Both the position numbers and the translations under genes were made by a program. Positions 1 through 64,000 of a stretch of 64,000 nt of DNA are shown here, piece after piece. The stretch comes from Caldithrix abyssi (GTDB lineage: Bacteria > Calditrichota > Calditrichia > Calditrichales > Calditrichaceae). The stretch spans positions 1 through 64,000 of the forward strand of contig DRQG01000034.1 of NCBI GenBank assembly GCA_011369465.1, given 5' to 3'. Each line of letters begins with the position of its first letter. The stretch's first letter is position 1. Under the pieces are notes generated by a model. The model did not search any database and was not told the origin of the DNA. It was given only the letters and a program-made list of their open reading frames with translations.

Positions 1-8
1 TAGTAGCC

Positions 9-240
9 GTCGCTCCCCCCGCGGGAGCGTGGATTGAAACTACCATTTATGTTATTATTCGCAATCGGCCATTTTTGTCGCTCCCCCCGCGGGAGCGTGG
101 ATTGAAACATATATTTGATGGGACTAATGGTAGGCCGTCATCATGTCGCTCCCCCCGCGGGAGCGTGGATTGAAACATCTTGTGTACGCGACATAGAATG
201 TCGCGGTACGTCGATCCCCAGGTGAAGCGTGGATTTGAAT
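9..240 (+). CRISPR. Type I-C-like CRISPR array, leader-distal end
   Basis: Three identical 32-base repeats lie at 9-40, 77-108 and 145-176. Each starts GTCGCTCCCC and ends GGATTGAAAC, the form typical of subtype I-C arrays. A fourth, degenerate copy of about 31 bases lies at 210-240. Spacers are 36, 36 and 33 bases (41-76, 109-144, 177-209). The repeat decays on the right, so this is the old end of the array; leader and most spacers should lie left of the window. No cas gene is in the window, so the subtype rests on repeat sequence only. The last spacer is almost entirely a hairpin. Confidence 0.95.
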
Positions 241-309
241 ACAGGTAGGCACAAAAAAGTCTAATCAGAATTATAGCTTTTTTTAGTTCCGGGAATTAAA
301 TATAGTTTG

Positions 310-597
310 TTATTTATACAATACGCTCAAAATCGTTTTTGGATCTTTATACACCAAATTTAACAAAACCAATGCCGGCCCCCGAGGAGTACGATCCCGC
401 CTCTCCCAGTGTCTCAAAGTACCGACATTTATTCCAAAAGCTGCGGCAAACTCCACCTGTGTCATGTTCACCTTTTTACGCAAAGCTCTAACATCTATTT
501 CCTTTGGTTTAAATTCTCTGGCGCCATTTTTTTTACCTTCGGCAAATTGGAGAGCTTCTTCCAAGCCCTGTTTTATACTCTCAAATGTTCTGCTCAT
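310..597 (-). CDS. HigA/NadS-like HTH antitoxin
   Basis: 95 aa. The C-terminal half (about residues 40-90) is an XRE/Cro helix-turn-helix, with MTQVEFA in helix 2 and TLRHWERRDRTP around the recognition helix, as in HigA2/NadS antitoxins. By family role it would bind and neutralise a RelE-type mRNA interferase and repress its own operon. The start ATG overlaps the stop of the toxin reading frame at 594-923 as ATGA, the usual toxin-first order of higBA. An AAGGGAA Shine-Dalgarno sequence lies just upstream. The antitoxin frame is intact although the toxin is broken, so it may persist as a lone regulator. Confidence 0.85.
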   Translation of the reverse strand: MSRTFESIKQGLEEALQFAEGKKNGAREFKPKEIDVRALRKKVNMTQVEFAAAFGINVGTLRHWERRDRTPRGPALVLLNLVYKDPKTILSVLYK

Positions 598-923
598 TTT
601 CGTTCCCTTTTGTATGTATGTACTAATAATGTTACCAATCTTTTTAACTCATGTCTTTCAGATTTACTTAAATTATCTTTTTCACTTTTCCCGAAAATCG
701 TTAATAAAAATAATGGCATCATATCGCTATAATAAAAGTAAATTACTCTAACGCCACCTCTTTTACCCTTTCCTTTACGCGCCCATCTTATTTTTCTTAT
801 GCCGCCGGTTTCCTGAATAAGAGCGCCTGATTTAGGATGAATAGAAAGGTAATAAATCTAGTTGTTCCGCTCTTCTTCGTCCAGCAATCGTTCTGCTTTT
901 CTGATGAACTCAGGTAATTCCAT
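594..923 (-). pseudogene. HigB/RelE-type toxin with in-frame stop
   Basis: Read from ATG at 923-921, the frame gives 21 codons (MELPEFIRKAERLLDEEERN plus N), then TAG at 860-858, then 87 more sense codons to a TGA overlapping the antitoxin start. The downstream part is well conserved for the HigB/NadR family: GGIRKIRWARKGKGKRGG, then a VIYFYY strand, MPLFLLTIF and GKSEKDNLS. The stop falls where the family has the hydrophobic/acidic continuation of its first helix. No ATG occurs after the stop until SDMMPL, too late for a functional enzyme. No frameshift is needed. It is either a natural knock-out or a sequencing error; TAG is a normal stop here (for example in accD). Confidence 0.85.
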
Positions 924-1119
924 TACACTAAACTATGTAAACCATAATAAGCCATTGGATTACAATTGTCAAGCTGGGATAACATAAATAGTGCATTATG
1001 CTTTCGATGTCGAACTATTATTATTTTTTACCCCCGCCTAAAAGTTTTCATTTGGCTCCTATGCTCAATATTTTTAATTTAGACTTTGGTTGTACTGCTT
1101 TATAAAAAGGAAAAAATAT

Positions 1120-3498
1120 ATGATAAAATACGGACTTCCATTTATATTTCTATTGATCCTCGCCTGCCAGCCGCAAGGCGGACAGAAACAGAGCGATATC
1201 ATCGCCTTTTTACACCTGGAAGCCGGAAAAACGGATTCCGTTGCTGTGGATGAAATCTTTTTTGCCCGGCGCTATATGCCCTATTTTGAAGCCGATTCTG
1301 CGCTCAATATCCGTTATCTGCGGCAGAGCAATACTCTGCTCATTCAGCCGGATTCGGATTTTGAAGGTTTAACCTTCATTCGCTTCCGCAACGGCCGGCA
1401 AAGCGGGGTCATTCCCGTAAAGGTGAACAAAAAAAGCGCCGTTATCTTCCGCTATAAACCCGGCTACAAGGCTCAAAATATTTTTGTGATGGGTAATTTT
1501 AACAACTGGAACCGCCACGGCATACCCATGCACGACCGCGACGGTGACGGCGTTTTTGAAGCCACCGTGCATCTGGACGACGGCATCTATGAATACCAGT
1601 TTGTTACCGACCGCGGCGAAATTTACGATCCGGAAAATCCTGAAAAAGTGGACAACGGCTTCGGCTATTTCAATTCACTGCTGCGGGTGAGCTCGCCCCA
1701 TCGGAAGCTGGCGCCCAATCTATACTTCATTCCTGCGCCCCAAAGCGATACGCTTATTTTGGCGCTGGAAAGCGCCGCACCGGCGGACAGCGTGCATCTT
1801 TTTCTGTTGTGGGATAACCGCCTGCTGCCGGGAAATCTGGCCGTAAAGGAAAACGGGCAGATTAAAATCAACCGCCGGGATTTGCCTGATGCCGACAGGC
1901 TGCATCGTTTGCGGCTGGTGGCCGCTTACAAAAATCTGCCGGGAAATACGCTCAGCGTATGGTTCTGGAACGGCAAGTTGCTGCCCTATGACCGGCCGGA
2001 GTTATGGCAGGACGCCGTTATTTATTCATTGATGATCGATCGTTTTTATGACGGTAATCCCCAAAACAATCGTCCGGTCAAACACGCTCAACTGGCCCGG
2101 CAGGCCAATTTTAACGGCGGCGATCTGGCTGGGATTATTCAAAAAATAGAAGAGGGCTATTTCGATTCGCTGGGCGTAAACACCCTGTGGATTTCACCGG
2201 TGAACAAGACCACCGATATGGCTTACCGCGAATGGCCGCCCCCGCACCGTTGGTTCAGCGGCTATCACGGATACTGGCCGGTGCGTTCCCGCGAAGTGGA
2301 ACCGCGCTTTGGCAGCTTGCAGGATTTCAAACAACTGGTGCAAACGGCCCACAAGCATGGATTACGGGTGCTGCTGGATTTTATTTCCAACCACACCCAT
2401 ATCGAACATCCCTATTTTAAACATCACCGCGACTGGTACGGTCAGGTCGATTTGCCCAACGGCGAAAAGAACATCCGACGCTGGGATGAGTACCGTCTGA
2501 CCACCTGGTTCGATACCTTCCTGCCTTCATTCGATTACCTGGGGTCGCAGGCGGCGCTGGACACCATGACCGACAACGCCGTATGGTGGCTAAGGGAAAC
2601 CGGTATCGACGGTTTCCGGCACGACGCCACCAAACACGTACCTTACAAATTCTGGAAAACGCTGACCCGCAAGATAAAAACGCAGGTGACGCCATCCCGT
2701 TCTTTGCCGGTGTATCAGATCGGCGAAACTTTCGGCGGTCATCAGCTCATCAAATCGTATGTAAACAACGGAATGCTGAACGCCCAGTTCAGTTTTAACC
2801 AGTTTTTTGTAGCCCGGCGGGTTTTTGCCGAACAAAACGGTAACCTGAAGGACCTGGCCGCAGCCGTGGAAAAAGCCTTGCGGGTGTACGGTTACAGTCA
2901 TGTAATGGGCAACATCATGGACAGCCACGACCAGGTGCGCATGATGGCCTTGTTGGACGGCGATCTGACCCTTTCCGACGACGCTGTGGAACGGGCCTGG
3001 CAAAAACCGGTTATTCAAGTCGATAATCTGTTGACCTACCAAAAGGAACGGGTCTTTATGACCTACCTGCTCACGGTTCCCGGCGTACCCATCATCTATT
3101 ATGGCGACGAATTCGGCATGACGGGCGCGGGCGACCCGGACAACCGGCGTATGATGCGTTTCGCTGAAGCGTTGAACGCGACGGAAAAAGAGCAGTTAAG
3201 GCAAATCACCCGTTTGATCCGGTTGCGTAAAAATCATCCCGCTCTGCGGCGCGGCGATTACAAAACCCTGCTGGCCGAGGACGATCTGTACATCTTCACG
3301 CGCGGCGATATGTACGAACGGTTGCTGGTGGCGATCAATAAAAGCAATACATTGAAAACGATCCGCCTTACATTACCGCAATGGATTAAGACGGAAGCCG
3401 CCCGTTCGCTGTTGCACAGCAGGCGTTTCCGGGTGGTAAACAACGAGATTATTTTTCCTTTGGAACCCTGGCAGGCCGAGGTTTGGTTGTTGGAGTAA
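1120..3498 (+). CDS. GH13 alpha-amylase-family lipoprotein (neopullulanase/cyclomaltodextrinase-like)
   Basis: 792 aa from ATG 1120, chosen over an upstream TTG at 1090 because AAAAAGG lies 9 bases before it and because it gives a lipoprotein signal (lipobox LILAC, Cys16). An E-set/CBM48-like domain (FVMGNFNNWNR) precedes the catalytic barrel. GH13 regions are visible: I with DFISNH (Asp420), II with GFRHDATKH (nucleophile Asp502), III with GETFGG (acid/base Glu536), and IV with DSHDQ (Asp604). It should hydrolyse alpha-1,4 glucans at the outer membrane or in the periplasm. Exact specificity cannot be read from sequence. No sus-like transporter genes are adjacent. Confidence 0.93.
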   Translation: MIKYGLPFIFLLILACQPQGGQKQSDIIAFLHLEAGKTDSVAVDEIFFARRYMPYFEADSALNIRYLRQSNTLLIQPDSDFEGLTFIRFRNGRQSGVIPVKVNKKSAVIFRYKPGYKAQNIFVMGNFNNWNRHGIPMHDRDGDGVFEATVHLDDGIYEYQFVTDRGEIYDPENPEKVDNGFGYFNSLLRVSSPHRKLAPNLYFIPAPQSDTLILALESAAPADSVHLFLLWDNRLLPGNLAVKENGQIKINRRDLPDADRLHRLRLVAAYKNLPGNTLSVWFWNGKLLPYDRPELWQDAVIYSLMIDRFYDGNPQNNRPVKHAQLARQANFNGGDLAGIIQKIEEGYFDSLGVNTLWISPVNKTTDMAYREWPPPHRWFSGYHGYWPVRSREVEPRFGSLQDFKQLVQTAHKHGLRVLLDFISNHTHIEHPYFKHHRDWYGQVDLPNGEKNIRRWDEYRLTTWFDTFLPSFDYLGSQAALDTMTDNAVWWLRETGIDGFRHDATKHVPYKFWKTLTRKIKTQVTPSRSLPVYQIGETFGGHQLIKSYVNNGMLNAQFSFNQFFVARRVFAEQNGNLKDLAAAVEKALRVYGYSHVMGNIMDSHDQVRMMALLDGDLTLSDDAVERAWQKPVIQVDNLLTYQKERVFMTYLLTVPGVPIIYYGDEFGMTGAGDPDNRRMMRFAEALNATEKEQLRQITRLIRLRKNHPALRRGDYKTLLAEDDLYIFTRGDMYERLLVAINKSNTLKTIRLTLPQWIKTEAARSLLHSRRFRVVNNEIIFPLEPWQAEVWLLE

Positions 3499-3510
3499 TA
3501 CCATTAAAAG

Positions 3511-3669
3511 CGATTCCATCCCGCCCAACAGGCTGTTGCAGTTTCTTTTAAGCCACCGAATTACACCGAAAATCACGGGTTAAAGCGCTTGAGATTATTT
3601 AATTTTACCGTTCAAAATTTGTCGTTTTAAAATTATTATTACAACAACCTACCAAGCGGGATGGAATCG
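3511..3669. repeat. 159-bp element with long terminal inverted repeats (MITE-like)
   Basis: The first 14 bases (3511-3524, CGATTCCATCCCGC) are perfectly repeated in inverted orientation at 3656-3669. Complementarity continues imperfectly for about 30 bases each side, including AGGCTGTTGCA against AGGTTGTTGTA. The interior is AT-rich and non-coding. This fits a small non-autonomous transposable element or a large cruciform. No clear target-site duplication is visible. It sits between two convergent genes, so a role in transcript 3' ends is also possible. Confidence 0.55.
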
Positions 3670-3682
3670 TTACAGGCTTATT

Positions 3683-3970
3683 TTATTTAAACTTCTCCAC
3701 TGCCGCATCGATGGCGGTTTTGAGTTCTTTCCAGCTTTTTTCCAGACCGACCTTAAGCGTACCCCAGGCTTCTTCGCCGGAGCTTTTCAATTCATTAAAT
3801 TTCTTCTGTGCAACCTCTTTCTTTTCTTTCAGCTCTTCCATCTGTTTTTTGTATTCCACCTTCAGCTCTTCTTTGGCTTTGGAAGCTTTTTCTTCCAGTT
3901 TTTTCAGCTCGGCGTCCCATTCTTTAAGCTGGGCAGCTAATTTGTCGATATACTCTTTACGGCTTTCCAT
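3683..3970 (-). CDS. Coiled-coil protein (sll1863-like stress protein type)
   Basis: 95 aa, almost all charged heptad-like helix rich in Lys and Glu (WDAELKKLEEKASKAKEEL), with a Trp-containing helix near residues 68-82 (EEAWGTLKVGLEKSWKEL). There is no signal peptide or membrane segment, so it should be cytoplasmic. It resembles the small coiled-coil proteins often annotated as sll1863-family stress response proteins; the function is unknown. GGAGAG precedes the start ATG at 3970. It is a single gene, convergent with the GH13 gene. Confidence 0.75.
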   Translation of the reverse strand: MESRKEYIDKLAAQLKEWDAELKKLEEKASKAKEELKVEYKKQMEELKEKKEVAQKKFNELKSSGEEAWGTLKVGLEKSWKELKTAIDAAVEKFK

Positions 3971-4411
3971 ACGAACTCTCCTCTATTTATTCTACCGTTA
4001 TTAATTCAAACAAAAATTCACCTGCCTGCCCCCGACAGACTGCATACCGTTTGGGTATGTGAGAGACGGACATCGAAAATTCAAAATAATAAAATCTTCA
4101 GAAAGTAAAAAGCGTTTTTTAATTTCAGGAGCAAAATCTCAATGGAAGGCGTAAAATCGCCATGGGGAGGAATCCCGCGTAAGGTGGATTGATGAAACAA
4201 TCCTCAACTTGCGGACTACCGGATCCGGTATTTACCGGGTTCACCATGACAATGCACATTCCATCCTTCCACTGTGATTTTAACTCCGAGGCAACTATTA
4301 TACGCATATTATCCTGAATGAGTTGCCGTTATTATAATATTTACACACAAATCTTGTTTTAAACCATTTCTTTGATAAATTTATTCATCACATAAAAAAG
4401 GAATACGATTG
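3971..4411. other. Intergenic region, no gene recognised
   Basis: About 440 bases between divergent genes. It must hold the promoters of the coiled-coil gene and of the dCMP deaminase gene, but no convincing consensus stands out. An AT-rich stretch including TATAAT at about 4331-4337 is a possible -10 region. Short frames such as the one on the minus strand at 4125-4307 have no recognisable motifs. Confidence 0.5.
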
Positions 4412-4912
4412 ATGAAAGATGCAAAGGTTTCAAAAGAGGCACGCCCTTCGTGGGACGAATATTTTATCGAACTGGTGGATAAAGTTGCCGAGCGGGCCAC
4501 CTGTGACCGCGGCAAAAGCGGCAGTGTGATCGTTAAGGATAAACGGATTTTGTGCACAGGTTACGTGGGCTCGCCGCCCGGATTCCCTCATTGCGACGAG
4601 GTAGGTCATCAGCTAAAAAAGGTGATCAACGAGGACGGCAGTATCAGCCAGCACTGCGTGCGCACCATCCATGCCGAGCAAAACGCCATCGCTCAGGCCG
4701 CCCGCTACGGCATTGCCCTGGAAGGCACTACTTTGTACTGCACCATGGAACCCTGCCGGGTGTGCGCCATGCTGATTATCAGCGTTGGGGTAACCAAAGT
4801 GGTGGCCAAACGCCGCTACCATGCCGGACAGGAAACCCGCGAGCTGTTCAAAAAAGCGGGCATCGAACTGCTGGTGATGGAAGACAGGGTGGAAAGATAC
4901 GAGAATCAATAA
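4412..4912 (+). CDS. Deoxycytidylate (dCMP) deaminase
   Basis: 166 aa. The zinc-dependent cytidine/deoxycytidylate deaminase fold is clear: HAEQNAI supplies the zinc His and catalytic Glu, and PCRVCAMLI supplies the two Cys ligands. The N-terminal WDEYFIELVDKVAERATCDR and the VGSPPGFPHCDEVGH loop are typical of dCMP deaminases (ComEB type), not tRNA deaminases. It converts dCMP to dUMP for dTMP synthesis in the cytoplasm. The start is ATG 4412, with AAAAGGA 9 bases upstream; a TTG directly before it is ignored. Confidence 0.93.
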   Translation: MKDAKVSKEARPSWDEYFIELVDKVAERATCDRGKSGSVIVKDKRILCTGYVGSPPGFPHCDEVGHQLKKVINEDGSISQHCVRTIHAEQNAIAQAARYGIALEGTTLYCTMEPCRVCAMLIISVGVTKVVAKRRYHAGQETRELFKKAGIELLVMEDRVERYENQ

Positions 4913-4929
4913 TGAATTTTAGGGAGAGG

Positions 4930-5095
4930 GTACCGGAGTATTGGAATGGTGGAGTGATGGGAAAGAGAGGATGGATTGATGAATTATTGAATGATTGAAT
5001 AACTGCTTTTCCACACCACTCCATCACTCCAACACTCCAATACTCCATCATTCCATTAATTCATTAATTCACCAATTCATCAATTCCCCTCCCCC
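4930..5095. repeat. GGAGTATTGG-type intergenic repeat, inverted arms
   Basis: The left arm (4935-4960) is made of GGAGTATTGGAATGGTGGAG-like units. The right arm (5011-5054) carries the complementary CACTCCATCACTCC and CCAATACTCC units, followed by AATTCATTAATTCA-like units to 5086. The arms can fold back on each other. The simple, near-tandem make-up suggests a dispersed repeat family and not a gene. It directly follows the dCMP deaminase gene. Confidence 0.7.
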
Positions 5096-5172
5096 CTGGA
5101 ATATTCTTTTTTCGTTTTCCGTTCTCTTTGCATAACCAAACAAACATCAACAAAATTTTTTGGGAGGTAGAA

Positions 5173-5658
5173 ATGAAGAACGCACTTTTATCCGGTTTGC
5201 TGTTGGTCGTGTTCGGCCTGGGAGTGAAGCAGGCCGCGGCCCATTGCGAAATTCCCTGCGGCATCTACAACGATGAACTGCGCATCAAGTTAATTGACGA
5301 AGACATAACCACCATTGAGAAGTCGATGAAGCAGATCATCGAGCTTTCCAAAGCGTCGCCCCTTAATTACAATCAAATCGTACGCTGGGTAAACAACAAA
5401 GACGAGCATGCCGATAAGATTCAGCACATCGTAACCCAGTATTTTATGACTCAGCGGATTAAGCTGGCTGATCCCGGCGACGCCGCCAAACAAAAAAAAT
5501 ATGTGGAACAGCTTTCTTTGCTGCATGAACTGCTGGTTTACGCCATGAAGGCCAAACAGACTACAGATTTACAGTATATTGAAAAATTGCGCGCCACTCT
5601 GGAAAAATTTGAGACGGCCTATTTCGGCCCGGATCATAAACCGCATGAGCATCATTAA
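5173..5658 (+). CDS. sodN: Nickel superoxide dismutase with Sec-type signal peptide
   Basis: 161 aa. After a hydrophobic leader ending AAA comes HCEIPCGIY (His24, Cys25, Cys29). This matches the nickel hook HCxxPCGxY, in which the freed N-terminal His1 with Cys2 and Cys6 binds Ni. The rest is the expected four-helix bundle, with a His-rich tail (HKPHEHH). It disproportionates superoxide. Classical NiSODs have a short propeptide cut by SodX; here the hook is exposed by a leader with a signal-peptidase-I-like AAA/H site, implying a periplasmic or exported enzyme. The start is ATG 5173 with GGGAGG upstream, preferred to an ATG at 5128. No sodX gene is adjacent. Confidence 0.9.
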   Translation: MKNALLSGLLLVVFGLGVKQAAAHCEIPCGIYNDELRIKLIDEDITTIEKSMKQIIELSKASPLNYNQIVRWVNNKDEHADKIQHIVTQYFMTQRIKLADPGDAAKQKKYVEQLSLLHELLVYAMKAKQTTDLQYIEKLRATLEKFETAYFGPDHKPHEHH

Positions 5659-5674
5659 AATTGATATCTAAACG

Positions 5675-5703
5675 AAAAAGCCCCGGCAATCCGGGGCTTT
5701 TAT
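5675..5703. terminator. Bidirectional rho-independent terminator
   Basis: The stem AAAAGCCCCGG / CCGGGGCTTTT with loop CAAT is followed by T-rich sequence on both strands. It lies between sodN and the convergent T9SS cargo gene and can serve both. Confidence 0.9.
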
Positions 5704-5742
5704 TCTTTAGATTTAATAAACTGTCTAACCGATAGAAGCGTA

Positions 5743-7788
5743 CTATCGCATTAAAATCATCTTCTTTATAGCCGTAAACTCTCCGGCCTGCAGGCGGTAA
5801 AAATAAACGCCGCCGGCCAGACCGGAAGCGTCAAAGGTTACCCGGTATTTCCCCGCCGATTGTTTTTCATTAACCAATATTTTGATCTTCTGACCCAAAA
5901 CATTATAAACCGTCAACTTCACATCGCTGACAGCCGATAGCCGATAGCTGATAGCCGTAATCGGATTAAACGGATTGGGATAATTCTGTTCCAACGAGAA
6001 AACCGCGGGCACTTTCGCAGCGGGGCCGTCCAGAGCAGTGGGGACGCCAAACCAATCCAGACTGCGCTCGATGAGCTTTTGCCGATTGCTGTCCACAGCC
6101 ACCTGTTCCAGGCCGATGCCGAAATACACCGTTTTGTACATGCCGCTGTCATACCGCAGCGCGCCCGTATAACCATTGTTGTATTTAAGCACCGGCTGAG
6201 AAGCGCCGCTGTAACTTTCGATCCATTCCGGGTAGTTATTGCTGTAACCGTACGGCGCCAGCAAACTGAACGATAAACCGTCGCCGATGGGATCGCCTTT
6301 TACCCCCTTCATACTGGTTCCCCCGGAATTGTCGTTTTTATAGCTGGCGTCCAGATAGGTATGGTAAAAATCTTTTGCCGCGCTGAAATGACTGTTGCCC
6401 TGCTGATCGTGAATATCCCAGCCGATATCCTGTCCAAAGAGCATCAGGTTGCCGCCGCTATCCAGATAGGCCTTCAGAATGGAAATGTCGCTTTCCGTAA
6501 AGGCCGGCGTTGACCAGGAAACATTCCAGATCAGCGCTTTGAACTGTGCAAGATCGGCCTGTTTATTTAAGGCCTCCACATCGCTTTGCAAAATGGTTAG
6601 ATATCTGGCGCCCAGTTGATCGAGGATTTCGCGGAAATTCTCTTCATAGTCGGCGCCGCCGTCGTCATCCACCAGCAGGACATCGGTATTTTGCGCCACC
6701 ACGCCGCGATAAGTACGCGTGAATCCGTAATCATACTGCTTTCCGGATAAGGATTGGGCGGCGTTCATGTTTTTGGCAAAAATATCCAGCCGGATGGAAC
6801 CGTATTCGCCGGCCGTGACATCCAGCCCGAAATAGAAGGTATCGCCGGGGGCAATAACCGTACTGATTTCCTGTCCCTTTTTACCCGCATAACTGGCAAA
6901 ACTATAGCTCCAGCCCTCGGAGGCCTGCACGTTACGGGCTAATATTTTTACCTGCAATTCCACGGGATTATCATTTACGATGCGGTAGCTTCTGGAAGCC
7001 TGCTCATTGGCGTTAAGCACTTGTATGCCCTGTTCCGTTTCATCCAGTACAAAAGTCGGGATATCCGTCCCGGCCTGAATGACGGTTTTATCTTCATCGG
7101 ACTGCACCCAGGACACGATAGCCAGATCGTCAAATAGCCAGTCGCTGCCGATGGCCTGTGTGAAGGTAAAACTCAGGCTGTCGCCAGCTTCCAGCGAATC
7201 GAGGAAAACACCGCTGTCATTGGGCAGCATTTTGCGCATAACGTCATTGAATTTTTTCTCGCCGTTGGTTCCGGGCGCGCTGCCGTACTCCACCCGGCGT
7301 TCGATCACCGCGGTACGCAGATAAAGTTGATTTTGCTCCACATCCTGCAGCGCTGTTACGGTAACCGTCGTCGTCAGACTATCCTCGCCATATTGAGCCG
7401 CCACGGATATTTTCACCGGAGCAGGATTTTCCAGATTGCGGAACATTTGCGCCTGCATGGCTTCGGGATTGCTGGGTACGCCGTACAAAATACCGTCCAT
7501 CACATAATTGGGCACACCGTTTATGCCGTAATATTTTATGCGATTGCTGTTTTCCGTGGTATTGGCGCTGTACATGGGATCACGGCCGGGCCAGGAGGCG
7601 TGATAACGCACGGAAATAATGCCGCCGTAATATTTGGAATAATAATCCTGCAAACCCGGGTTATACGTAGCGCAGGGGCCGCAACTGGCATTAGTGGCTT
7701 CTTCCAAAAGAACAATACGTCTGGTTTGGGATTGAGCTGAAATAAGGAACAGGAATACAACAAGCAGGATAGTATGAAACGTTCTCAT
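5743..7788 (-). CDS. Omp28-like secreted protein with T9SS sorting tail
   Basis: 681 aa. Signal peptide (about 1-20), then a thioredoxin-like Omp28 domain with C36-G-P-C39 (EEATNASCGPC) and a GVPNYVMDG cis-Pro-type segment. A middle region (about 390-540, starting VLLVDDDGGADYEENF) resembles ThuA/GATase-like sandwiches. The last 85 or so residues are a type A T9SS sorting domain: NYPNPFNP, then LTVYNVLGQKI, AGGVYFYRL and the KKMILMR end. It should be exported by Sec, moved across the outer membrane by T9SS, and attached or released. Substrate unknown. AAGGAAC precedes the ATG. Bases 5929-5957, coding the start of the sorting domain, match a dispersed repeat found at 33.5 kb. Confidence 0.88.
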   Translation of the reverse strand: MRTFHTILLVVFLFLISAQSQTRRIVLLEEATNASCGPCATYNPGLQDYYSKYYGGIISVRYHASWPGRDPMYSANTTENSNRIKYYGINGVPNYVMDGILYGVPSNPEAMQAQMFRNLENPAPVKISVAAQYGEDSLTTTVTVTALQDVEQNQLYLRTAVIERRVEYGSAPGTNGEKKFNDVMRKMLPNDSGVFLDSLEAGDSLSFTFTQAIGSDWLFDDLAIVSWVQSDEDKTVIQAGTDIPTFVLDETEQGIQVLNANEQASRSYRIVNDNPVELQVKILARNVQASEGWSYSFASYAGKKGQEISTVIAPGDTFYFGLDVTAGEYGSIRLDIFAKNMNAAQSLSGKQYDYGFTRTYRGVVAQNTDVLLVDDDGGADYEENFREILDQLGARYLTILQSDVEALNKQADLAQFKALIWNVSWSTPAFTESDISILKAYLDSGGNLMLFGQDIGWDIHDQQGNSHFSAAKDFYHTYLDASYKNDNSGGTSMKGVKGDPIGDGLSFSLLAPYGYSNNYPEWIESYSGASQPVLKYNNGYTGALRYDSGMYKTVYFGIGLEQVAVDSNRQKLIERSLDWFGVPTALDGPAAKVPAVFSLEQNYPNPFNPITAISYRLSAVSDVKLTVYNVLGQKIKILVNEKQSAGKYRVTFDASGLAGGVYFYRLQAGEFTAIKKMILMR

Positions 7789-8238
7789 TTTCAGTTCCTT
7801 TAAATGGATCGAACACGTTTGTATTTACAGATTTTATATTTTAATGAAAAACCGTAACAATTCCAATCTTTCGTTGTGGAAGGCGTAAAATAATTTAAGG
7901 GTTAAATCATCGCTATCCTAAATAAATTAATGTAAGCAGAATTTGTATTGTTTTTTAGGGATCATGTTTTTTATGAACAATACTTTAAATTTAGACTGTT
8001 TATAACCCACCCTTGTCTGCCGCAGGCACGGCCTAACCCCTCCAAGGAGGGGAATTGCTTTTTTCACCTGTGCACTTGGGAGTGGATTTTAACTTTGCGT
8101 GTGTTATCAAAATCTATTTTGGAAAAGTGAGAGGTCGGATAAATTTTGAATACGCTCAATTATTAAATAATATATGAATGAAATTCATTATTTGAGTATA
8201 TTCTTTAAACAATCAACACAGAAGAACGGAGGACCGTT
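7789..8238. other. Intergenic region with a short palindromic repeat
   Basis: About 450 bases between divergent genes; no coding frame is supported. At 8005-8055 lies a GC-rich repeat-like segment (CTGCCGCAGGCACGGCC) ending in a perfect hairpin CCCCTCC-AA-GGAGGGG (8037-8052). The rest is AT-rich and must carry both promoters. Confidence 0.6.
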
Positions 8239-10326
8239 ATGCGATATTTTTTAAGAAAACGATTAACACTTTTTTTACTCATATTCTTTTCTCCTGTCGT
8301 CTTTTTGCCTGCCTTAACCTATGCGGCCGCGAATTTTAGCGCACAGGACTTGCTGTCGATGAAATATGTTACCAGCGCGCAAATCAGTCCCGACGGCGCC
8401 TACATTGCTTACACGGTGCGTGTCCCACGCGCTGCCGATGAGAAACCGGGTTATGCTTACAGCGAGTTTTACGTTCTGGATGTGGCCACCGGTCAAAGCA
8501 GGCCTTTTATTACGGGCAAAGTGAATGTCTCCTCCCTGCAATGGCGTCCCGACGGAAAAGCGATCAGCTTTCGTATGGCCCGCGGTGAGAAAGCCAAAAC
8601 GCAGGTCTGGCAAATTCCCATCGACGGCGGCGAGGCCAGACCAATCACCCATTCCAAAACCGGCGTCGGCGCGTACCGTTGGCATCCATCCGGCAAGAAG
8701 ATTGCCTACATCGCCGGCGAGCCGCCCACGGCGCGTGAAAAAGCGTTGAAGGAAAAAGGTTATGATTTTATCTATTACGAAGAGGAATGGAAACACCGCC
8801 ACCTCTTTTTGCAGGATGTAACTAAGGAAGACGCTTCCGCCGAACCGCAGCAGCTTACCGACAACATCACCGTTTTGTCCTTTGTCTTTTCGCCCGACGG
8901 CAAACAGATCGCCTTTGCCGGTACGGAGAAGAACCTGATTGATTACCGCTATATGTTTACCAAAGTCTATTTGCTGGAAGTGGACAAAAAAGAATTTCAT
9001 CAATTAACCGATAATCCCGGAAAATTGGGTAATTACGCTTTCAGTCCGGACGGCAAACATCTGGCTTATGCCGCTGCCTCGCGCCGCAGCGATCATGCCG
9101 TGAGCCAGGTGTACGCGCTGCCGGTTTCCGGTGGAAAAGCAGCCAATTTGACCATTCCGAATTTCAAAGGTCATGTCAATTGGGTAGGCTGGAAAGACAA
9201 TGAAACCATCATTTACCGCAGCGGCGAAGGCGTCAACGAAACCCTGCGCACCGTCAGTCTGGACGGCAATGACCGCGATTTGCTGCTCACTTCGGCTGAC
9301 GACGGCATTATCTTTTCCGCGCCTACGTTTACCAAAGATTTTAAACACTTCGCCTTTGTAGGCCAATCCCCCTATTTACCGGGTGAAGTGTTTTACTGGC
9401 GGCCGGGTAAGAAACTGCGCCAGCTCAGCACAGCCAATCCCTGGCTGGCCGATAAAAAATTCGGCAAGCAGGAGGTCATCCGCTATAAAGCGCGCGACGG
9501 CGTTGAAATAGAAGGTTTGCTGATCTATCCCGTTGATTATAAAAAGGGCGAAACCTACCCGCTGGTGGTTTTCGTACACGGCGGACCGGAAAGCCATTAT
9601 TCCAATGCCTGGGTTACGCGCTATTCCACGCCGGGACAGATTATGGCCGGTAAAGGTTACGCGATCTTTTATCCGAATTATCGCGCCAGCACCGGTTACG
9701 GTGTCGAATTTGCCATGAAATGGCACTATGGCAACGCTGCCGGCACCGAGTTTGACGACGTGGCCGACGGTATCGATTATCTGGTTAAAGAAGGTATTGC
9801 CGATAAGGAACGGGTCGGTTTGGGCGGCGGTTCCTACGGCGGTTTCGCCGCTGCCTGGTTTGGCACGTACTACACCGATAAGGTGCGCGCCGTGTGTATG
9901 TTTGTGGGCATCAGCGACCTGATCAGCAAACGCAGCACCACCGATATCCCTTATGAAGAATTGTATGTACATTCCGGTAAAAAACTGGAAGAGATGTGGG
10001 ATCAAAGTCTGAAACGCAGCCCCATTTATTACGCCCATCAGAGTAAATCGGCCTTTTTGATCTTTGGCGGCGCGGCGGATACCCGCGTGCATCCTTCGCA
10101 AAGCCTGGAAATGTACCGCCGTTTAAAGATGAACGACCACCCGGCGGTACGTCTGGTACAGTATCCCGGCGAAGGTCACGGCAACGGTCGTCAGCCGGGC
10201 CGCATCGACGTGTTGTACCGGGTAATGGACTGGTACGACTGGTATGTGAAAGACAAGAAACCGCTGGACGGTTCTCTCCCGCCGCTGGACATCAGTGATA
10301 AGTACGGGCTGGAATTACCGGAGTAA
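8239..10326 (+). CDS. S9 family prolyl oligopeptidase-like peptidase (acylaminoacyl peptidase type)
   Basis: 695 aa. Signal peptide (hydrophobic about 8-32), a TolB/beta-propeller region with repeated SPDGK and RPDGK motifs (about 40-390), then an alpha/beta-hydrolase domain. The triad is visible: GGGSYGG (Ser532), AADTRVHP (Asp614) and GEGHGNGR (His647). HGGPESHY gives the oxyanion-hole HGGP. It should cleave short peptides in the periplasm, probably removing N-terminal dipeptides or acyl-amino acids. The start ATG follows GGAGG closely. It stands alone, with a terminator immediately after. Confidence 0.92.
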   Translation: MRYFLRKRLTLFLLIFFSPVVFLPALTYAAANFSAQDLLSMKYVTSAQISPDGAYIAYTVRVPRAADEKPGYAYSEFYVLDVATGQSRPFITGKVNVSSLQWRPDGKAISFRMARGEKAKTQVWQIPIDGGEARPITHSKTGVGAYRWHPSGKKIAYIAGEPPTAREKALKEKGYDFIYYEEEWKHRHLFLQDVTKEDASAEPQQLTDNITVLSFVFSPDGKQIAFAGTEKNLIDYRYMFTKVYLLEVDKKEFHQLTDNPGKLGNYAFSPDGKHLAYAAASRRSDHAVSQVYALPVSGGKAANLTIPNFKGHVNWVGWKDNETIIYRSGEGVNETLRTVSLDGNDRDLLLTSADDGIIFSAPTFTKDFKHFAFVGQSPYLPGEVFYWRPGKKLRQLSTANPWLADKKFGKQEVIRYKARDGVEIEGLLIYPVDYKKGETYPLVVFVHGGPESHYSNAWVTRYSTPGQIMAGKGYAIFYPNYRASTGYGVEFAMKWHYGNAAGTEFDDVADGIDYLVKEGIADKERVGLGGGSYGGFAAAWFGTYYTDKVRAVCMFVGISDLISKRSTTDIPYEELYVHSGKKLEEMWDQSLKRSPIYYAHQSKSAFLIFGGAADTRVHPSQSLEMYRRLKMNDHPAVRLVQYPGEGHGNGRQPGRIDVLYRVMDWYDWYVKDKKPLDGSLPPLDISDKYGLELPE

Positions 10327-10353
10327 CTATCAGGGCAGCAGTTTGTTTTTCTA

Positions 10354-10380
10354 GCACAGGGCGTTGCCCTGTGCTTTATT
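10354..10380 (+). terminator. Rho-independent terminator
   Basis: Perfect 9-bp stem GCACAGGGC / GCCCTGTGC with loop GTT, followed by TTTATT. It lies 28 bases after the S9 peptidase stop. Confidence 0.88.
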
Positions 10381-10517
10381 CTATCTTGCTTTCAGAGAGT
10401 GTACAGGTCTGCACAACGACTTAATAACATTACCTGATAGGGAAAAATATTAGCGGATATAAATTTTCGATCTGTTATATTTCAAAAAAAGTAAGTTGAC
10501 GGCAACACATCAAAAAA

Positions 10518-11090
10518 ATGAATGAAATGAACATCGGAGTCATCCTTTTATTGTCCTTATTTTTCTTCCTGTCCGAGTTTGTTTTGATGCTCAGTAAGCG
10601 TTCCAAAAGCGCTAAGGTCAAATCCCAAAAAGACCGGAAATCGCTTCTGCTGTTTTGGTTAACCATTCCTTTCAGCCTCACTCTGGGTTTCTTTCTGGCC
10701 AGGTATCAGGCGTGGGACACAATCAATATTGTCCTGGCCGTACTGGGAATCATATTGTTTACGGCCGGGCTTCTCATCCGCTGGCTGGCCATTATGCAAC
10801 TGCAAAAGGCCTTTACGGTGGATGTGGCCATAGCGAAAGATCATCGGCTAAAAACCGGGGGCATATACAAGCGCATACGTCATCCCAGCTATACGGGTTT
10901 ACTGCTTATTTGCCTGGGTTTGGGGATAGGTATGAACAGTCTGCTTTCTTTCGTGGTAGTCCTCCTGCCGGTTTTTGCGGCGGTTCTTTACCGTATAAAG
11001 GTAGAAGAGGCGATGTTAAGCACTGAATTCGGGGAAGCATATAAAAATTATCAGCAGAAAACGGTTCGGCTTTTTCCGAAGATATATTGA
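10518..11090 (+). CDS. Isoprenylcysteine carboxyl methyltransferase (Icmt/Ste14)-like membrane protein
   Basis: 190 aa with about five membrane segments. The C-terminal half has the family signature: RHPSYTGLLL, then KVEEAMLSTEFGEAYKNY and the RLFP end. These motifs bind S-adenosylmethionine and substrate at the inner membrane. Bacterial members act on unknown, probably isoprenoid or lipid substrates. The last 18 or so codons are duplicated at 22926-22980 as part of a pseudogene block. Its 3' end faces batD at a distance of 18 bases, so the two transcription units converge with almost no spacer. Confidence 0.82.
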   Translation: MNEMNIGVILLLSLFFFLSEFVLMLSKRSKSAKVKSQKDRKSLLLFWLTIPFSLTLGFFLARYQAWDTINIVLAVLGIILFTAGLLIRWLAIMQLQKAFTVDVAIAKDHRLKTGGIYKRIRHPSYTGLLLICLGLGIGMNSLLSFVVVLLPVFAAVLYRIKVEEAMLSTEFGEAYKNYQQKTVRLFPKIY

Positions 11091-11108
11091 AACACAATGG
11101 TCCAATTC

Positions 11109-12464
11109 TCAAAGCGGATTTAAGGGCGGCAGGTAGCTGCGGCGCATACCCGCTGTTTTTTTCAGATATGATTTACGGAATCGTTTTAATGCGGCGTATA
11201 ACCGTCGGCCCTGCCAGGTGGTCTTAGACGCGTCTTTTCCATACACCTGTCCCATAAGATTTTGTATTTCTCTAACCAACCGCTCATCGGCGCTCTCCGC
11301 GAATAAAGCGTTTAAACCGGAATGCAAACCTATTTTCCCTGTCCAGTCCAATAGCCTTTGAACCGTTTCGCGGGGCCGGTTGTGCATACAGGCTTTGCGC
11401 AAACAAGCAAAACAGGCTTTTTCCGATTCCTGCCATTGGTGTTTATAGTCCGAATAACGACGTTTGAATTCCGGCGCATAACGACGCGTAAGCCGATAAA
11501 ACAGCATCAGAATTAGTGTTGCGCTTAAAAGCAGAATAGTCATTTTGGTATAATCGAGTTCATCCGCTGCTTCACCCTCTGCCGTAAGTGTATCCTGTTC
11601 AACAGGAAACAAAGCGGCTTGTTCGGGCGCTTTTTGGGCGTAAAACCGGATGGCCGGAACCCGTGCCGTTTGCAGCCGTTTGCGATGGATATTCCACCAA
11701 GAAAATTCGACGGCAGGCAGAGTATACCTTCCGCTGTCCTGTACGATATAGGTTACCGACTCAATGCGTTGACCGATTCTTTGCGATCCGCGTTCACCGC
11801 CAAAATCTTCCACTATCGGGCTGTGCGGGTAAACGGCCAGGCCGGGGATGGAATCAAAGGCCAGAGGCGGGATAACCATGGCCAGCGCATCATATACTTT
11901 GAATGTCAGTGTGCGCTCAAGAGCGTCCCCCACTCTGAGCGTATCCGTTTGTGGGCTTCGTTTCTGCGAGGCCGTCATTCTTGACGCAGCGATAAAGTAC
12001 GATAGTCCGCGGGCTTCCGGCGGCAGCTCGGCGGTAAATGTAAACGGCCGGGTCTTCAGCGTTGTAAGAGCGGAAGGCCGGGCGTTTTCCAGCGCATAAT
12101 AGAAGCCGACCGTTACAGACGGGACATAGTACGTACCGGGAAGCTGCGGTATAATTTTATATTCTCTGCGGATACCGGCGTAGCTTTCGCTGTCAATTTG
12201 TTCCGTTAGATTCATCGACCGTTCCGGCGGGAGGGTAATGGCATTTTCAACGTTTATGACAGGAAATTGCGGCGCTTTGCTGAACCAGGTAGGGACGAGA
12301 ATATCCACCTCGAGCACAACCGTTTCACCGATAATGACTTTGCTCTTTGGCTTTATCTCAGCGCGGATGAATGGCCCGGGCTGCTGAGCCGCTACAAATA
12401 CAGGTAACAGCAAAAATACCGTAAAGATACGTTTAAATCTATTTCTGAATTGTAGCGGAATCAT
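11109..12464 (-). CDS. batD: BatD-like protein (aerotolerance operon)
   Basis: 451 aa. Signal peptide (to about VAAQ), then tandem beta-sandwich domains of the BatD/oxygen-tolerance family (KSKVIIGETVVLEVDI, VQDSGRYTLPAVEFSWWN). A single membrane helix lies near residues 315-335 (MTILLLSATLILMLF), followed by a basic cytoplasmic tail of about 115 residues. BatD is thought to be a periplasm-facing partner of the VWA proteins BatA and BatB. It is the last gene of the minus-strand Bat block, 1 base after batC. Part of its 3' end is duplicated at about 23.0 kb. Confidence 0.88.
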   Translation of the reverse strand: MIPLQFRNRFKRIFTVFLLLPVFVAAQQPGPFIRAEIKPKSKVIIGETVVLEVDILVPTWFSKAPQFPVINVENAITLPPERSMNLTEQIDSESYAGIRREYKIIPQLPGTYYVPSVTVGFYYALENARPSALTTLKTRPFTFTAELPPEARGLSYFIAASRMTASQKRSPQTDTLRVGDALERTLTFKVYDALAMVIPPLAFDSIPGLAVYPHSPIVEDFGGERGSQRIGQRIESVTYIVQDSGRYTLPAVEFSWWNIHRKRLQTARVPAIRFYAQKAPEQAALFPVEQDTLTAEGEAADELDYTKMTILLLSATLILMLFYRLTRRYAPEFKRRYSDYKHQWQESEKACFACLRKACMHNRPRETVQRLLDWTGKIGLHSGLNALFAESADERLVREIQNLMGQVYGKDASKTTWQGRRLYAALKRFRKSYLKKTAGMRRSYLPPLNPL

Positions 12465-12465
12465 T

Positions 12466-13143
12466 CTATTTTACCGCCTCTGTGGTATTGTTTTGCATCA
12501 TCGTCTGGATAATAAATTTCTGTCGTAAAAAATCCGCCGGTGAATTTTGCAAACGGCGCAGCCACATCTCGGCTATCTGCTCTTCGGACATCATTTCCAG
12601 AGGCACTTCGCCTTCTTTCCCTTTTTTGCCCTTTTCGCCAAATTCAATCTTATCGGCGGAAAAAGTGGGCTGTTGCGCTTCCTCTTCAAAATCGTCTTCC
12701 TTTTGGCGTTTAATTAACCCGGCGACAATGGTACGATTTTCCTCGGCTCTGGGCCAGTTGGGGCGCCGTTTGAGCGCCTGATCATAATTTTTCACAGCCT
12801 CTTCGTACGAGCCCAGCCAGGCGTAACTATTTCCCAGATTATAGTAAGCCGCGGCGCTGTCGCTGCGGGCAAACCAGTTTATGGCCTGATCATACTCGCC
12901 CGCTTTGTAATAGGCTGTGCCTTTCCAAAACGGGTCGGCAAAATGTTCCGCGGCTTGTTTATAATCGCCATTCTCAAAATAGTAGCGGCCTTGCTGGTCG
13001 GGCGTCAGCCACAAATCCATAAAACGGAATTCGCTCGACTCCGCTTTGAGAAAGACGGCAATGACAACAAAAAATAGCACAACAAGTCCAATCCACAGGA
13101 TTGGTTTTTTCTTTCTTTTTATATTTGTGTTTTGTTTATTCAT
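12466..13143 (-). CDS. batC: BatC/BatE-like TPR protein
   Basis: 225 aa from ATG 13143. A longer frame starts with GTG at 13212 but overlaps batB by 40 bases and lacks a Shine-Dalgarno sequence. An N-terminal membrane helix (PILWIGLVVLFFVVIAVF) is followed by TPR repeats (about 50-135; AAAYYNLGNSYAWLGSYEEA) and an acidic/basic tail. TPR proteins of the Bat operon probably scaffold the BatA-BatB complex. It lies between batB and batD in the usual order. The central TPR segment is present in the chimeric duplicate at 23095-23196. Confidence 0.85.
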   Translation of the reverse strand: MNKQNTNIKRKKKPILWIGLVVLFFVVIAVFLKAESSEFRFMDLWLTPDQQGRYYFENGDYKQAAEHFADPFWKGTAYYKAGEYDQAINWFARSDSAAAYYNLGNSYAWLGSYEEAVKNYDQALKRRPNWPRAEENRTIVAGLIKRQKEDDFEEEAQQPTFSADKIEFGEKGKKGKEGEVPLEMMSEEQIAEMWLRRLQNSPADFLRQKFIIQTMMQNNTTEAVK

Positions 13144-13172
13144 TTTATTGTCTATGTTTTTAGCAACCTTCT

Positions 13173-14174
13173 TTATGCTCTCCACTGCAATGTCCAGCCT
13201 TTGCGAAACCACAGGGCGGCCAGCAAGACGATGGGAAAAAGCAGATAGTAGCCGTTGTCTCTCCAGCGCAGGCTTTCGTCTTCGGCCAGTGCGGCCTGTA
13301 AATGGGTCTGAATGCTGCGCTGAAGCCTTTCAACGTCGTTGTCATCCACCGTACTGCCGATGACCGGTATATCGGCCTTTTGGGAAAGCGTATGCAAACC
13401 TTCATAATCAAACGGCGCCATAACCCGCCGTCCGTTTTTGGTTAAAAAGCGGTTCTTCCCCGTTTGAATCGGACCGCCCTCCCGCGTACCGAAAGCCAGT
13501 ACCGCAATTTGGTTACGGCTCGTCTGCATATATTGGGTAAATTGTGCGGCGTATTTTCCGGAAATCCCATCGGTAAAAAACAATATGGTGCCGGGAATCT
13601 CGCTTTTGTCCAGCAGGGATGCCGCCAACTTCAGAGCTTTTTGCGGCGCTTTTCCTTTTGAAGGCATAATATGGGTACTCAGCGATTCGATATACATGTT
13701 CAGCAAAGCAGGGTCATCGGTAAAGGGCAAAACCGTATGCGCCGAGCCGGCATAAACCAGAAGAGCCGTGCGGGCGCCTTGCCGCAGTTGCAGCAGGTCT
13801 GTTATTTTTAATTTGGCCCGTTCCAGCCGTGTCGGCGCTATATCTACCGCATCCATGGTTTGCGAAAGATCGAGGGCAATAACCAGCGGCGCTTTATCTT
13901 CGCTAAAGGGAGACGGTTCGCGCTGCCAGGCCGGGCCGGCCAGAGCCAGAGCAGCCAGTATGATGAACAATGAAATCAAATGAATAGGGCGGAATTTAGC
14001 ACTGGCCGCCGGCCGAACTTTTAAATGTTCCAGCAAATGCGGCGCGATGATATTACGCCATTGGTAATCGGCGCCGAGACGTTTTTGGGTGATAAAATAC
14101 AACAGCGGCGCAGCCAGTATACCTAACAGCCAACAGGGCCGTAAAAAATGAAAATACTGCCAACCCTCAAACAT
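13173..14174 (-). CDS. batB: BatB: VWA-domain membrane protein
   Basis: 333 aa. N-terminal membrane segments (about 13-30 and 65-83), a von Willebrand A domain (about 95-280) and a C-terminal helix (YYLLFPIVLLAALWF). The MIDAS begins DLSQT, where DxSxS is usual: the third position is Thr instead of Ser, which can still coordinate metal. TDGISG supplies the last Asp. The family role is metal-dependent protein binding in a complex with BatA, folded or activated by MoxR. It overlaps the 3' end of batA by 8 bases, indicating translational coupling. Confidence 0.9.
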   Translation of the reverse strand: MFEGWQYFHFLRPCWLLGILAAPLLYFITQKRLGADYQWRNIIAPHLLEHLKVRPAASAKFRPIHLISLFIILAALALAGPAWQREPSPFSEDKAPLVIALDLSQTMDAVDIAPTRLERAKLKITDLLQLRQGARTALLVYAGSAHTVLPFTDDPALLNMYIESLSTHIMPSKGKAPQKALKLAASLLDKSEIPGTILFFTDGISGKYAAQFTQYMQTSRNQIAVLAFGTREGGPIQTGKNRFLTKNGRRVMAPFDYEGLHTLSQKADIPVIGSTVDDNDVERLQRSIQTHLQAALAEDESLRWRDNGYYLLFPIVLLAALWFRKGWTLQWRA

Positions 14175-15162
14175 TTTGCGCCCTCATTCTGCTAAACCAT
14201 GTGCGGAGTCCCATAAAAATATGATAGAAGATCAAAATAATAAACGCTCCGGCCAGCGGCCACATATACAAGGGCCGCATGGGACGATAGGACAGGGTTT
14301 CGTAATTTTGAACTTCTATTTTATCAAGCTGGCGATAGACCTCTTCCAGCGCATCTCGGTTGGCGGCCATAAAGGACATCCCAGACGTTATCCCGGCAAT
14401 ATCTTTCAGCATTTGTTCATCGAACAGGTCTTCCCCGCTGTTGGTCGGGTCACCGAATCCTATGGTGTGAATTTTGATATGATGATACGCGGCCAGCTCT
14501 GCGGCTTTTTCCGGCGGCACTTTGCTGTTGGTATCGTTTCCGTCCGTCAGCAGGATAACCACCTTTTCCCTGGCTTCGCTGTGTTCAAAGGTTTTGATAG
14601 CCAACCCGATAGCATCGCCCAGCATGGTTTGGGGCCCGGCCATGGCCACCTGTGCTTCCTCAAGCAGACTTTTAATCAGAGAACTGTCCTGGGTGAAAGG
14701 GGCCTGCAAATAGGGGGACGTCCCAAAAAACATCAAAGCAATACGATCGCCTTTACGACGAGTGATAAAATCGCCTAACACATTTTTTATGGCCTGTAAA
14801 CGATTGATACGCTTTCCGTCTTCATCGAACATATCGCGCGTGTCCATCGAACCGGATAGATCGACAACCAATAATAAATCACGACCGGATTTAATCCGCT
14901 CGATGGGCGGCTCGACGAAGACCGGACGCGCCAGAGCGGTCATCAGCAACAGCCATACCGCTGGCGCAATGACTCTCTGCAGGATGTTTCGTTTCAGTAC
15001 CACCGCTCCTTTGGTGGGCTTTTGCCGGGTTTGCAGAGTGAGGTGTTCAAAAAACGGTACGCGTACGGATTCCTGGCTTTCCCGGTAAGGCGGCAGCAGC
15101 AGCCACGTCAGCAACGGCAGCGGCAGAATAAGGAAGATATAAGTGAATTGAAACTCGATCAT
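14167..15162 (-). CDS. batA: BatA: VWA-domain membrane protein
   Basis: 331 aa. N-terminal hydrophobic segments, a VWA domain (about 90-290) with an intact MIDAS (VVDLSGSMD, later TMLGDAI and LTDGND) and a C-terminal membrane helix (MWPLAGAFIILIFYHIF). With BatB it forms the core of the aerotolerance/envelope-stress system. The start ATG overlaps the stop of the DUF4381 gene (ATGA) and the end overlaps batB, so all three genes are coupled. Confidence 0.92.
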   Translation of the reverse strand: MIEFQFTYIFLILPLPLLTWLLLPPYRESQESVRVPFFEHLTLQTRQKPTKGAVVLKRNILQRVIAPAVWLLLMTALARPVFVEPPIERIKSGRDLLLVVDLSGSMDTRDMFDEDGKRINRLQAIKNVLGDFITRRKGDRIALMFFGTSPYLQAPFTQDSSLIKSLLEEAQVAMAGPQTMLGDAIGLAIKTFEHSEAREKVVILLTDGNDTNSKVPPEKAAELAAYHHIKIHTIGFGDPTNSGEDLFDEQMLKDIAGITSGMSFMAANRDALEEVYRQLDKIEVQNYETLSYRPMRPLYMWPLAGAFIILIFYHIFMGLRTWFSRMRAQNV

Positions 15163-15674
15163 CCCCTGCCCCCGCCTTCCACGGCAATCTGTTTATGTTT
15201 TTTTATCCAATCGGCAACCAACGGAATGACTTGTTCAAGATTCTCCGTTTCATCCTGTTCCAAATCTGTGTACGATAATTTTTCAATCAGCTCTCCTGCC
15301 GGGCTGGTAAAACGGCCGCTGCGGTAGGTATGGTCTAAAAATTCCAGCCATTCCCGTCCGTATAGCGGCGCTATTTTGTCGCGCGGCGCCCAGGTTAATA
15401 CCGTTCGTTTTATCAGCTCCGGAATGCGGGAAGCCGATTTATCCTTCAATGCGGGCGAAGAAAGGCCCTGTTTTATAAGTTCTAATTGAGCCAACGCTTC
15501 CCGGCGGTAGCGATTGGACAGCCGGGCTTTATATAAACGATACCCCAGCCAGACAAGCAGCAGAAACAATAAAGCAAAAACGAAATACCAGCCGATTGTC
15601 TGCGGCGTCCAGCTTACGGGTTGAGGAACAACAATATCGTTCAGTTGGCTTAATTTTGTAGAATCTGGCGTCAT
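15159..15674 (-). CDS. DUF4381 membrane protein
   Basis: 171 aa. A short N-terminal stretch, one membrane helix (about 29-48, WYFVFALLFLLLVWLGYRLY) and a helical cytoplasmic part with WAPRDKIAPLYG near residue 110. This matches DUF4381 proteins, regular members of MoxR-DUF58-VWA operons. The molecular role is unknown; position suggests a partner of BatA. Between it and the upstream DUF58 gene lie 142 bases filled by a TTCAAGG-type repeat. Confidence 0.85.
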   Translation of the reverse strand: MTPDSTKLSQLNDIVVPQPVSWTPQTIGWYFVFALLFLLLVWLGYRLYKARLSNRYRREALAQLELIKQGLSSPALKDKSASRIPELIKRTVLTWAPRDKIAPLYGREWLEFLDHTYRSGRFTSPAGELIEKLSYTDLEQDETENLEQVIPLVADWIKKHKQIAVEGGGRG

Positions 15675-15699
15675 GTTTTTTTCTGTTAATTCGTTTAAA

Positions 15700-15785
15700 A
15701 TTGATAGGGTTCAAGGGGGCAAGGGTTCAAGCTAAATAAAATCGTCTAAACCCTTGAACCCTCAAATCCTTGAACCCTTTACCAC
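15700..15785. repeat. TTGAACCC/TTCAAGG inverted repeat
   Basis: GGGTTCAAGG and AAGGGTTCAAG on the left (about 15708-15731) pair with CCCTTGAACCC and CCTTGAACCC on the right (about 15750-15779). Related sequence recurs at 16770-16800, at 17205-17300 and inside the moxR coding sequence near 17700, so this is a small dispersed family concentrated in the Bat operon. Confidence 0.75.
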
Positions 15786-15816
15786 TTTTATCCTTTATCC
15801 CCCTCAATCCTCAACA

Positions 15817-16755
15817 TTATTTCGGCAATCCCGCGCCCAGTAAAAGGCGTATCTTATCGGCCGGATCATCTTCGGTTGAAATGGGAAGTACGGGAATGGC
15901 CAGTTCATCCTGCCACTTCATAATGGCTTTAAGCCGCTTATCGGCCACTTCTTTAACCTGTTTGCGCAATACGCCCCTGGCGGTATCCAGTTCCAGTTGC
16001 AGCTCCCCGTCGCTCACCACCAGTTTGGCGTCTGTCGGAATGGTCGTGGCCAGAGGATCAAAAATGGGCAGAGCAATGACGTCATTGTGTCGGGCAATAA
16101 GGGTAATCAGGCGCGTCGTATATTCATCAAGCCCGTTAAAATCGCTCAGTATAATCACAATTTTATCATGGCCTACCAGGCGATGAACGGATTCCAGAGC
16201 TTTATTTAATTGACCTGGATTTTCGTTTATTTGCTCGTTCACATTCAAAGCCCGGTTTTGTTTGACCAGTTCTCCCAAAAAACGCAGAATATTTTTTCGG
16301 CTGCGATGGGGGCGCAGTTCTATCAAATCGGAATCATTAAAGATCACCCCGCCAACCCGGTCGCCGGCATCAAAAACCCGCCAGGCAATCACGGCGGCGG
16401 CCTGAGCCACGGTAACCGATTTCATCGCCACTTTACTGCCGAAAAACATGGACAGGCGCTGATCCACCACCAGAATGGCCGGACGGTCACGTTCCTCGGT
16501 ATAGACGCGCACATACGGTTTTTGCAGCCGGGCGGTGACCTTCCAATCAATATTACGAATATCATCGCCAGGCAGATAACCGCGCAGCTCTTCGAAATTG
16601 AGCCCGCGTCCGCGCATCCGGGAGGCGTGCCTGCCGCTTAAAAGGCTGTTTTTAGGCTGGCGGGGCAGCAACGTAAACCCTCCAGAACGGTAGTGCAAGA
16701 CTGTCAGTTCTTCAAGTGTGACGTAGATGCCGGTGTGATTCGTGTCAGTGTTCAT
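15817..16755 (-). CDS. DUF58 protein (MoxR-associated, VWA-like)
   Basis: 312 aa. Conserved DUF58 signature near residues 44-75 (SGRHASRMRGRGLNFEEL, then DDIRNIDWKVTARLQ), followed by a VWA-like fold (PAILVVDQRLSM, KIVIILSDFNGLD). The MIDAS-like motif is DQRLSM, not canonical DxSxS. It is cytoplasmic. DUF58 proteins are almost always encoded next to MoxR ATPases and are probable clients or adaptors. Here a four-helix gene lies between it and moxR. Confidence 0.9.
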   Translation of the reverse strand: MNTDTNHTGIYVTLEELTVLHYRSGGFTLLPRQPKNSLLSGRHASRMRGRGLNFEELRGYLPGDDIRNIDWKVTARLQKPYVRVYTEERDRPAILVVDQRLSMFFGSKVAMKSVTVAQAAAVIAWRVFDAGDRVGGVIFNDSDLIELRPHRSRKNILRFLGELVKQNRALNVNEQINENPGQLNKALESVHRLVGHDKIVIILSDFNGLDEYTTRLITLIARHNDVIALPIFDPLATTIPTDAKLVVSDGELQLELDTARGVLRKQVKEVADKRLKAIMKWQDELAIPVLPISTEDDPADKIRLLLGAGLPK

Positions 16756-16769
16756 AAATATTTTCGTTT

Positions 16770-16800
16770 TTTAGGATCCAAGAGTTCAAGGATAAAAGTC
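16770..16800. repeat. TTCAAGG-type repeat fragment
   Basis: GGATCCAAGAGTTCAAGG, a short degenerate member of the repeat family at 15700-15785, lies just before the DUF58 start on the minus-strand transcript. Confidence 0.5.
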
Positions 16801-16817
16801 AGAATATTTTATCTCCA

Positions 16818-17201
16818 TTACGAACTTTTTTTAACGCTTATTTTTTTCTCTAAGGACTTTATTAGAGATTTTAGCATTCTTTCCACTTCCATTAAATTCT
16901 CAATATAGGTGTCTTCCTTCATATTTCTAGAATATTTTAAATCCTTTGCCAGCATTAACTGTGTTTCCAGTTCACAAAGTGAACCATAGGCGATATATAA
17001 AAATTGTATATATTCTTTTGTTGTTTTCCTGCCATACCCCTCGGCAATATTAGAAGGAATCGATACGGCGGCTCTTTTAATTTGTGAAGTTAATCCGTAT
17101 TTCTCTTCATCAGGAAACTGTTTGGTTAATTTGTACACATCCAAACACAAGGAATAAGCTTTTTGCCAGACAACCAGGTCTTTATAGTTTCTTAACATCA
17201 T
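16818..17201 (-). CDS. Four-helix bundle protein (23S rRNA IVP / S23-like)
   Basis: 127 aa, all helical. The family signature is clear: YKDLVVWQKAY at the N-terminus, FPDEEKYGLTSQIKRAAVSI, PSNIAEGYGR, then YIQFLYIAYGSLCELETQL. These proteins, first seen encoded in 23S rRNA intervening sequences, form pentameric bundles; their function is unknown. Related folds serve in diversity-generating retroelements (Avd), but no reverse transcriptase is in the window. GGAG precedes the ATG. It is flanked on both sides by TTCAAGG-type repeats within an otherwise ordered moxR-DUF58 operon, which suggests insertion. Confidence 0.9.
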   Translation of the reverse strand: MMLRNYKDLVVWQKAYSLCLDVYKLTKQFPDEEKYGLTSQIKRAAVSIPSNIAEGYGRKTTKEYIQFLYIAYGSLCELETQLMLAKDLKYSRNMKEDTYIENLMEVERMLKSLIKSLEKKISVKKSS

Positions 17202-17204
17202 AAC

Positions 17205-17300
17205 TCCTCAGACCCTTGAACCCTAAACCCTTGAATCCTCAAATATAATACTACTCTTCCCCCTTAACTCCTTGAACTCTTGAACTCCCGAATCCTATTT
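17205..17300. repeat. TTGAACCC-type repeat block
   Basis: Repeated units CCCTTGAACCCT, CCCTTGAATCC, CTCCTTGAACTCTTGAACTCC and CGAATCC fill the spacer between moxR and the four-helix gene. They belong to the family at 15700-15785. Little else fits in the 111-base spacer. Confidence 0.75.
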
Positions 17301-17312
17301 ACCCCACATATA

Positions 17313-18302
17313 TCATGCTACAGCCACCAACTTCAACACTTCGTCAATCACCTGATCCGCATTGATGCCGGATGCGTTAGCCTGATAGCTGAGCATAATG
17401 CGGTGTCGCAGTACATCATGCACCACTGCCCGAATGTTATCGGGAGTGACAAAATCGCTGCCGTTCAGCCAGGCATGTACCCGCGAGCATTTATCCAGAC
17501 CTATCGCGCCCCGCGGACTGGCACCCACTTCAATCCACTTTTTTAAGTCATCGCTGTATTTTTCCGGAAAGCGGGTGGCGTTCACCAGAGCGACGATGTA
17601 TTTTTCCATATTTTCCGCAATATGGATGTCCATAATTTCCTTACGGGCCGCAAAGATGACATCCTGTTGAAGCGGCTCTTCCTTATTTTTTTCCTCGTTT
17701 CCTCGAATCCTTGAATCCTTCCCCTTTTCTTCCTTCCTCAACAACTGCAGCACCTGTCGTTCAGAAGCCTCATCGGGATAGGTGATAACCACATGCATGA
17801 TAAAGCGGTCCATCTGCGCTTCGGGCAGGGGATAGGTTCCCTCCTGCTCGATAGGATTCTGGGTGGCCATGACCATGAACAAATCCGGCATTTTATGCGT
17901 TTTTTTAGCCACGGTTACCTGCCGTTCCTCCATTGCTTCCAGTAGTGCCGCCTGCACCTTGGCCGGCGCACGGTTGATTTCATCGGCCAGAACGATATTG
18001 GCAAAAAGCGGCCCCGGTTCAAAACGAAATTCTCCTTTACCGCCCGAGCTATAATAAATTTCCGTTCCGGTGATATCCGAGGGCAGCAGGTCGGGGGTGA
18101 ACTGAATGCGCGAAAAATCGGCATGCAGGTGTTTGGCCATGCTTTTCACGGCACGCGTTTTGGCCAGACCGGGCAGGCCTTCCACCAATAAATTGCCGTT
18201 GGCCAAAAGCCCGATGATTAAACGCTCAACAATATGTTCCTGTCCGATGATGGATTGAGACATACGATTATGAAGTTCTTGAATCGCTTCATGTGGAGAC
18301 AT
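17313..18302 (-). CDS. MoxR family AAA+ ATPase
   Basis: 329 aa from ATG 18302, which has AGGAAAGG about 8 bases upstream; a longer frame from 18326 would overlap the HAD gene. Walker A is GLPGLAKT, Walker B is VLADEINRAP, and sensor 1 is ATQNPIEQEGTYPLPEAQ. MoxR ATPases use ATP to remodel or mature VWA-domain proteins, here probably BatA, BatB and the DUF58 protein. Between the YPDEASERQVLQLLRKEE segment and the next helix is an unusual 17-residue charged stretch (GKDSRIRGNEEKNK) encoded by DNA resembling the TTCAAGG repeats of this operon. Confidence 0.93.
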   Translation of the reverse strand: MSPHEAIQELHNRMSQSIIGQEHIVERLIIGLLANGNLLVEGLPGLAKTRAVKSMAKHLHADFSRIQFTPDLLPSDITGTEIYYSSGGKGEFRFEPGPLFANIVLADEINRAPAKVQAALLEAMEERQVTVAKKTHKMPDLFMVMATQNPIEQEGTYPLPEAQMDRFIMHVVITYPDEASERQVLQLLRKEEKGKDSRIRGNEEKNKEEPLQQDVIFAARKEIMDIHIAENMEKYIVALVNATRFPEKYSDDLKKWIEVGASPRGAIGLDKCSRVHAWLNGSDFVTPDNIRAVVHDVLRHRIMLSYQANASGINADQVIDEVLKLVAVA

Positions 18303-18306
18303 AAAA

Positions 18307-19344
18307 CTACCTTTCCTGAAGTTCAAACGGATAAATAACTTTCCAATCCACTTTCATATCCACCACCGTCCAGCCGTTTTTCCGGGCCTCATCCAATCCC
18401 TTATCCAAACGGCCGATAGGCGAGTTGCGGTCGTATGCCCATTCCCGTTCCTCGTCAGTGTGATGAACATACAGGCAAAAATGTGTCTTCGGCCCGGCAG
18501 CGGTCCATTGCAACATTTGCAAGTCCCCGTCGGAATTACCGAAGGCGGCGATGGGTCTTTTACCGATAAAGCGATGTATCCCCACCGGCTTACCGTCTTT
18601 ATCATCAATAAAATCGATCCAGGGCAGTTTAACCAGAACCGGTTTACCGTCTCTAAACTCAAATTTTAACTTGCCCATGCTGCCCACCACTTGTTCGGGC
18701 GGAATGCCATATACTTCTTCCACCCAGGGTCGCATAAACTCGATGCCCCCTCCGGATACAATGAATGTCTTAAATCCATTATCCCGCAAAAAATTCAATA
18801 GTTCCAACATTGGCTGATAAACCAGGTCGGTGAAAGGGCGGTTAAAACGGGGATGTTTTGCAGTCCTAATCCAATCGCGCACGATTTGTTCAAATTCTGC
18901 GGTGGTCATGCCGGCATGCGTGGCCATAACCAATTCTATGATTCCATGCTCACCGGAGGCAGCCAATGCTTCCATATCGTTTTCGAGTACGGCCTTAAAT
19001 GGTTGTTTATCTTTCCATTCCGGGTGATCCGACGCCAGAGCCTTCACCCGGTCTATGGCGAAAAAAAGTTGAAAATAAGCCGGTTGCTCCGACCATAGTG
19101 TGCCGTCATTATCAAAAACAGCAATACGATCCGACGGAACAATATAATCATCCCCTGTTTTATCAGTTACCCGATTTACGAAATCTATTATCGATTGTTT
19201 TGCCTGACCGTCATTCCAGGATGGAAGTAGAGCTGTTTCTTTTTTTTGCTGCTGAACAGAGCAACTTAAAGATATTGCCAGTATTAAACCAAATATAAAA
19301 CTGTAACCTATTGCACGTATTTTACTTTTTATGAAACCTGCCAC
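18307..19344 (-). CDS. HAD-superfamily phosphatase lipoprotein
   Basis: 345 aa from GTG 19344, which has GAGGTG 8 bases upstream. A longer frame to 19422 would run through the terminator of the upstream sulfatase gene. The lipobox is ISLSC, followed by HAD motif I (FDNDGTLW), motif II (FIVSGGG) and motif IV (FGNSDGD). It should be a membrane-anchored Mg-dependent phosphohydrolase facing the periplasm; substrate unknown. Its stop lies 4 bases before the moxR start, so it is the first gene of the moxR-bat transcript. That link is positional only. Confidence 0.85.
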   Translation of the reverse strand: MAGFIKSKIRAIGYSFIFGLILAISLSCSVQQQKKETALLPSWNDGQAKQSIIDFVNRVTDKTGDDYIVPSDRIAVFDNDGTLWSEQPAYFQLFFAIDRVKALASDHPEWKDKQPFKAVLENDMEALAASGEHGIIELVMATHAGMTTAEFEQIVRDWIRTAKHPRFNRPFTDLVYQPMLELLNFLRDNGFKTFIVSGGGIEFMRPWVEEVYGIPPEQVVGSMGKLKFEFRDGKPVLVKLPWIDFIDDKDGKPVGIHRFIGKRPIAAFGNSDGDLQMLQWTAAGPKTHFCLYVHHTDEEREWAYDRNSPIGRLDKGLDEARKNGWTVVDMKVDWKVIYPFELQER

Positions 19345-19400
19345 GATTAGGCACCTCACGAAAACAGCTATAAAATCGTTCGCTTTCGGTTTAAAATAGG

Positions 19401-19432
19401 AAGGCCGGTCAAATCCTGGCACCGGCCTTCGT
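19401..19432 (-). terminator. Terminator after the sulfatase gene
   Basis: 9-bp stem AAGGCCGGT / ACCGGCCTT with an 11-base loop, followed on the minus strand by CCTATTTTAAA. It lies 11 bases beyond the sulfatase stop and marks the boundary with the HAD gene. Confidence 0.8.
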
Positions 19433-19439
19433 TGGTATT

Positions 19440-20978
19440 TTAATTATTTCCGGGCGAAGTGAGTTCCTGCATTACCTTATCCAGGCTAAAGCTGGCCGCT
19501 TTCATACGCGGAGGATAATCTTTAAAGGTCATGAGAAACTTAGCTACATAGTGTTGTGCCGGAACAAGGAGAAAAACGTGATCGATCCACCAATCGTAAT
19601 AGGTGTTGGATGTTTTCTGTGCTTGTTCATAAGGGTCTCTTCTCAGGTTAAATATTAGCGGAACCCTTAAAGGAGTAAAGGGATTTTGCCAAATTTTGAA
19701 TGTACCTTCTACCCGTTGTTCCATAAAGATAAGTTTCCAGTCGTCATATCGTAATGCAGTTAGATCACCGTCATCAGAAAAATAAAAAATCTCATGGCGC
19801 GGACCTTTATCCACCTTGCCGGTTAGATAAGGCAGGAAATTATAACCGTCAAGATACACTTTAAAATGCCTGCCATTGGCCTCGTAACCCTTCATCAGTT
19901 TATCTTTAATATCGGGAATACCGGCCGCCGCCACCAACGTAGGAAACCAGTCCAGAGTAGACATAATTTCATTGGAAACCGAACCTGCTTTGATATGTCC
20001 TGGCCACCTGACAAGACTAGGGGTTCTCCAGCCGCCTTCCCAATTGGTGTTCTTTTCACTCCTGAAGGGGCTTGAAGCGGCATCCGGCCAGGAATTTTTG
20101 TGCGGGCCGTTATCCGTCCCGTATTGCACAATCGTATTATCGGCAATGCCTAACTCATCAAGAATATCTAAAAGCTTACCAACGTGCAGATCATGTTCCA
20201 CCATACCGTCGGAATATTCATCCTGACCCGAAATTCCTCGAAGTTCTTTTTTTACATGGGTACGAAAATGCATCCGCGTGCCGTTCCACCATACAAAAAA
20301 CGGTTTGCCCTGCTTAACCGATCGTTTTATAAAATCTATAGCCGCGTCAACGGTTTCATCATCAACCGTTTCCATTCGTTTTTTGGTCAAAGGCCCGGTG
20401 TCTTCTATTTTTCCGTCCGCATAAGAATGGATGACTCCCCGCGGCCCGAATTTTTTCCGGAATTCAGGGTCTTTGGGATAATCCGGCAGTTCCGGTTCTT
20501 CTTCCGCATTCAAATGATACAGATTGCCAAAAAATTCATCAAAACCGTGATTGGTAGGAAGATGTTCATCACGGTCGCCAAGATGATTCTTACCAAACTG
20601 ACCGGTAGCATATCCCTGGTTTTTAAGAACCTCGGCGATGGTCGGGTCCTTTTCGCTGATGCCCTCTTTGGCGCCGGGCAGGCCCACTTTACTCAGGCCG
20701 GTACGTAAAACGCTTTGCCCCAAAATAAAGGTGGAACGTCCGGCTGTGCAGCTCTGTTCGGAATAGTAGTCGGTAAACAACATTCCTTCCTTGGCCAGGC
20801 GGTCGATATTGGGCGTGCGGTATCCCATCAAACCAAACGTGTAGGCACTGATGTTGGACTGCCCGATGTCGTCCCCCCAGATAATCAGGATGTTGGGTTT
20901 ATTCTGGGCAAGAGCACTGCTGCTAAATAAAAAAAGCAGAGAGCTCAAAAGGATGAAAAGTTTAAACATTTTGTACAT
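19440..20978 (-). CDS. Secreted arylsulfatase (sulfatase S1 family)
   Basis: 512 aa from ATG 20978, with a strong AAGGAGG upstream; an earlier in-frame start at 21023 is less likely. Signal peptide to about Ala24 (SSSALA). Metal ligands Asp36-Asp37 (IWGDDIG) and the CxAxR formylglycine signature Cys77-T-A-G-Arg81. Later TDNGPHKNSWPD and GGWRTP fit the family. It hydrolyses sulfate esters in the periplasm or outside the cell after Cys77 is oxidised to formylglycine. No formylglycine-generating enzyme is encoded nearby. The EKDPTIAEVLKNQGY region is typical of arylsulfatase A-like enzymes. Confidence 0.92.
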   Translation of the reverse strand: MYKMFKLFILLSSLLFLFSSSALAQNKPNILIIWGDDIGQSNISAYTFGLMGYRTPNIDRLAKEGMLFTDYYSEQSCTAGRSTFILGQSVLRTGLSKVGLPGAKEGISEKDPTIAEVLKNQGYATGQFGKNHLGDRDEHLPTNHGFDEFFGNLYHLNAEEEPELPDYPKDPEFRKKFGPRGVIHSYADGKIEDTGPLTKKRMETVDDETVDAAIDFIKRSVKQGKPFFVWWNGTRMHFRTHVKKELRGISGQDEYSDGMVEHDLHVGKLLDILDELGIADNTIVQYGTDNGPHKNSWPDAASSPFRSEKNTNWEGGWRTPSLVRWPGHIKAGSVSNEIMSTLDWFPTLVAAAGIPDIKDKLMKGYEANGRHFKVYLDGYNFLPYLTGKVDKGPRHEIFYFSDDGDLTALRYDDWKLIFMEQRVEGTFKIWQNPFTPLRVPLIFNLRRDPYEQAQKTSNTYYDWWIDHVFLLVPAQHYVAKFLMTFKDYPPRMKAASFSLDKVMQELTSPGNN

Positions 20979-21594
20979 AATACCTCCTTTTGAAAAACAG
21001 TTTAGCTTTTTATTCTTAAACAACTAATGATTTTTACATGTAGTCTGCATATTCAGGGAATTCGATAGGAATCCATACCACAGTTGATAAACGTCGATAT
21101 TTAGTGAGACAAAACGATTTTATCCCTTTCCGAATTAACTTGTAACCTGTTTGAAGGCCGGCATGAATAGGGAAGAGAGATTAAAGAAAGAGATGGTGGA
21201 CCAGTAGGCTTATCACTCGAAACAATTCCCGTTTTGAATCTTAAATTTGTTTGTTACTTATTCTCCAGTATTTTACATCTCCATCGAATAGATCTGAACA
21301 CACAAACGCATCTTTATGTGCCAATATTCCACAGATATATTGCCCTTAATCCGCATTTAAAATTCGTTCGGCTATCCATCGCTCCTTTCGGGACGAAAAC
21401 TGTTGTACGTTCTTTTTTTCCCACCGATGTAACGGGGATATACATTCAACTTTCCCTTTGGGTAAATAAGAGTTGGAATGATAACGAGTTCCTGAGTATG
21501 TACAAAATATTGCACACAACATTTTATATTGTTTGTCATTCGATATTTTATATTTCACCTATAGATTTACCGGAAGAACCTTTTTTAGACTCTA
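20979..21594. other. Intergenic region, no gene recognised
   Basis: About 616 bases, AT-rich, lying upstream of the sulfatase and downstream of the Omp85 gene. Two weak frames (plus 21234-21611, minus 21346-21558) have no family features. A stretch near 21375-21440 (ATCGCTCCTTTCGGGACGA, then CCACCGATGTAACGGGG) resembles intergenic repeats I have seen in Bacteroidota genomes, but only loosely. Confidence 0.45.
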
Positions 21595-22764
21595 TTAAAA
21601 GGCCTGGTTAAAGTTGAAATATATACCGGAAGTGTTTCGGCCGATACCAAAATCGAGACGTATCCACATCCTCGGCTGCAATTCAAAACGGTAACCTACG
21701 CCAAAATTTGGCAGCCATTTGTTGTTATTATCTTTTATCGTATCCCAGTTGAAGATGGTACCGCTGCCTACCCAGGCAACCATACCGTGTTTCCCGAGAT
21801 CGCCGTCTTTTTTCTTGAATATATGCCGGTATTCTGCCAGGAAAAAAAACATATTGTTATCGCGATATTGTCCCCATGTATATCCTCTTAAATCGAAAGG
21901 GGTGCCTAACTGGGACATCCCGCCGTAAGGCACATCCCCGGCGGTAAAACGTCCTTTTACCTGCCAGGCAAACGTATTAAGCCCGGACAATTCACTCAGC
22001 TGTACGGCTTGTCGATAGTCAACGAGATACATCTGGTAGTTATTATCTCCACCAAAAGCCTCGGTGTAGAAACTTGCCATCAAGTTGAGATACCAGCCAT
22101 TTCTGGTATCTACAGGAATATCGCGCGAATCGTGCTGCAAAATAATACCGAGACCAGAGTTCAGGGGTTTGTCGTTAAATTTCCGGTAGTTTGGGTCGCT
22201 GGCAACACCCTTCTCATACTCTTCCGCTGTTTGATTTTTCTTCTGAGAACCCCTGGTATATTCATAATCAACATTCAAACCAATAAAATAGTTATCCTTT
22301 ATTTGCCATAAAAAGCTTGGATTAATCCACCACCAGGTTCTCTGATATGCCGTGGTAGAATCCGATTTAGGTGTACTGAAAGCCGCGTCGTAACCAATAC
22401 CCCAGTAATTATCCGGCATATCCTTGTACCAGAATTGACCATACATCCGCAATTTATCATCCAGCCAAAAAGATGTTAAGATACCATTTGCCACGATTGC
22501 TTTAGTCGAGGTATAGGCAATGGTTATCGGAAATGAAGAACGAAGCAGATCCGGATTGTCGGGTTGGGTGGAAAAACTGATCAATCCGCCTACGGCAACC
22601 AAAAAGCCCAACTCCGGTGTGTAACCCGGCGCTGCAATAGGGCTTATTTTAAAGCTTTGTATATCTTCTTCGGTTACTGTGGAATCTTTCTCTTGCCCAT
22701 ACAAACTAAATGCACTAACAAACGAGAGAATAAGAATAAAACAAATTTTGTTCTTTGTTATCAT
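21595..22764 (-). CDS. Omp85-type (BamA/TamA C-terminal) beta-barrel protein without POTRA
   Basis: 389 aa. Signal peptide (ending SLYGQ), a short acidic linker, then alternating beta strands to a C-terminal Phe (YFNFNQAF), as expected for outer-membrane insertion. The barrel has the family elements: the PGYTPELGFLVAVGG opening strand, LGIILQHDSRD, TPFDLRGYTWGQYRD (an RGY-type L6 motif) and the GVGYRFELQPRMWIRLDFGIG final strands. There is no room for POTRA domains. Barrel-only members occur in the FCB group and have no known role. It is monocistronic, 600 bases from the sulfatase. Confidence 0.85.
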   Translation of the reverse strand: MITKNKICFILILSFVSAFSLYGQEKDSTVTEEDIQSFKISPIAAPGYTPELGFLVAVGGLISFSTQPDNPDLLRSSFPITIAYTSTKAIVANGILTSFWLDDKLRMYGQFWYKDMPDNYWGIGYDAAFSTPKSDSTTAYQRTWWWINPSFLWQIKDNYFIGLNVDYEYTRGSQKKNQTAEEYEKGVASDPNYRKFNDKPLNSGLGIILQHDSRDIPVDTRNGWYLNLMASFYTEAFGGDNNYQMYLVDYRQAVQLSELSGLNTFAWQVKGRFTAGDVPYGGMSQLGTPFDLRGYTWGQYRDNNMFFFLAEYRHIFKKKDGDLGKHGMVAWVGSGTIFNWDTIKDNNNKWLPNFGVGYRFELQPRMWIRLDFGIGRNTSGIYFNFNQAF

Positions 22765-22925
22765 AGTAATGACCTATCAAAATTAAGGGTATCAAATTTT
22801 GAGTTAGAGAGAATATTATATTATCGAGCAATATAGTATAATTCTTTTCTTATCCCAATAATAAAATTATCATTTTACTGGTAAAAGCTCATAAAGGGGA
22901 ATAAAATTCCCTCTATTTATTTAAA

Positions 22926-23196
22926 AAGCATATAAAAATTATCAGCAGAAAACGGTTCGGCTTTTTCCAAAGATATATTGAAACACAATGGTCCAATTCT
23001 CAAAGCGGATTTAAGGGCGGCAGGTAGCTGCGGCGCCTACCCGCTGTTTTTTCAAATACGATTTACAAAATCGTTTTAATGCGGCGTATAACCGCCGGCT
23101 CTGGGCCAGTTGGGACGCCGCTTGAGCGTCTGATTATAATTTTTCACAGCCTCTTCATACGAACCCAGCCAAGCCCAGATTATAGTATGCCGCGGC
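22926..23196. pseudogene. Chimeric duplicate of the methyltransferase/batD/batC region
   Basis: 22926-23094 copies 11035-11203 (last codons of the Icmt-like gene through the 3' end of batD) with about eight differences. It is followed without a gap by 23095-23196, a copy of about 12745-12855 (central TPR part of batC) with several substitutions and a 12-base deletion. The 1.5 kb that separate these parts in the original are missing. The join falls at a shared CGG. No functional frame is left, though the minus-strand frame still reads LGSYEEAVKNY and LKRRPNWPRA. It is the trace of a second copy that lost its middle. Confidence 0.93.
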
Positions 23197-23473
23197 TTTG
23201 AACTTTTTTCTATCTGAATATGGAAAGTAAACGGTTTCATTTGACGGCATATTAATATTGTCAATTATATTTTATTTTTGTTGACAATTCATCATAACAT
23301 CAGTATAATCTTTTGAAGTTTCCCTATTTGGCATTATTGGCATTCTTAATTAAAGCTTTTGATACTCTCGACTGTTGCACAGTTTATATTGATATTTTCA
23401 CAGAAACCTATTTTAATTCCACACCCGGCCAAAAGGGCAGCCTTTTGTATTACTATATTATTTTGGTGTAGCA
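23197..23473. other. AT-rich upstream region of the SARP regulator gene
   Basis: About 280 bases without a supported gene, probably holding the regulator promoter. TATATTGATATT (about 23387) and TACTATATTATTTTGG (about 23450) are AT-rich -10-like stretches, but none can be assigned with confidence. Confidence 0.4.
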
Positions 23474-24841
23474 ATGAACAGAATAAAAATTATTCTTGTT
23501 TATAAGAATATTGCTTCACTGCAAAAAATTATTAACCTTCTCAATAAAAAATATGAGCTGCTCAGTATTTCAAACTGTAAGGAGATCATTCCGATACTTG
23601 CTTCCTTTAAACCCGGTCTCTTACTGATAGATCAATTTGTCATACACCAGAGTGGAATGTCATTTCTGGTAAAAATGAAAAAACAATATCCTTCTATCCC
23701 GATCATTTTGATAAGCCAAAATCCGTCTGCCGATTTTATTTTGAAAGCTTTTCGTAACGGCGCTCGTGATTTTCTTCCTCTTTTAGCATCAGAGAAAGAA
23801 ATAACAGGGATTATAAATAATATTGTTCGTTTTGTTTATAATTTTGATGATTACGATACAACAAGGCCTATTAAGGTTGATACAGTACCTAAAACAGGAC
23901 TTCACCATAAATGGTCAAAAATGAAGGCCTCAACACATACCATATTGATCAAGTGTGTACATATTTTTGATAAATTCCATAAATCGGGCAGTGAACCCCG
24001 CTACTGTAAAAAAAAGGAATCATCCTCAAAAAAAGAGAAAAAAGCCCTTCCTTCTACATTCAAACCGTTAAGGGTTAAAATCAATTTTCTGGGTACGTTC
24101 CGGGTACAAATTAATCAGGAAGAAATCCTGTCCTGGTCGGGTAAAAAAACGAAGGAACTGTTTGCCTATCTTACTTTACATCACAATGAACCGGTATACA
24201 GAGATGTTTTAATGGATACATTTTGGCCCAACTCTAAACCCGATGCGGCACGAAATTGTTTAAATGTAAACCTTCACAATCTTCGTATTCAGTTGGAAGA
24301 TAAATTCAGGATAAAGGATGTTATTTTTTTCAAAGAAGAATGTTATCGTTTTCATCCCGATATCTGTTTTGAAATTGACATCGAAAAATTAAAAGAGCTT
24401 TGGAAAAAAGCACAAATTAATGAACATCAGAATAACGAGTCATTAGCCGTATATTTTTACGAACAGGCTGCCGGCTTGTATACAAGCGATTTTATGATCG
24501 ATAATCTTTATGAATCCTGGGCCGAGACGGAAAGAGAATATTTCAGAGAGCTGTATCTTAGCATTCTGGATCGTATAAGCAAGTATTATAGTTTAAACGG
24601 AAAAATTCAGGATGCCATTCAGATTTGTGATACAATTTTGCACAAGGATATCTGTCGTGAAGATATTTACCGCCGTTTAATGCTCTGTTACTATCGTTTA
24701 GGCGAGCGGGACAAAGCTCTTAAACAATTTCAAAAATGTAAAGAAGTCCTGCACCAACAATTTAAAGTTGATCCTTCTCAATCCACCATCCGGTTGCTTC
24801 AGCAAATTAAACACGAAGATAAAACCCTACAAATTTTTTAA
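23474..24841 (+). CDS. SARP-type transcriptional activator with degenerate receiver domain
   Basis: 455 aa. Residues 1-120 look like a response-regulator receiver (LLLIDQFV strand 3, IPIILISQ strand 4, GARDFLP strand 5). However, the acidic pair after strand 1 is missing (ILVYKN) and the conserved Lys after strand 5 is Leu, so it is probably not phosphorylated normally. A Lys-rich linker (about 170-198) leads to an OmpR-like winged helix (FLGTFRVQINQEEIL, GKKTKELFAYLTLHH, LMDTFWP, NCLNVNLHNLRIQLE). The C-terminus is a bacterial activator (BTAD) TPR-like domain (GERDKALKQFQKC). It should be a DNA-binding activator. It lies 115 bases upstream of two co-directional genes of unknown function, its likely targets. 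Confidence 0.85.
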   Translation: MNRIKIILVYKNIASLQKIINLLNKKYELLSISNCKEIIPILASFKPGLLLIDQFVIHQSGMSFLVKMKKQYPSIPIILISQNPSADFILKAFRNGARDFLPLLASEKEITGIINNIVRFVYNFDDYDTTRPIKVDTVPKTGLHHKWSKMKASTHTILIKCVHIFDKFHKSGSEPRYCKKKESSSKKEKKALPSTFKPLRVKINFLGTFRVQINQEEILSWSGKKTKELFAYLTLHHNEPVYRDVLMDTFWPNSKPDAARNCLNVNLHNLRIQLEDKFRIKDVIFFKEECYRFHPDICFEIDIEKLKELWKKAQINEHQNNESLAVYFYEQAAGLYTSDFMIDNLYESWAETEREYFRELYLSILDRISKYYSLNGKIQDAIQICDTILHKDICREDIYRRLMLCYYRLGERDKALKQFQKCKEVLHQQFKVDPSQSTIRLLQQIKHEDKTLQIF

Positions 24842-24955
24842 TTTAAGTGTATTTTAATTAAAGATTAAGCGCTGGTTAATCCTTTAAGTTTATTATGTTG
24901 GCGAATTTATTAAAGGATCCTTTATCTTTGACATTAATTAACCTGGAGGTGTAAT

Positions 24956-25423
24956 ATGCCGTTTACAATGGTTCATGAGGACATTCTGCCATTCTTTGGG
25001 GTGAACTGTCAGTGCGAACTCGAAGAGCGCAGCCTGCCTCAGCCGCTTCCCGGGCTGCCCACTACCACAGGTTGGGCTCCCACAAACATTATTCAAACAG
25101 GACAAAACTGGCGCGTCCAATTTGATTGGAACACCATAGGTCCGTTGAACTATTACATGGCCGGAACCTGGCATTTACGGGTTTATCTGGAAAAAATGGG
25201 CGGTGGGGAGTTTACTTTACCTTCTGCAAACAAGACGGTTAATTTCGTTTCCGCTCCTCATCATTACAGCAACGAATACATCGAAATACCCGGCGGAACG
25301 GTTCCTGCGGGCATTTACAAGCTGGTAACGGCCATAACCATGAAAGGCCCCGGTGGTATTCCCGGCCCCATAGCCATGTTTGGCGAAGGACCGATGGTAC
25401 AGTTTTACGACGTTGGCCCCTAA
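24956..25423 (+). CDS. Unknown 155-aa beta-sandwich-like protein
   Basis: 155 aa, no signal peptide, strong GGAGG Shine-Dalgarno sequence. A Pro-rich segment after a CQC motif (residues 18-20) leads into a domain rich in beta strands: WRVQFDWNTIGP, GTWHLRVYLEKMGGG, YSNEYIEIPGG, VPAGIYKLVTAITMKG and PIAMFGEGPMVQFY. I do not recognise the family. The C-terminal part aligns by eye with the end of the next gene product (LPEGTYRLETSIGF, then VPISAFTESEYIRIY), so both probably carry the same domain. The strong ribosome-binding site suggests high expression. Confidence 0.75.
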   Translation: MPFTMVHEDILPFFGVNCQCELEERSLPQPLPGLPTTTGWAPTNIIQTGQNWRVQFDWNTIGPLNYYMAGTWHLRVYLEKMGGGEFTLPSANKTVNFVSAPHHYSNEYIEIPGGTVPAGIYKLVTAITMKGPGGIPGPIAMFGEGPMVQFYDVGP

Positions 25424-25467
25424 GCGTAAGCGAATGCGGTTTGTATAATGCAATATATTGTAAAAGA

Positions 25468-25502
25468 AATGATCCGGCGGGAAACACCTGCCGGATCATT
25501 AT
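25468..25502 (+). terminator. Hairpin between the two beta-sandwich genes
   Basis: Perfect 11-bp stem AATGATCCGGC / GCCGGATCATT with an 11-base loop, followed by only a weak T-run (ATAAAC). It could be a partial terminator that makes the first gene more abundant than the second, or an RNA-stabilising stem. Confidence 0.55.
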
Positions 25503-25532
25503 AAACTTCACTAAAAAGACAGGTAAGGTCTT

Positions 25533-26444
25533 ATGAGTAACACCTCTAAGAAAAAAAACGCCGCAAACACCAAAAAGAAACAAACCCGATCTTCTATATC
25601 TGCCACCGAAAAAAACAACGTTAAAAAAGAAAATGGCAATTGCCAGGAAGAACTGGAACAAACCCGATTAAAGCTAAACTCCGTGGAAAGTACGCTTATA
25701 AAGATGGAAGAAGAGAACAAAGAATTAAAAAAGGATATCCAGGCCTTAAAAGAACAGAACAGCGAATATCAGAGTCTCATTCATAAGCTGGAAGAACGGG
25801 TACAGGAATTCGATGCCCAGCAGAAGGAACAGGAATTTATCAATTCGCCATATTCGACTTTCAATATCGAGATATACCCAGGAGACAAAGGCTTCAGAGG
25901 AAAAATCATAAATATACAATCAGAAGATAATCAAACGTTTTCGAATATCGATCCGCTGAGAATAACCCAATTTATTTACCGCCATCTGCCTAAAGAAGAA
26001 GAAATAAAAATCCCCGGGCAGCCCGTGCCGGAACCTGTTGAGACTATAGAAAAAGTGCCGGGTGGTCAGGCAACGCAGACCATAAAGTGTCGTTTGCAAA
26101 CCTATCCGGTTTATGAAAAAAAACCACGACGAGCCCTGGAAAAACAGCAATCTTTTCAGGTTGGTATTCTGATAGATTTTAGCGGTGATACAGAGGGCTT
26201 GCCTCCGGATTTACTCGCCAATATTATTGTTTTCGCCCGGTCTCTTGAAACAGGACATACCGTAAAAATTGCTGAAGAACAAAAATCAATATCACTCATT
26301 TCCCCAAAAGAGGTTAAAATCAAATGTGAAGGACTTCCTGAGGGGACATACCGTCTGGAGACATCTATTGGTTTTAGTTCTGTGCAGGGCGAAAAAGTTC
26401 CTATTAGTGCCTTTACCGAATCCGAATATATTCGGATCTATTAA
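25533..26444 (+). CDS. Unknown coiled-coil protein with C-terminal beta-sandwich-like domain
   Basis: 303 aa, no signal peptide. Residues 1-35 are Lys/Asn/Thr-rich and probably disordered. About 36-105 form a coiled coil (LEQTRLKLNSVESTLIKMEE). About 108-155 form a small domain (STFNIEIYPGDKGFRGKIIN, then FIYRHLPKEEE). From about 205 comes a beta-rich domain (SFQVGILIDFSGD, IIVFARSLETG, LPEGTYRLETSIGF, ISAFTESEYIRIY) similar by eye to the upstream 155-aa protein. The family is not recognised. The layout suggests an oligomeric or scaffold protein pairing with its neighbour through like domains. Confidence 0.75.
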   Translation: MSNTSKKKNAANTKKKQTRSSISATEKNNVKKENGNCQEELEQTRLKLNSVESTLIKMEEENKELKKDIQALKEQNSEYQSLIHKLEERVQEFDAQQKEQEFINSPYSTFNIEIYPGDKGFRGKIINIQSEDNQTFSNIDPLRITQFIYRHLPKEEEIKIPGQPVPEPVETIEKVPGGQATQTIKCRLQTYPVYEKKPRRALEKQQSFQVGILIDFSGDTEGLPPDLLANIIVFARSLETGHTVKIAEEQKSISLISPKEVKIKCEGLPEGTYRLETSIGFSSVQGEKVPISAFTESEYIRIY

Positions 26445-26480
26445 ATTGAAGCTCCTTCTGTAATTTATCGGAAGGTTACA

Positions 26481-26708
26481 CTAATTCGGGTATTCAAAAA
26501 CGCTCTTTAGCTCATGGGGGTAATATTTACCGGAATGTGATACCCGGGGGTGATCACCTTTCACCTTCATTTCATCGGTACGCCAATTAAAACGTCTTTC
26601 GTAATCCGGGCAAAGAGGACAACGAAATATAATCCAATCCCCATCTCTGTGCGATTCGCATTCGTGTTTAATCACATCCTGCCCCGGCGTAGACTTAATC
26701 GTAATCAT
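26481..26708 (-). CDS. Small zinc-ribbon-like protein
   Basis: 75 aa from ATG 26708, which has AGGAAA about 8 bases upstream; an ATG at 26741 is less likely. Putative metal ligands: His and Cys in IKHECESH, then FRCPLCPDY, with later His residues (GDHPRVSHSG). This pattern suggests a single zinc ribbon or a nucleic-acid/protein-binding knuckle. The family is not recognised. It converges on the coiled-coil gene with 36 bases between the stops, so it may belong to the same locus. Confidence 0.65.
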   Translation of the reverse strand: MITIKSTPGQDVIKHECESHRDGDWIIFRCPLCPDYERRFNWRTDEMKVKGDHPRVSHSGKYYPHELKSVFEYPN

Positions 26709-27218
26709 AACGCATTTCCTGAAAAAGATTAAAAAAAACAAAGTTTAACAGTTATCCGGATAAACATAACTCCGGTTTAACCGGTTGTATCTAATATTAT
26801 AATCGGTATATCAATTGAAACTTAAATTAAAAAGTCTGTTTTTGAAAAACAAAATTATGTGTTATCCCACATTTTGAATTTTCATTTTCTTAATCCTTTT
26901 TGGAATAAAATTTCTTTTTATTTATTTACATGTTTATGTTTCCGGAAATCAAACTTATAGAAAGATACCAGCGGTTGTTGATCCTGTGTACAAAATGCCT
27001 TTTAAGCATTATTACGACGTATATCTGATTTCCAAACGAATTGTTTACAAAAGATCGCGATGCCCGAAGGGCAGGTATGAAGGATATTACCATTATAATT
27101 TTACGTTTTAACATTTTCTTTGGTGTTTGCGGATAGAAACAGGAACGATTATTTTCTATATTTAAACAGTTTATGAAGTTGGTCTGAAAAGATAAGCTAT
27201 TTTTAAAGGAGTCTGATT
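26709..27218. other. AT-rich intergenic region
   Basis: About 510 bases between divergent genes (zinc-ribbon gene and aldo/keto reductase). It is very AT-rich (for example 26880-26935) with no supported frame or RNA. It should contain both promoters; none is assigned. Confidence 0.45.
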
Positions 27219-28187
27219 ATGGAATATCGCCCGTTTGATAAATCCGATGTGCAGGTATCCCGGCTGGGATTCGGTGGATGGGGCATCGGCAAATCCATGT
27301 GGATCGGCGCGGAGGACAGCGCATCGCGCAAACTGCTGCTTAAAGCCATTGAATCCGGGGTTAACTTTTTCGATTCCGCCTGGGTCTATGGCATGGGCCA
27401 CAGCGAGCGGCTCATTGCCGAGGCGGAGCGGGAATCGGGACAAACCTTGTTCATTACATCCAAAATCCCTTCCAAAAAGTTCGAGTGGCCGGCCAAAGAC
27501 GAATCGACGCTGGCGCAGTCGTTCCCGGAGGATTATATTATTTCAGCCACGGAACGCAGTTTACGCAATATGAAACGGGACTACCTAGATTTACAGCAGT
27601 TCCATGTATGGAACGATAAATGGGCCGGACAGGATGAATGGAAAAATGCCATTTACAAATTAAAGAAGGACGGAAAGGTGCGCTTTTTCGGCATATCCAT
27701 TAACGATCATCAGCCGGAAAACGGTATCGAGGCCGGGAAATCCGGACTGATTGATTCCTACCAGGTGATTTTTAATATTTTCGATCAATCTCCCGCCGAT
27801 AAGCTTTTGCCCTTTTGCCTGGAAAACAAAATAAGCGTTATCGCCCGTGTTCCTTTTGATGAGGGCGCTTTAACGGGTGCCATCACCCCGGAAACCACCT
27901 TTCCGGAAAAGGACTGGCGAAACCGCTATTTCCGCGGCGACCGCAAACAGCAGGTTTGGGAACGTGTTCAAAAGATAAGCGAGACGGTCAAAGACGAAAC
28001 CGACAGCCTGGCCGAAGCCGCGCTACGCTACATCATCAGCTTTGACGCCGTAACGACGGTTATTCCGGGCATGCGTAAGGAAAAAAATTTACTGAGCAAT
28101 TTAAAAAGCGTGGAAAAAGGTCCGCTTTCCGCGGAATTGGTGAAGAAGTTGGAAGCCTTCCGCTGGATTCGCAATTTTTACGAATAA
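27219..28187 (+). CDS. Aldo/keto reductase
   Basis: 322 aa. AKR barrel with the catalytic tetrad in order: Asp and Tyr in NFFDSAWVYGMGHSE, Lys in FITSKIPSKK and His in LQQFHVWND. The C-terminal NADP-binding part is present (ALRYIISFDAVTTVIPGMRK). It reduces carbonyl compounds with NAD(P)H in the cytoplasm; substrate unknown. AAAGGAG precedes the ATG. Confidence 0.92.
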   Translation: MEYRPFDKSDVQVSRLGFGGWGIGKSMWIGAEDSASRKLLLKAIESGVNFFDSAWVYGMGHSERLIAEAERESGQTLFITSKIPSKKFEWPAKDESTLAQSFPEDYIISATERSLRNMKRDYLDLQQFHVWNDKWAGQDEWKNAIYKLKKDGKVRFFGISINDHQPENGIEAGKSGLIDSYQVIFNIFDQSPADKLLPFCLENKISVIARVPFDEGALTGAITPETTFPEKDWRNRYFRGDRKQQVWERVQKISETVKDETDSLAEAALRYIISFDAVTTVIPGMRKEKNLLSNLKSVEKGPLSAELVKKLEAFRWIRNFYE

Positions 28188-28190
28188 AAA

Positions 28191-28252
28191 AGCATCCCCC
28201 TAAATGATACGTCGAAGCTCACTACGCATTATTAATTAAATCGGGGGATGCT
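28191..28252 (+). terminator. Long-loop hairpin after the aldo/keto reductase gene
   Basis: Perfect 10-bp arms AGCATCCCCC (28191-28200) and GGGGGATGCT (28243-28252) enclose 42 bases. It starts 3 bases after the stop codon. There is no long T-tract, so termination is likely but not certain. Confidence 0.5.
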
Positions 28253-28335
28253 CTGCGTGAAAACTACACTGAGCGGGTCACGTAATCATCACAAACCATT
28301 CATTTTTTTGTTCTATTTGGAAGGATTTACAAAAT

Positions 28336-28929
28336 ATGTTGATAGACCCTGAGAAACAGACCTATCGTGAGAACTATACATTAATGAGCGCCTGTATTGT
28401 CCCCCGGCCCATCGCTTTTGTCTCTACCGTTTCGATAGAGGGCGTATTCAATCTGGCGCCGTTCTCTTATTTTAACGGAGTTACCTCCGCCCCGCCCACA
28501 CTCAGTATTGCCATTGCGCGCAAAAGCCGGGACAGTAACAAGAAAGACACCCTAAGCAATATACTGGATACGGGCGAATTTGTGGTAAACACGGTCAGCG
28601 TAGCCATGACCGAAGCCATGAACCGCACGGCCCGCGATTTCCCTCCGGAAGTCAATGAGTTTACAGAGGCCGGACTGACGGCAATACCCGCCCGAAAAGT
28701 AAAAGCGCCGCTGGTTAAAGAATCGCCCGTCAAAATGGAATGTACGCTCTACAAATCGATCGAAATCGGTGAAGGCCGGCCCGGTTCCGGCTTTTTGGTT
28801 ATCGGAGAAATTGTGATGTTCCACATTGCCGATGAAATATGGGATGGCGGGCAGATCGATATGGAAAAACTGGATCCTCTGGGCAGGCTTTCCGGGAATT
28901 ACACCACCCTGGGTCGATTGATAGGATAA
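28336..28929 (+). CDS. Flavin reductase-like FMN-binding protein
   Basis: 197 aa. The flavin_reduct split-barrel fold is indicated by IVPRPIAFVSTVS near residue 22, NLAPFSYFNGVTSAPPTL, and later ECTLYKSIEIG and VIGEIVMFHI. Family members bind FMN and act as flavin reductases or as partners of monooxygenases and ring-modifying enzymes; the exact role is unknown. GGAAGGA precedes the ATG. It may share a transcript with the aldo/keto reductase only if the hairpin between them is read through. Confidence 0.88.
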   Translation: MLIDPEKQTYRENYTLMSACIVPRPIAFVSTVSIEGVFNLAPFSYFNGVTSAPPTLSIAIARKSRDSNKKDTLSNILDTGEFVVNTVSVAMTEAMNRTARDFPPEVNEFTEAGLTAIPARKVKAPLVKESPVKMECTLYKSIEIGEGRPGSGFLVIGEIVMFHIADEIWDGGQIDMEKLDPLGRLSGNYTTLGRLIG

Positions 28930-28954
28930 GCCGCATCGGGTTATTTACATGAGG

Positions 28955-30733
28955 TTACCCGGTCAGAACCTGCTGGTCTTTGTATTGCAATTGATACAGT
29001 TGAAAATACAGACCTTTTTGGGACATCAACTGTTCGTGGGTACCCTGCTCGCGTAATTTTCCTTTATGGAAAAGCAAAATACGGTCGGCATGTTGAATGG
29101 TGGATAGCCTGTGGGCAATAACAATGGAAGTGCGCTCCTGCATCATCACCGTCATGGCCTTTTGGATAAGCTGCTCGGTTTCGGAATCAATGTTGGAAGT
29201 AGCTTCATCCAGAATGAGAATCCGGGGATTGCAGGCTATGGCCCGGGCAAAGGCCAACAGCTGACGCTGCCCCATGGAAAGAGAAAGCCCGCGTTCCGTG
29301 AGTACCGTTTCATATTTACGCGGCAGCTGCTCGATAAACTCGTGCGCGTAAACTTTTTTGCAGGCCGCTACTACATCCCCGTCGCTGATATCCTTATTTC
29401 CAAGGCGAATATTTTCCATGATCGTATCGGAAAAGAGAAATACATCCTGCAGAACCAGCGCCATGCTTCCACGCAGCGCGGGCAAATCCCAGCGGCGCAC
29501 ATCCACGCCGTCCAATAAAATTTCACCCCGGTTAATATCGTACTGCCGGCTGAGCAGATTGATCATACTGGTTTTTCCCGCTCCGGTGTGGCCTACAACG
29601 GCTATGCTTTCTCCGGCCGCTATACGAAAGGAAATATCGCGCAGTACATAATCTTCCTCATTGTAGGCAAACCAAACCTTATCAAATACGATTTCACCGT
29701 TTACCTGCTCTGGCCGATAGGAGTCGGACGGATTGGTAATATCCGGATTTGTATCGAGAAGTTTGAAAATCCGTTCCGAGGCGGCCATGGCGCCCTGCAG
29801 CACATTGTATTTTTCGGAAAGATCGCTGATGGGACGGAAGAACTTTTCGGCAAACTGAATAAAGGCCACCAGTGTGCCGTAACTTACCGCTTCTTCCAGC
29901 CGCATCATCCCGCCGCGCCACAGTACCAGCGCTATGGCCACGGCGCTTACCACTTCGATAGCCGGATAGAAAACCGCGTAATAGAAAATCATTCGCACAT
30001 AGGCCCGCGTGTATTGGGCGTTTACCCGGCTAAATTGTTTGAAATTTTCTTCCTCGCGGTTGAACACCTGCACAATGCGCATGCCTGTGATGTTTTCCTG
30101 CAGAAGCGTATTGATCTGCGCCAGCCATTTACGCACCTGCCTGAAAGCCACTCGTACTTTGGTTTTAAAGATATGGGTAATCAGAAACAATACGGGAATT
30201 ATGGCAAAGGTCCATAACGCCAGTTTCCAGTTGATATACAGCATGGCGCTCACAATGCCCAGCAGTAAAAAAAGATCACCGAAAATATTTACCACACCCT
30301 GGGTAAACATCTGGTTAAGGGATTCCACATCCGAGGTTACGCGGGTCATTAAACGCCCCACCGGATTACGGTCAAAAAAACGCAGGGAGAGCGATTGCAG
30401 GTGGGTAAAGATTTCCGAACGCAGATCGTACATCAGTTTCTGACCAAGATACTGGGTAAGGTAGGCTTGAAAATATTGTATAAAAAAAGTAAGTATTAAA
30501 ACGGAAAAATATATAACCACCAGTTTGTTCAGTCCGTTCAAATCGCCTGTCGCAATGTAATCGTCAATAGCCAGTTTGGTAATCAGGGGCCCCACCAGTT
30601 GCAAAACCGCGGCGATGATAATCATCCCTACAGCGCCGGCCAGAATATGCCGGTAAGGGACCATGTAGGCCATCATACGCCGGAACAGACGGCGGTCATA
30701 TATTTTTCCCTGTATGTCGTCGTCCTGAATCAA
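28955..30733 (-). CDS. ABC exporter, fused membrane and ATPase domains (MsbA/MdlB type)
   Basis: 592 aa. An N-terminal six-helix transmembrane domain (about 20-310) is followed by a nucleotide-binding domain: Walker A GHTGAGKTS, Q-loop VLQDVFLFSD, signature LSMGQ (the usual LSGGQ with Met), Walker B ILILDEATSNID and the H-loop IVIAHRLST. Half-transporters of this type dimerise to export lipids, drugs or peptides. The start is TTG at 30733 with AAAGGG 8 bases upstream; later ATG codons would cut into the N-terminal elbow helix. It is downstream of the EamA transporter gene on the same strand, 46 bases apart. Confidence 0.93.
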   Translation of the reverse strand: MIQDDDIQGKIYDRRLFRRMMAYMVPYRHILAGAVGMIIIAAVLQLVGPLITKLAIDDYIATGDLNGLNKLVVIYFSVLILTFFIQYFQAYLTQYLGQKLMYDLRSEIFTHLQSLSLRFFDRNPVGRLMTRVTSDVESLNQMFTQGVVNIFGDLFLLLGIVSAMLYINWKLALWTFAIIPVLFLITHIFKTKVRVAFRQVRKWLAQINTLLQENITGMRIVQVFNREEENFKQFSRVNAQYTRAYVRMIFYYAVFYPAIEVVSAVAIALVLWRGGMMRLEEAVSYGTLVAFIQFAEKFFRPISDLSEKYNVLQGAMAASERIFKLLDTNPDITNPSDSYRPEQVNGEIVFDKVWFAYNEEDYVLRDISFRIAAGESIAVVGHTGAGKTSMINLLSRQYDINRGEILLDGVDVRRWDLPALRGSMALVLQDVFLFSDTIMENIRLGNKDISDGDVVAACKKVYAHEFIEQLPRKYETVLTERGLSLSMGQRQLLAFARAIACNPRILILDEATSNIDSETEQLIQKAMTVMMQERTSIVIAHRLSTIQHADRILLFHKGKLREQGTHEQLMSQKGLYFQLYQLQYKDQQVLTG

Positions 30734-30779
30734 ATTTTATCCCTTTGCATTGGGTACGGTTATGAATTCCGGGGAATAT

Positions 30780-31652
30780 TCAGGCCCGGCGTACAATGAG
30801 AATCCCGCTGAATATGACGGCCATTCCCACAAACAACTGCCAGGTGAGCGGTTCGCCCAAAACAAACCAACCCCATATTAGCGCCAACGGCGGAGTTACA
30901 AAGGTAATGAGCGACATCAACACCGCCGAGGTGGTTTTAAGCAGCCAGAAGTATAAAACAAATGCAATAGCCGTACCGAATATTCCCAGATAAAAAAGAG
31001 ACGCCACGGCGGGTAATGAAAAATTTATACCCCTTTCTTGCTCAAAAAGAACATGCAGCAGCAGAAGCGATAAAGACGTATAGAGCAATGGAAAAGTTGT
31101 AAGAGTTACCGCATGCAATTTCCCGCGCGCCTTTTTGCCCAGTATGGTGCCCCAGGCCGAAAAAGCCGGACTAATCAGTACGGCCGCCATCCCGTATGGC
31201 GCCCAGGGATGGCTGAATTGCAATTCATCCATAAAGATAACCGCCACCCCGCTAATTCCAACCATAATACCGAGTATCTTTTTCAGGGTAATCTCTTCGG
31301 AAGGCAGCATCTTTATGGAAAGAATGGCCACATAAAATGGCATCACCGAAAACAGCACGCTGGTCAATCCGGAATTGATATATTGTTCGCCCCAGTAAAC
31401 CAGTCCATATCCTACGGAAAAGTTGATCAGGCTGAAATAAGCAAAAAACAGGTGGGTTTTTAAATCTGTCGGCAGACGAAGTTTGAGCTTTAAGGCATAG
31501 AGCGAAAGCGCCAGAAAGGCGATAAAGAACCGTATCCCGGAGCTGAGAAACGGCGGCAGATCATGTAACCCTATCTTTATCGCCAACCAGGTAGAACTCC
31601 AGATTAAGGATAGTATGATTATGATAACCGCGGCGGTTGTTCTCTGATTCAT
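30780..31652 (-). CDS. EamA/DMT family transporter
   Basis: 290 aa, ten predicted membrane helices in two EamA repeats (first about 8-140, second about 150-288), with the typical SLIWSSTWLAIKIGL start and the FVTPPLALIWGWFVLGEPL helix in the second repeat. Inner-membrane exporter of amino acids or other small metabolites; substrate unknown. It lies between bipA and the ABC exporter gene, all on the minus strand, 25 bases after the bipA stop. Confidence 0.92.
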   Translation of the reverse strand: MNQRTTAAVIIIILSLIWSSTWLAIKIGLHDLPPFLSSGIRFFIAFLALSLYALKLKLRLPTDLKTHLFFAYFSLINFSVGYGLVYWGEQYINSGLTSVLFSVMPFYVAILSIKMLPSEEITLKKILGIMVGISGVAVIFMDELQFSHPWAPYGMAAVLISPAFSAWGTILGKKARGKLHAVTLTTFPLLYTSLSLLLLHVLFEQERGINFSLPAVASLFYLGIFGTAIAFVLYFWLLKTTSAVLMSLITFVTPPLALIWGWFVLGEPLTWQLFVGMAVIFSGILIVRRA

Positions 31653-31677
31653 AGGCAGCTAATATACGCAAAACTTG

Positions 31678-33489
31678 CTATTTAGTCGAATGTAATCTGC
31701 GGCGTTCCAGTTCATCCAGTACCGCTTTCCGTATGCGAATGGATTTGGGGGTAATTTCCACCAGTTCGTCGTCGGCAATGAATTCCAGGGATTCTTCCAG
31801 AGTCATTTCCACGTGTGGCGCCACTTTAAGAGCCTTGTCGCTGCCCGCGGCGCGCATGTTGGTGAGTTTTTTGGCTTTTTGCAGATTTACAACCACCTCG
31901 CCTTCTTTATTGTATTCACCCACAACCTGACCGGCGTAAACCTGAACACCGGGGGGTACAAAAAAATAACCGCGATCCTGCAAGTTATTCAAAGCATAGG
32001 CGTTTACCTGTCCGGTGCCCATGGAAACCAGCACGCCGTTCTGACGCTGCGGTATGGAGCCCTTAAAAAACTCGTATTGATAGAAACGATGATACATCAC
32101 CGCTTCGCCATTGGTGGCCGTGAGCAGCTTGTTCCGCAGACCGATTAATCCGCGCGACGGTATATGATACACCAGATGTTTTACGCTCCCTTTATCTTCC
32201 ATTTTTACCATGGTAGCCCGCCTCTGCCCGACAATTTCGATTACGCGGCCGGCGTAACTGTCCGGTACTTCCACCACCAGTTCTTCCACCGGTTCGGCTT
32301 TACGTCCGTCGATTTCTTTGTAGATGACTTTCGGTTGTCCCACGGCAAATTCGTAGCCTTCGCGGCGCATTTTTTCCATTAAAATGGAAAGATGAAGCAC
32401 ACCGCGCCCATATACCTTGAAAACATCGGGCTGTGCGGTTTCTTCAATTTTGATGGCCACATCCGATTCCATTTCACGCAGCAGCCGGTCGCGCAGATGC
32501 CGGCTGGTTACATATTTGCCTTCCTTACCGAAAAACGGGGAGGTGTTTATGGTAAAGGTCATACTGATGGTCGGTTCGTCAATAGCGATGATCGGCATGG
32601 GTTCGGGATTTTCGTAATCGCAAATGGTATCGCCGATGTTAACTTCTTCGATACCCACCAGGGCACAAATGTCACCTGCACTTACTTCGGTGGCTTCGGC
32701 CCGCTGCAAACCTTCGAACGTAAATATTTGTTTAATGCGGATATTTTCGATGTCCCCGTTGCGACGGATAATTTTATAGGGCGTATCCGTGCACACTTTC
32801 CCGCGAAATACCCTTCCAACCGCAATACGACCCACATAGGAAGAATAGTCGATGGTGGTTACCTGCATTTGGGTTGTACCATCCTCAACAGGAGGAGCGG
32901 GGATAAAAGCAATGATCGCATTCAGCAATGGCTCCATATCTTTCCCAGCCGCATCGTTCTCCGTGCTGGCCCATCCTTCCCGGGCCGAAGCGTAAATGAC
33001 CGGAAAGTCGAGATTTTCTTCGTCAATATCCAAATCGATAAAAAGATCATACACTTCGTCCAAAACCTCATCCGGCCTGGCCTGCGGGCGGTCCATTTTA
33101 TTGATGACCACAATAGGTTTAAGTTTAAGGGCCAGCGCTTTCTGAAGCACAAAGCGAGTTTGCGGCATGGTACCCTCAAAGGCGTCCACCAGCAGCAAAA
33201 CACCGTCGGCCATTTTGAGCACCCGTTCCACCTCGCCGCCAAAATCAGCATGCCCCGGCGTATCTACCAAATTAATTTTATATCCGTTATGCCGGATAGA
33301 AATATTTTTGGACAAAATCGTGATCCCGCGTTCTTTTTCCAGATCATTGGAATCGAGCACACGATCCTGCACTTCCTGGTTATCACGGAAAATATGGGTT
33401 TGTTTAAGCATCTGGTCAACCAGGGTCGTTTTCCCGTGATCCACATGGGCGATAATTGCTACGTTACGTATTTTATGTTCGTCATTCAT
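31678..33489 (-). CDS. bipA: Translational GTPase BipA/TypA
   Basis: 603 aa, the usual length. G1 AHVDHGKTT, G2 region ERGITILSKN, G3 DTPGHADF, G4 NKMDRP and G5 ASAREG are present. EF-G-like domains II, III and V and the BipA C-terminal domain follow (GRGVLHLSILMEKMRREGYE, LIGLRNKLLTATNGEAVMYH). BipA binds the ribosome under stress and cold and helps 50S assembly. The first gene of a minus-strand run, with a long repeat block immediately upstream. Confidence 0.97.
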   Translation of the reverse strand: MNDEHKIRNVAIIAHVDHGKTTLVDQMLKQTHIFRDNQEVQDRVLDSNDLEKERGITILSKNISIRHNGYKINLVDTPGHADFGGEVERVLKMADGVLLLVDAFEGTMPQTRFVLQKALALKLKPIVVINKMDRPQARPDEVLDEVYDLFIDLDIDEENLDFPVIYASAREGWASTENDAAGKDMEPLLNAIIAFIPAPPVEDGTTQMQVTTIDYSSYVGRIAVGRVFRGKVCTDTPYKIIRRNGDIENIRIKQIFTFEGLQRAEATEVSAGDICALVGIEEVNIGDTICDYENPEPMPIIAIDEPTISMTFTINTSPFFGKEGKYVTSRHLRDRLLREMESDVAIKIEETAQPDVFKVYGRGVLHLSILMEKMRREGYEFAVGQPKVIYKEIDGRKAEPVEELVVEVPDSYAGRVIEIVGQRRATMVKMEDKGSVKHLVYHIPSRGLIGLRNKLLTATNGEAVMYHRFYQYEFFKGSIPQRQNGVLVSMGTGQVNAYALNNLQDRGYFFVPPGVQVYAGQVVGEYNKEGEVVVNLQKAKKLTNMRAAGSDKALKVAPHVEMTLEESLEFIADDELVEITPKSIRIRKAVLDELERRRLHSTK

Positions 33490-33509
33490 TTTAAAGCATT
33501 CTGTTGTTA

Positions 33510-34082
33510 GTTATCAGCTATCGGCTGTCAGCTCTCGGCCATCGGCTACGAACCCTGAGCTTGTCGAAGGGTTGGCTATTAGCTTTTGGCCATTGTTTAT
33601 TGGCTGCTTGCCCTGAGCCCGGTCGAAAGTGGCAGCCCTGAGTTTACTGAAGGGAACAGGATAGGCTTCGACCCCGACAAGTCGGGACAGGCCCCGATAA
33701 ATCGGGACAGGCAAAGCCCAGCCTACGAACCCTGAGCGTTCGACTGAGCTCACGCCGAAGTCTTGTCGAAGGGTTAGCTATTGGTTGCCTGCCCTGGACA
33801 CAAGATAAATCTTACGTTACTTTGTGCCTTTGTCTTTTTGCGTTTTTTGGGTTAACCACTGAGCGCGCCGAGAGCGCAGAGTTTTTTCATTTTTCATTTG
33901 AACTCAGGAAGATATCTTACACAAAGCCGCCAAGACGTTAAGGTTTTTTCTTTTGTCTTTTTTCATTTCATCCCCAGTTCCCCCCGCCACGGCGGGTTCT
34001 TCGCTTCGCTACGAAAGTTCCTAATTTTCGATCACTTCATACTAAGTACTAATTACTTAGTACTATGTACTTTTCGTCCGCC
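33510..34082. repeat. Composite intergenic repeat block, left copy of an inverted pair
   Basis: Contains AGCTATCGGCTGTCAGC units, several CCCTGAGC..TTGTCGAAGGG units, paired GACAAGTCGGGACAGG units, an AAATCTTACGTTACTTTGTG segment, GGGTTAACCACTGAGCGCG, a GAAGATATCTTACACAAAGC segment and CGCCACGGCGGG. Nearly all of these reappear in reverse order and orientation at 37690-38400. There is no coding capacity. It separates bipA from the tRNA cluster. Confidence 0.9.
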
Positions 34083-34159
34083 TACGGTGGACGGTACTTT
34101 GTATCCATATCACTTAAAAACAAAAAACCTGCAACTCGCAAACGAGCGCAGGTCCTTTG

Positions 34160-34232
34160 CACTCCCAAGGGGATTCGAACCCCTGTCGCCGCCGTGAAAG
34201 GGCGGTGTCCTAGGCCTCTAGACGATGGGAGC
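34160..34232 (-). tRNA. tRNA-Glu (TTC)
   Basis: 73 bases with full cloverleaf. Acceptor arm GCTCCCA, anticodon loop CTTTCAC giving TTC, T-loop GGTTCGAATCC. CCA is not encoded. Last of four tRNA genes on the minus strand. Confidence 0.97.
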
Positions 34233-34258
34233 GTCTTAAAAAGCTATTTAAAAATTAG

Positions 34259-34333
34259 GGTGGATGATGGGATTTGAACCCACGACCCCCAGAGCCACAA
34301 TCTGGTGCTCTAACCAACTGAGCTACATCCACC
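34259..34333 (-). tRNA. tRNA-His (GTG)
   Basis: 75 bases including the extra G at position -1 that pairs with discriminator C, the hallmark of tRNA-His. Anticodon GTG in ATTGTGG. The T-loop is GTTCAAATC. CCA is not encoded. Confidence 0.97.
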
Positions 34334-34340
34334 ATCTATG

Positions 34341-34417
<77 letters not shown>

Positions 34418-34424
34418 AACGCTG

Positions 34425-34499
34425 TCGGGGCGAGAGGATTTGAACCTCCGACCCCCTGCTCCCAAGGCAGGTGCGCTAACCGGGCTGCGCTACGCCCCG
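34425..34499 (-). tRNA. tRNA-Pro (TGG)
   Basis: 75 bases. Acceptor CGGGGCG pairs with CGCCCCG; the anticodon loop CTTGGGA gives TGG. First of the cluster in transcription order (Pro, Arg, His, Glu). CCA is not encoded (ACA follows). Confidence 0.97.
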
Positions 34500-34600
34500 C
34501 GATATACAGTTGTTGCGCAACAACTAAAGTCTTCTAATTTAATATCGACTTTACCTATTGTCAATATTTTGCGCTTCTTTTTGTAATTCTTTTTCCGGGT

Positions 34601-35206
34601 TTACATTTCACTGAAGTTTAATTTTTCCTCCAAATACGCTTTTAATTGCGCAAATGCCAGGCCCCGATGACTGATCCGGTTTTTTTCTTCACGGTCCATT
34701 TGGGCGTACGTTTTTTGGTATTCCGGAATAAAAAACAGCGGGTCGTAGCCAAAGCCTTCGCCGCCCTGCAATTCATCCAAAATTATACCCTGCCGGACGC
34801 CGGTGAAGGTTTTCAGATTCTTTCCATCCGTAAAACAAACCGTACAGATAAAACGTGCTTGCCGCTTTTCTGCCGGAATATGGCGCATTCGTTCTAACAG
34901 CAGGCGGTTGTTATCGGCATCGGTGGCCCGTTCACCGGCATAACGCGCCGAGAACACACCCGGCTCATTATTCAGCGCATCCACTTCCAGGCCGGAGTCA
35001 TCGGCAATAACCGGCTGCCGGAAAAATTCATAGTATTCCCGTGCCTTTTTGATAGCGTTTTCTTCGAATGTTTGACCATCCTCTATTACAGTCGGGGAAT
35101 TTTTAAAATCCGCTAAACTTTTTAATGCTATGGATCGAATATTCAGGATAGACCGGATTTCCCTCAATTTATGTGCATTTGTCGTAGCTGCGATTAAAGT
35201 GTACAT
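34601..35206 (-). CDS. rdgB: XTP/dITP diphosphatase (RdgB/HAM1)
   Basis: 201 aa. Family motifs in order: ATTNAHKLREI (N-terminal phosphate loop), TFEENAIKKA, VIADDSGLEVDALNNEPGV, GEGFGYDPLF and the ISHRGLA end. It hydrolyses XTP, dITP and ITP to monophosphates, keeping non-canonical purines out of nucleic acids. It is divergent from the small membrane-protein gene with only 34 bases between start codons, so the two promoters must overlap or lie inside the neighbouring genes. Confidence 0.96.
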   Translation of the reverse strand: MYTLIAATTNAHKLREIRSILNIRSIALKSLADFKNSPTVIEDGQTFEENAIKKAREYYEFFRQPVIADDSGLEVDALNNEPGVFSARYAGERATDADNNRLLLERMRHIPAEKRQARFICTVCFTDGKNLKTFTGVRQGIILDELQGGEGFGYDPLFFIPEYQKTYAQMDREEKNRISHRGLAFAQLKAYLEEKLNFSEM

Positions 35207-35240
35207 ATTTCATATCCATTTTGTATGCCTGGGAGGCATC

Positions 35241-35510
35241 ATGAAAAAAAGTCTGATCCTGCTTGCAGGTTTGGTCATTATTTTTACTGCGGAAATTTTG
35301 TATCTGCACTATCGTTTAGAATCCGTGCTGGATGATATTGAACATCAGCAGACCGAACTACAGGCAGAATTCCGCCAAATGGATTTGGACAGTTACCGTA
35401 TTATTAAAAAACAAATCCGGTTAAAACAGCGTAACCAGCGTCATAAAACTCTTCCTGTTTTAGCCAACCGTTCGGATGAGCCACTACCTCTGCTGGCTTC
35501 CGGCTATTAA
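35241..35510 (+). CDS. Small single-pass membrane protein, unknown
   Basis: 89 aa from ATG 35241 with GGGAGG close upstream; the frame extends further 5' but into rdgB. One N-terminal membrane helix (LILLAGLVIIFTAEILYL), then a helical, charged part (LDDIEHQQTELQAEFRQMD) and a basic tail. The topology resembles FtsB/FtsL-like or anchor proteins, but no family motif is seen. It is convergent with the ECF sigma gene, 58 bases apart, so there is no operon evidence that it is an anti-sigma factor. Confidence 0.65.
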   Translation: MKKSLILLAGLVIIFTAEILYLHYRLESVLDDIEHQQTELQAEFRQMDLDSYRIIKKQIRLKQRNQRHKTLPVLANRSDEPLPLLASGY

Positions 35511-35568
35511 ACTATGGTTTCTGCGTCAATAATATTCCTTTGCTTTGCCCATCCGGTTTTTATTTTTT

Positions 35569-36138
35569 CTAACCCAATTTTCGGCTGAGTATTTTTTTCA
35601 GAAGCTCCCGCGCCCGGAAAATACGAGCCTTTACCGTACCCAAAGGAATGTCCAATATCTCCGCAATTTCTTCGTAACTTTTTTCTTCCTGATGGCGCAA
35701 AACAATGGCCGTGCGATATTTTTCCGGTAACTGTTCGATGGCGCTGCGGATTATCCGGCTCTTTTCGCGGGCAATCATCATGCTGTCGGCAATGGGTTCG
35801 TGATCGGCATATTCCTGTTGAATCTCATCATCTTTATAACGGATGGTTTGATCCATCGAATAAGTGTGCAGCTTGCGCTTGCGGAAATAGTCGATACAGT
35901 TGTTGGTAGCAATCTTGAACAACCATGTGGAAAAGGCGTATTCTTCGTTAAAAGAGGTAATGGAGTTGTATGCCTTGATAAACGCTTCCTGGGTGAGGTC
36001 TTCCGCCTTATAGCGATCGCGTACCATTCGATAGACAATGCTGTAAACGGCATCCTTATAAAGATTGGTCAACTCATCAAAGGCTTTTCCATCGCCTTTT
36101 TTGGCTTTTTTTACCAGATGGGCGTCGTCTTTTTTCAT
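35569..36138 (-). CDS. ECF-type RNA polymerase sigma factor (sigma-E/W-like)
   Basis: 189 aa from ATG 36138 with AGGATGG upstream. Region 2 (about 25-90; LYKDAVYSIVYRMVRDRYKA, then EDLTQEAFIKAY and FSTWLFKIATNNCIDYFRKRK) and region 4 (about 130-185; LPEKYRTAIVLRHQEEKSYE, then LDIPLGTVKARIFRARELL) are complete. It directs RNA polymerase to a stress regulon. No anti-sigma gene follows it; the downstream neighbour is on the opposite strand. The target promoters cannot be deduced here. Confidence 0.95.
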   Translation of the reverse strand: MKKDDAHLVKKAKKGDGKAFDELTNLYKDAVYSIVYRMVRDRYKAEDLTQEAFIKAYNSITSFNEEYAFSTWLFKIATNNCIDYFRKRKLHTYSMDQTIRYKDDEIQQEYADHEPIADSMMIAREKSRIIRSAIEQLPEKYRTAIVLRHQEEKSYEEIAEILDIPLGTVKARIFRARELLKKILSRKLG

Positions 36139-36329
36139 TCCATCCTGCTGTATGCGCAAACCTGCAAATCGCTTGCCATAAAATGAAATAGTTAGTAATA
36201 TACAATTCAAAATAAATTAAACATTTAACGATTATAAATCAAAAAATTGACTTGTTTGCGCCATATTAACGAACGCGACTGACAGACATATAATGCCGTT
36301 TATATTATTAGGCAGAGAAGGAGTAATCC

Positions 36330-37652
36330 ATGAAAAATGTTCTTTTACTTGGCGCCGGATTTGTAGCGCATCCGTTGGTGCGCTATCTGCTCGATCAACC
36401 GTTTATACAATTAACCATTGCCAGCCGGACGCTTAAAAAGGCGGAAAACCTGCTCGAGGGGCATCCGCGCGGAAAGGCGTTTCAGTTAAATATCAAAGAT
36501 GTGCGGGCTTTGCATTCTTTCATCGATCAAGCGGACGTGGTTATTAGCCTGCTCCCCTGGATACACCATTTGACGGTGGCCAAAATGTGCCTCGAGCTCG
36601 GGAAACATCTGATCACAACATCGTACATAAAACCCGAAATGAAAGAACTGGACGCCAAGGCGCGGGAAAAGGGATTGCTTTTTTTAAATGAAATCGGCGT
36701 GGACCCGGGCATTGATCATATGGCCGCTATGCGCATTATCCATTCTGTTAAAGATAAAGGTGGGACGGTTACGAGTTTTTATTCGTATTGCGGCGGATTG
36801 CCTGCTTTACAGAACAATACCAATCCGTTGGGATACAAATTTTCCTGGAGCCCAACCGGGGTGATGTTGGCGGCAAACAACGACGGACGCTATCTGAAAG
36901 AGGGACAAATCATTGAGGTGCCCGGATCACAGCTTTTTGAGCATTACTGGCTGGTGGATGTGCCCGGCGCCGCCACCTTTGAGGCCTATGTAAACCGTGA
37001 CGCTCTGCCCTACATTGAGCTGTATGGGCTTGACGGCATACAAAGCATGTACCGCGGCACCTTGCGCAATATCAGCCATTGCGAAACGTGGAATTACTTT
37101 AAAAAACTCGGCCTGCTGGATCAAAATAAAGTGTTCGATTTTGATGCGGTCACGGTGCGGGATGTTATTACGGAATTGGTTAACGGGCACGGCGATAACC
37201 TTGCCAAAGATACGGCCGCTTTTCTTCAAATACCCGATTATTCCATAACCATTAAAAAAATGGAATGGCTGGGTTTGTTTGAAGAACAGAAACTTTCGCT
37301 GGGCAAGGCCAGCGTTTTCGATATGTTTGCGCAGATTCTACAGGAAAAACTCGTCTATGAACAAGGCGAAGTGGACCTGCTGGTACAATATCATGAATTT
37401 ATTGCCGAATACCCGCGCGGCAGGCGAGAAAAAATTACCTCCACCTTAGTAGATACCGGTATTCCGGAAGGCGACAGTTCTATGGCGCGTACGGTCAGCT
37501 TGCCGGCGGCCATTGCCACGCGGCTGCTGTTGGAGGGCAAGATCACTGCCAGCGGCGTCCATCTACCGGTGCTGCCGGAAATATACGAACCGGTGCTTAA
37601 CGAGCTGGAGAGCCTGCACATCAAACTGACGGAAAGGGTTGAGCGCATTTAA
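36330..37652 (+). CDS. Saccharopine dehydrogenase, glutamate-forming type (LYS9/SDH-like)
   Basis: 440 aa. N-terminal Rossmann fold (VLLLGAGFVAHPLVRYL), SRTLKKAE after strand 2, VVISLLPWIHHLTVAKMC, NEIGVDPGIDHMAAMRII, then SYCGGLPAL and the insertion domain typical of the SDH half of the animal bifunctional AASS enzyme. Together with the LKR-like gene at 38417 it would turn lysine plus 2-oxoglutarate into aminoadipate semialdehyde plus glutamate via saccharopine. GAAGGAG precedes the ATG. The two genes are co-directional but are separated by a 0.76-kb repeat block. Confidence 0.9.
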   Translation: MKNVLLLGAGFVAHPLVRYLLDQPFIQLTIASRTLKKAENLLEGHPRGKAFQLNIKDVRALHSFIDQADVVISLLPWIHHLTVAKMCLELGKHLITTSYIKPEMKELDAKAREKGLLFLNEIGVDPGIDHMAAMRIIHSVKDKGGTVTSFYSYCGGLPALQNNTNPLGYKFSWSPTGVMLAANNDGRYLKEGQIIEVPGSQLFEHYWLVDVPGAATFEAYVNRDALPYIELYGLDGIQSMYRGTLRNISHCETWNYFKKLGLLDQNKVFDFDAVTVRDVITELVNGHGDNLAKDTAAFLQIPDYSITIKKMEWLGLFEEQKLSLGKASVFDMFAQILQEKLVYEQGEVDLLVQYHEFIAEYPRGRREKITSTLVDTGIPEGDSSMARTVSLPAAIATRLLLEGKITASGVHLPVLPEIYEPVLNELESLHIKLTERVERI

Positions 37653-37689
37653 ATTACGATTGTATCGCAAGATTCATCTTGCGCTGAGT

Positions 37690-38400
37690 ACATAGTACAA
37701 AGTACATAGTATGAAGTGACCGGAAATTAGAAACTGGAAATTTGAAATTAGGAACTTTCGTAGCGAAGCGAAGAACTCGCCGTGGCGGGGGGAACTGGGA
37801 ATGAAATGAAAAATGACAAATGAAAAAAGACAAAAGAAAAAACCTTAACGTCTTGGCAGCTTTGTGTGAGATATCTTCCTAAGTTCAAATGAAAAATGAA
37901 AAAACTCTGCGCTCTCGGCGCGCTCAGCGGTTAACCCAAAAAACGCAAAGAGACAAAGGCACAAAGTAACGTAAGATTTATCTTGCGTCCAGGGCAGGCA
38001 CCTTCAATAAAGCTTCGGCATGAGCTTAGTCGAACGCCTATGGAATGAATACTAAGCTTTGCCTGTCCCGACTTGTCGAGGTCGAAGCCTACCCCGTTCC
38101 CTTCGACAAGCTCAGGGAACGGAAGCCGCGCTCAGGGCAGGCAGCTGAGAGCCAACAGCTAAGAATTTCGAACACCGATTAACGATTTAAGATTTAAGAA
38201 CTGATAACAGGGAACTGACCCATCGACTGTGCTCAGGGCAGGCAGCTAACAGCCAATAGCCAAAAGCTAATAGCCAACCCTTCGACCCCGACAAGTCGGG
38301 ACAGGCAAAGCTCAGGGTTCGTAGCCGATGGCCGAGAGCTGAGAGCCGAGAGCTGAAAATTGAGAACTGAAAACTGATAACTAAAAACTAATAACTACAA
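37690..38400. repeat. Composite intergenic repeat block, right copy of an inverted pair
   Basis: Inverted counterpart of 33510-34082. It carries CTTTCGTAGCGAAGCGAAGA, GCCGTGGCGGGGGGAACTGG, AACCTTAACGTCTTGGC, GAGATATCTTCC, CTCTCGGCGCGCTCAG, AACGTAAGATTTATCTTGCG, several GCTCAGGGCAGGCAGCT units, CCCGACTTGTCG and a tail of AACTGAAAACTGATAACT units. It is longer than the left copy because of extra internal units. It fills the gap between the two saccharopine genes. Confidence 0.9.
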
Positions 38401-38416
38401 ACTCAAGGAACGATTT

Positions 38417-39733
38417 ATGAACACCATTCTCATACGGGCCGAGGATAAAAATGAATGGGAACGCCGCACGCCGCTGGTTCCCGATGATCTGAAAGATATT
38501 TTACAAAATGAAAAGACCCGGGCTTTTGTGGAGACTTCGCCCAAAAGAGTGTTTAAAGAAGAAGAATACGCGGAAATCGGAGCGAAAATTTGTTCTGATA
38601 TGGAACCGGGGCAGGTTATTCTGGGCGTAAAGGAAATTCCCCGGGAAAAAATATTGAATAACCGGACCTATTTGTTTTTTTCGCATACCATAAAAGGACA
38701 AAAAGAAAATATGCCGATGCTGCAACGTTTGATGGACAGCGGGTCCACTTTAATCGATTATGAAAAAATAACCGATAATCAGGGCCGGCGACTGGTTTAT
38801 TTTGGCCCTTTCGCGGGCGACGCCGGCGCGCTGGATATTTTGTGGCTGGTCGGTGAATACTGGCAGTACAAGGGCATTCATACGCCTTTTGCAGAATGCA
38901 AACAGGCCACGGAATATGATTCCGTAGCCGACGCCAAAGAAAAACTGAGCGCAATAGGAGAGCAGATCCATGCAGAAGGTTTGCCTTCCTTCATTAGCCC
39001 GCTGGTTATCGGCATTATGGGTTATGGTAACGTCTCCAAAGGAGCGCAGAATATTTTTAACACCCTGCCGGTGCAATACCTTCAACCCGAAGAACTGGCC
39101 GGACTGGAACAAAACGGAAATACAAATAACAAGACTGTTTATGTGGTTGTTTTCAAAGAAGAGCACATGGTGCGCCGCACCGACGGCCAGCCTTTTGATC
39201 TGCAGGATTATTACACTCACCCCGAAAAATATGAATCGGTTTTCGAGCAGTATTTGCCCTATATAACCATTCTGGTAAACGCCACCTATTGGGACAAACG
39301 CTATCCCCGCTTTGTAACCTGGGAAGGTTTGCGAAAATTATATAGCGGCGGCCAAGAGCCCAAACTCTGCGCCATTGCCGATATCACCTGCGATGTGAAC
39401 GGTTCTATCGAGTGCAATGTTAAAAGCACCGATTCCGGGATGCCGGCCTATTTGGTAGAACCCCGTACGGAAAGGATTACCGACGGGCATAAAGGCGAAG
39501 GTATTGTTTTACTGGCCGTGGACAACCTGCCGGCGGAACTGCCGCGCGACGCGTCCGAATTTTTCAGCAACCAGTTAAAGCCCTTTGTCCCCTCGCTGAT
39601 TCGGGCCGATTTCAGCAAACCGTTGGAGCATAGTGGTTTGGATGAAGCATTGCAAAAAGCGGTGATCGTATATAACGGTCGGCTTACGGAAGATTTTGCT
39701 TATATTAAGCAGTATCTGGAACCGATAAAATGA
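38417..39733 (+). CDS. Lysine-ketoglutarate reductase-like (saccharopine dehydrogenase, lysine-forming type)
   Basis: 438 aa. The N-terminal AlaDH/PNT-like domain has IRAEDKNEWERRTPLVPDD, VKEIP and YLFFSHTIKGQKENM, as in the LKR half of AASS. Next come the YFGPFAGDAGALDILWLVGE segment and a Rossmann region with IGIMGYGNVSKGAQN. ADITCDVNGSIE and the EGIVLLAVDNLPAELPRDAS segment are also typical of LKR. It condenses lysine with 2-oxoglutarate to saccharopine (or the reverse). GGAACG precedes the ATG. Partner gene at 36330. Confidence 0.9.
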   Translation: MNTILIRAEDKNEWERRTPLVPDDLKDILQNEKTRAFVETSPKRVFKEEEYAEIGAKICSDMEPGQVILGVKEIPREKILNNRTYLFFSHTIKGQKENMPMLQRLMDSGSTLIDYEKITDNQGRRLVYFGPFAGDAGALDILWLVGEYWQYKGIHTPFAECKQATEYDSVADAKEKLSAIGEQIHAEGLPSFISPLVIGIMGYGNVSKGAQNIFNTLPVQYLQPEELAGLEQNGNTNNKTVYVVVFKEEHMVRRTDGQPFDLQDYYTHPEKYESVFEQYLPYITILVNATYWDKRYPRFVTWEGLRKLYSGGQEPKLCAIADITCDVNGSIECNVKSTDSGMPAYLVEPRTERITDGHKGEGIVLLAVDNLPAELPRDASEFFSNQLKPFVPSLIRADFSKPLEHSGLDEALQKAVIVYNGRLTEDFAYIKQYLEPIK

Positions 39734-39796
39734 AATATATTTTATAATGTTTCCTTTACTGTGTAAATTCCGGATACAAAAAAAGGACGGGATATT

Positions 39797-40612
39797 ATGT
39801 TAACGATTAACAGTCCTCTGGTAAGCCGGATGCTGGAACAGTTCCTGCGGGAGGAAATGGCAAAGATAGGCGTCAGCAAGGCTGTTCTGGGCCTATCCGG
39901 CGGCGTGGACTCATCGGTGGTGGCCTGCCTGTTACAACGCAGTTTGGGCGCAGATAACGTGCATGCCTTAATTATGCCTTATAAAGAGAGCAACCCGGAC
40001 AGCCAGGCCCATGCCGAACTACTGGCCAGACAATTGAAGATCGGTTATGATGTAAAAGATATCACCCCAATGGTGGACGCTTTTTTCGAAAAAGACCCCC
40101 AGGCCGACCATGTACGACGCGGTAACAAAATGGCCAGAGAACGTATGTGTCTTTTGTACGATTATTCCGCGCAAAGCGGAGCCCTGGTTATCGGCACCAG
40201 CAACAAGACCGAGTTGTTATTGGGATACGGCACCATTTTCGGCGATTTGGCCAGCGCCATCAATCCCATAGGCGATGTATATAAAACGCAAATCTGGCAG
40301 TTGGCTAAATATCTGGATGTGCCGGATGAAATCATCAAAAAGAAACCCTCGGCGGATTTATGGATTGGACAAACGGACGAGGAAGAACTGGGCTATTCCT
40401 ACGAAGAAATAGATCAATTATTGTATTATCTGATCGATTTGCGTTATCCGGATGAGATTCTTTTGGATATGGGCTACACGCCGCAAACTTTACGCGACAT
40501 CAAAAACCGCATTCAAAAAAACCAGTTTAAACGCCGGCCGCCGGTGATCGCCAAACTATCCAATCGAACCATAAATCAGGATTTTCGGTACTGCCGGGAC
40601 TGGGGTGTTTGA
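39797..40612 (+). CDS. nadE: NH3-dependent NAD+ synthetase
   Basis: 271 aa. PP-loop [13 protein letters not shown], then [36 protein letters not shown] and [20 protein letters not shown], all NadE signatures. No N-terminal glutaminase domain, so it uses ammonia. It amidates nicotinate adenine dinucleotide with ATP. First gene of a tight operon: its TGA overlaps the rsmI ATG by one base. Confidence 0.96.
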
Positions 40613-41313
40613 TGGAGGAGATTCTTCCGGGCACATTGTATCTGGTGGCCACACCGATCGGCAACCTGGGCGATATTACATATCGGGCGGTGCATATTCT
40701 TAAAAATGTTGATTTGATTGCCGCGGAAGATACGCGTAAATCGCGGATATTGCTTAAGCATTATCTTATTACAACACAACTGATCAGCTATCACAGTTAT
40801 AATTTAAAAAAACAAACCCCGCAGCTTATCCGACGCCTAAAGAAGGGGCAAAGCCTGGCGCTTATCTCCGACGCGGGTACGCCGGGTATTTCCGATCCCG
40901 GTTATCAGTTGGTGCAGGCGGCCATCGATGAAAGTTTGCGGGTGGTGCCCATCCCGGGGGCTTCGGCCTTGTTAGCGGCATTAGTCGCTTCCGGCTTGCC
41001 ATCGAACCGTTTTGTGTATGAAGGTTTTCTGCCATTAAAAAAAGGACGCAAAACCCGGCTTGCTCAACTGGCTCAGGAAGAGCGTACCATTGTTTTATAC
41101 GAATCGCCGCATCGTATTCAACGTACTTTACGTGATCTGATTGAAGCCTTTGGCGACCGTTCCTGCGTACTGGCCCGGGAACTCACCAAAATGTACGAAG
41201 AGATGCACCGGGGAACATTAAGCGCTCTTTTGGAATTAGCAAACGATAAAACGCTCAAAGGTGAAATGGTATTGGTTATCGCCGGTAAAGAGAAGGATAA
41301 AAAAGCTACATGA
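40612..41313 (+). CDS. rsmI: 16S rRNA (cytidine-1402 2'-O)-methyltransferase
   Basis: 233 aa from ATG 40612. Tetrapyrrole-methylase fold with LYLVATPIGNLGDITYRA, AAEDTRKSRILL, ISDAGTPGISDPGY, VPIPGASALLAAL and YESPHRIQRTL, all RsmI signatures. It methylates the ribose of C1402 in the 30S decoding centre. Translationally coupled to nadE before it and, by an ATGA overlap, to the phosphatidyltransferase gene after it. Confidence 0.97.
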   Translation: MEEILPGTLYLVATPIGNLGDITYRAVHILKNVDLIAAEDTRKSRILLKHYLITTQLISYHSYNLKKQTPQLIRRLKKGQSLALISDAGTPGISDPGYQLVQAAIDESLRVVPIPGASALLAALVASGLPSNRFVYEGFLPLKKGRKTRLAQLAQEERTIVLYESPHRIQRTLRDLIEAFGDRSCVLARELTKMYEEMHRGTLSALLELANDKTLKGEMVLVIAGKEKDKKAT

Positions 41314-41987
41314 AAATGAGCAAGAGTCTTTTGCCGTCCTGGCTTCAAAAAGGATTTATTAAAATTTTGGAACCGTTGGTGTCCCTTTTTAAACGGTACG
41401 ACATCAACCCCAACTTTTTTACTGTGCTGGGCCTGGTGATTACCACTGCCGGAACCGTCGCGGTTATCTGGGATGCGCAATTGATCCGGCTTACCGGTCT
41501 CCTTATTTTATTGGGCGGCTTATGCGATATTTTTGACGGCCAGCTTGCCCGGATGGCCGGGAAAGTTACCCGCTTTGGCGCCCTGTTTGATTCATCGATT
41601 GACCGATATTCGGAGGTGGTTATGTTTTTTGGTATCGGCGCCTTTTATGTGGGCCGGGGCGATTATCTGCTTTCTGTGGTTACTTTTTCCGCGCTGGGCG
41701 GCTCGATGATGGTCAGCTATATTCGCGCCCGGGCCGAAGCGCTGGGTTTTGAAGCAAAAGTGGGATTAATGCAAAGGCCGGAGCGTATCGTTTTTATGGG
41801 CAGCGGCGCTCTGCTCTCTCTGCCTTTGTTTCACCTTTCCATCTTTCATCTGGAACAATTTCCGATCACTACCCTGGAAGCGGCGGTCTGGCTGATTGCC
41901 ATCTTCGCCAATTATACCGCTATCCAGCGACTGATTCACGCTTATAAACAGGACAACAAAAGCCACTACGTGGAGGTAAAAAAATGA
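41310..41987 (+). CDS. CDP-alcohol phosphatidyltransferase, probable inositol-phospholipid synthase
   Basis: 225 aa integral membrane protein with about six helices. The active-site signature DGxxARxxxxxxxxGxxxDxxxD is present as DGQLARMAGKVTRFGALFDS followed by SIDRYSE. It condenses CDP-diacylglycerol with an alcohol. The directly following and overlapping ino1 gene makes phosphatidylinositol-phosphate or di-myo-inositol-type synthesis the best guess; glycerophosphate cannot be excluded. ATGA overlap with rsmI and a 4-base overlap with ino1. Confidence 0.88.
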   Translation: MKMSKSLLPSWLQKGFIKILEPLVSLFKRYDINPNFFTVLGLVITTAGTVAVIWDAQLIRLTGLLILLGGLCDIFDGQLARMAGKVTRFGALFDSSIDRYSEVVMFFGIGAFYVGRGDYLLSVVTFSALGGSMMVSYIRARAEALGFEAKVGLMQRPERIVFMGSGALLSLPLFHLSIFHLEQFPITTLEAAVWLIAIFANYTAIQRLIHAYKQDNKSHYVEVKK

Positions 41988-43315
41988 GTACGGAACAGGA
42001 AAAGTATAAAGATATTCGCATAGAAAAACCGCAGGGTAAATTAGGCGTTCTATTACCCGGTCTGGGCGCGGTGAGCACTACTTTTATTGCCGGTGTAATG
42101 GCCATTCGGCGTGGTCTGGCTCAGCCAACCGGTTCGTTAACACAGATGAATCACATCAGGTTGGGACGGCGCGACGAAAACCGCAATCCGCTTATTAAGG
42201 AGCTGGTGCCTCTCAGCGGATTGGATGATTTATATTTTGCCGCCTGGGATATTTTCGAAGACAATGCCTACGAAGCCGCTGTGAAAGCCGGCGTACTGGA
42301 AGACATCCATTTGCAGCCTTTAAAAGAAGAACTGGAACAGATAAAACCGATGCCCGCCGTGTTCAGCAAAGATTACGTTAAAAAACTAGACGGTACTTAC
42401 GTGAAAAAGGCTGCCGATAAATATGAATATATGCAAATGCTGCGCGAAGATATCCGCAATTTTAAAGAGAAAAACGGATTGGATCGTCTGGTGATGATCT
42501 GGGCCGCCAGTACGGAGGTTTACATCAAACCCGGAGAGGTGCACCGGAGTAAGGCAGCATTTGAACAGGCAATGAAAGATAACCATCCCGATATCGCTCC
42601 CAGTATGCTTTATGCCTGGGCGGCCATTGCCGAGGGAGTGCCGTACGCGAACGGTTCACCCAATTTAAGCGCGGATATTCCGGCTATGTACGAATTTGCC
42701 GAAGAAATGAACGTGCCATTGGCCGGAAAGGATTTTAAAACCGGTCAAACATTAATGAAAACTATTTTGGCGCCGGGTTTAAAGGCCCGCATGCTGGGTA
42801 TAGAAGGCTGGTTTTCCACCAATATTCTGGGCAACCGCGACGGCGAGGTGCTGGACGATCCCGACTCGTTTAAAACCAAGGAAGAAAGTAAGCTTTCCGT
42901 TCTGGAACAAATCCTGCAGCCCGACCTGTATCCCAATCTTTACGCCGATCTGTATCATAAAGTCCGTATCAATTACTATCCGCCGCGCCGCGATAACAAA
43001 GAAGGCTGGGACAACATCGATATCTTCGGCTGGATGAACTATCCGATGCAGATCAAAGTGGATTTCCTGTGCCGCGACAGCATACTCGCCGCGCCCATTG
43101 TGTTGGATTTGGTTTTGTTTATGGATTTGGCGGCCCGGGCCGGATTTAAAGGCATACAGGAATGGCTTTCTTTTTACTTTAAAAGCCCCATACACGCGCC
43201 CAATCTTTATCCGGAACACGACCTTTTCATCCAGTTGATGAAACTGAAAAATACTCTGCGTATTTTAGCCGGGGAAAAAGAAATAACGCATTTGGGGTTG
43301 GATTATTATATTTAG
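41984..43315 (+). CDS. ino1: Inositol-3-phosphate synthase
   Basis: 443 aa. Rossmann start GKLGVLLPGLGAVSTTFIAG, then VMIWAASTEVYI, YANGSPNLSADIPA, GKDFKTGQTLMKT and the SWFST-type LGIEGWFSTNILGNRDGEVL; also KVRINYYPPRRDNKEGWD. It converts glucose-6-phosphate to inositol-1(3)-phosphate using NAD, which ties in with nadE in the same operon only loosely. TGGAGGT precedes the ATG inside the preceding gene. Likely supplies the head group for the upstream phosphatidyltransferase. Confidence 0.95.
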   Translation: MSTEQEKYKDIRIEKPQGKLGVLLPGLGAVSTTFIAGVMAIRRGLAQPTGSLTQMNHIRLGRRDENRNPLIKELVPLSGLDDLYFAAWDIFEDNAYEAAVKAGVLEDIHLQPLKEELEQIKPMPAVFSKDYVKKLDGTYVKKAADKYEYMQMLREDIRNFKEKNGLDRLVMIWAASTEVYIKPGEVHRSKAAFEQAMKDNHPDIAPSMLYAWAAIAEGVPYANGSPNLSADIPAMYEFAEEMNVPLAGKDFKTGQTLMKTILAPGLKARMLGIEGWFSTNILGNRDGEVLDDPDSFKTKEESKLSVLEQILQPDLYPNLYADLYHKVRINYYPPRRDNKEGWDNIDIFGWMNYPMQIKVDFLCRDSILAAPIVLDLVLFMDLAARAGFKGIQEWLSFYFKSPIHAPNLYPEHDLFIQLMKLKNTLRILAGEKEITHLGLDYYI

Positions 43316-43548
43316 CTTAGCCGGGTATTTATCCTGAGTACAGTTGTCATCCTATGCAAAGTTGAAGGATGAACCGGGAACACCCAATGACACTATCCAC
43401 CCGTCTGTTTAAGCGTCCGGCAACATTGCATACGGCATTTTTATAACCTATATTTTGCATTCCTTCGGGAAAATGGTAAGTCTCATATATTTATTAAATA
43501 GCGGTAAAATTACTGACTTTTAATCAGGATTTGAGCGGATTTAATTCT

Positions 43549-44193
43549 ATGGAACAAAAAATCGCGGATATTGATCGCCAACATTTTATTTCCTTTGAGG
43601 GCATCGACTATTCGGGTAAAACAACGCAAATTAATCTGTTGCAGGCATTTCTGCAAAAGAAAGGCTATTCGGTATATGTACTGCGCGAACCCGGCGGCAC
43701 GGTTATTTCCGAAAAAATTCGTGATATCTTATTAGACCGTAACCATCATGAAATGAGCGAACGTGCCGAAATATTTTTATACAGCGCGGCGCGCGTGCAG
43801 TTGGTTAGCGAAAAAATCATTCCCTTGCTCAAAGAGGGGTATTTTATTATTGCCGACCGCTACGTGGATTCCACCACGGCCTATCAGGGTTACGGTCGGG
43901 GTCTTGATCTGGAAATGGTCAAACAGATTAACAGCGCTGCAACCTTCGGGCTTATGCCAAGTATAACATTTTATATGGAGATTACACCGGAGCAGGCCCA
44001 GCAGCGCCGTCTGGAAAGTGGTGCGGGAGCTGACCGCCTGGAGGGCGCCGGAATAGATTTTTATCAACGGGTGTTTAACGGATACAAAGAATTGATACGG
44101 AAGGAACCGGATCGTTTCCGCGTTATCAATGCCATGCAATCCGTGAATTCCATTCATAAGAAAATTATTGATTTACTGGAAGATCATTTATAG
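43549..44193 (+). CDS. tmk: Thymidylate kinase
   Basis: 214 aa from ATG 43549; a TTG six codons upstream is also in frame. P-loop FEGIDYSGKTTQ (the usual GxDGxGKT has Ser for Gly), LREPGGT, the DRYVDSTTAYQGYGRG lid/substrate motif, and ADRLEGAGIDFYQRV. It phosphorylates dTMP to dTDP. The co-directional S41 protease gene starts 21 bases after the stop. Confidence 0.95.
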   Translation: MEQKIADIDRQHFISFEGIDYSGKTTQINLLQAFLQKKGYSVYVLREPGGTVISEKIRDILLDRNHHEMSERAEIFLYSAARVQLVSEKIIPLLKEGYFIIADRYVDSTTAYQGYGRGLDLEMVKQINSAATFGLMPSITFYMEITPEQAQQRRLESGAGADRLEGAGIDFYQRVFNGYKELIRKEPDRFRVINAMQSVNSIHKKIIDLLEDHL

Positions 44194-44214
44194 AGATTAA
44201 AGCGAGCGGGAGAT

Positions 44215-45870
44215 ATGATGTTTAGAATGAAAACCCATTGGTCATTATTACTGATATTCGTTTTTCTGTTTCATCTGCAGGCCGATGAGCAGGATTATTA
44301 TCTTCGCCTTAAAAAAGGCTGGCAGTATATGCGGGAAGTGTACCTGCAGCTCAACCAGCATTACGTGGAAGATGTGGACCCGTATCCGCTTATCAAGGCC
44401 GGTATTAACGGAATGCTGGATAAATTAGACCCCTACACGGTTTTTATTGATGAAAACGGCGAGCGCAGGCTGCGTATTATTACCACCGGCAAATACGGCG
44501 GTTTGGGGATGGAAGTGGGACTGCGCAATAAAAAAATTACCGTAATCTCCCCCATAGAAGGTACCCCTGCCCAGAGGATGGGTATCCGCGCCGGTGATAT
44601 TATTGAAAAAGTGGATGACCAGAGTGTATCCGGTTGGAGTATCGAACAGGTTTCCGGTAAACTGCGCGGAAAAGTGGGCACCAGGGTAAAACTGCTGCTG
44701 CGGCGGCCCGGTCTGGAAAAGCCTTTTGAGCTGGTTCTTACGCGGGAAGAAATCATCATCAAAGACGTGAGCTATTCCGACTTCGTTGCGCCTGGCATTG
44801 CCTACGTTACGCTTTCCGGTTTTACGGAAAAAGCGGCGGCCGAGTTAAAACTGGCCATTAAAGAGTTGCAGGACAGGGGTGAAATAAAGGCTTTTATTTT
44901 AGATTTGCGCGGCAATCCGGGTGGTTTGCTAAAGTCGGCCGTAGATGTGGTTAATGTTTTTGTACCCAAGGGCAAACTGGTTGTGTACACCAAAGGATTC
45001 CGCGAGAAAGAGGCTCGTTTCTACACCAACAAAATTCCCGTATTGCCGGATGTGCCTCTGGCGGTTCTGGTGGACGGAGGCAGCGCAAGCGCTTCGGAAA
45101 TTGTGGCCGGAGCCTTACAGGATATGGATCGGGCGGTAATTGTCGGTGAACCCACTTTTGGTAAGGGCCTGGTACAAAAGGTGTACACACTGGACGATCA
45201 GTTTGACGGAAAATTAAAAATCACTACCGCCAAATATTATGTGCCCAGCGGCCGTTGTATTCAAAAGCGCGATTACGGACAGAATAACAACGTCTTTATT
45301 CGCGATTCCAGCGCGACCGATAGCAGTACACATGTGTATTTTACCGAGAATAAACGCAAGGTGTACGATCACGGCGGTATTTATCCCGATGTAACCGTCC
45401 GGCAGGATTCCATGAATTACATTGTGGTGGATCTGATACGAAAGAATCTGTTATTTGATTTTGCAGTGGATTACCACCAAAAACATCCGGAATGGCAGGG
45501 CGATTTTATCATAAGCGATGCAATAATGGATCAGTTTGCAGCCTATCTGAAAGAAAAAAATTTCAAACCCACCATGATCGTGGATAAAGAACTGGATAAG
45601 GTTAAAAAAATTGCCCAACGGGAAGGGTATTCCGAAAAAACTTTGCAATTAATCAAACAATTACGCGACCAGTTTGCCGGCGAGCGGAAGGCTATTTATC
45701 GCAACAATCTGGAACAGATTCGCGTGCTTCTGCGGTTGGAGCTGGCGGAAAAGTACTACGGAAAAGATTTCCGTCAAAAGCTTTCGTTAGAAGATGACCG
45801 GCAGGCGCAGGAGACGATTCGCATCTTGCAGAATCAGGCTCAATATAAAGATATTTTAGCCATTCAATAA
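44215..45870 (+). CDS. ctp: S41 carboxy-terminal processing protease with PDZ domain
   Basis: 551 aa. Signal peptide (to about QADE), a helical domain with LDPYTVFID, a PDZ domain (about 90-170; GGLGMEVGL, IEGTPAQRMGIRAGDIIEKV) and a protease domain with LRGNPGGLL, the catalytic Ser292 in GGSASASEIVAGAL and Lys317 in GEPTFGKGLVQ. The C-terminal 150 residues are helical, as in CtpA-3/Prc-type members. It acts in the periplasm on C-termini of envelope proteins. Follows tmk closely. Confidence 0.94.
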   Translation: MMFRMKTHWSLLLIFVFLFHLQADEQDYYLRLKKGWQYMREVYLQLNQHYVEDVDPYPLIKAGINGMLDKLDPYTVFIDENGERRLRIITTGKYGGLGMEVGLRNKKITVISPIEGTPAQRMGIRAGDIIEKVDDQSVSGWSIEQVSGKLRGKVGTRVKLLLRRPGLEKPFELVLTREEIIIKDVSYSDFVAPGIAYVTLSGFTEKAAAELKLAIKELQDRGEIKAFILDLRGNPGGLLKSAVDVVNVFVPKGKLVVYTKGFREKEARFYTNKIPVLPDVPLAVLVDGGSASASEIVAGALQDMDRAVIVGEPTFGKGLVQKVYTLDDQFDGKLKITTAKYYVPSGRCIQKRDYGQNNNVFIRDSSATDSSTHVYFTENKRKVYDHGGIYPDVTVRQDSMNYIVVDLIRKNLLFDFAVDYHQKHPEWQGDFIISDAIMDQFAAYLKEKNFKPTMIVDKELDKVKKIAQREGYSEKTLQLIKQLRDQFAGERKAIYRNNLEQIRVLLRLELAEKYYGKDFRQKLSLEDDRQAQETIRILQNQAQYKDILAIQ

Positions 45871-45897
45871 AAGTAAAACTGTTGATTGGCGAAGAAG

Positions 45898-45938
45898 GAA
45901 GCAATCCTGCCCGGACGAGCAGATTGCTTTCTTTTTTC
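45898..45938. terminator. Bidirectional terminator between ctp and the dipeptidase gene
   Basis: GAAGCAATCCTGC pairs with GCAGATTGCTTTC (one bulged base), followed by a run of T on the plus strand; A-rich sequence upstream lets it also serve the minus-strand dipeptidase gene. Confidence 0.75.
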
Positions 45939-45942
45939 GGAT

Positions 45943-46572
45943 CTATTTTTTCTCTGCTTTGTGTAATCGTTGATCCAGTTCATCAAAAGAAATATCCTCA
46001 ACCGGGAATTTTTTCCAGCCGGTTAAATCATAATGCCACCATTCCGTTCGAATTGGTTTGAAGCCGTGTTTCTCCATTACCGTTTTAAGAATCCAGCGGT
46101 TAAGACGCACTTTGGGCGGCAATTTGTTGTAATCGTGATGCGCTCTTTCCGTAAAATCATCGAAGGGTGTGGGCATGTCCAGTTCTTTCCCCGTAGAATC
46201 AACCAGGGTTACATCCACGGCCGCGCCGCGGTTATGGCGCGATCCTTTGGCCGGATTAGCCACATAGCGCGCATCGGGCATAATTTTCCACATCATTTTT
46301 TGCACACTTAGCGGGCGATAGCCGTCAAATATCTTTAACCCCAAACCAATGGATTCCAACTCTTTCTGGACTTCGTTCAAAGCCAGCGCGGTTTCGTAAC
46401 GCAAAAAACAACGCGCCTGCGGATAAACAGCCCGATGTAAAAAATTATTATCCGTTGCGTAGCAGATGTCCAGTTTTATATGCGGACTAAATTGCGCCAC
46501 ATCAACAAAATCGCCGGGCTGTTGGCCAAAGGCGGCAACACCAAAAATAAGGATGAACACATAGCGCAGCAT
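45943..46572 (-). CDS. D-Ala-D-Ala dipeptidase-like enzyme (VanX/DdpX, M15D)
   Basis: 209 aa from ATG 46572 with AAAGGT upstream; an earlier frame start at 46608 is less likely. Signal peptide ending FGQQ. Zinc site: SRHNRGAAVDVTL gives His and Asp, and EWWHYD gives the catalytic Glu and third His. FDGYRPLSVQ is a family motif. Periplasmic VanX-type enzymes cut D-Ala-D-Ala or related dipeptides for recycling. The presence of a signal peptide argues for salvage, not vancomycin resistance. Confidence 0.9.
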   Translation of the reverse strand: MLRYVFILIFGVAAFGQQPGDFVDVAQFSPHIKLDICYATDNNFLHRAVYPQARCFLRYETALALNEVQKELESIGLGLKIFDGYRPLSVQKMMWKIMPDARYVANPAKGSRHNRGAAVDVTLVDSTGKELDMPTPFDDFTERAHHDYNKLPPKVRLNRWILKTVMEKHGFKPIRTEWWHYDLTGWKKFPVEDISFDELDQRLHKAEKK

Positions 46573-46703
46573 GGTAATACCTTTAAATTTATTTGTTTTT
46601 TTCGTCAATAAATTTTATGTTTATCGAGTATATTTGTCATTAAAATTAACAAAAAAGTTAAATGAAGCATCCGTATATCAACATAATTCGTTTCGAATCG
46701 ATA

Positions 46704-46720
46704 ATACGTTTACGTATAAT
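46704..46720 (+). promoter_or_regulatory. Possible ilvE promoter with overlapping palindrome
   Basis: TATAAT at 46715-46720 overlaps the perfect palindrome ATACGT-TT-ACGTAT (46704-46717). A weak -35-like TTTCGA lies at 46691-46696, 18 bases upstream. A repressor bound to the palindrome would block the -10 element. This is a pattern match only. Confidence 0.35.
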
Positions 46721-46748
46721 TAGTTTAGTTAATCTATTGTAAACGATC

Positions 46749-46784
46749 AACCCCTTATGCGCTTTTGTCATTAGGGGTTTTTTA
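46749..46784 (+). terminator. Terminator-like hairpin in the ilvE leader (possible attenuator)
   Basis: 7-bp stem AACCCCT / AGGGGTT with a 17-base loop and a T-run (TTTTTTATT). No plus-strand gene precedes it: the upstream neighbour is transcribed away. It therefore lies in the 5' leader of ilvE, about 70 bases before the start codon. Confidence 0.6.
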
Positions 46785-46853
46785 TTGGGTTATTTATCGG
46801 AAAAAATATTTGCAGGCCGTCCGCCAACGCATGAAACAGATAAGGAGGATACT

Positions 46854-47879
46854 ATGGGAAAAGCCAATCTGGACTGGTCAAATCTTACGTTTGCCTACAC
46901 GCCAACCAACTACCATCTGGAATATTATTACAAAAACGGCCAATGGTCCGAAGCAAAGATCGTTGAGCAGGATACCATCAGTTTGCCGATAGCGGCCACC
47001 TGTCTTCATTACGGTCAGGAGGCGTTTGAAGGCTTAAAAGCCTTTGAACATAAAGACGGCAGCGTTTCCGTATTTCGTCCGGAAGAAAACGCCCGTCGTA
47101 TGATCAGTTCGGCACGACGTCTGTTGATGGCGGAACCGCCTGAAGAGCTTTTTTTGTCTGCCGTTGAAAAAATTGTAAAACTAAACAAGGAGTTCATTCC
47201 GCCATACGGCAGCGGCGCGGCCTTGTATATTCGACCTTTGCTTATCGGTATCAGCGGCATTCTGGGCGTAAAACGTTCGGAAGAATATTTGTTTCTCGTT
47301 TTTGCCTCGCCTGTGGGCCCCTATTTTAAAGAAGGGCTCAAACCCATAAACCTTTATGTGGAAGAAAAGCTGAAACGCGCCGCGCCGGGAGGTACCGGTA
47401 ATGTTAAGGTGGGCGGTAACTACGCAGCCAGTTTAATTGTTTCCAAAAAAGTAAAGGATATGGGTTACAACGAAGTCCTTTATTTGGATGCCGTTCATAA
47501 TAAATACATCGACGAGTCCGGACCCGCCAATTTTTTTGGAATTACGGAAGATAAAAAATACATTACACCCGAATCCGAATCGATCCTGCCCAGCATTACC
47601 AACAAAAGCCTCATGGTTCTGGCCGGAGAGCTGGGGTTAAACGTTGAACAGCGCCCCATGCCTGTTGATGAGATTTTCAATCTTAAGGAGGCTGGGTGCT
47701 GCGGTACGGCGGCGGTAATCACTCCGGTTAAGAGCATTACCTATCGTGATAAAACAGTAACCTACATCGAAGGCGATCAAATCGGAGAATATTCGCTTCA
47801 ACTTTATAACAAATTGAGAGCAATCCAGTTGGGTGAAGAAGCGGACACCCATGGGTGGAATTATAAAATCGAGTTATAA
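46854..47879 (+). CDS. ilvE: Branched-chain amino acid aminotransferase
   Basis: 341 aa from ATG 46854 with AAGGAGG 6 bases upstream. Class IV PLP aminotransferase of the larger (eukaryotic-like) BCAT type: LHYGQEAFEGLKAF, LYIRPLLIG, the PLP lysine in GGTGNVKVGGNYAASL, EVLYLDA and the EAGCCGTAAVITPV phosphate cup. It transfers amino groups between glutamate and the keto acids of Leu, Ile and Val. Monocistronic, with a strong terminator after it and an unusual hairpin before it. Confidence 0.96.
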   Translation: MGKANLDWSNLTFAYTPTNYHLEYYYKNGQWSEAKIVEQDTISLPIAATCLHYGQEAFEGLKAFEHKDGSVSVFRPEENARRMISSARRLLMAEPPEELFLSAVEKIVKLNKEFIPPYGSGAALYIRPLLIGISGILGVKRSEEYLFLVFASPVGPYFKEGLKPINLYVEEKLKRAAPGGTGNVKVGGNYAASLIVSKKVKDMGYNEVLYLDAVHNKYIDESGPANFFGITEDKKYITPESESILPSITNKSLMVLAGELGLNVEQRPMPVDEIFNLKEAGCCGTAAVITPVKSITYRDKTVTYIEGDQIGEYSLQLYNKLRAIQLGEEADTHGWNYKIEL

Positions 47880-47893
47880 TTGATGCTATAGAC

Positions 47894-47940
47894 AAAAAAA
47901 GGTCTCCACCCCAACGGATGGAGACCTTTTTTTATTTTTT
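47894..47940. terminator. Strong bidirectional terminator after ilvE
   Basis: Perfect 15-bp stem AAAAAAAGGTCTCCA / TGGAGACCTTTTTTT with a 10-base loop. It serves ilvE and the convergent DUF948-like gene. Confidence 0.93.
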
Positions 47941-48279
47941 GGATTTCCGGTCAAATAATTTATTGGCCAGATGCAAAAGCATACCGATGGACTGGGCTAT
48001 ATTTTGCAAAGGCTGTTTTATCTCTTTACTTATCAGCTGCTCCAGCTCGGCAATATCTTCCACGGTGCTTTCCAGTTTTGATGAAGCTTTATTTACCCTA
48101 CCGCTGATTTCGGAAAGATTATCCATTATATCGGGTAAATCTTTGTTGAGGATATCCATGGTTTTGTTGGCTTTTTTAAGCGACTCCCGCAGTTTTAACA
48201 TAACCGGTATGGTCAGATACACCAATACGGTAAGCGAGAGTAAAAAAATCACAAACGCACCTTCCCACACATTCATCAT
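47932..48279 (-). CDS. DUF948-like membrane-anchored coiled-coil protein
   Basis: 115 aa. One N-terminal membrane helix (WEGAFVIFLLSLTVLVYLTI) followed by amphipathic helix (LKLRESLKKANKTMDILNKD, then ISGRVNKASSKLESTVEDIA). This matches small DUF948/YtxG-type general stress proteins. It is paired with the YtxH-type gene just upstream (45 bases), as YtxG and YtxH are in Bacillus. Function unknown, envelope-associated. Confidence 0.75.
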   Translation of the reverse strand: MMNVWEGAFVIFLLSLTVLVYLTIPVMLKLRESLKKANKTMDILNKDLPDIMDNLSEISGRVNKASSKLESTVEDIAELEQLISKEIKQPLQNIAQSIGMLLHLANKLFDRKSKK

Positions 48280-48324
48280 CGACTCCAGTTTATTGAACGA
48301 CTGCCATTTCCAAAATTAACGATA

Positions 48325-48702
48325 TTATGCTTTTTTATCTTCTTTTTTTGTGGTGCGGCTTTTTTTCGTTGAGGAGCCTTTGCTTTTGGCGGTTTTTTCT
48401 TCCTTTTTTTCTTCGGGCTCGGAATTGATCTCTGCTTCAAAAGCCTGTTCTTCGGAAGTGCCGGTCTCTTCAAAAACGGTTTTTCCGCGTTCGATGGTTT
48501 CGGATATTTTTTCTTTCAGCTCGCCCAGATCATTTTTAATCTTATCCAGTTCTTCTTTGGCTTTTTCCAGCAAATCATCGCTTTCTTCTTTCAAATCATC
48601 GCGGATATCCTTACCGCTTTTCGGGGCGAACAGAACACCCACGGCCAGCCCCACCAGGCCGCCTAAAATAAATCCTTTAAATAAATCACCATTCGACGCC
48701 AT
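48325..48702 (-). CDS. YtxH domain protein
   Basis: 125 aa. The glycine-rich membrane helix and APKSGKDIRDDL (GFILGGLVGLAVGVLFAPKS) define YtxH. Then comes a long charged helix and a Lys/Ser/Thr-rich disordered tail. A small stress-related membrane protein of unknown mechanism. First of a two-gene unit with the DUF948-like gene. GGGAGGAT precedes the ATG. Confidence 0.88.
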   Translation of the reverse strand: MASNGDLFKGFILGGLVGLAVGVLFAPKSGKDIRDDLKEESDDLLEKAKEELDKIKNDLGELKEKISETIERGKTVFEETGTSEEQAFEAEINSEPEEKKEEKTAKSKGSSTKKSRTTKKEDKKA

Positions 48703-48956
48703 GCCATCCTCCCGATTTTATTGTTTTTTGTTTGTTCTATTTTCTTTATAAACAATAAGTTTATGCCTTTTCAAATTAAGCAATTGAAACACCTATTTCA
48801 ATGGCTAAATGAAATAATTAACCCCGTCTGGTTCTATTTTTCCCGTATTTTAAGACTTCTACATTCAAGATTTTTGTCGATAAAAAATAAATTCCTTTGT
48901 ACTTATGGGCTATCGGCTTATATTTCGAAAAATTAATACTAACCGGAGGAAGAGAG

Positions 48957-49661
48957 ATGACCAATAAATACATGCATATCATCATTTTGTTAAGTCTGCT
49001 GTTCTGCGTTTACGCATGGGCTCAACAAGGCATTTATCTGGAACAGCGTGTACATAGGAGCGGAGTCATGGGCCAGCCTGCCAAAGATATGATACAGAAA
49101 TCATGGCTTACCGACAATGCAGTTCGTGTGGAAAGCGCTGACAATACCGTTATTTTCCGTTTCGATCAGGATAAAGTATGGACATTGCAGCCTGCTCAAA
49201 AAACCTATATCGAGTTAACTATGGATCAAATGCGGGCCATGGCGCACATGGGTATGTCCATGATGAAAGAGAGTAAGCAGAATAAATTTGATGTAAAAAT
49301 AACCGGCAAGAAAAAAACCATTAACGGTTGGAAATGCTATGAGGTGATATCAAAATCTCCCACCATGAAACAATCCATCTGGTTAACCAAAGATTTGCCT
49401 TATGGTAAGGAAATCTATTATAATTTTTTCAAGAGAATGCCCAAAGTGAAGGAAATGGCCGAATTGATTTATAATAACAAAGAAATAGAAGGTTTTCCGG
49501 TTTTGAATGAGATGGAAATGAATGTGATGGGGATTGAAATAAAAAGCAGCAGCGAACTAAAGAAAGTTCGTGAAGAAAAGATTAGTCCGAAACTATTTGA
49601 ATTGCCAAAAAATTATACCAAAACATCCAACCCTATGATGCAAATGCCCAGACCACGCTAA
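48957..49661 (+). CDS. Secreted DUF4412-like protein
   Basis: 234 aa from ATG 48957 with GGAGGA upstream. Signal peptide ending YAWAQQ, then a beta-rich LolA-like fold (YLEQRVHRSG, KVWTLQPAQKTYIEL, GWKCYEVISKSPTMKQSIWL, ELPKNYTK). The pattern of reporting a fixed lipid- or ligand-binding barrel plus a Met-rich centre (MRAMAHMGMSMMKE) fits DUF4412. Periplasmic or surface; function unknown. Monocistronic, terminator directly after. Confidence 0.65.
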   Translation: MTNKYMHIIILLSLLFCVYAWAQQGIYLEQRVHRSGVMGQPAKDMIQKSWLTDNAVRVESADNTVIFRFDQDKVWTLQPAQKTYIELTMDQMRAMAHMGMSMMKESKQNKFDVKITGKKKTINGWKCYEVISKSPTMKQSIWLTKDLPYGKEIYYNFFKRMPKVKEMAELIYNNKEIEGFPVLNEMEMNVMGIEIKSSSELKKVREEKISPKLFELPKNYTKTSNPMMQMPRPR

Positions 49662-49675
49662 GTAATAACAAAAAA

Positions 49676-49712
49676 AAGGCGCTGCTCATATTGGACAGCG
49701 CCTTCTTTTTGA
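49676..49712. terminator. Bidirectional terminator
   Basis: 9-bp stem AAGGCGCTG / CAGCGCCTT, loop of 11 bases, A-run before and T-run after. Shared by the DUF4412-like gene and the convergent small barrel gene. Confidence 0.88.
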
Positions 49713-49729
49713 GAAATTTCCAATTACTA

Positions 49730-50278
49730 TTATTTACCCATGTCAAACAAAATACCCAGGGCCAGTTCGATTGTATTCAGATCGGAAATAATATTGTATT
49801 TGCCTTCAACAAAAGCACTCTGATTGCCGATATTGAAACCAAATCCGGCCAGAAAACCAAAACCAAACTTGGTTTCGGACTCGCTTGTTGTTGAAGTAGA
49901 ATATGTTACGTAATCAAAAGTCGGATACTCGACGGAAAGAAAGTTGAGTGAAAGACCGCCGCCTAAATACAAACCGGGTGCGCCGGGCAGATAATAATGA
50001 ACATCAGCGCCTATCTGTATATTGGAAAGCCCCAAATCATAACCGGAAATACTATAATTACTTTTCCAGTAGGTTGCAAAGGGGACCAGACCCAGGTTTT
50101 CCGTAAGCTCGCCCATATCAGCAACCACACCGCCATAAAAACCGGTATCCCAGGGGTCTTCCGGTAGAATAATTCCGGCCTTAGCACCGATACTGTTTAA
50201 GCCCAATCCCTGAGCAGAAAGCGTTGAAACCATAGCAAAACTCATTACAACTGTCAACAGAATAGCTACCTTCTTCAT
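49730..50278 (-). CDS. Small outer-membrane beta-barrel protein (OmpX/OmpA-like)
   Basis: 182 aa. Signal peptide ending LSAQG, then eight or so amphipathic strands (GAKAGIILPE, FYGGVVADMG, LYLGGGLSLNFLSVEY, FGFGFLAGFGFNI, AFVEGKYNIISDLNTIELAL) and a final strand at the C-terminus. Fits small porin-like/outer-membrane beta-barrel (PF13505-type) proteins. Function unknown. No operon partner. Confidence 0.8.
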   Translation of the reverse strand: MKKVAILLTVVMSFAMVSTLSAQGLGLNSIGAKAGIILPEDPWDTGFYGGVVADMGELTENLGLVPFATYWKSNYSISGYDLGLSNIQIGADVHYYLPGAPGLYLGGGLSLNFLSVEYPTFDYVTYSTSTTSESETKFGFGFLAGFGFNIGNQSAFVEGKYNIISDLNTIELALGILFDMGK

Positions 50279-50443
50279 ACTGCACTCCTTTTAGTTATGT
50301 GAATTAATTTTTTCTTAGATAAAAATCAACCGTGAAAGATACATATTTTTTTTAATCAATACTTGACGAAAGTCAAATATATCCTTTTTTATCTATTCAC
50401 AGGATTCATATTGGGACGAAAACTGTTAAATTGAGGACATCGC

Positions 50444-51190
50444 TTATAACATCTCACTTATGCCGATTATTCCCATCATTCTGCCGCTGTTCTGCCCGTC
50501 ACGGCGGTAAGAGTAGTATTTATGGTCGGCACAATGCGTACAGGCCCGGTCTATTTCCATTTGTGCGATGGGAATGCCGGCCTCTTTCAGCTGCCCGACA
50601 ATGCAGCCCTGGACATCTAATTTGTAATGGCCTATTCCGTCCGGGATCAGGTACTTATCCTGAAAACAAGCGGCCGTTTCTTCATCCACCTGATAACAGG
50701 TTTGCTGAACACCGGGGCCAATGGCCGCTAACAGGTCCTCTGCCCGACTGCCGAATTGATCCTTCATCATACCTACCGCTTTCCCGCAAATATTACGCGC
50801 TGTACCGCGCCAGCCGGAATGTACCAAAGCCACCACCTCTTGTTTGGGGTCAAAGATAAAAACGGGAAAACAATCGGCGGTTTGTACGGATAAAAAGACA
50901 TTTTTTTGCACGGTAATCAAACCGTCGCAGCGGGGAATGACTCCTCCGCAAGACACCACTTCAATATGATCGGAATGAACCTGTTCGGGAAAAACTACCT
51001 GTTGTTCCGAAATCTTCAGACGATCAAAAAACAAGCGTCTGTTCTGTTCCACATTTTTACGGTTGTCTGCCGTATGCAATCCCAGATTAAGCTCGTGAAA
51101 AGGCGGCCTGCTGACCCCTCCGATACGGGTAGAAAAGGCATGTAAAAGAGATGAGAACGGTCCAAATATATCAAATTGTTTAATTTGCAA
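50444..51190 (-). CDS. pgeF: PgeF/YfiH peptidoglycan editing factor (laccase-domain oxidoreductase)
   Basis: 248 aa. Signatures FSTRIGGVS, LNLGLHTADN, PEQVHSD, VQTADCFPVF (metal Cys), LVHSGWRGTARNI (His) and GPGVQQTCYQVDEE. PgeF removes misincorporated L-Ser from UDP-MurNAc precursors. The start is TTG at 51190 with GGAT about 8 bases upstream; no ATG lies near. Last gene of the nine-gene minus-strand run. Confidence 0.9.
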   Translation of the reverse strand: MQIKQFDIFGPFSSLLHAFSTRIGGVSRPPFHELNLGLHTADNRKNVEQNRRLFFDRLKISEQQVVFPEQVHSDHIEVVSCGGVIPRCDGLITVQKNVFLSVQTADCFPVFIFDPKQEVVALVHSGWRGTARNICGKAVGMMKDQFGSRAEDLLAAIGPGVQQTCYQVDEETAACFQDKYLIPDGIGHYKLDVQGCIVGQLKEAGIPIAQMEIDRACTHCADHKYYSYRRDGQNSGRMMGIIGISEML

Positions 51191-51211
51191 AGATTATCCG
51201 GTATTAAATGT

Positions 51212-53074
51212 TTAGCGTAATGGCAGCAATTGTCCGTAAACAAATTTCAGAATCCGCGCGGACTCATTAAAGCGTTTTGGCCCCAGGGAAATATCCCTGT
51301 AAATGCCCTTAAAGGCGGCGGCATTGGTTATATAATCCACAAAACGGCTGCGGCTCACGGCCTTCCCTTTTGGCAAAGCGGACAATACAAAACGGAATCC
51401 GTCATATCCGATCAGTTCAAAACGTTCGGGCGTACTTTTAAAACGAGTCCGGAAACTGTTGCGAAACTGTTTGTAATCCCAGCTGTCTTCATTCAGGAAC
51501 CCGTCGGTAACAAAGATGAGGCCGTTCACATAATTTTTATTTTTCTTTAACGCTTTGGGATCGTACCAGTCGCCATTGCCCAGCAGTTGGGTTTGAATAT
51601 TGAAATAGGCAAACTGCGGAGCCACAAAGTTTATATCATCATTATAAATGGGCATAAAAAAGGCGTCAAAGGTCGTAACGGGTATATCGGCCGAATCCAG
51701 TTTGGTGTGGGTTTCCTTCAGCTTTTCTTCTTCTTCTTTCAGATAGATTTTATACAACGAATCGATTTGCGCGATAGCCAGCGAAGAATCAACCTGCATT
51801 AAGGAATCGCGAAAAGCCAGTTTTAGGCCGACCCGTTTTAACGCTTTGAACTGACGCGATATATCCTGATCACCGGGATAATACCATTGTTGGGCGGCAA
51901 TTTCCGTACCCTGTAATTTACATTCTTCCACAAAGGCTTCGGTCATAGTTAAAAAATAATCATCAATCGGCGCCAAAGTGGCCACCCGTTTTACCTGAAC
52001 CGTATCCAGTACAAAGCGAGCCAACTGTCTGCCGGCTTCGCTAACGGGTAAACTGAGTTGCACCAAATAATCGGAAAGACCGGTTAGCGCGTCGGATGAA
52101 GCCGTGGGTGTGATGAGCGTTATCTTCTCATAATCGGAAATCACTGCGCAGGCTGCCGTAATATCATTTTCCACCGGGCCATACACCGCGATGATACCCG
52201 GATCGGCGGCGATTTTTCTCATTTGTTGCAGGGCTTTTGTCAGGCTTGTTTTATAGTCAAATTCCACTATCTCAATATTTTTACCGTTAAGTCCGTTATA
52301 TTCGCTTACCGCCATCTTCGCCCCTCTGAGGAGCGCCTGTCCCACATCCGCATTGGGTCCGGAAAGCGGCAGCAAAGCGGCAATGCGCAGTGTATTGCTT
52401 TTTTTATTTTGGATAATATCAGCCAGGTCTTCTGCCTTACGTCGGTACTCTTCCGAGCCGTTGGATACGGTTTTTACTTCATTTAACAGCGCCAATGTTT
52501 TGGCCTCATTGCCTTCCGAATAGAGACGTTCCGCCCAATTAAACAGAAGAACCTGCCGGGTAAAGGGCGTTTTTAATTCCTTCTTTAAATGATTTAACGC
52601 TTCATTGTCCAACTGGTAACGGATACTGTTTTCGGCCAGTTGAAGCGCTTTTTCTTTCAGCAGAGGTTCGGAGGATGTTTCCGCCACGCTTAACCAGGTT
52701 GTTACCGCCGATTGTAAACGATTGAGCTGGTAGTAATTGTTGGCCATTAAATAGCGGATATCATCGCGATAGCTGCTTTTTGGAAATTTATCGAGAAAGC
52801 GGCGGCAGGTTTCCAGCGAGGTGGTGTATTCGCCGCGCTTGTATTGCGTTTTGGCCAGCATCAGGTAATTGGCCGTTAAAAGCCGCGAATTGGGTAATTT
52901 GGAAATAACCAGACTGAAATTTTCCGCAGCTTTGTCATAGTTTCCTTGCAGGTAGTCGCGCACTCCTTTTTGAAAAATGGTTTTTTCGCGACGCGACGCT
53001 TCCTGAGGGAAGGCCAGACTGGCCAGCAACAGACTGACAAGAATAATTACAAGGTGATTTCTGTTCATTCTCAT
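51212..53074 (-). CDS. TPR protein fused to a periplasmic binding protein domain (LpoA/LppC-like)
   Basis: About 620 aa from ATG 53074 (MRMNRN; ATG 53068 and TTG 53149 are alternatives). Signal peptide, TPR-like helices (about 30-210; GVRDYLQGNYDKAAENFSLV, AKTQYKRGEYTTSLETCRRF), then a type I periplasmic binding domain (IAALLPLSGPNADVGQALLR, GPVENDITAACAVISD, LITPTASSDALTGLSDYLVQ). The same layout as LpoA activators of penicillin-binding protein 1A, or a branched amino-acid receptor with TPR. Location next to glmS and pgeF favours a cell-wall role. Confidence 0.8.
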   Translation of the reverse strand: MRMNRNHLVIILVSLLLASLAFPQEASRREKTIFQKGVRDYLQGNYDKAAENFSLVISKLPNSRLLTANYLMLAKTQYKRGEYTTSLETCRRFLDKFPKSSYRDDIRYLMANNYYQLNRLQSAVTTWLSVAETSSEPLLKEKALQLAENSIRYQLDNEALNHLKKELKTPFTRQVLLFNWAERLYSEGNEAKTLALLNEVKTVSNGSEEYRRKAEDLADIIQNKKSNTLRIAALLPLSGPNADVGQALLRGAKMAVSEYNGLNGKNIEIVEFDYKTSLTKALQQMRKIAADPGIIAVYGPVENDITAACAVISDYEKITLITPTASSDALTGLSDYLVQLSLPVSEAGRQLARFVLDTVQVKRVATLAPIDDYFLTMTEAFVEECKLQGTEIAAQQWYYPGDQDISRQFKALKRVGLKLAFRDSLMQVDSSLAIAQIDSLYKIYLKEEEEKLKETHTKLDSADIPVTTFDAFFMPIYNDDINFVAPQFAYFNIQTQLLGNGDWYDPKALKKNKNYVNGLIFVTDGFLNEDSWDYKQFRNSFRTRFKSTPERFELIGYDGFRFVLSALPKGKAVSRSRFVDYITNAAAFKGIYRDISLGPKRFNESARILKFVYGQLLPLR

Positions 53075-53215
53075 AACCAATAATTCCCGATTGGACAGTT
53101 TCAAAATTACCGTTCCGATGATAATAAAGAGAAAAATGATAAAGCGCAAACTTACATAAGCTTTACGAAATATCCAAAATTTAGAAACACAAAAGATAAA
53201 CCGCGGTAGGGAATT

Positions 53216-55042
53216 TTACTCCACTGTAACGCTTTTAGCCAGGTTCCGTGGTTGATCCACATCGCAGCCGCGCAGAACGGCCACATGGTAAGCCAGTAAC
53301 TGCAGCGGAATAACGGATAGCAAAGGTACCAGGGCCTGGGATGTTTCCGGAATATAGATGACATGATCCGCATATTTACCGATCTTCGTATCGCCCTCGC
53401 TGGCTATACAGATTACACGGCCTTTGCGGGCTTTTACCTCTTCTATGTTGCTGATGATTTTGTCGTAAATGGCATCGTGCGTGGCAATAAAAACAACCGG
53501 CATATTTTCATCGATGAGCGCAATGGGGCCGTGCTTCATCTCTGCCGCCGGGTATCCCTCGGCATGGATATAGGAAATTTCTTTTAATTTTAAGGCGCCC
53601 TCCAGCGCGACAGGGAAATTATACCCCCGGCCTAAATACAAAAAGTTTCGTTCATCTTTGTAGGCCTCGGCCAATTGACGAATATAATCGTTTTGATCCA
53701 GAATGGATTGCACCTTATCGGGGATTTCGATTAAATCGCTGATGAGCTGTTTGCCCTGCACAACCGACATGTGTTTTCGGCGGGCAATAAGCAGGGTGAT
53801 CAATACCAGCGCCGTAACCTGCGAGGTAAAGGCCTTGGTGCTGGCCACACCGATTTCCGGCCCGGCGTGGATGTAAATTCCGGCGTCGGTTTCGCGTGCA
53901 ATAGTAGAGCCAACGGCGTTTACGATGCCCAAAACCAGCGCCCCTTTATGCTTGCCTTCGCGCAACGCGGCCAGTGTATCGGCTGTTTCGCCGGATTGGG
54001 AAATGGCAAAAATGATTTCGTCTTCACAAATGATCGGATTGCGATAACGGAACTCCGAGGCGTATTCCACCTCGACGGGGATGCGGCACATCTCTTCTAT
54101 CAGATATTCGCCGATTAATGCCGCGTGCCAGGAAGTTCCGGAAGCGATAAAGTGAATCTTTTTGGCGTTTACCAATTTCTCTTCTATTACGGAGAGACCG
54201 CCCAGTTTTACCAGGCCTTCCTCTCTTAAAAGACGTCCGCGCATGGCGTCTTTGATCGTGCGCGGCTGCTCAAAAATCTCTTTGAGCATAAAATGATCGA
54301 AGCCGCTTTTTTCAATGGCTTCCACATCATAATTGATATGCTGAACCTCTTTGGTAATCACCTGATTATGTATGGTTTTGGTGATAATTCCATCTTTGGA
54401 CAAGATAGCCATTTCATCATCATTCAGATAATACACATTTTTTGTATAAGGTATTAACGGTGTTACGTCGGAGGCCACATAATTTTCATTTTCGCCCACG
54501 CCAATCACAATGGGGCTGCCTTTGCGGGCCACATAAATGCGGTCGGGATCGTATTTGGTTATCACGGCTACGCCAAAGGTGCCTTCCAGTTCCAAGAGGG
54601 CTTTGCGGAAGGCTTTTTCAAAATTACCGTCGTACAATTCCGCAATCAAATGCGCAATCACTTCCGTATCGGTTTCCGAACGGAAGGTATGTCCTTTCTT
54701 TTCCAGCACTTTTTTCAGAACGGCAAAGTTTTCTATAATCCCGTTATGTATCAATACGATGTTGCCGCTGTCGTCGGAATGGGGATGGGCGTTAACTTTA
54801 TTCGGTTCCCCGTGGGTTGCCCAACGGGTGTGGCCAATACCCACATAACCTTCCGGCGAGTTACCGGCCAGTACATTTTCCAGGTTGCGGATTTTGCCCA
54901 CTTCTTTTACGGTAACCAGTTCCGATTCATTGAGAACGGCAATCCCGGCCGAATCATATCCGCGATATTCCAGACGTTTTAATCCCTGCAATAAAACCGG
55001 AACGGCATTATTATTTCCGATATAACCGACGATTCCGCACAT
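53216..55042 (-). CDS. glmS: Glutamine-fructose-6-phosphate aminotransferase
   Basis: 608 aa. N-terminal glutaminase (Cys2 in MCGIVGYIG, GHTRWATHG) and two SIS domains (SGTSWHAALIGEYLIEEM, SQSGETADTLAALRE, ending QPRNLAKSVTVE). It makes glucosamine-6-phosphate, the first step to UDP-GlcNAc for peptidoglycan and LPS. GGAG precedes the ATG. The 27-base spacer after guaA has no room for a ribozyme or riboswitch, so regulation is likely with the operon. Confidence 0.97.
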   Translation of the reverse strand: MCGIVGYIGNNNAVPVLLQGLKRLEYRGYDSAGIAVLNESELVTVKEVGKIRNLENVLAGNSPEGYVGIGHTRWATHGEPNKVNAHPHSDDSGNIVLIHNGIIENFAVLKKVLEKKGHTFRSETDTEVIAHLIAELYDGNFEKAFRKALLELEGTFGVAVITKYDPDRIYVARKGSPIVIGVGENENYVASDVTPLIPYTKNVYYLNDDEMAILSKDGIITKTIHNQVITKEVQHINYDVEAIEKSGFDHFMLKEIFEQPRTIKDAMRGRLLREEGLVKLGGLSVIEEKLVNAKKIHFIASGTSWHAALIGEYLIEEMCRIPVEVEYASEFRYRNPIICEDEIIFAISQSGETADTLAALREGKHKGALVLGIVNAVGSTIARETDAGIYIHAGPEIGVASTKAFTSQVTALVLITLLIARRKHMSVVQGKQLISDLIEIPDKVQSILDQNDYIRQLAEAYKDERNFLYLGRGYNFPVALEGALKLKEISYIHAEGYPAAEMKHGPIALIDENMPVVFIATHDAIYDKIISNIEEVKARKGRVICIASEGDTKIGKYADHVIYIPETSQALVPLLSVIPLQLLAYHVAVLRGCDVDQPRNLAKSVTVE

Positions 55043-55069
55043 AGTCGTTCTCCATTTTTATTGTGTTTA

Positions 55070-56623
55070 TTATTCCCACTCAATGGTGGCCGGCGGCTTG
55101 GAACTGATATCATACACCACGCGGTTTATGCCCCGAATCTCATTAATAATACGATTGGATATTTTAGCCAATACATCGTACGGCATGTTAAACCAGTCTG
55201 CCGTCATACCATCCGTGCTGGTTACGGCCCGCAGGGCGATCACGTGTTCGTAGGTACGCTGGTCGCCCATAACGCCCACGGTTTGCACCGGCAGCAGAAC
55301 GGCAAAAGCCTGCCATATCTTATTATATAAATCATTTTTATGTAATTCTTCGATATAGATGGCATCCGCTTTTTGCAGCAGATGCACCCGTTCCGGAGTA
55401 ATATCGCCCAAAATGCGCACAGCCAGCCCCGGGCCCGGGAAAGGATGCCGCCCGATGATGGTTTCCGGGATGCCCAACTCGCGCCCCACCTGCCGCACTT
55501 CGTCCTTGAACAATTCACGCAGCGGTTCGATCAATTCAAAATCAAATTTTTCCGGAAGCCCGCCCACATTGTGATGCGATTTTATCGTTACCGAAGGCCC
55601 CTTAAAGGAAACACTTTCGATTACATCGGGATATAATGTTCCCTGAGCCAAAAAATCAAATTGGCCCAACTTTTCCGCTTCTTCCTCAAAAATACGGATG
55701 AACTCGCTGCCGATGATTTTCCGTTTTTCCTCCGGATCGGTAACGCCGCGCAATTTAGCATAAAACTCCGGCCCGCGTTTGACGCAGGTCAAATCCATGT
55801 CGAAAGTGCGGGTAAAAATATTTTCCACTTCTTCGGCTTCTTTGTAACGCAGTAGCCCCGTGTCCACAAAAACACAATGCAGTTGTTTGCCAATGGCTTT
55901 TTGTAGCAAAACAGCCACCACGCTGGAATCGACTCCGCCGCTTAATGCGCAAAGCACCTGCCGGTCGCCCACTTTTTGCCGGATGGCCGCAACGCTTTCC
56001 GTGATAAACGACGCCGGCGACCAGTCCGCGGCGCAATGGCAAATCTCGAATAAAAAATTACGCAAAATCTGCGTGCCGTAAACGCTGTGCGCCACCTCGG
56101 GATGAAACTGCAGGCCGTAAATGCGTTTTTCCCGGTTTTCTATGGCGGCGTATGGCGAATTGGCCGTCCGGGCGATAACTCTAAACGATTGCGGCAGACT
56201 GAGCAGTTTATCGCCATGGCTCATCCATACGGCGCTTTTAACAGGCACATTTTTGAACAGATCCGAATCGGTTGTAATCTCGAGCTCTGCCAAACCGTAT
56301 TCCTTATGTTCGGCCTGAACCACTTTTCCTTTAAACAAATAACTGATTAACTGGAGTCCGTAACAGATCCCCAGAACCGGTACATTAAAATCCAACCATT
56401 CCCGGCCGATATGCGGGGCGTCTTTTTCATAAACGGACGCCGGACCTCCGGAGAGAATGATTCCTTTGATGTTTCGGTTTTTGTATTTGCGGGGATTGCT
56501 GTTATAGGGGATGATTTCGGAGAAGACATTCTGTTCGCGAACGCGGCGGGCAATAAGCTGCGTATATTGTGACCCGAAATCCAGGATCAGGATTGTTTCG
56601 TGTCCGGTAATTTCAGATTCCAT
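55070..56623 (-). CDS. guaA: GMP synthase (glutamine-hydrolysing)
   Basis: 517 aa. Class I glutaminase ([18 protein letters not shown], catalytic Cys in [10 protein letters not shown], His/Glu in FHPEVAHS), PP-loop synthetase ([16 protein letters not shown]) and the C-terminal dimerisation domain ending PPATIEWE. It amidates XMP to GMP. The start ATG lies 37 bases inside the end of surE, indicating coupling. Confidence 0.97.
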
Positions 56624-57372
56624 GTTTTGAGTTCCTCAAGAAAATCGTAATTGGTTAAATCGTAGTGAATGGGCGTAACGGAAATTTTGTTCTGCATCAC
56701 CACCAAATCATCGATGTCGTCGCCATTATCCAACACCATTCTTTTTCCCGTCAGCCAGTAATAGGTGCGGTGGTTGGGGTCAACCCGTTTATCAAAGGAC
56801 TCTTCGTAGCGGCCCTTTCCCTGCCGGGTAAGCACCAGCCCGTCTATTTCATCCTCGGGAAGGGGCGGTACGTTTACATTGAGCAGAGTACCTTCGGGCA
56901 GTCCGTTTTCCAAGATTTTTTTGGCCAGATAGGCGGCAACTTTAGCGGCAAAGGAAAATTCTTTTCTGGAAAAGGTGGTCAGCGAAACGGCCATAGAGGG
57001 AATACCGATGATGGTGCCTTCGGCAGCGGCGGAGACCGTACCGGAATAGATGATGTTGGTGGCGGTGTTGGGGCCAAGATTGATGCCGCTCACCACAAGC
57101 CGCGGTTTATCGTTCAGCAGGCAGTGCACACCCAGCTTAACACAATCGGCAGGGGTTCCGTTTACGCCATAGCCAAAAAACCCGCCTTCTCGCTCCACTT
57201 CTACCACGCGCAAAGGGTCGGACAATGTGATGGCGTGCCCCACGGCGCTTTTTTCGGCCATTGGCGCCACCACTTCCACCTGCCCTACCTCGTTCAGCGC
57301 TTTTTTCAGATGCCAGATTCCCGGCGCGTAAATCCCATCGTCGTTGGTAACCAGGATCAGCGGTTTATCCAC
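56587..57372 (-). CDS. surE: 5'/3'-nucleotidase SurE
   Basis: 261 aa. [14 protein letters not shown] (metal-binding NDD), [27 protein letters not shown] and [20 protein letters not shown] are all SurE signatures. A metal-dependent nucleoside monophosphate phosphatase, also active on polyphosphate, linked to stress survival. The start codon is GTG and overlaps the accD stop as TAGTG; the 3' end overlaps guaA. Confidence 0.96.
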
Positions 57373-58238
57373 TATGCCGACTCCGCCCTGCTGTTATTTT
57401 TATGCGCAAAGAAATCGAGAATGCCGGCAATGCGTTGCTTCAGTTCATGGCGGTGTACGATCACATCAATGAATCCATGCTCCTGCACAAACTCGGAGCG
57501 TTGAAAGCCCGGGGGCAAATCCTGACCGATGGTTTGTTTGATAACCCGCGGGCCGGCAAAACCGATCAGAGCTCCCGGCTCGGCAATGTGCACATCGCCC
57601 AGCATGGCATAGCTGGCCGTGGTGCCTCCCGTCGTCGGATTGGTGAGCAGCGAAATATACGGCAAACCCTGTTGAGAAAGGCGGGCCAGTTTGGCGCTGG
57701 TTTTGGCCAATTGCATCAGGCTTAAAATGCCTTCGTGCATGCGGGCGCCCCCCGATGAGGATAAAATGATTAAAGGGCATTTCAATTCCATGGCTTTATC
57801 GATGGCGCGGGAAATTTTCTCGCCGACAACCGAGCCCATACTTCCGCCCAAAAAACGGAAATCCATCAGCGCCATTACAACCTGATGTTTTTCGATACGC
57901 CCTACTCCGGTTATTACGGCCTCGTTTATCCCCGTTTTTTTGACCGTGGCCTTGTATTTATCGCTGTACTTTTTGCTGTCCTTAAAATTCAGCGGATCGG
58001 TCGATTTTATGTTTTGATTAAACTCCTCAAAGGTGCCTTCATCAAAGAGAATGGAAACATAGATATCATAGCCGATGCGAAAATGGTAATCACATTTGGG
58101 ACACACATAATATTTTTTTTCCAATTCCTTCTTGTAAATAATTTCGCCGCAGTTCTCGCATTTAATCCACAGACCGTCCGGTATTTCCTTTTTGTCCGTC
58201 GGCTTTAAGGTTTCTTTTTTTCGTTTAAACCAGTCCAT
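57372..58238 (-). CDS. accD: Acetyl-CoA carboxylase carboxyltransferase subunit beta
   Basis: 288 aa. N-terminal zinc ribbon (CENCGEIIYKKELEKKYYVC with PKC following), then the crotonase-like fold with ALMDFRFLGGSMGSVVGEKI, LSSSGGARMHEGILSLMQ, LLTNPTTGGTTASYAMLGD and GFAGPRVIKQTIGQDLPPGF. Partner of AccA in malonyl-CoA synthesis; accA is not in the window. The stop is TAG. It follows rimI by 9 bases. Confidence 0.97.
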   Translation of the reverse strand: MDWFKRKKETLKPTDKKEIPDGLWIKCENCGEIIYKKELEKKYYVCPKCDYHFRIGYDIYVSILFDEGTFEEFNQNIKSTDPLNFKDSKKYSDKYKATVKKTGINEAVITGVGRIEKHQVVMALMDFRFLGGSMGSVVGEKISRAIDKAMELKCPLIILSSSGGARMHEGILSLMQLAKTSAKLARLSQQGLPYISLLTNPTTGGTTASYAMLGDVHIAEPGALIGFAGPRVIKQTIGQDLPPGFQRSEFVQEHGFIDVIVHRHELKQRIAGILDFFAHKNNSRAESA

Positions 58239-58247
58239 ACGTTTTCC

Positions 58248-58688
58248 TTATTTAGTGCATTTTTTAAACATCACTATGGCGTCTTCCCCGTTGGAATAGT
58301 AGCCTTTACGAACCGTAAGGGGAATAAAACCGAATTTTTCATACAGGCGGATAGCGGGTTTGTTGCTTTTTCGCACTTCCAGATAAGCGACTTCGGCCTG
58401 ACTAAACCGATCAAGAATATGCTGTAACAAACGTCCGCCCAGCCCCTGCTTTTGCCGCGACGGCCTCACCGCAAGATTGCCGATATGAAGCTCGCCGGCA
58501 TAAAACCAGACAACCGCATAGGCTAAAATTATCGAATCTTTGGTCAGAACACAAGGATAGGATAATTTTGTATTGGCCACCTCGTGATAAAAACTGTCCG
58601 CCGACCAGGGATCGGGAAAGATCTCCCGCTCCAAATGAGCGACCGTTTCCACATCGTCTTCCCGCATACGACGGATTTTCAGAGTCAT
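58248..58688 (-). CDS. rimI: Ribosomal-protein-S18-alanine N-acetyltransferase-like (RimI)
   Basis: 146 aa GNAT. EIFPDPWSADSFYHEV is typical of RimI, then LHIGNLAVRPSRQKQGLGGR (acetyl-CoA pyrophosphate loop), YLEVRKSNKPAIRLYEKFGF and VRKGYYSNGEDAIVM. It acetylates the N-terminus of S18 and perhaps other proteins. GGAGAG precedes the ATG. Lies with tsaB and tsaE, its most common neighbours. Confidence 0.93.
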   Translation of the reverse strand: MTLKIRRMREDDVETVAHLEREIFPDPWSADSFYHEVANTKLSYPCVLTKDSIILAYAVVWFYAGELHIGNLAVRPSRQKQGLGGRLLQHILDRFSQAEVAYLEVRKSNKPAIRLYEKFGFIPLTVRKGYYSNGEDAIVMFKKCTK

Positions 58689-58739
58689 AACTCTCCGGAA
58701 AATACGTTCTCTTCAAAGGCCCCGCGTACCTTTAGGCGA

Positions 58740-59426
58740 TCAGAGCACGCCGGCAAAAGGTCGAATGTACAATGGCTCCAGTTTCGACAGGTCGTCCGGC
58801 CCTTCAACCTGACGTTTCAGATTTCCCAGCTTCAGCAAATCCGCCGCCGTGCCGCGGACGCGTAACAGTACGCATTGTTTTTCGCTTTGTATCTTTTTGA
58901 CTGTTTCATCCGCCAGTACAACCTGTTCATTCCGGATAAGAACGGAACCCTCGGGCAGTTTATCCGGCAGGCTCTCCTTCGGAACCAGGGCGTGTTCGGA
59001 TAGTTGGGGATATCCTTCTTTCGTTATATCCAGACGCGCCAAATAAACCTCTTCGCGCCGGGCGTCAATTATTGTGTATACCGTGTTTACCCCTGCCGGT
59101 CCGCGCCAAGCCAATAGCTGATGATTTGAAATCCCCACAATGGGAATCTTACGACCAAAACAAAATCCCTGAGCGTAACTGAGCCCGATGCGCAAACCGG
59201 TAAAGGAACCCGGCCCTATCGCCACTACCGCCAAATCGATCGCATTCTTATCCGCCTCCGGGATGTCGGGAGAGGTCTGAATAAACCTTACTCCCAGCTC
59301 TACAAATTGCCCGAGCAATACGGCATGCTGCATGGGAACTTCCAAATTGTATTCCAGCACGGTATGGCTTTCGTACCCGAAAGCAATACTGCATAATTTT
59401 GCCGATGTCTCTATTCCCAGAATCAT
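58740..59426 (-). CDS. tsaB: tRNA threonylcarbamoyladenosine biosynthesis protein TsaB
   Basis: 228 aa, ASKHA-like fold: ILGIETSAKLCSIAF, MQHAVLL, VAIGPGSFTGLRIGLSYAQG, VGISNHQLLAW and IIDARREEVYLARL. It forms the t6A-making complex with TsaD and TsaE on ANN-decoding tRNAs. tsaD is not in the window. The start ATG overlaps the tsaE stop (ATGA). Confidence 0.96.
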   Translation of the reverse strand: MILGIETSAKLCSIAFGYESHTVLEYNLEVPMQHAVLLGQFVELGVRFIQTSPDIPEADKNAIDLAVVAIGPGSFTGLRIGLSYAQGFCFGRKIPIVGISNHQLLAWRGPAGVNTVYTIIDARREEVYLARLDITKEGYPQLSEHALVPKESLPDKLPEGSVLIRNEQVVLADETVKKIQSEKQCVLLRVRGTAADLLKLGNLKRQVEGPDDLSKLEPLYIRPFAGVL

Positions 59427-59854
59427 TCGTTTTTTCCGCTCTTAGAAAGGATAAAATGGCGGCAGTTGTCTTTCATTTCTATTGAGATTTTATAATAGCT
59501 ATCCAACTGATTTTCAATTAATTGCGGCCATTCGATAAAGGTAACCGAGGTTTCGTTTATCCATTCCTCCCAACCCAGTTGATCCAGTTCCTCAACGCTG
59601 TTTAGCCGATAAAAATCAAAATGGTTTACCGGCAGCGGCCCCCGATAATGGTTGATAATTGTAAACGTTGGGCTGGACGGCTCGTCCGGACATTGCCAGT
59701 GTTTACATACGGCTTTTACAAGGAACGTTTTACCGCTGCCCAAATCGCCATAAAGCAAAACCACATCTCCGGCTTTTAAAAGACCGGCCAGCTCGCCTGC
59801 AAATTTTTCCGTGTCCTGTGGAGCGCAGGAAGTATAGGTCATTATCTGTTTCAT
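59423..59854 (-). CDS. tsaE: tRNA threonylcarbamoyladenosine biosynthesis ATPase TsaE
   Basis: 143 aa. Walker A GDLGSGKTFLVKAV, SSPTFTIINHY and the NHFDFYRL segment are TsaE signatures. It binds ATP and drives the TsaB-TsaD complex. First gene of the long minus-strand operon; its promoter should lie in 59855-60089. Confidence 0.96.
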   Translation of the reverse strand: MKQIMTYTSCAPQDTEKFAGELAGLLKAGDVVLLYGDLGSGKTFLVKAVCKHWQCPDEPSSPTFTIINHYRGPLPVNHFDFYRLNSVEELDQLGWEEWINETSVTFIEWPQLIENQLDSYYKISIEMKDNCRHFILSKSGKNE

Positions 59855-60089
59855 TTCATCAAACTTTCAGGCAGCCGTTTTGTATCCTTTAGTTATCAAA
59901 AGTGAGCAAAGTTAAGGGAAAAAGGGTCTGAATACAAGCGCGGGTCGTTTGGGCAGCCAACAATGAAACATAAAAAAAATTGCCGGATTGTGATTTATCC
60001 AACCTTTTTAGATTTTTGTTTTGCTATCTTATATTATTCCTCACCAATCGTTTAAAACCAATATCCAATCTAACGAACAGGAGCATATT

Positions 60090-61349
60090 ATGAAGACCAA
60101 ATATGCATTAACGATTAAATCCGGAGTAATTCTGATTATTCTGGCTGCATTCTTCACCGTTTCCTGTCAACAGGAAGTCCAGGCGCCCACCGAAACAAAT
60201 TTATCTCCATCCGTCCAATCGCAAGCTTTAACCCTATCCGAAAACGGATTGACCTGCATAGAAGGTACGGACGAAAACGGCGCTTTGTACCGTATTTGTA
60301 TGCCGGATGAATGGAACGGTGATTTGGTTGTTTTTGCTCACGGCTACGTAGCCCCCTATAAACCCGTTGAACTTCCCGATACCGAGCTGGACGACGGCCG
60401 CACCATGGAAGAAGTTTTTGGCGAAATGGGATACGCCTCGGCCATCTCCAGCTATCGGGACAACGGGCTTGTTGTACCCGAAGCGGTAATCGACCTGGTT
60501 AATCTGGTTTTTATCTTTAAATCGTATTACCCGCATGTAAAGCACATTTATCTGATTGGCGGTTCGGAAGGCGGTTTGGTTACGGTAAAAAGCCTGGAAA
60601 CCAAGAAACTGTACGATGGCGGGCTGGCTCTATGCGGTCCGATCGGCAGCTTTGCCAAGCAATTGAATTACTTTGGGGATTTTAAACTGGTGTTTGATTA
60701 TTTTTTCCCCGGTATTTTGCCGGGCTCTCCGGCCGGCATCCCGCAGGAAGTTATGGATAACTGGGATAGCGTGTATATGCCGGCCATTCTTGAAGCCATA
60801 ACCAATGACCCCGTAAGCTTAGCCCAGGTGATCAGCGTAACCCGGGCGCCGGTTGATCCGAACGATATCGAAAGCGTAGCCTACACTACCTTAGCCGTTC
60901 TGTGGTACAATGTTTTTGCCACAAACGACGCCATTGAACGATTGGGCGGCCTGGCATTTGATAACAGCAGCCGCTATTACCGGGGTTCGTTAAACGACGC
61001 CGCTTTAAACAAAAATATCCCGCGCTACTCCGCTGACCCTCAGGCGCTGCAAACCCTGAATGAAAAATTTGAAACCTCCGGCATACCCAACGGACCGATG
61101 GTAACCATGCACACCGCTCTGGATCCCATTGTACCCTACTGGCATGAACCGCTCTACCGGAAGAAATTTAACGACGGCGGCCTGCCTAAGGGATTTCTTA
61201 CCCATTTTCCGGTTATGCGGTACGGACACTGCAACTTCACGGCGGAAGAACTGATGAAAGCTTTTGCATTACTGGTACTTAAAGTGGAAGGCCGGGAGCT
61301 CATTGCGCCCATTGTAACCGGAAAAATTCCGGACAAACTGTTTCAATAA
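60090..61349 (+). CDS. Lipoprotein alpha/beta hydrolase, unknown substrate
   Basis: 419 aa from ATG 60090 with AGGAG upstream. Lipoprotein signal (FTVSC, Cys26), then an alpha/beta-hydrolase: VVFAHGYV (oxyanion HG), nucleophile in IGGSEGG, a long helical insertion (about 190-320), Asp in TALDPIVPYWHE and His in RYGHCNFT. It resembles DUF-type esterases with a large lid. Outer-membrane or periplasmic face. Single gene, terminator directly after. Confidence 0.85.
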   Translation: MKTKYALTIKSGVILIILAAFFTVSCQQEVQAPTETNLSPSVQSQALTLSENGLTCIEGTDENGALYRICMPDEWNGDLVVFAHGYVAPYKPVELPDTELDDGRTMEEVFGEMGYASAISSYRDNGLVVPEAVIDLVNLVFIFKSYYPHVKHIYLIGGSEGGLVTVKSLETKKLYDGGLALCGPIGSFAKQLNYFGDFKLVFDYFFPGILPGSPAGIPQEVMDNWDSVYMPAILEAITNDPVSLAQVISVTRAPVDPNDIESVAYTTLAVLWYNVFATNDAIERLGGLAFDNSSRYYRGSLNDAALNKNIPRYSADPQALQTLNEKFETSGIPNGPMVTMHTALDPIVPYWHEPLYRKKFNDGGLPKGFLTHFPVMRYGHCNFTAEELMKAFALLVLKVEGRELIAPIVTGKIPDKLFQ

Positions 61350-61357
61350 TCCTGTTT

Positions 61358-61386
61358 AACGGCCTGCTATGCAGGCCGTTTTTTAT
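61358..61386 (+). terminator. Rho-independent terminator
   Basis: 10-bp stem AACGGCCTGC / GCAGGCCGTT with loop TAT and a T-run (TTTTTATC), 8 bases after the hydrolase stop. Confidence 0.92.
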
Positions 61387-61579
61387 CCCCCATAGATGAC
61401 TTTTCATACATTCATCATAATATTATCCACATTTGGAATGCATATTAAAGGATAGTAAAAAAAAGACGAAAAATAAATTCTAAAAATTGAGTTATTTTGG
61501 AAAATCCTTTTCCTTTTAATCGTACGTCCGGTCGGGAAACAAATAAGACTAACAATTCAGCATCTATCCGGTAATCGAT

Positions 61580-64000
61580 ATGAACAATTCAATTTTCACC
61601 TCCAATTTAATATTGACTGGTATTGAAGATCAGCATTTAAAAAAATTGAAATCTTTTCTGGATTTAGCCAGTGTTATTTTTATCACTTTGGACAAAGAAG
61701 GAAATATTTCATACCTGAACGAATACAGTTCTTCCATACTTGGTTACAAAATTGACGAACTGATTGGCCGGAACTGGTTCGATACATGCCTGCCGTCTGA
61801 AACTCGTGAGACGATGAAACAAGTTTTTACGAGGTTGATGTCCGGAGAAACTAAAACATCCGATTACTATGAGAATCCTGTTTTATGTAAGGACGGCAGC
61901 GAGCGCTGGATCGCCTGGAATAATACGATTCTATATGACGATGAAGGACATATTATCGGCACCCTCAGCTCGGGTTTGGATATAACAAATCAAAGAGAAA
62001 ACGAAAAGCTGATACGCAGATTATCACAAGCCACAGATCAAAGTCCTATTTCTGTAGTTATCACCGATTTAGAAGGTAACATCGAATATGTTAATCCCCG
62101 TTTTGTCAAAACCACCGGTTATTCGTTCCGGGAGGTTAAAGGAAAGAATCCGCGGATTCTAAAAGCGGGAACCATGCCCAGGCAACATTATACAGAATTA
62201 TGGAAGACAATAACCAAGGGCAAAACGTGGCGGGGACGTTTGCATAATCGCAAAAAAAACGGGGAGCTCTATTGGGAAGAAGCGATCATCGGTTCTATAA
62301 AAGATGAAGTCGGACGAATAACCCATTATCTGGCCACCAAAGAAGATATAACTCAGCAAGTCGAGGCCGAGGAGCGCTTAAGAGAGAGTGAAAATTCGTT
62401 CCGCAGCCTTTTTGAGAATGTACCTATCGGACTTTATCGTTCCACTCCGGATGGAAAAGTGACCGCAGCAAATCCTGCTCTGCTCCGGTTGATGAAATAC
62501 GACTCGGTGGAAGATTTTTCTCAGATTGATCGGGCTTCTCATGGTTATAAAGAAAAAAAGCGCCGCAAACTTTTTCGCGAGCAGATCGAAAAATATGGCA
62601 AAGTAGAAAATTTTATATCTACCTGGATTTGTAAAGACGGAACAGAGATCATAATCCGGGAAAATGCCACATTGATAAAGGACAAGCACGGCCAACCGCT
62701 ATATTACGAAGGCAGTATTGAAGATATTACTAAAGCAAAGAAGGCCGAGTTAAAATTGATTGAGGCAAATGAACATGCCCAAAAACTGTTTGATGTAGTA
62801 CCCAGCGCCATTTTTACTGTGGATGTCGAACGAAAAATAACCGCTGTAAACAAGAAGACTTGCGAGATTCTCGGTTACAGTCAGGAAGAATTATTGGGTA
62901 AACCCTGTGAGATTTTTACTTTAGAACCCTGCGGCGATAATTGTGGCATATACGATGAAAGCATTCAGAAACCCGTTTTCGTCAAAGAGTGCAAAATAAA
63001 AACTAAAGACGGTAATGTACTCATTGTTTCCAAAAATGCAGATCTTCTCTATGACCCCAGCGGTGAAGTGATAGGCGGTGTCGAAAGTTTCGAAGATATC
63101 ACTGACAGAAAAAAAGCCGAAGAAGCGCTTCGGATCGCTAAAGAAGAAGCGGAAATTGCCAACATTCACCTTGAACAGGCTACACTCAAAGCCAACGAAA
63201 TGGCCTTACAGGCACAAATGGCTAATGCTGCCAAATCGGAATTCTTAGCCAACATGAGCCACGAAATACGCACGCCTATGAACGGTGTAATTGGTATGAC
63301 CGGTTTACTTCTGGAAACAGAACTGACCGCGGAACAGCGCGAATTTGTTGAAACCATCCGCACCAGCGGCGAGGCCTTACTCACTATTATTAACGATATT
63401 CTGGATTTTTCCAAGATCGAATCGGGTAAGATGGATTTGGAAATTCAGCCCTTCTCTTTGCGCGAATGTGTGGAGGACGCTTTTGAATTAATGGCCTCCA
63501 AATCGTCCGAGAAGGGGTTGGAACTGGCCTATGTGCTCGATCCACAGGTACCTGAGGCTATCATGGGAGATGTAACACGCCTACGCCAGATTATCGTTAA
63601 CCTGGTAGGGAACGCTATCAAGTTTACCGAAAAAGGTGAAATTGTACTTTCCGCCGAAAGCGAGAAACTCACTACCGGCCAATACAAAATCCACATGGCT
63701 GTGAAAGATACCGGAATTGGAATCCCCGAAGACCGCTTGAATAAACTGTTTAAATCATTCAGCCAGGTGGATGCTTCCACCACACGCAAATATGGCGGCA
63801 CCGGCCTGGGCCTTGCCATCAGCAAGCGCCTTTCGGAAATGATGGGCGGCACCATGTGGGTGGAAAGCGAATTGGGCAAGGGCTCCACTTTCCATTTTAC
63901 GATAGTGGCTGAACCGACAACTTTGCCGGAGAAAGAATACCTCACCAATCCGCTTCCCCTTCTGAAAGGGAAAAAAGTGCTCATTGTGGATGACAATGCT
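61580..64000 (+). CDS. Multi-PAS hybrid histidine kinase (3' end outside window)
   Basis: 807 codons are present and the frame is open at the window end. Four PAS domains (about 24-135, 145-260, 270-385, 395-510), the second and fourth followed by PAC-type motifs ([24 protein letters not shown]). Then a coiled coil, HisKA with [13 protein letters not shown] (His561) and HATPase_c with N-box [13 protein letters not shown]1 [12 protein letters not shown]-box [12 protein letters not shown] and G2 [14 protein letters not shown] receiver begins at KVLIVDDNA. No membrane helix, so a cytoplasmic sensor. The fifth to tenth residues of the third PAS are regular. Expect one or two receivers and perhaps an Hpt after the cut. 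Confidence 0.93.

Follow-up and report, generated by a model that had tools for sequence, protein, structure and literature searches.

Organization of the locus

The window, a stretch of 64,000 nucleotides, carries three consecutive genes on its plus strand. These encode a SARP-type activator of 455 aa (positions 23474–24841), a 155 aa protein termed b1 (24956–25423) and a 303 aa protein termed b2 (25533–26444). A fourth gene, termed ZnR (26484–26708), lies on the minus strand and encodes a 75 aa Cys/His protein. An earlier note on this DNA, which described a small Cys/His protein converging from the right, was correct in this and in the coordinates and lengths of all four genes. The source genome (4.3 Mb in 161 contigs) has one copy each of b1 and b2. 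A short TPR-like open reading frame upstream of the SARP gene (23076–23264, minus strand) is perhaps a gene remnant, and a Bat/MoxR-type operon was recognised by eye at 11109–18326 (minus strand).

The earlier note regarded b1 and b2 as genes of no recognised family. Neither of them, nor ZnR, has a match over the cut-off in Pfam or NCBIfam; in Pfam, b1 and ZnR gave no match at all and b2 of the window gave sub-cut-off matches, mostly to its coiled coil. PHROGs also gave no match for the b1, b2 or ZnR sequence of the window. A literature search found no paper combining DUF1508 with BTAD, nor Calditrichota with SARP.

The SARP-type regulator

Most of what is known about SARP regulators comes from the antibiotic clusters of actinomycetes. 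The designation of the window's protein as a SARP/BTAD activator agrees with Pfam, where both the winged helix (Trans_reg_C, aa positions 224–280, 27.0 bits with a cut-off of 26.2) and the BTAD domain (positions 301–445, 71 bits with a cut-off of 22.1, E-value = 1.8e-19) score over threshold. An N-terminal receiver domain (about positions 1–120; Response_reg, 4e-9) had been overlooked. By eye, no biosynthetic gene cluster was recognised among the open reading frames of the window.

Thirteen SARP sequences were aligned with PhoB, using as a ruler what we take to be the PhoB reference sequence. One of them (L053) has no receiver, leaving 12 for comparison. In all 12 the Lys is absent and the acidic pair is never complete. 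The phospho-Asp is retained only in the SARP of the window, where the acidic pair and the Lys are missing. Judged by these residues, the domain is a degenerate pseudo-receiver. As the residues for phosphorylation are missing from the 12 receivers, control is probably exerted by a partner or a ligand.

One reading built on this property, a SARP-helper circuit, has b2, b1 or both binding the pseudo-receiver SARP and acting on it as co-activators or anti-activators, with the genes that are actually controlled lying elsewhere, as with TylU-TylS and Aur1O-Aur1P. This is possible, and we rank it second to the assembly of b1 and b2 discussed below. A SARP without phosphorylation residues needs another input, and control of pseudo-receivers through a bound ligand, the multimer state or a covalent change is documented (PMC12632262). 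There is also precedent for partners that do not themselves bind DNA, in one case of a SARP and in another of an atypical response regulator (PMC8910723). As in such pairs, a partner gene adjoins the SARP gene here, a likeness of adjacency alone.

A candidate promoter for the SARP gene (TTGACA-17-TATAAT, positions 23281–23309, plus strand) is a perfect sigma-70 consensus with a 12/12 match. Its −35 box is overlapped by an inverted repeat, ATTGTCAA/TTGACAAT (23257–23264 and 23281–23288), which is a possible operator.

b1 and its upstream region

The ribosome-binding site of b1, GGAGG at 24945–24949, is strong, in line with the earlier note. Upstream of it is a candidate control region (24912–24930, plus strand), proposed on the basis of the sequence and a motif scan. 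It consists of a palindrome, AAAGGATCCTTT (24912–24923), and the sequence TATCTTTG (24923–24930), which resembles TAnnTTTG, presumably the consensus of the Bacteroidota −7 box. In the motif scan, a common TAnnTTTG box ahead of b1 was inconsistent across loci. A search for SARP-type direct repeats ahead of b1 yielded two AT-rich two-copy families that are probably due to chance.

Structure predictions were built on three sequences each. The b1 model is mostly beta and is weak (pLDDT 60, pTM 0.56). Foldseek gave no PDB match at an E-value of 0.001 for the b1 and b2 models, returning generic beta-sandwich folds only; for b1, two unnamed or uncharacterised phage models were found at 6e-4. A profile search of PDB sequences with b1 yielded nothing. 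The predicted models of b1 and b2 are too weak for the fold to be named. By eye, the N-termini of b1 and b2 are not hydrophobic, consistent with the proposed lack of a signal peptide.

b2 and the domain it shares with b1

Three parts can be distinguished in b2, whose predicted structure has a pLDDT of 57. The coiled coil (about aa positions 23–103) appears in the model as a helix at 23–103, in accordance with the earlier description of b2 as the protein that adds a coiled coil. A conserved central domain (about aa positions 107–152; nt 25851–25988) has a predicted beta-beta-beta-alpha structure; it was overlooked in the earlier note. The C-terminal beta part (about aa positions 205–303; nt 26145–26441) is the domain common to b2 and b1.

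This common domain had been proposed from a visual match. An hhalign comparison of 18 b1 sequences with 14 b2 C-termini gave a score of 47.8 over 99 columns (P = 1.7e-7, probability 93.8). The match is not due to chance, as 150 column shuffles of the b2 alignment scored 15.8 or less and the reversed alignment scored 14.5.

Not every b2 has all of these parts. Three Bacteroidota b2 sequences (L048, its near-copy L049, and L050) are seemingly without the C-terminal beta domain, so pairing by way of this domain is less convincing as a rule for all loci. In G467 the central domain of b2 is missing. The possibility that the central domain is a third DUF1508 repeat was rejected, as it shows no profile similarity.

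Conservation across genomes

The earlier note proposed a search for the two genes together with an adjacent SARP gene. Homologues of b1 and b2 do co-occur beside SARP genes, both in the phylum of the window and in the Bacteroidota.

In the window's phylum, taken to be Calditrichota, b1 was found in three of 40 genomes (G000, the source genome; G032; G027). In G032 the SARP gene and, after it, b1 lie at the end of one contig, and b2 and ZnR lie at the end of a second; because these gene pairs sit at contig ends, all four genes are probably contiguous. In G027, b1 has neither a SARP gene nor b2 nearby, and another contig starts with genes for a 242 aa protein, b2 and ZnR. G027 also encodes large proteins (L024, 9002–11251; L025, 9430–11835) with DUF1508-type repeats, a transmembrane stretch and, by eye, an OmpA-like end.

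When GTDB contigs were scanned with b1, two Saprospiraceae metagenome-assembled genomes were detected, each with b1, b2 and the SARP gene on one strand and ZnR on the opposite strand between b2 and the SARP gene. The order around one of these was then represented by 398 genomes, in searches that scored, for each genome, a restricted set of initial candidates. b1 was found in 14 of them and b2 in 13, all b1-positive and always at the b1 locus, with one copy of each gene per positive genome. ZnR was found in 17, of which 11 have b1. Fisher tests of co-occurrence gave 1.7e-23 for b1 with b2 and 5e-15 for b1 with ZnR. The profiles were partly built from these same loci, but circularity does not explain why b2 is missing from the remaining 384 genomes.

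Fifteen Bacteroidota loci were read, i.e. these 14 and that of the second Saprospiraceae genome. b2 adjoins b1 in all 15 (counting G205, where it is fused to BTAD), a SARP gene, intact or cut by the contig end, is adjacent in 13, and ZnR converges on b2 in 12. Of the two loci without such a SARP gene, G485 is on a contig too short for a SARP call. The other, G205, has a fused BTAD remnant, a 426 aa open reading frame (L045, 8592–9872) in which the DUF1508 and central parts of b2 are joined to the BTAD end; ZnR is missing there. A single reading frame joining b2 to a BTAD end would favour binding of b2 to the SARP, but this one looks like a deletion product, probably in frame. Gene content is stable and gene order varies among lineages. 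The flanks are otherwise mostly unrelated between genomes, so a constant target is not visible at the loci, a point against the helper reading. Also, no biosynthetic cluster was seen beside b1/b2 loci. Transposase genes were noted by eye between ZnR and the SARP gene at L048 (9825–10836).

In a tree of b1, the window's phylum is separate from the Bacteroidota (support 78/72; 80% of bootstrap trees). This topology fits an old presence with losses, and transfer may also have contributed to the b1 distribution.

All four appear from substitution patterns to be protein-coding genes. In the close pair L002/L003, dN/dS is 0.13 for b1, 0.18 for b2, 0.05 for ZnR and 0.11 for SARP; this range of 0.05–0.18 indicates purifying selection. 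For L048/L049 the values, based on few changes, are 0.04, 0.24, 0.24 and 0.09, respectively.

The four-gene locus is almost certainly a conserved module. Being kept together across two phyla, it is therefore a real functional unit. There is good support for the claim of an undescribed locus: b1 and b2 do have a domain in common, their homologues co-occur and adjoin SARP genes in two phyla, and neither unrelated folds nor a consistent separation of the genes was found. The module is without any description that was found. The novelty lies in the locus and its protein families; the mechanism is not part of this claim.

ZnR

In 14 ZnR homologues, residues H15, C17, C30, C33 and H58 are invariant, and the protein likely has one zinc site. 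A profile search of PDB sequences with ZnR gave a single zinc finger at chance level.

Although ZnR is part of the usual gene set, six of the 398 genomes have it and lack b1, one of these matches being weak. In three of the six (G314, G322, G475) its neighbours are an HTH gene and FabG, counterparts (33%–35% and 77%–78% identical, respectively) of the two genes that flank a complete module in a related genome, G290. At this site the three genomes lack b1, b2 and SARP, with no remnant of b1 or b2. Since ZnR alone is kept there, b1, b2 and SARP seem to be gained or lost as a unit, with ZnR as a looser member. Members of a second ZnR subgroup (L081, L082, L084) occur on their own, next to genes for a DeoR-type regulator and a SusC-like protein (names assigned by eye).

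Relation to protein machines, defence and mobile elements

The module might serve as an accessory of a large machine, either an extracellular contractile injection system or a gas vesicle. In G310 (L043, 1–4790), injection-system genes (eCIS_core, AAA, spike tip, sheath) are a few kb away from the module, and in G639 (L085, 8316–8861) a gas-vesicle cluster with gvpF/L and gvpK has a b1 homologue after these genes. (G639 is a high-GC genome of another family, and the contig ends just past the b1 homologue.) However, genome searches detected no tail sheath in the source genome or in G032, and gvpA was absent from all 18 genomes with the module, the source genome included; thus neither machine is needed by the module. 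In the Bacteroidota a sheath is present in 9 of 15 genomes with the module versus 12 of 39 without it (p = 0.065), as raw counts with genome size uncontrolled. These searches rule out either partnership as a general rule, and an accessory role of this kind is unlikely.

A role as an anti-phage defence or toxin–antitoxin unit is more improbable still. It would accord with the patchy distribution and the small paired genes, but an enzymatic domain is absent and no defence genes were recognised by eye beside the loci. PADLOC matches to b2 of the window are weak and confined to the coiled coil; among Bacteroidota b2 sequences one weak match (0.019) was obtained and the others gave none. b1 relatives were also unconfirmed in IMG/VR.

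A phage or plasmid origin was rejected on that IMG/VR result and on a PLSDB search in which b1 gave one distant match, to Nonomuraea. PLSDB gave no match for a Bacteroidota b2 or ZnR.

Expression of b1 and b2

The hairpin reported between b1 and b2 is present at 25469–25499 (plus strand), with a 13-bp stem that is not followed by a T run. The 112-nt intergenic region has a folding energy of −34.3 kcal/mol (z = −5.0). Over 12 loci, C-ending codons are used more in b1 than in b2 (Wilcoxon p = 0.009); the difference between b1 and SARP is not significant (p = 0.052). The GC content is 51% in b1 and 35% in SARP. The ribosome-binding site, the hairpin, codon use and GC content fit an unequal expression of b1 and b2, short of proof. 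A SARP helper would not call for a second, paralogous protein such as the single-domain b1, whose ribosome-binding site is strong and whose codon bias is higher; this counts against the helper reading.

Proposed mechanism

The reading that we tentatively place first is that the SARP turns on b1 and b2, which co-assemble in the cytoplasm, with b1 abundant and b2 scarcer. The pseudo-receiver would sense a ligand or partner, upon which the SARP would activate b1 and b2. b1, produced in excess, would associate with b2 through their paralogous domains to form a cytoplasmic complex. Scaffolding or docking may fall to the central domain of b2 and to its N-terminus, which is the coiled coil here and two DUF1508 repeats in most Bacteroidota; ZnR may be an accessory or feedback regulator. 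Indirect support comes from the common domain, the lack of an evident signal peptide and the higher codon bias of b1 relative to b2. Counted against it are the weak b1 model with its generic beta-sandwich matches, the b1 gene that stands alone in G027 and the non-significant codon bias of b1 over SARP. The tentative grade covers the inferred mechanism as a whole, and the near certainty expressed above the conserved module only.

A more elaborate form of this co-assembly is doubtful: an undescribed kind of cytoplasmic assembly, made on demand by the pseudo-receiver SARP, in which b1 would be the bulk and b2 a scaffold that reports the state of assembly to the SARP.

The locus ties a pseudo-receiver SARP to a fixed protein pair of undescribed families, in two phyla beyond the actinomycetes. 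A 2025 review calls the control of pseudo-receivers a mystery (PMC12632262), and the locus offers a small system for asking how they are controlled.

Comparison with known systems

The SARP of the window shares a winged helix and BTAD with the activators AfsR and BagI/FevR. It differs in its additional N-terminal pseudo-receiver, and its NCBIfam scores are far under the equivalog cut-offs. ZnR has a weak match to VdcD (NF041205; E-value = 0.0028), however at 17.5 bits with a cut-off of 30, and no decarboxylase genes were seen nearby.

Most Bacteroidota b2 proteins resemble the DUF1508 (YegP-type) proteins in having two DUF1508-like N-terminal repeats. PF07411 (DUF1508) is present, for example, in b2 of L003. 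It is absent from b2 of the window, which has the N-terminal coiled coil instead.

A parallel in arrangement is offered by two Streptomyces co-activator pairs, TylS-TylU and Aur1P-Aur1O, in which, likewise, a SARP or atypical response regulator is encoded with a partner without a recognised domain (PMC8910723). Those pairs serve antibiotic clusters, whereas the present locus has two paralogous beta proteins and a Cys/His protein; the likeness seen is one of gene arrangement.
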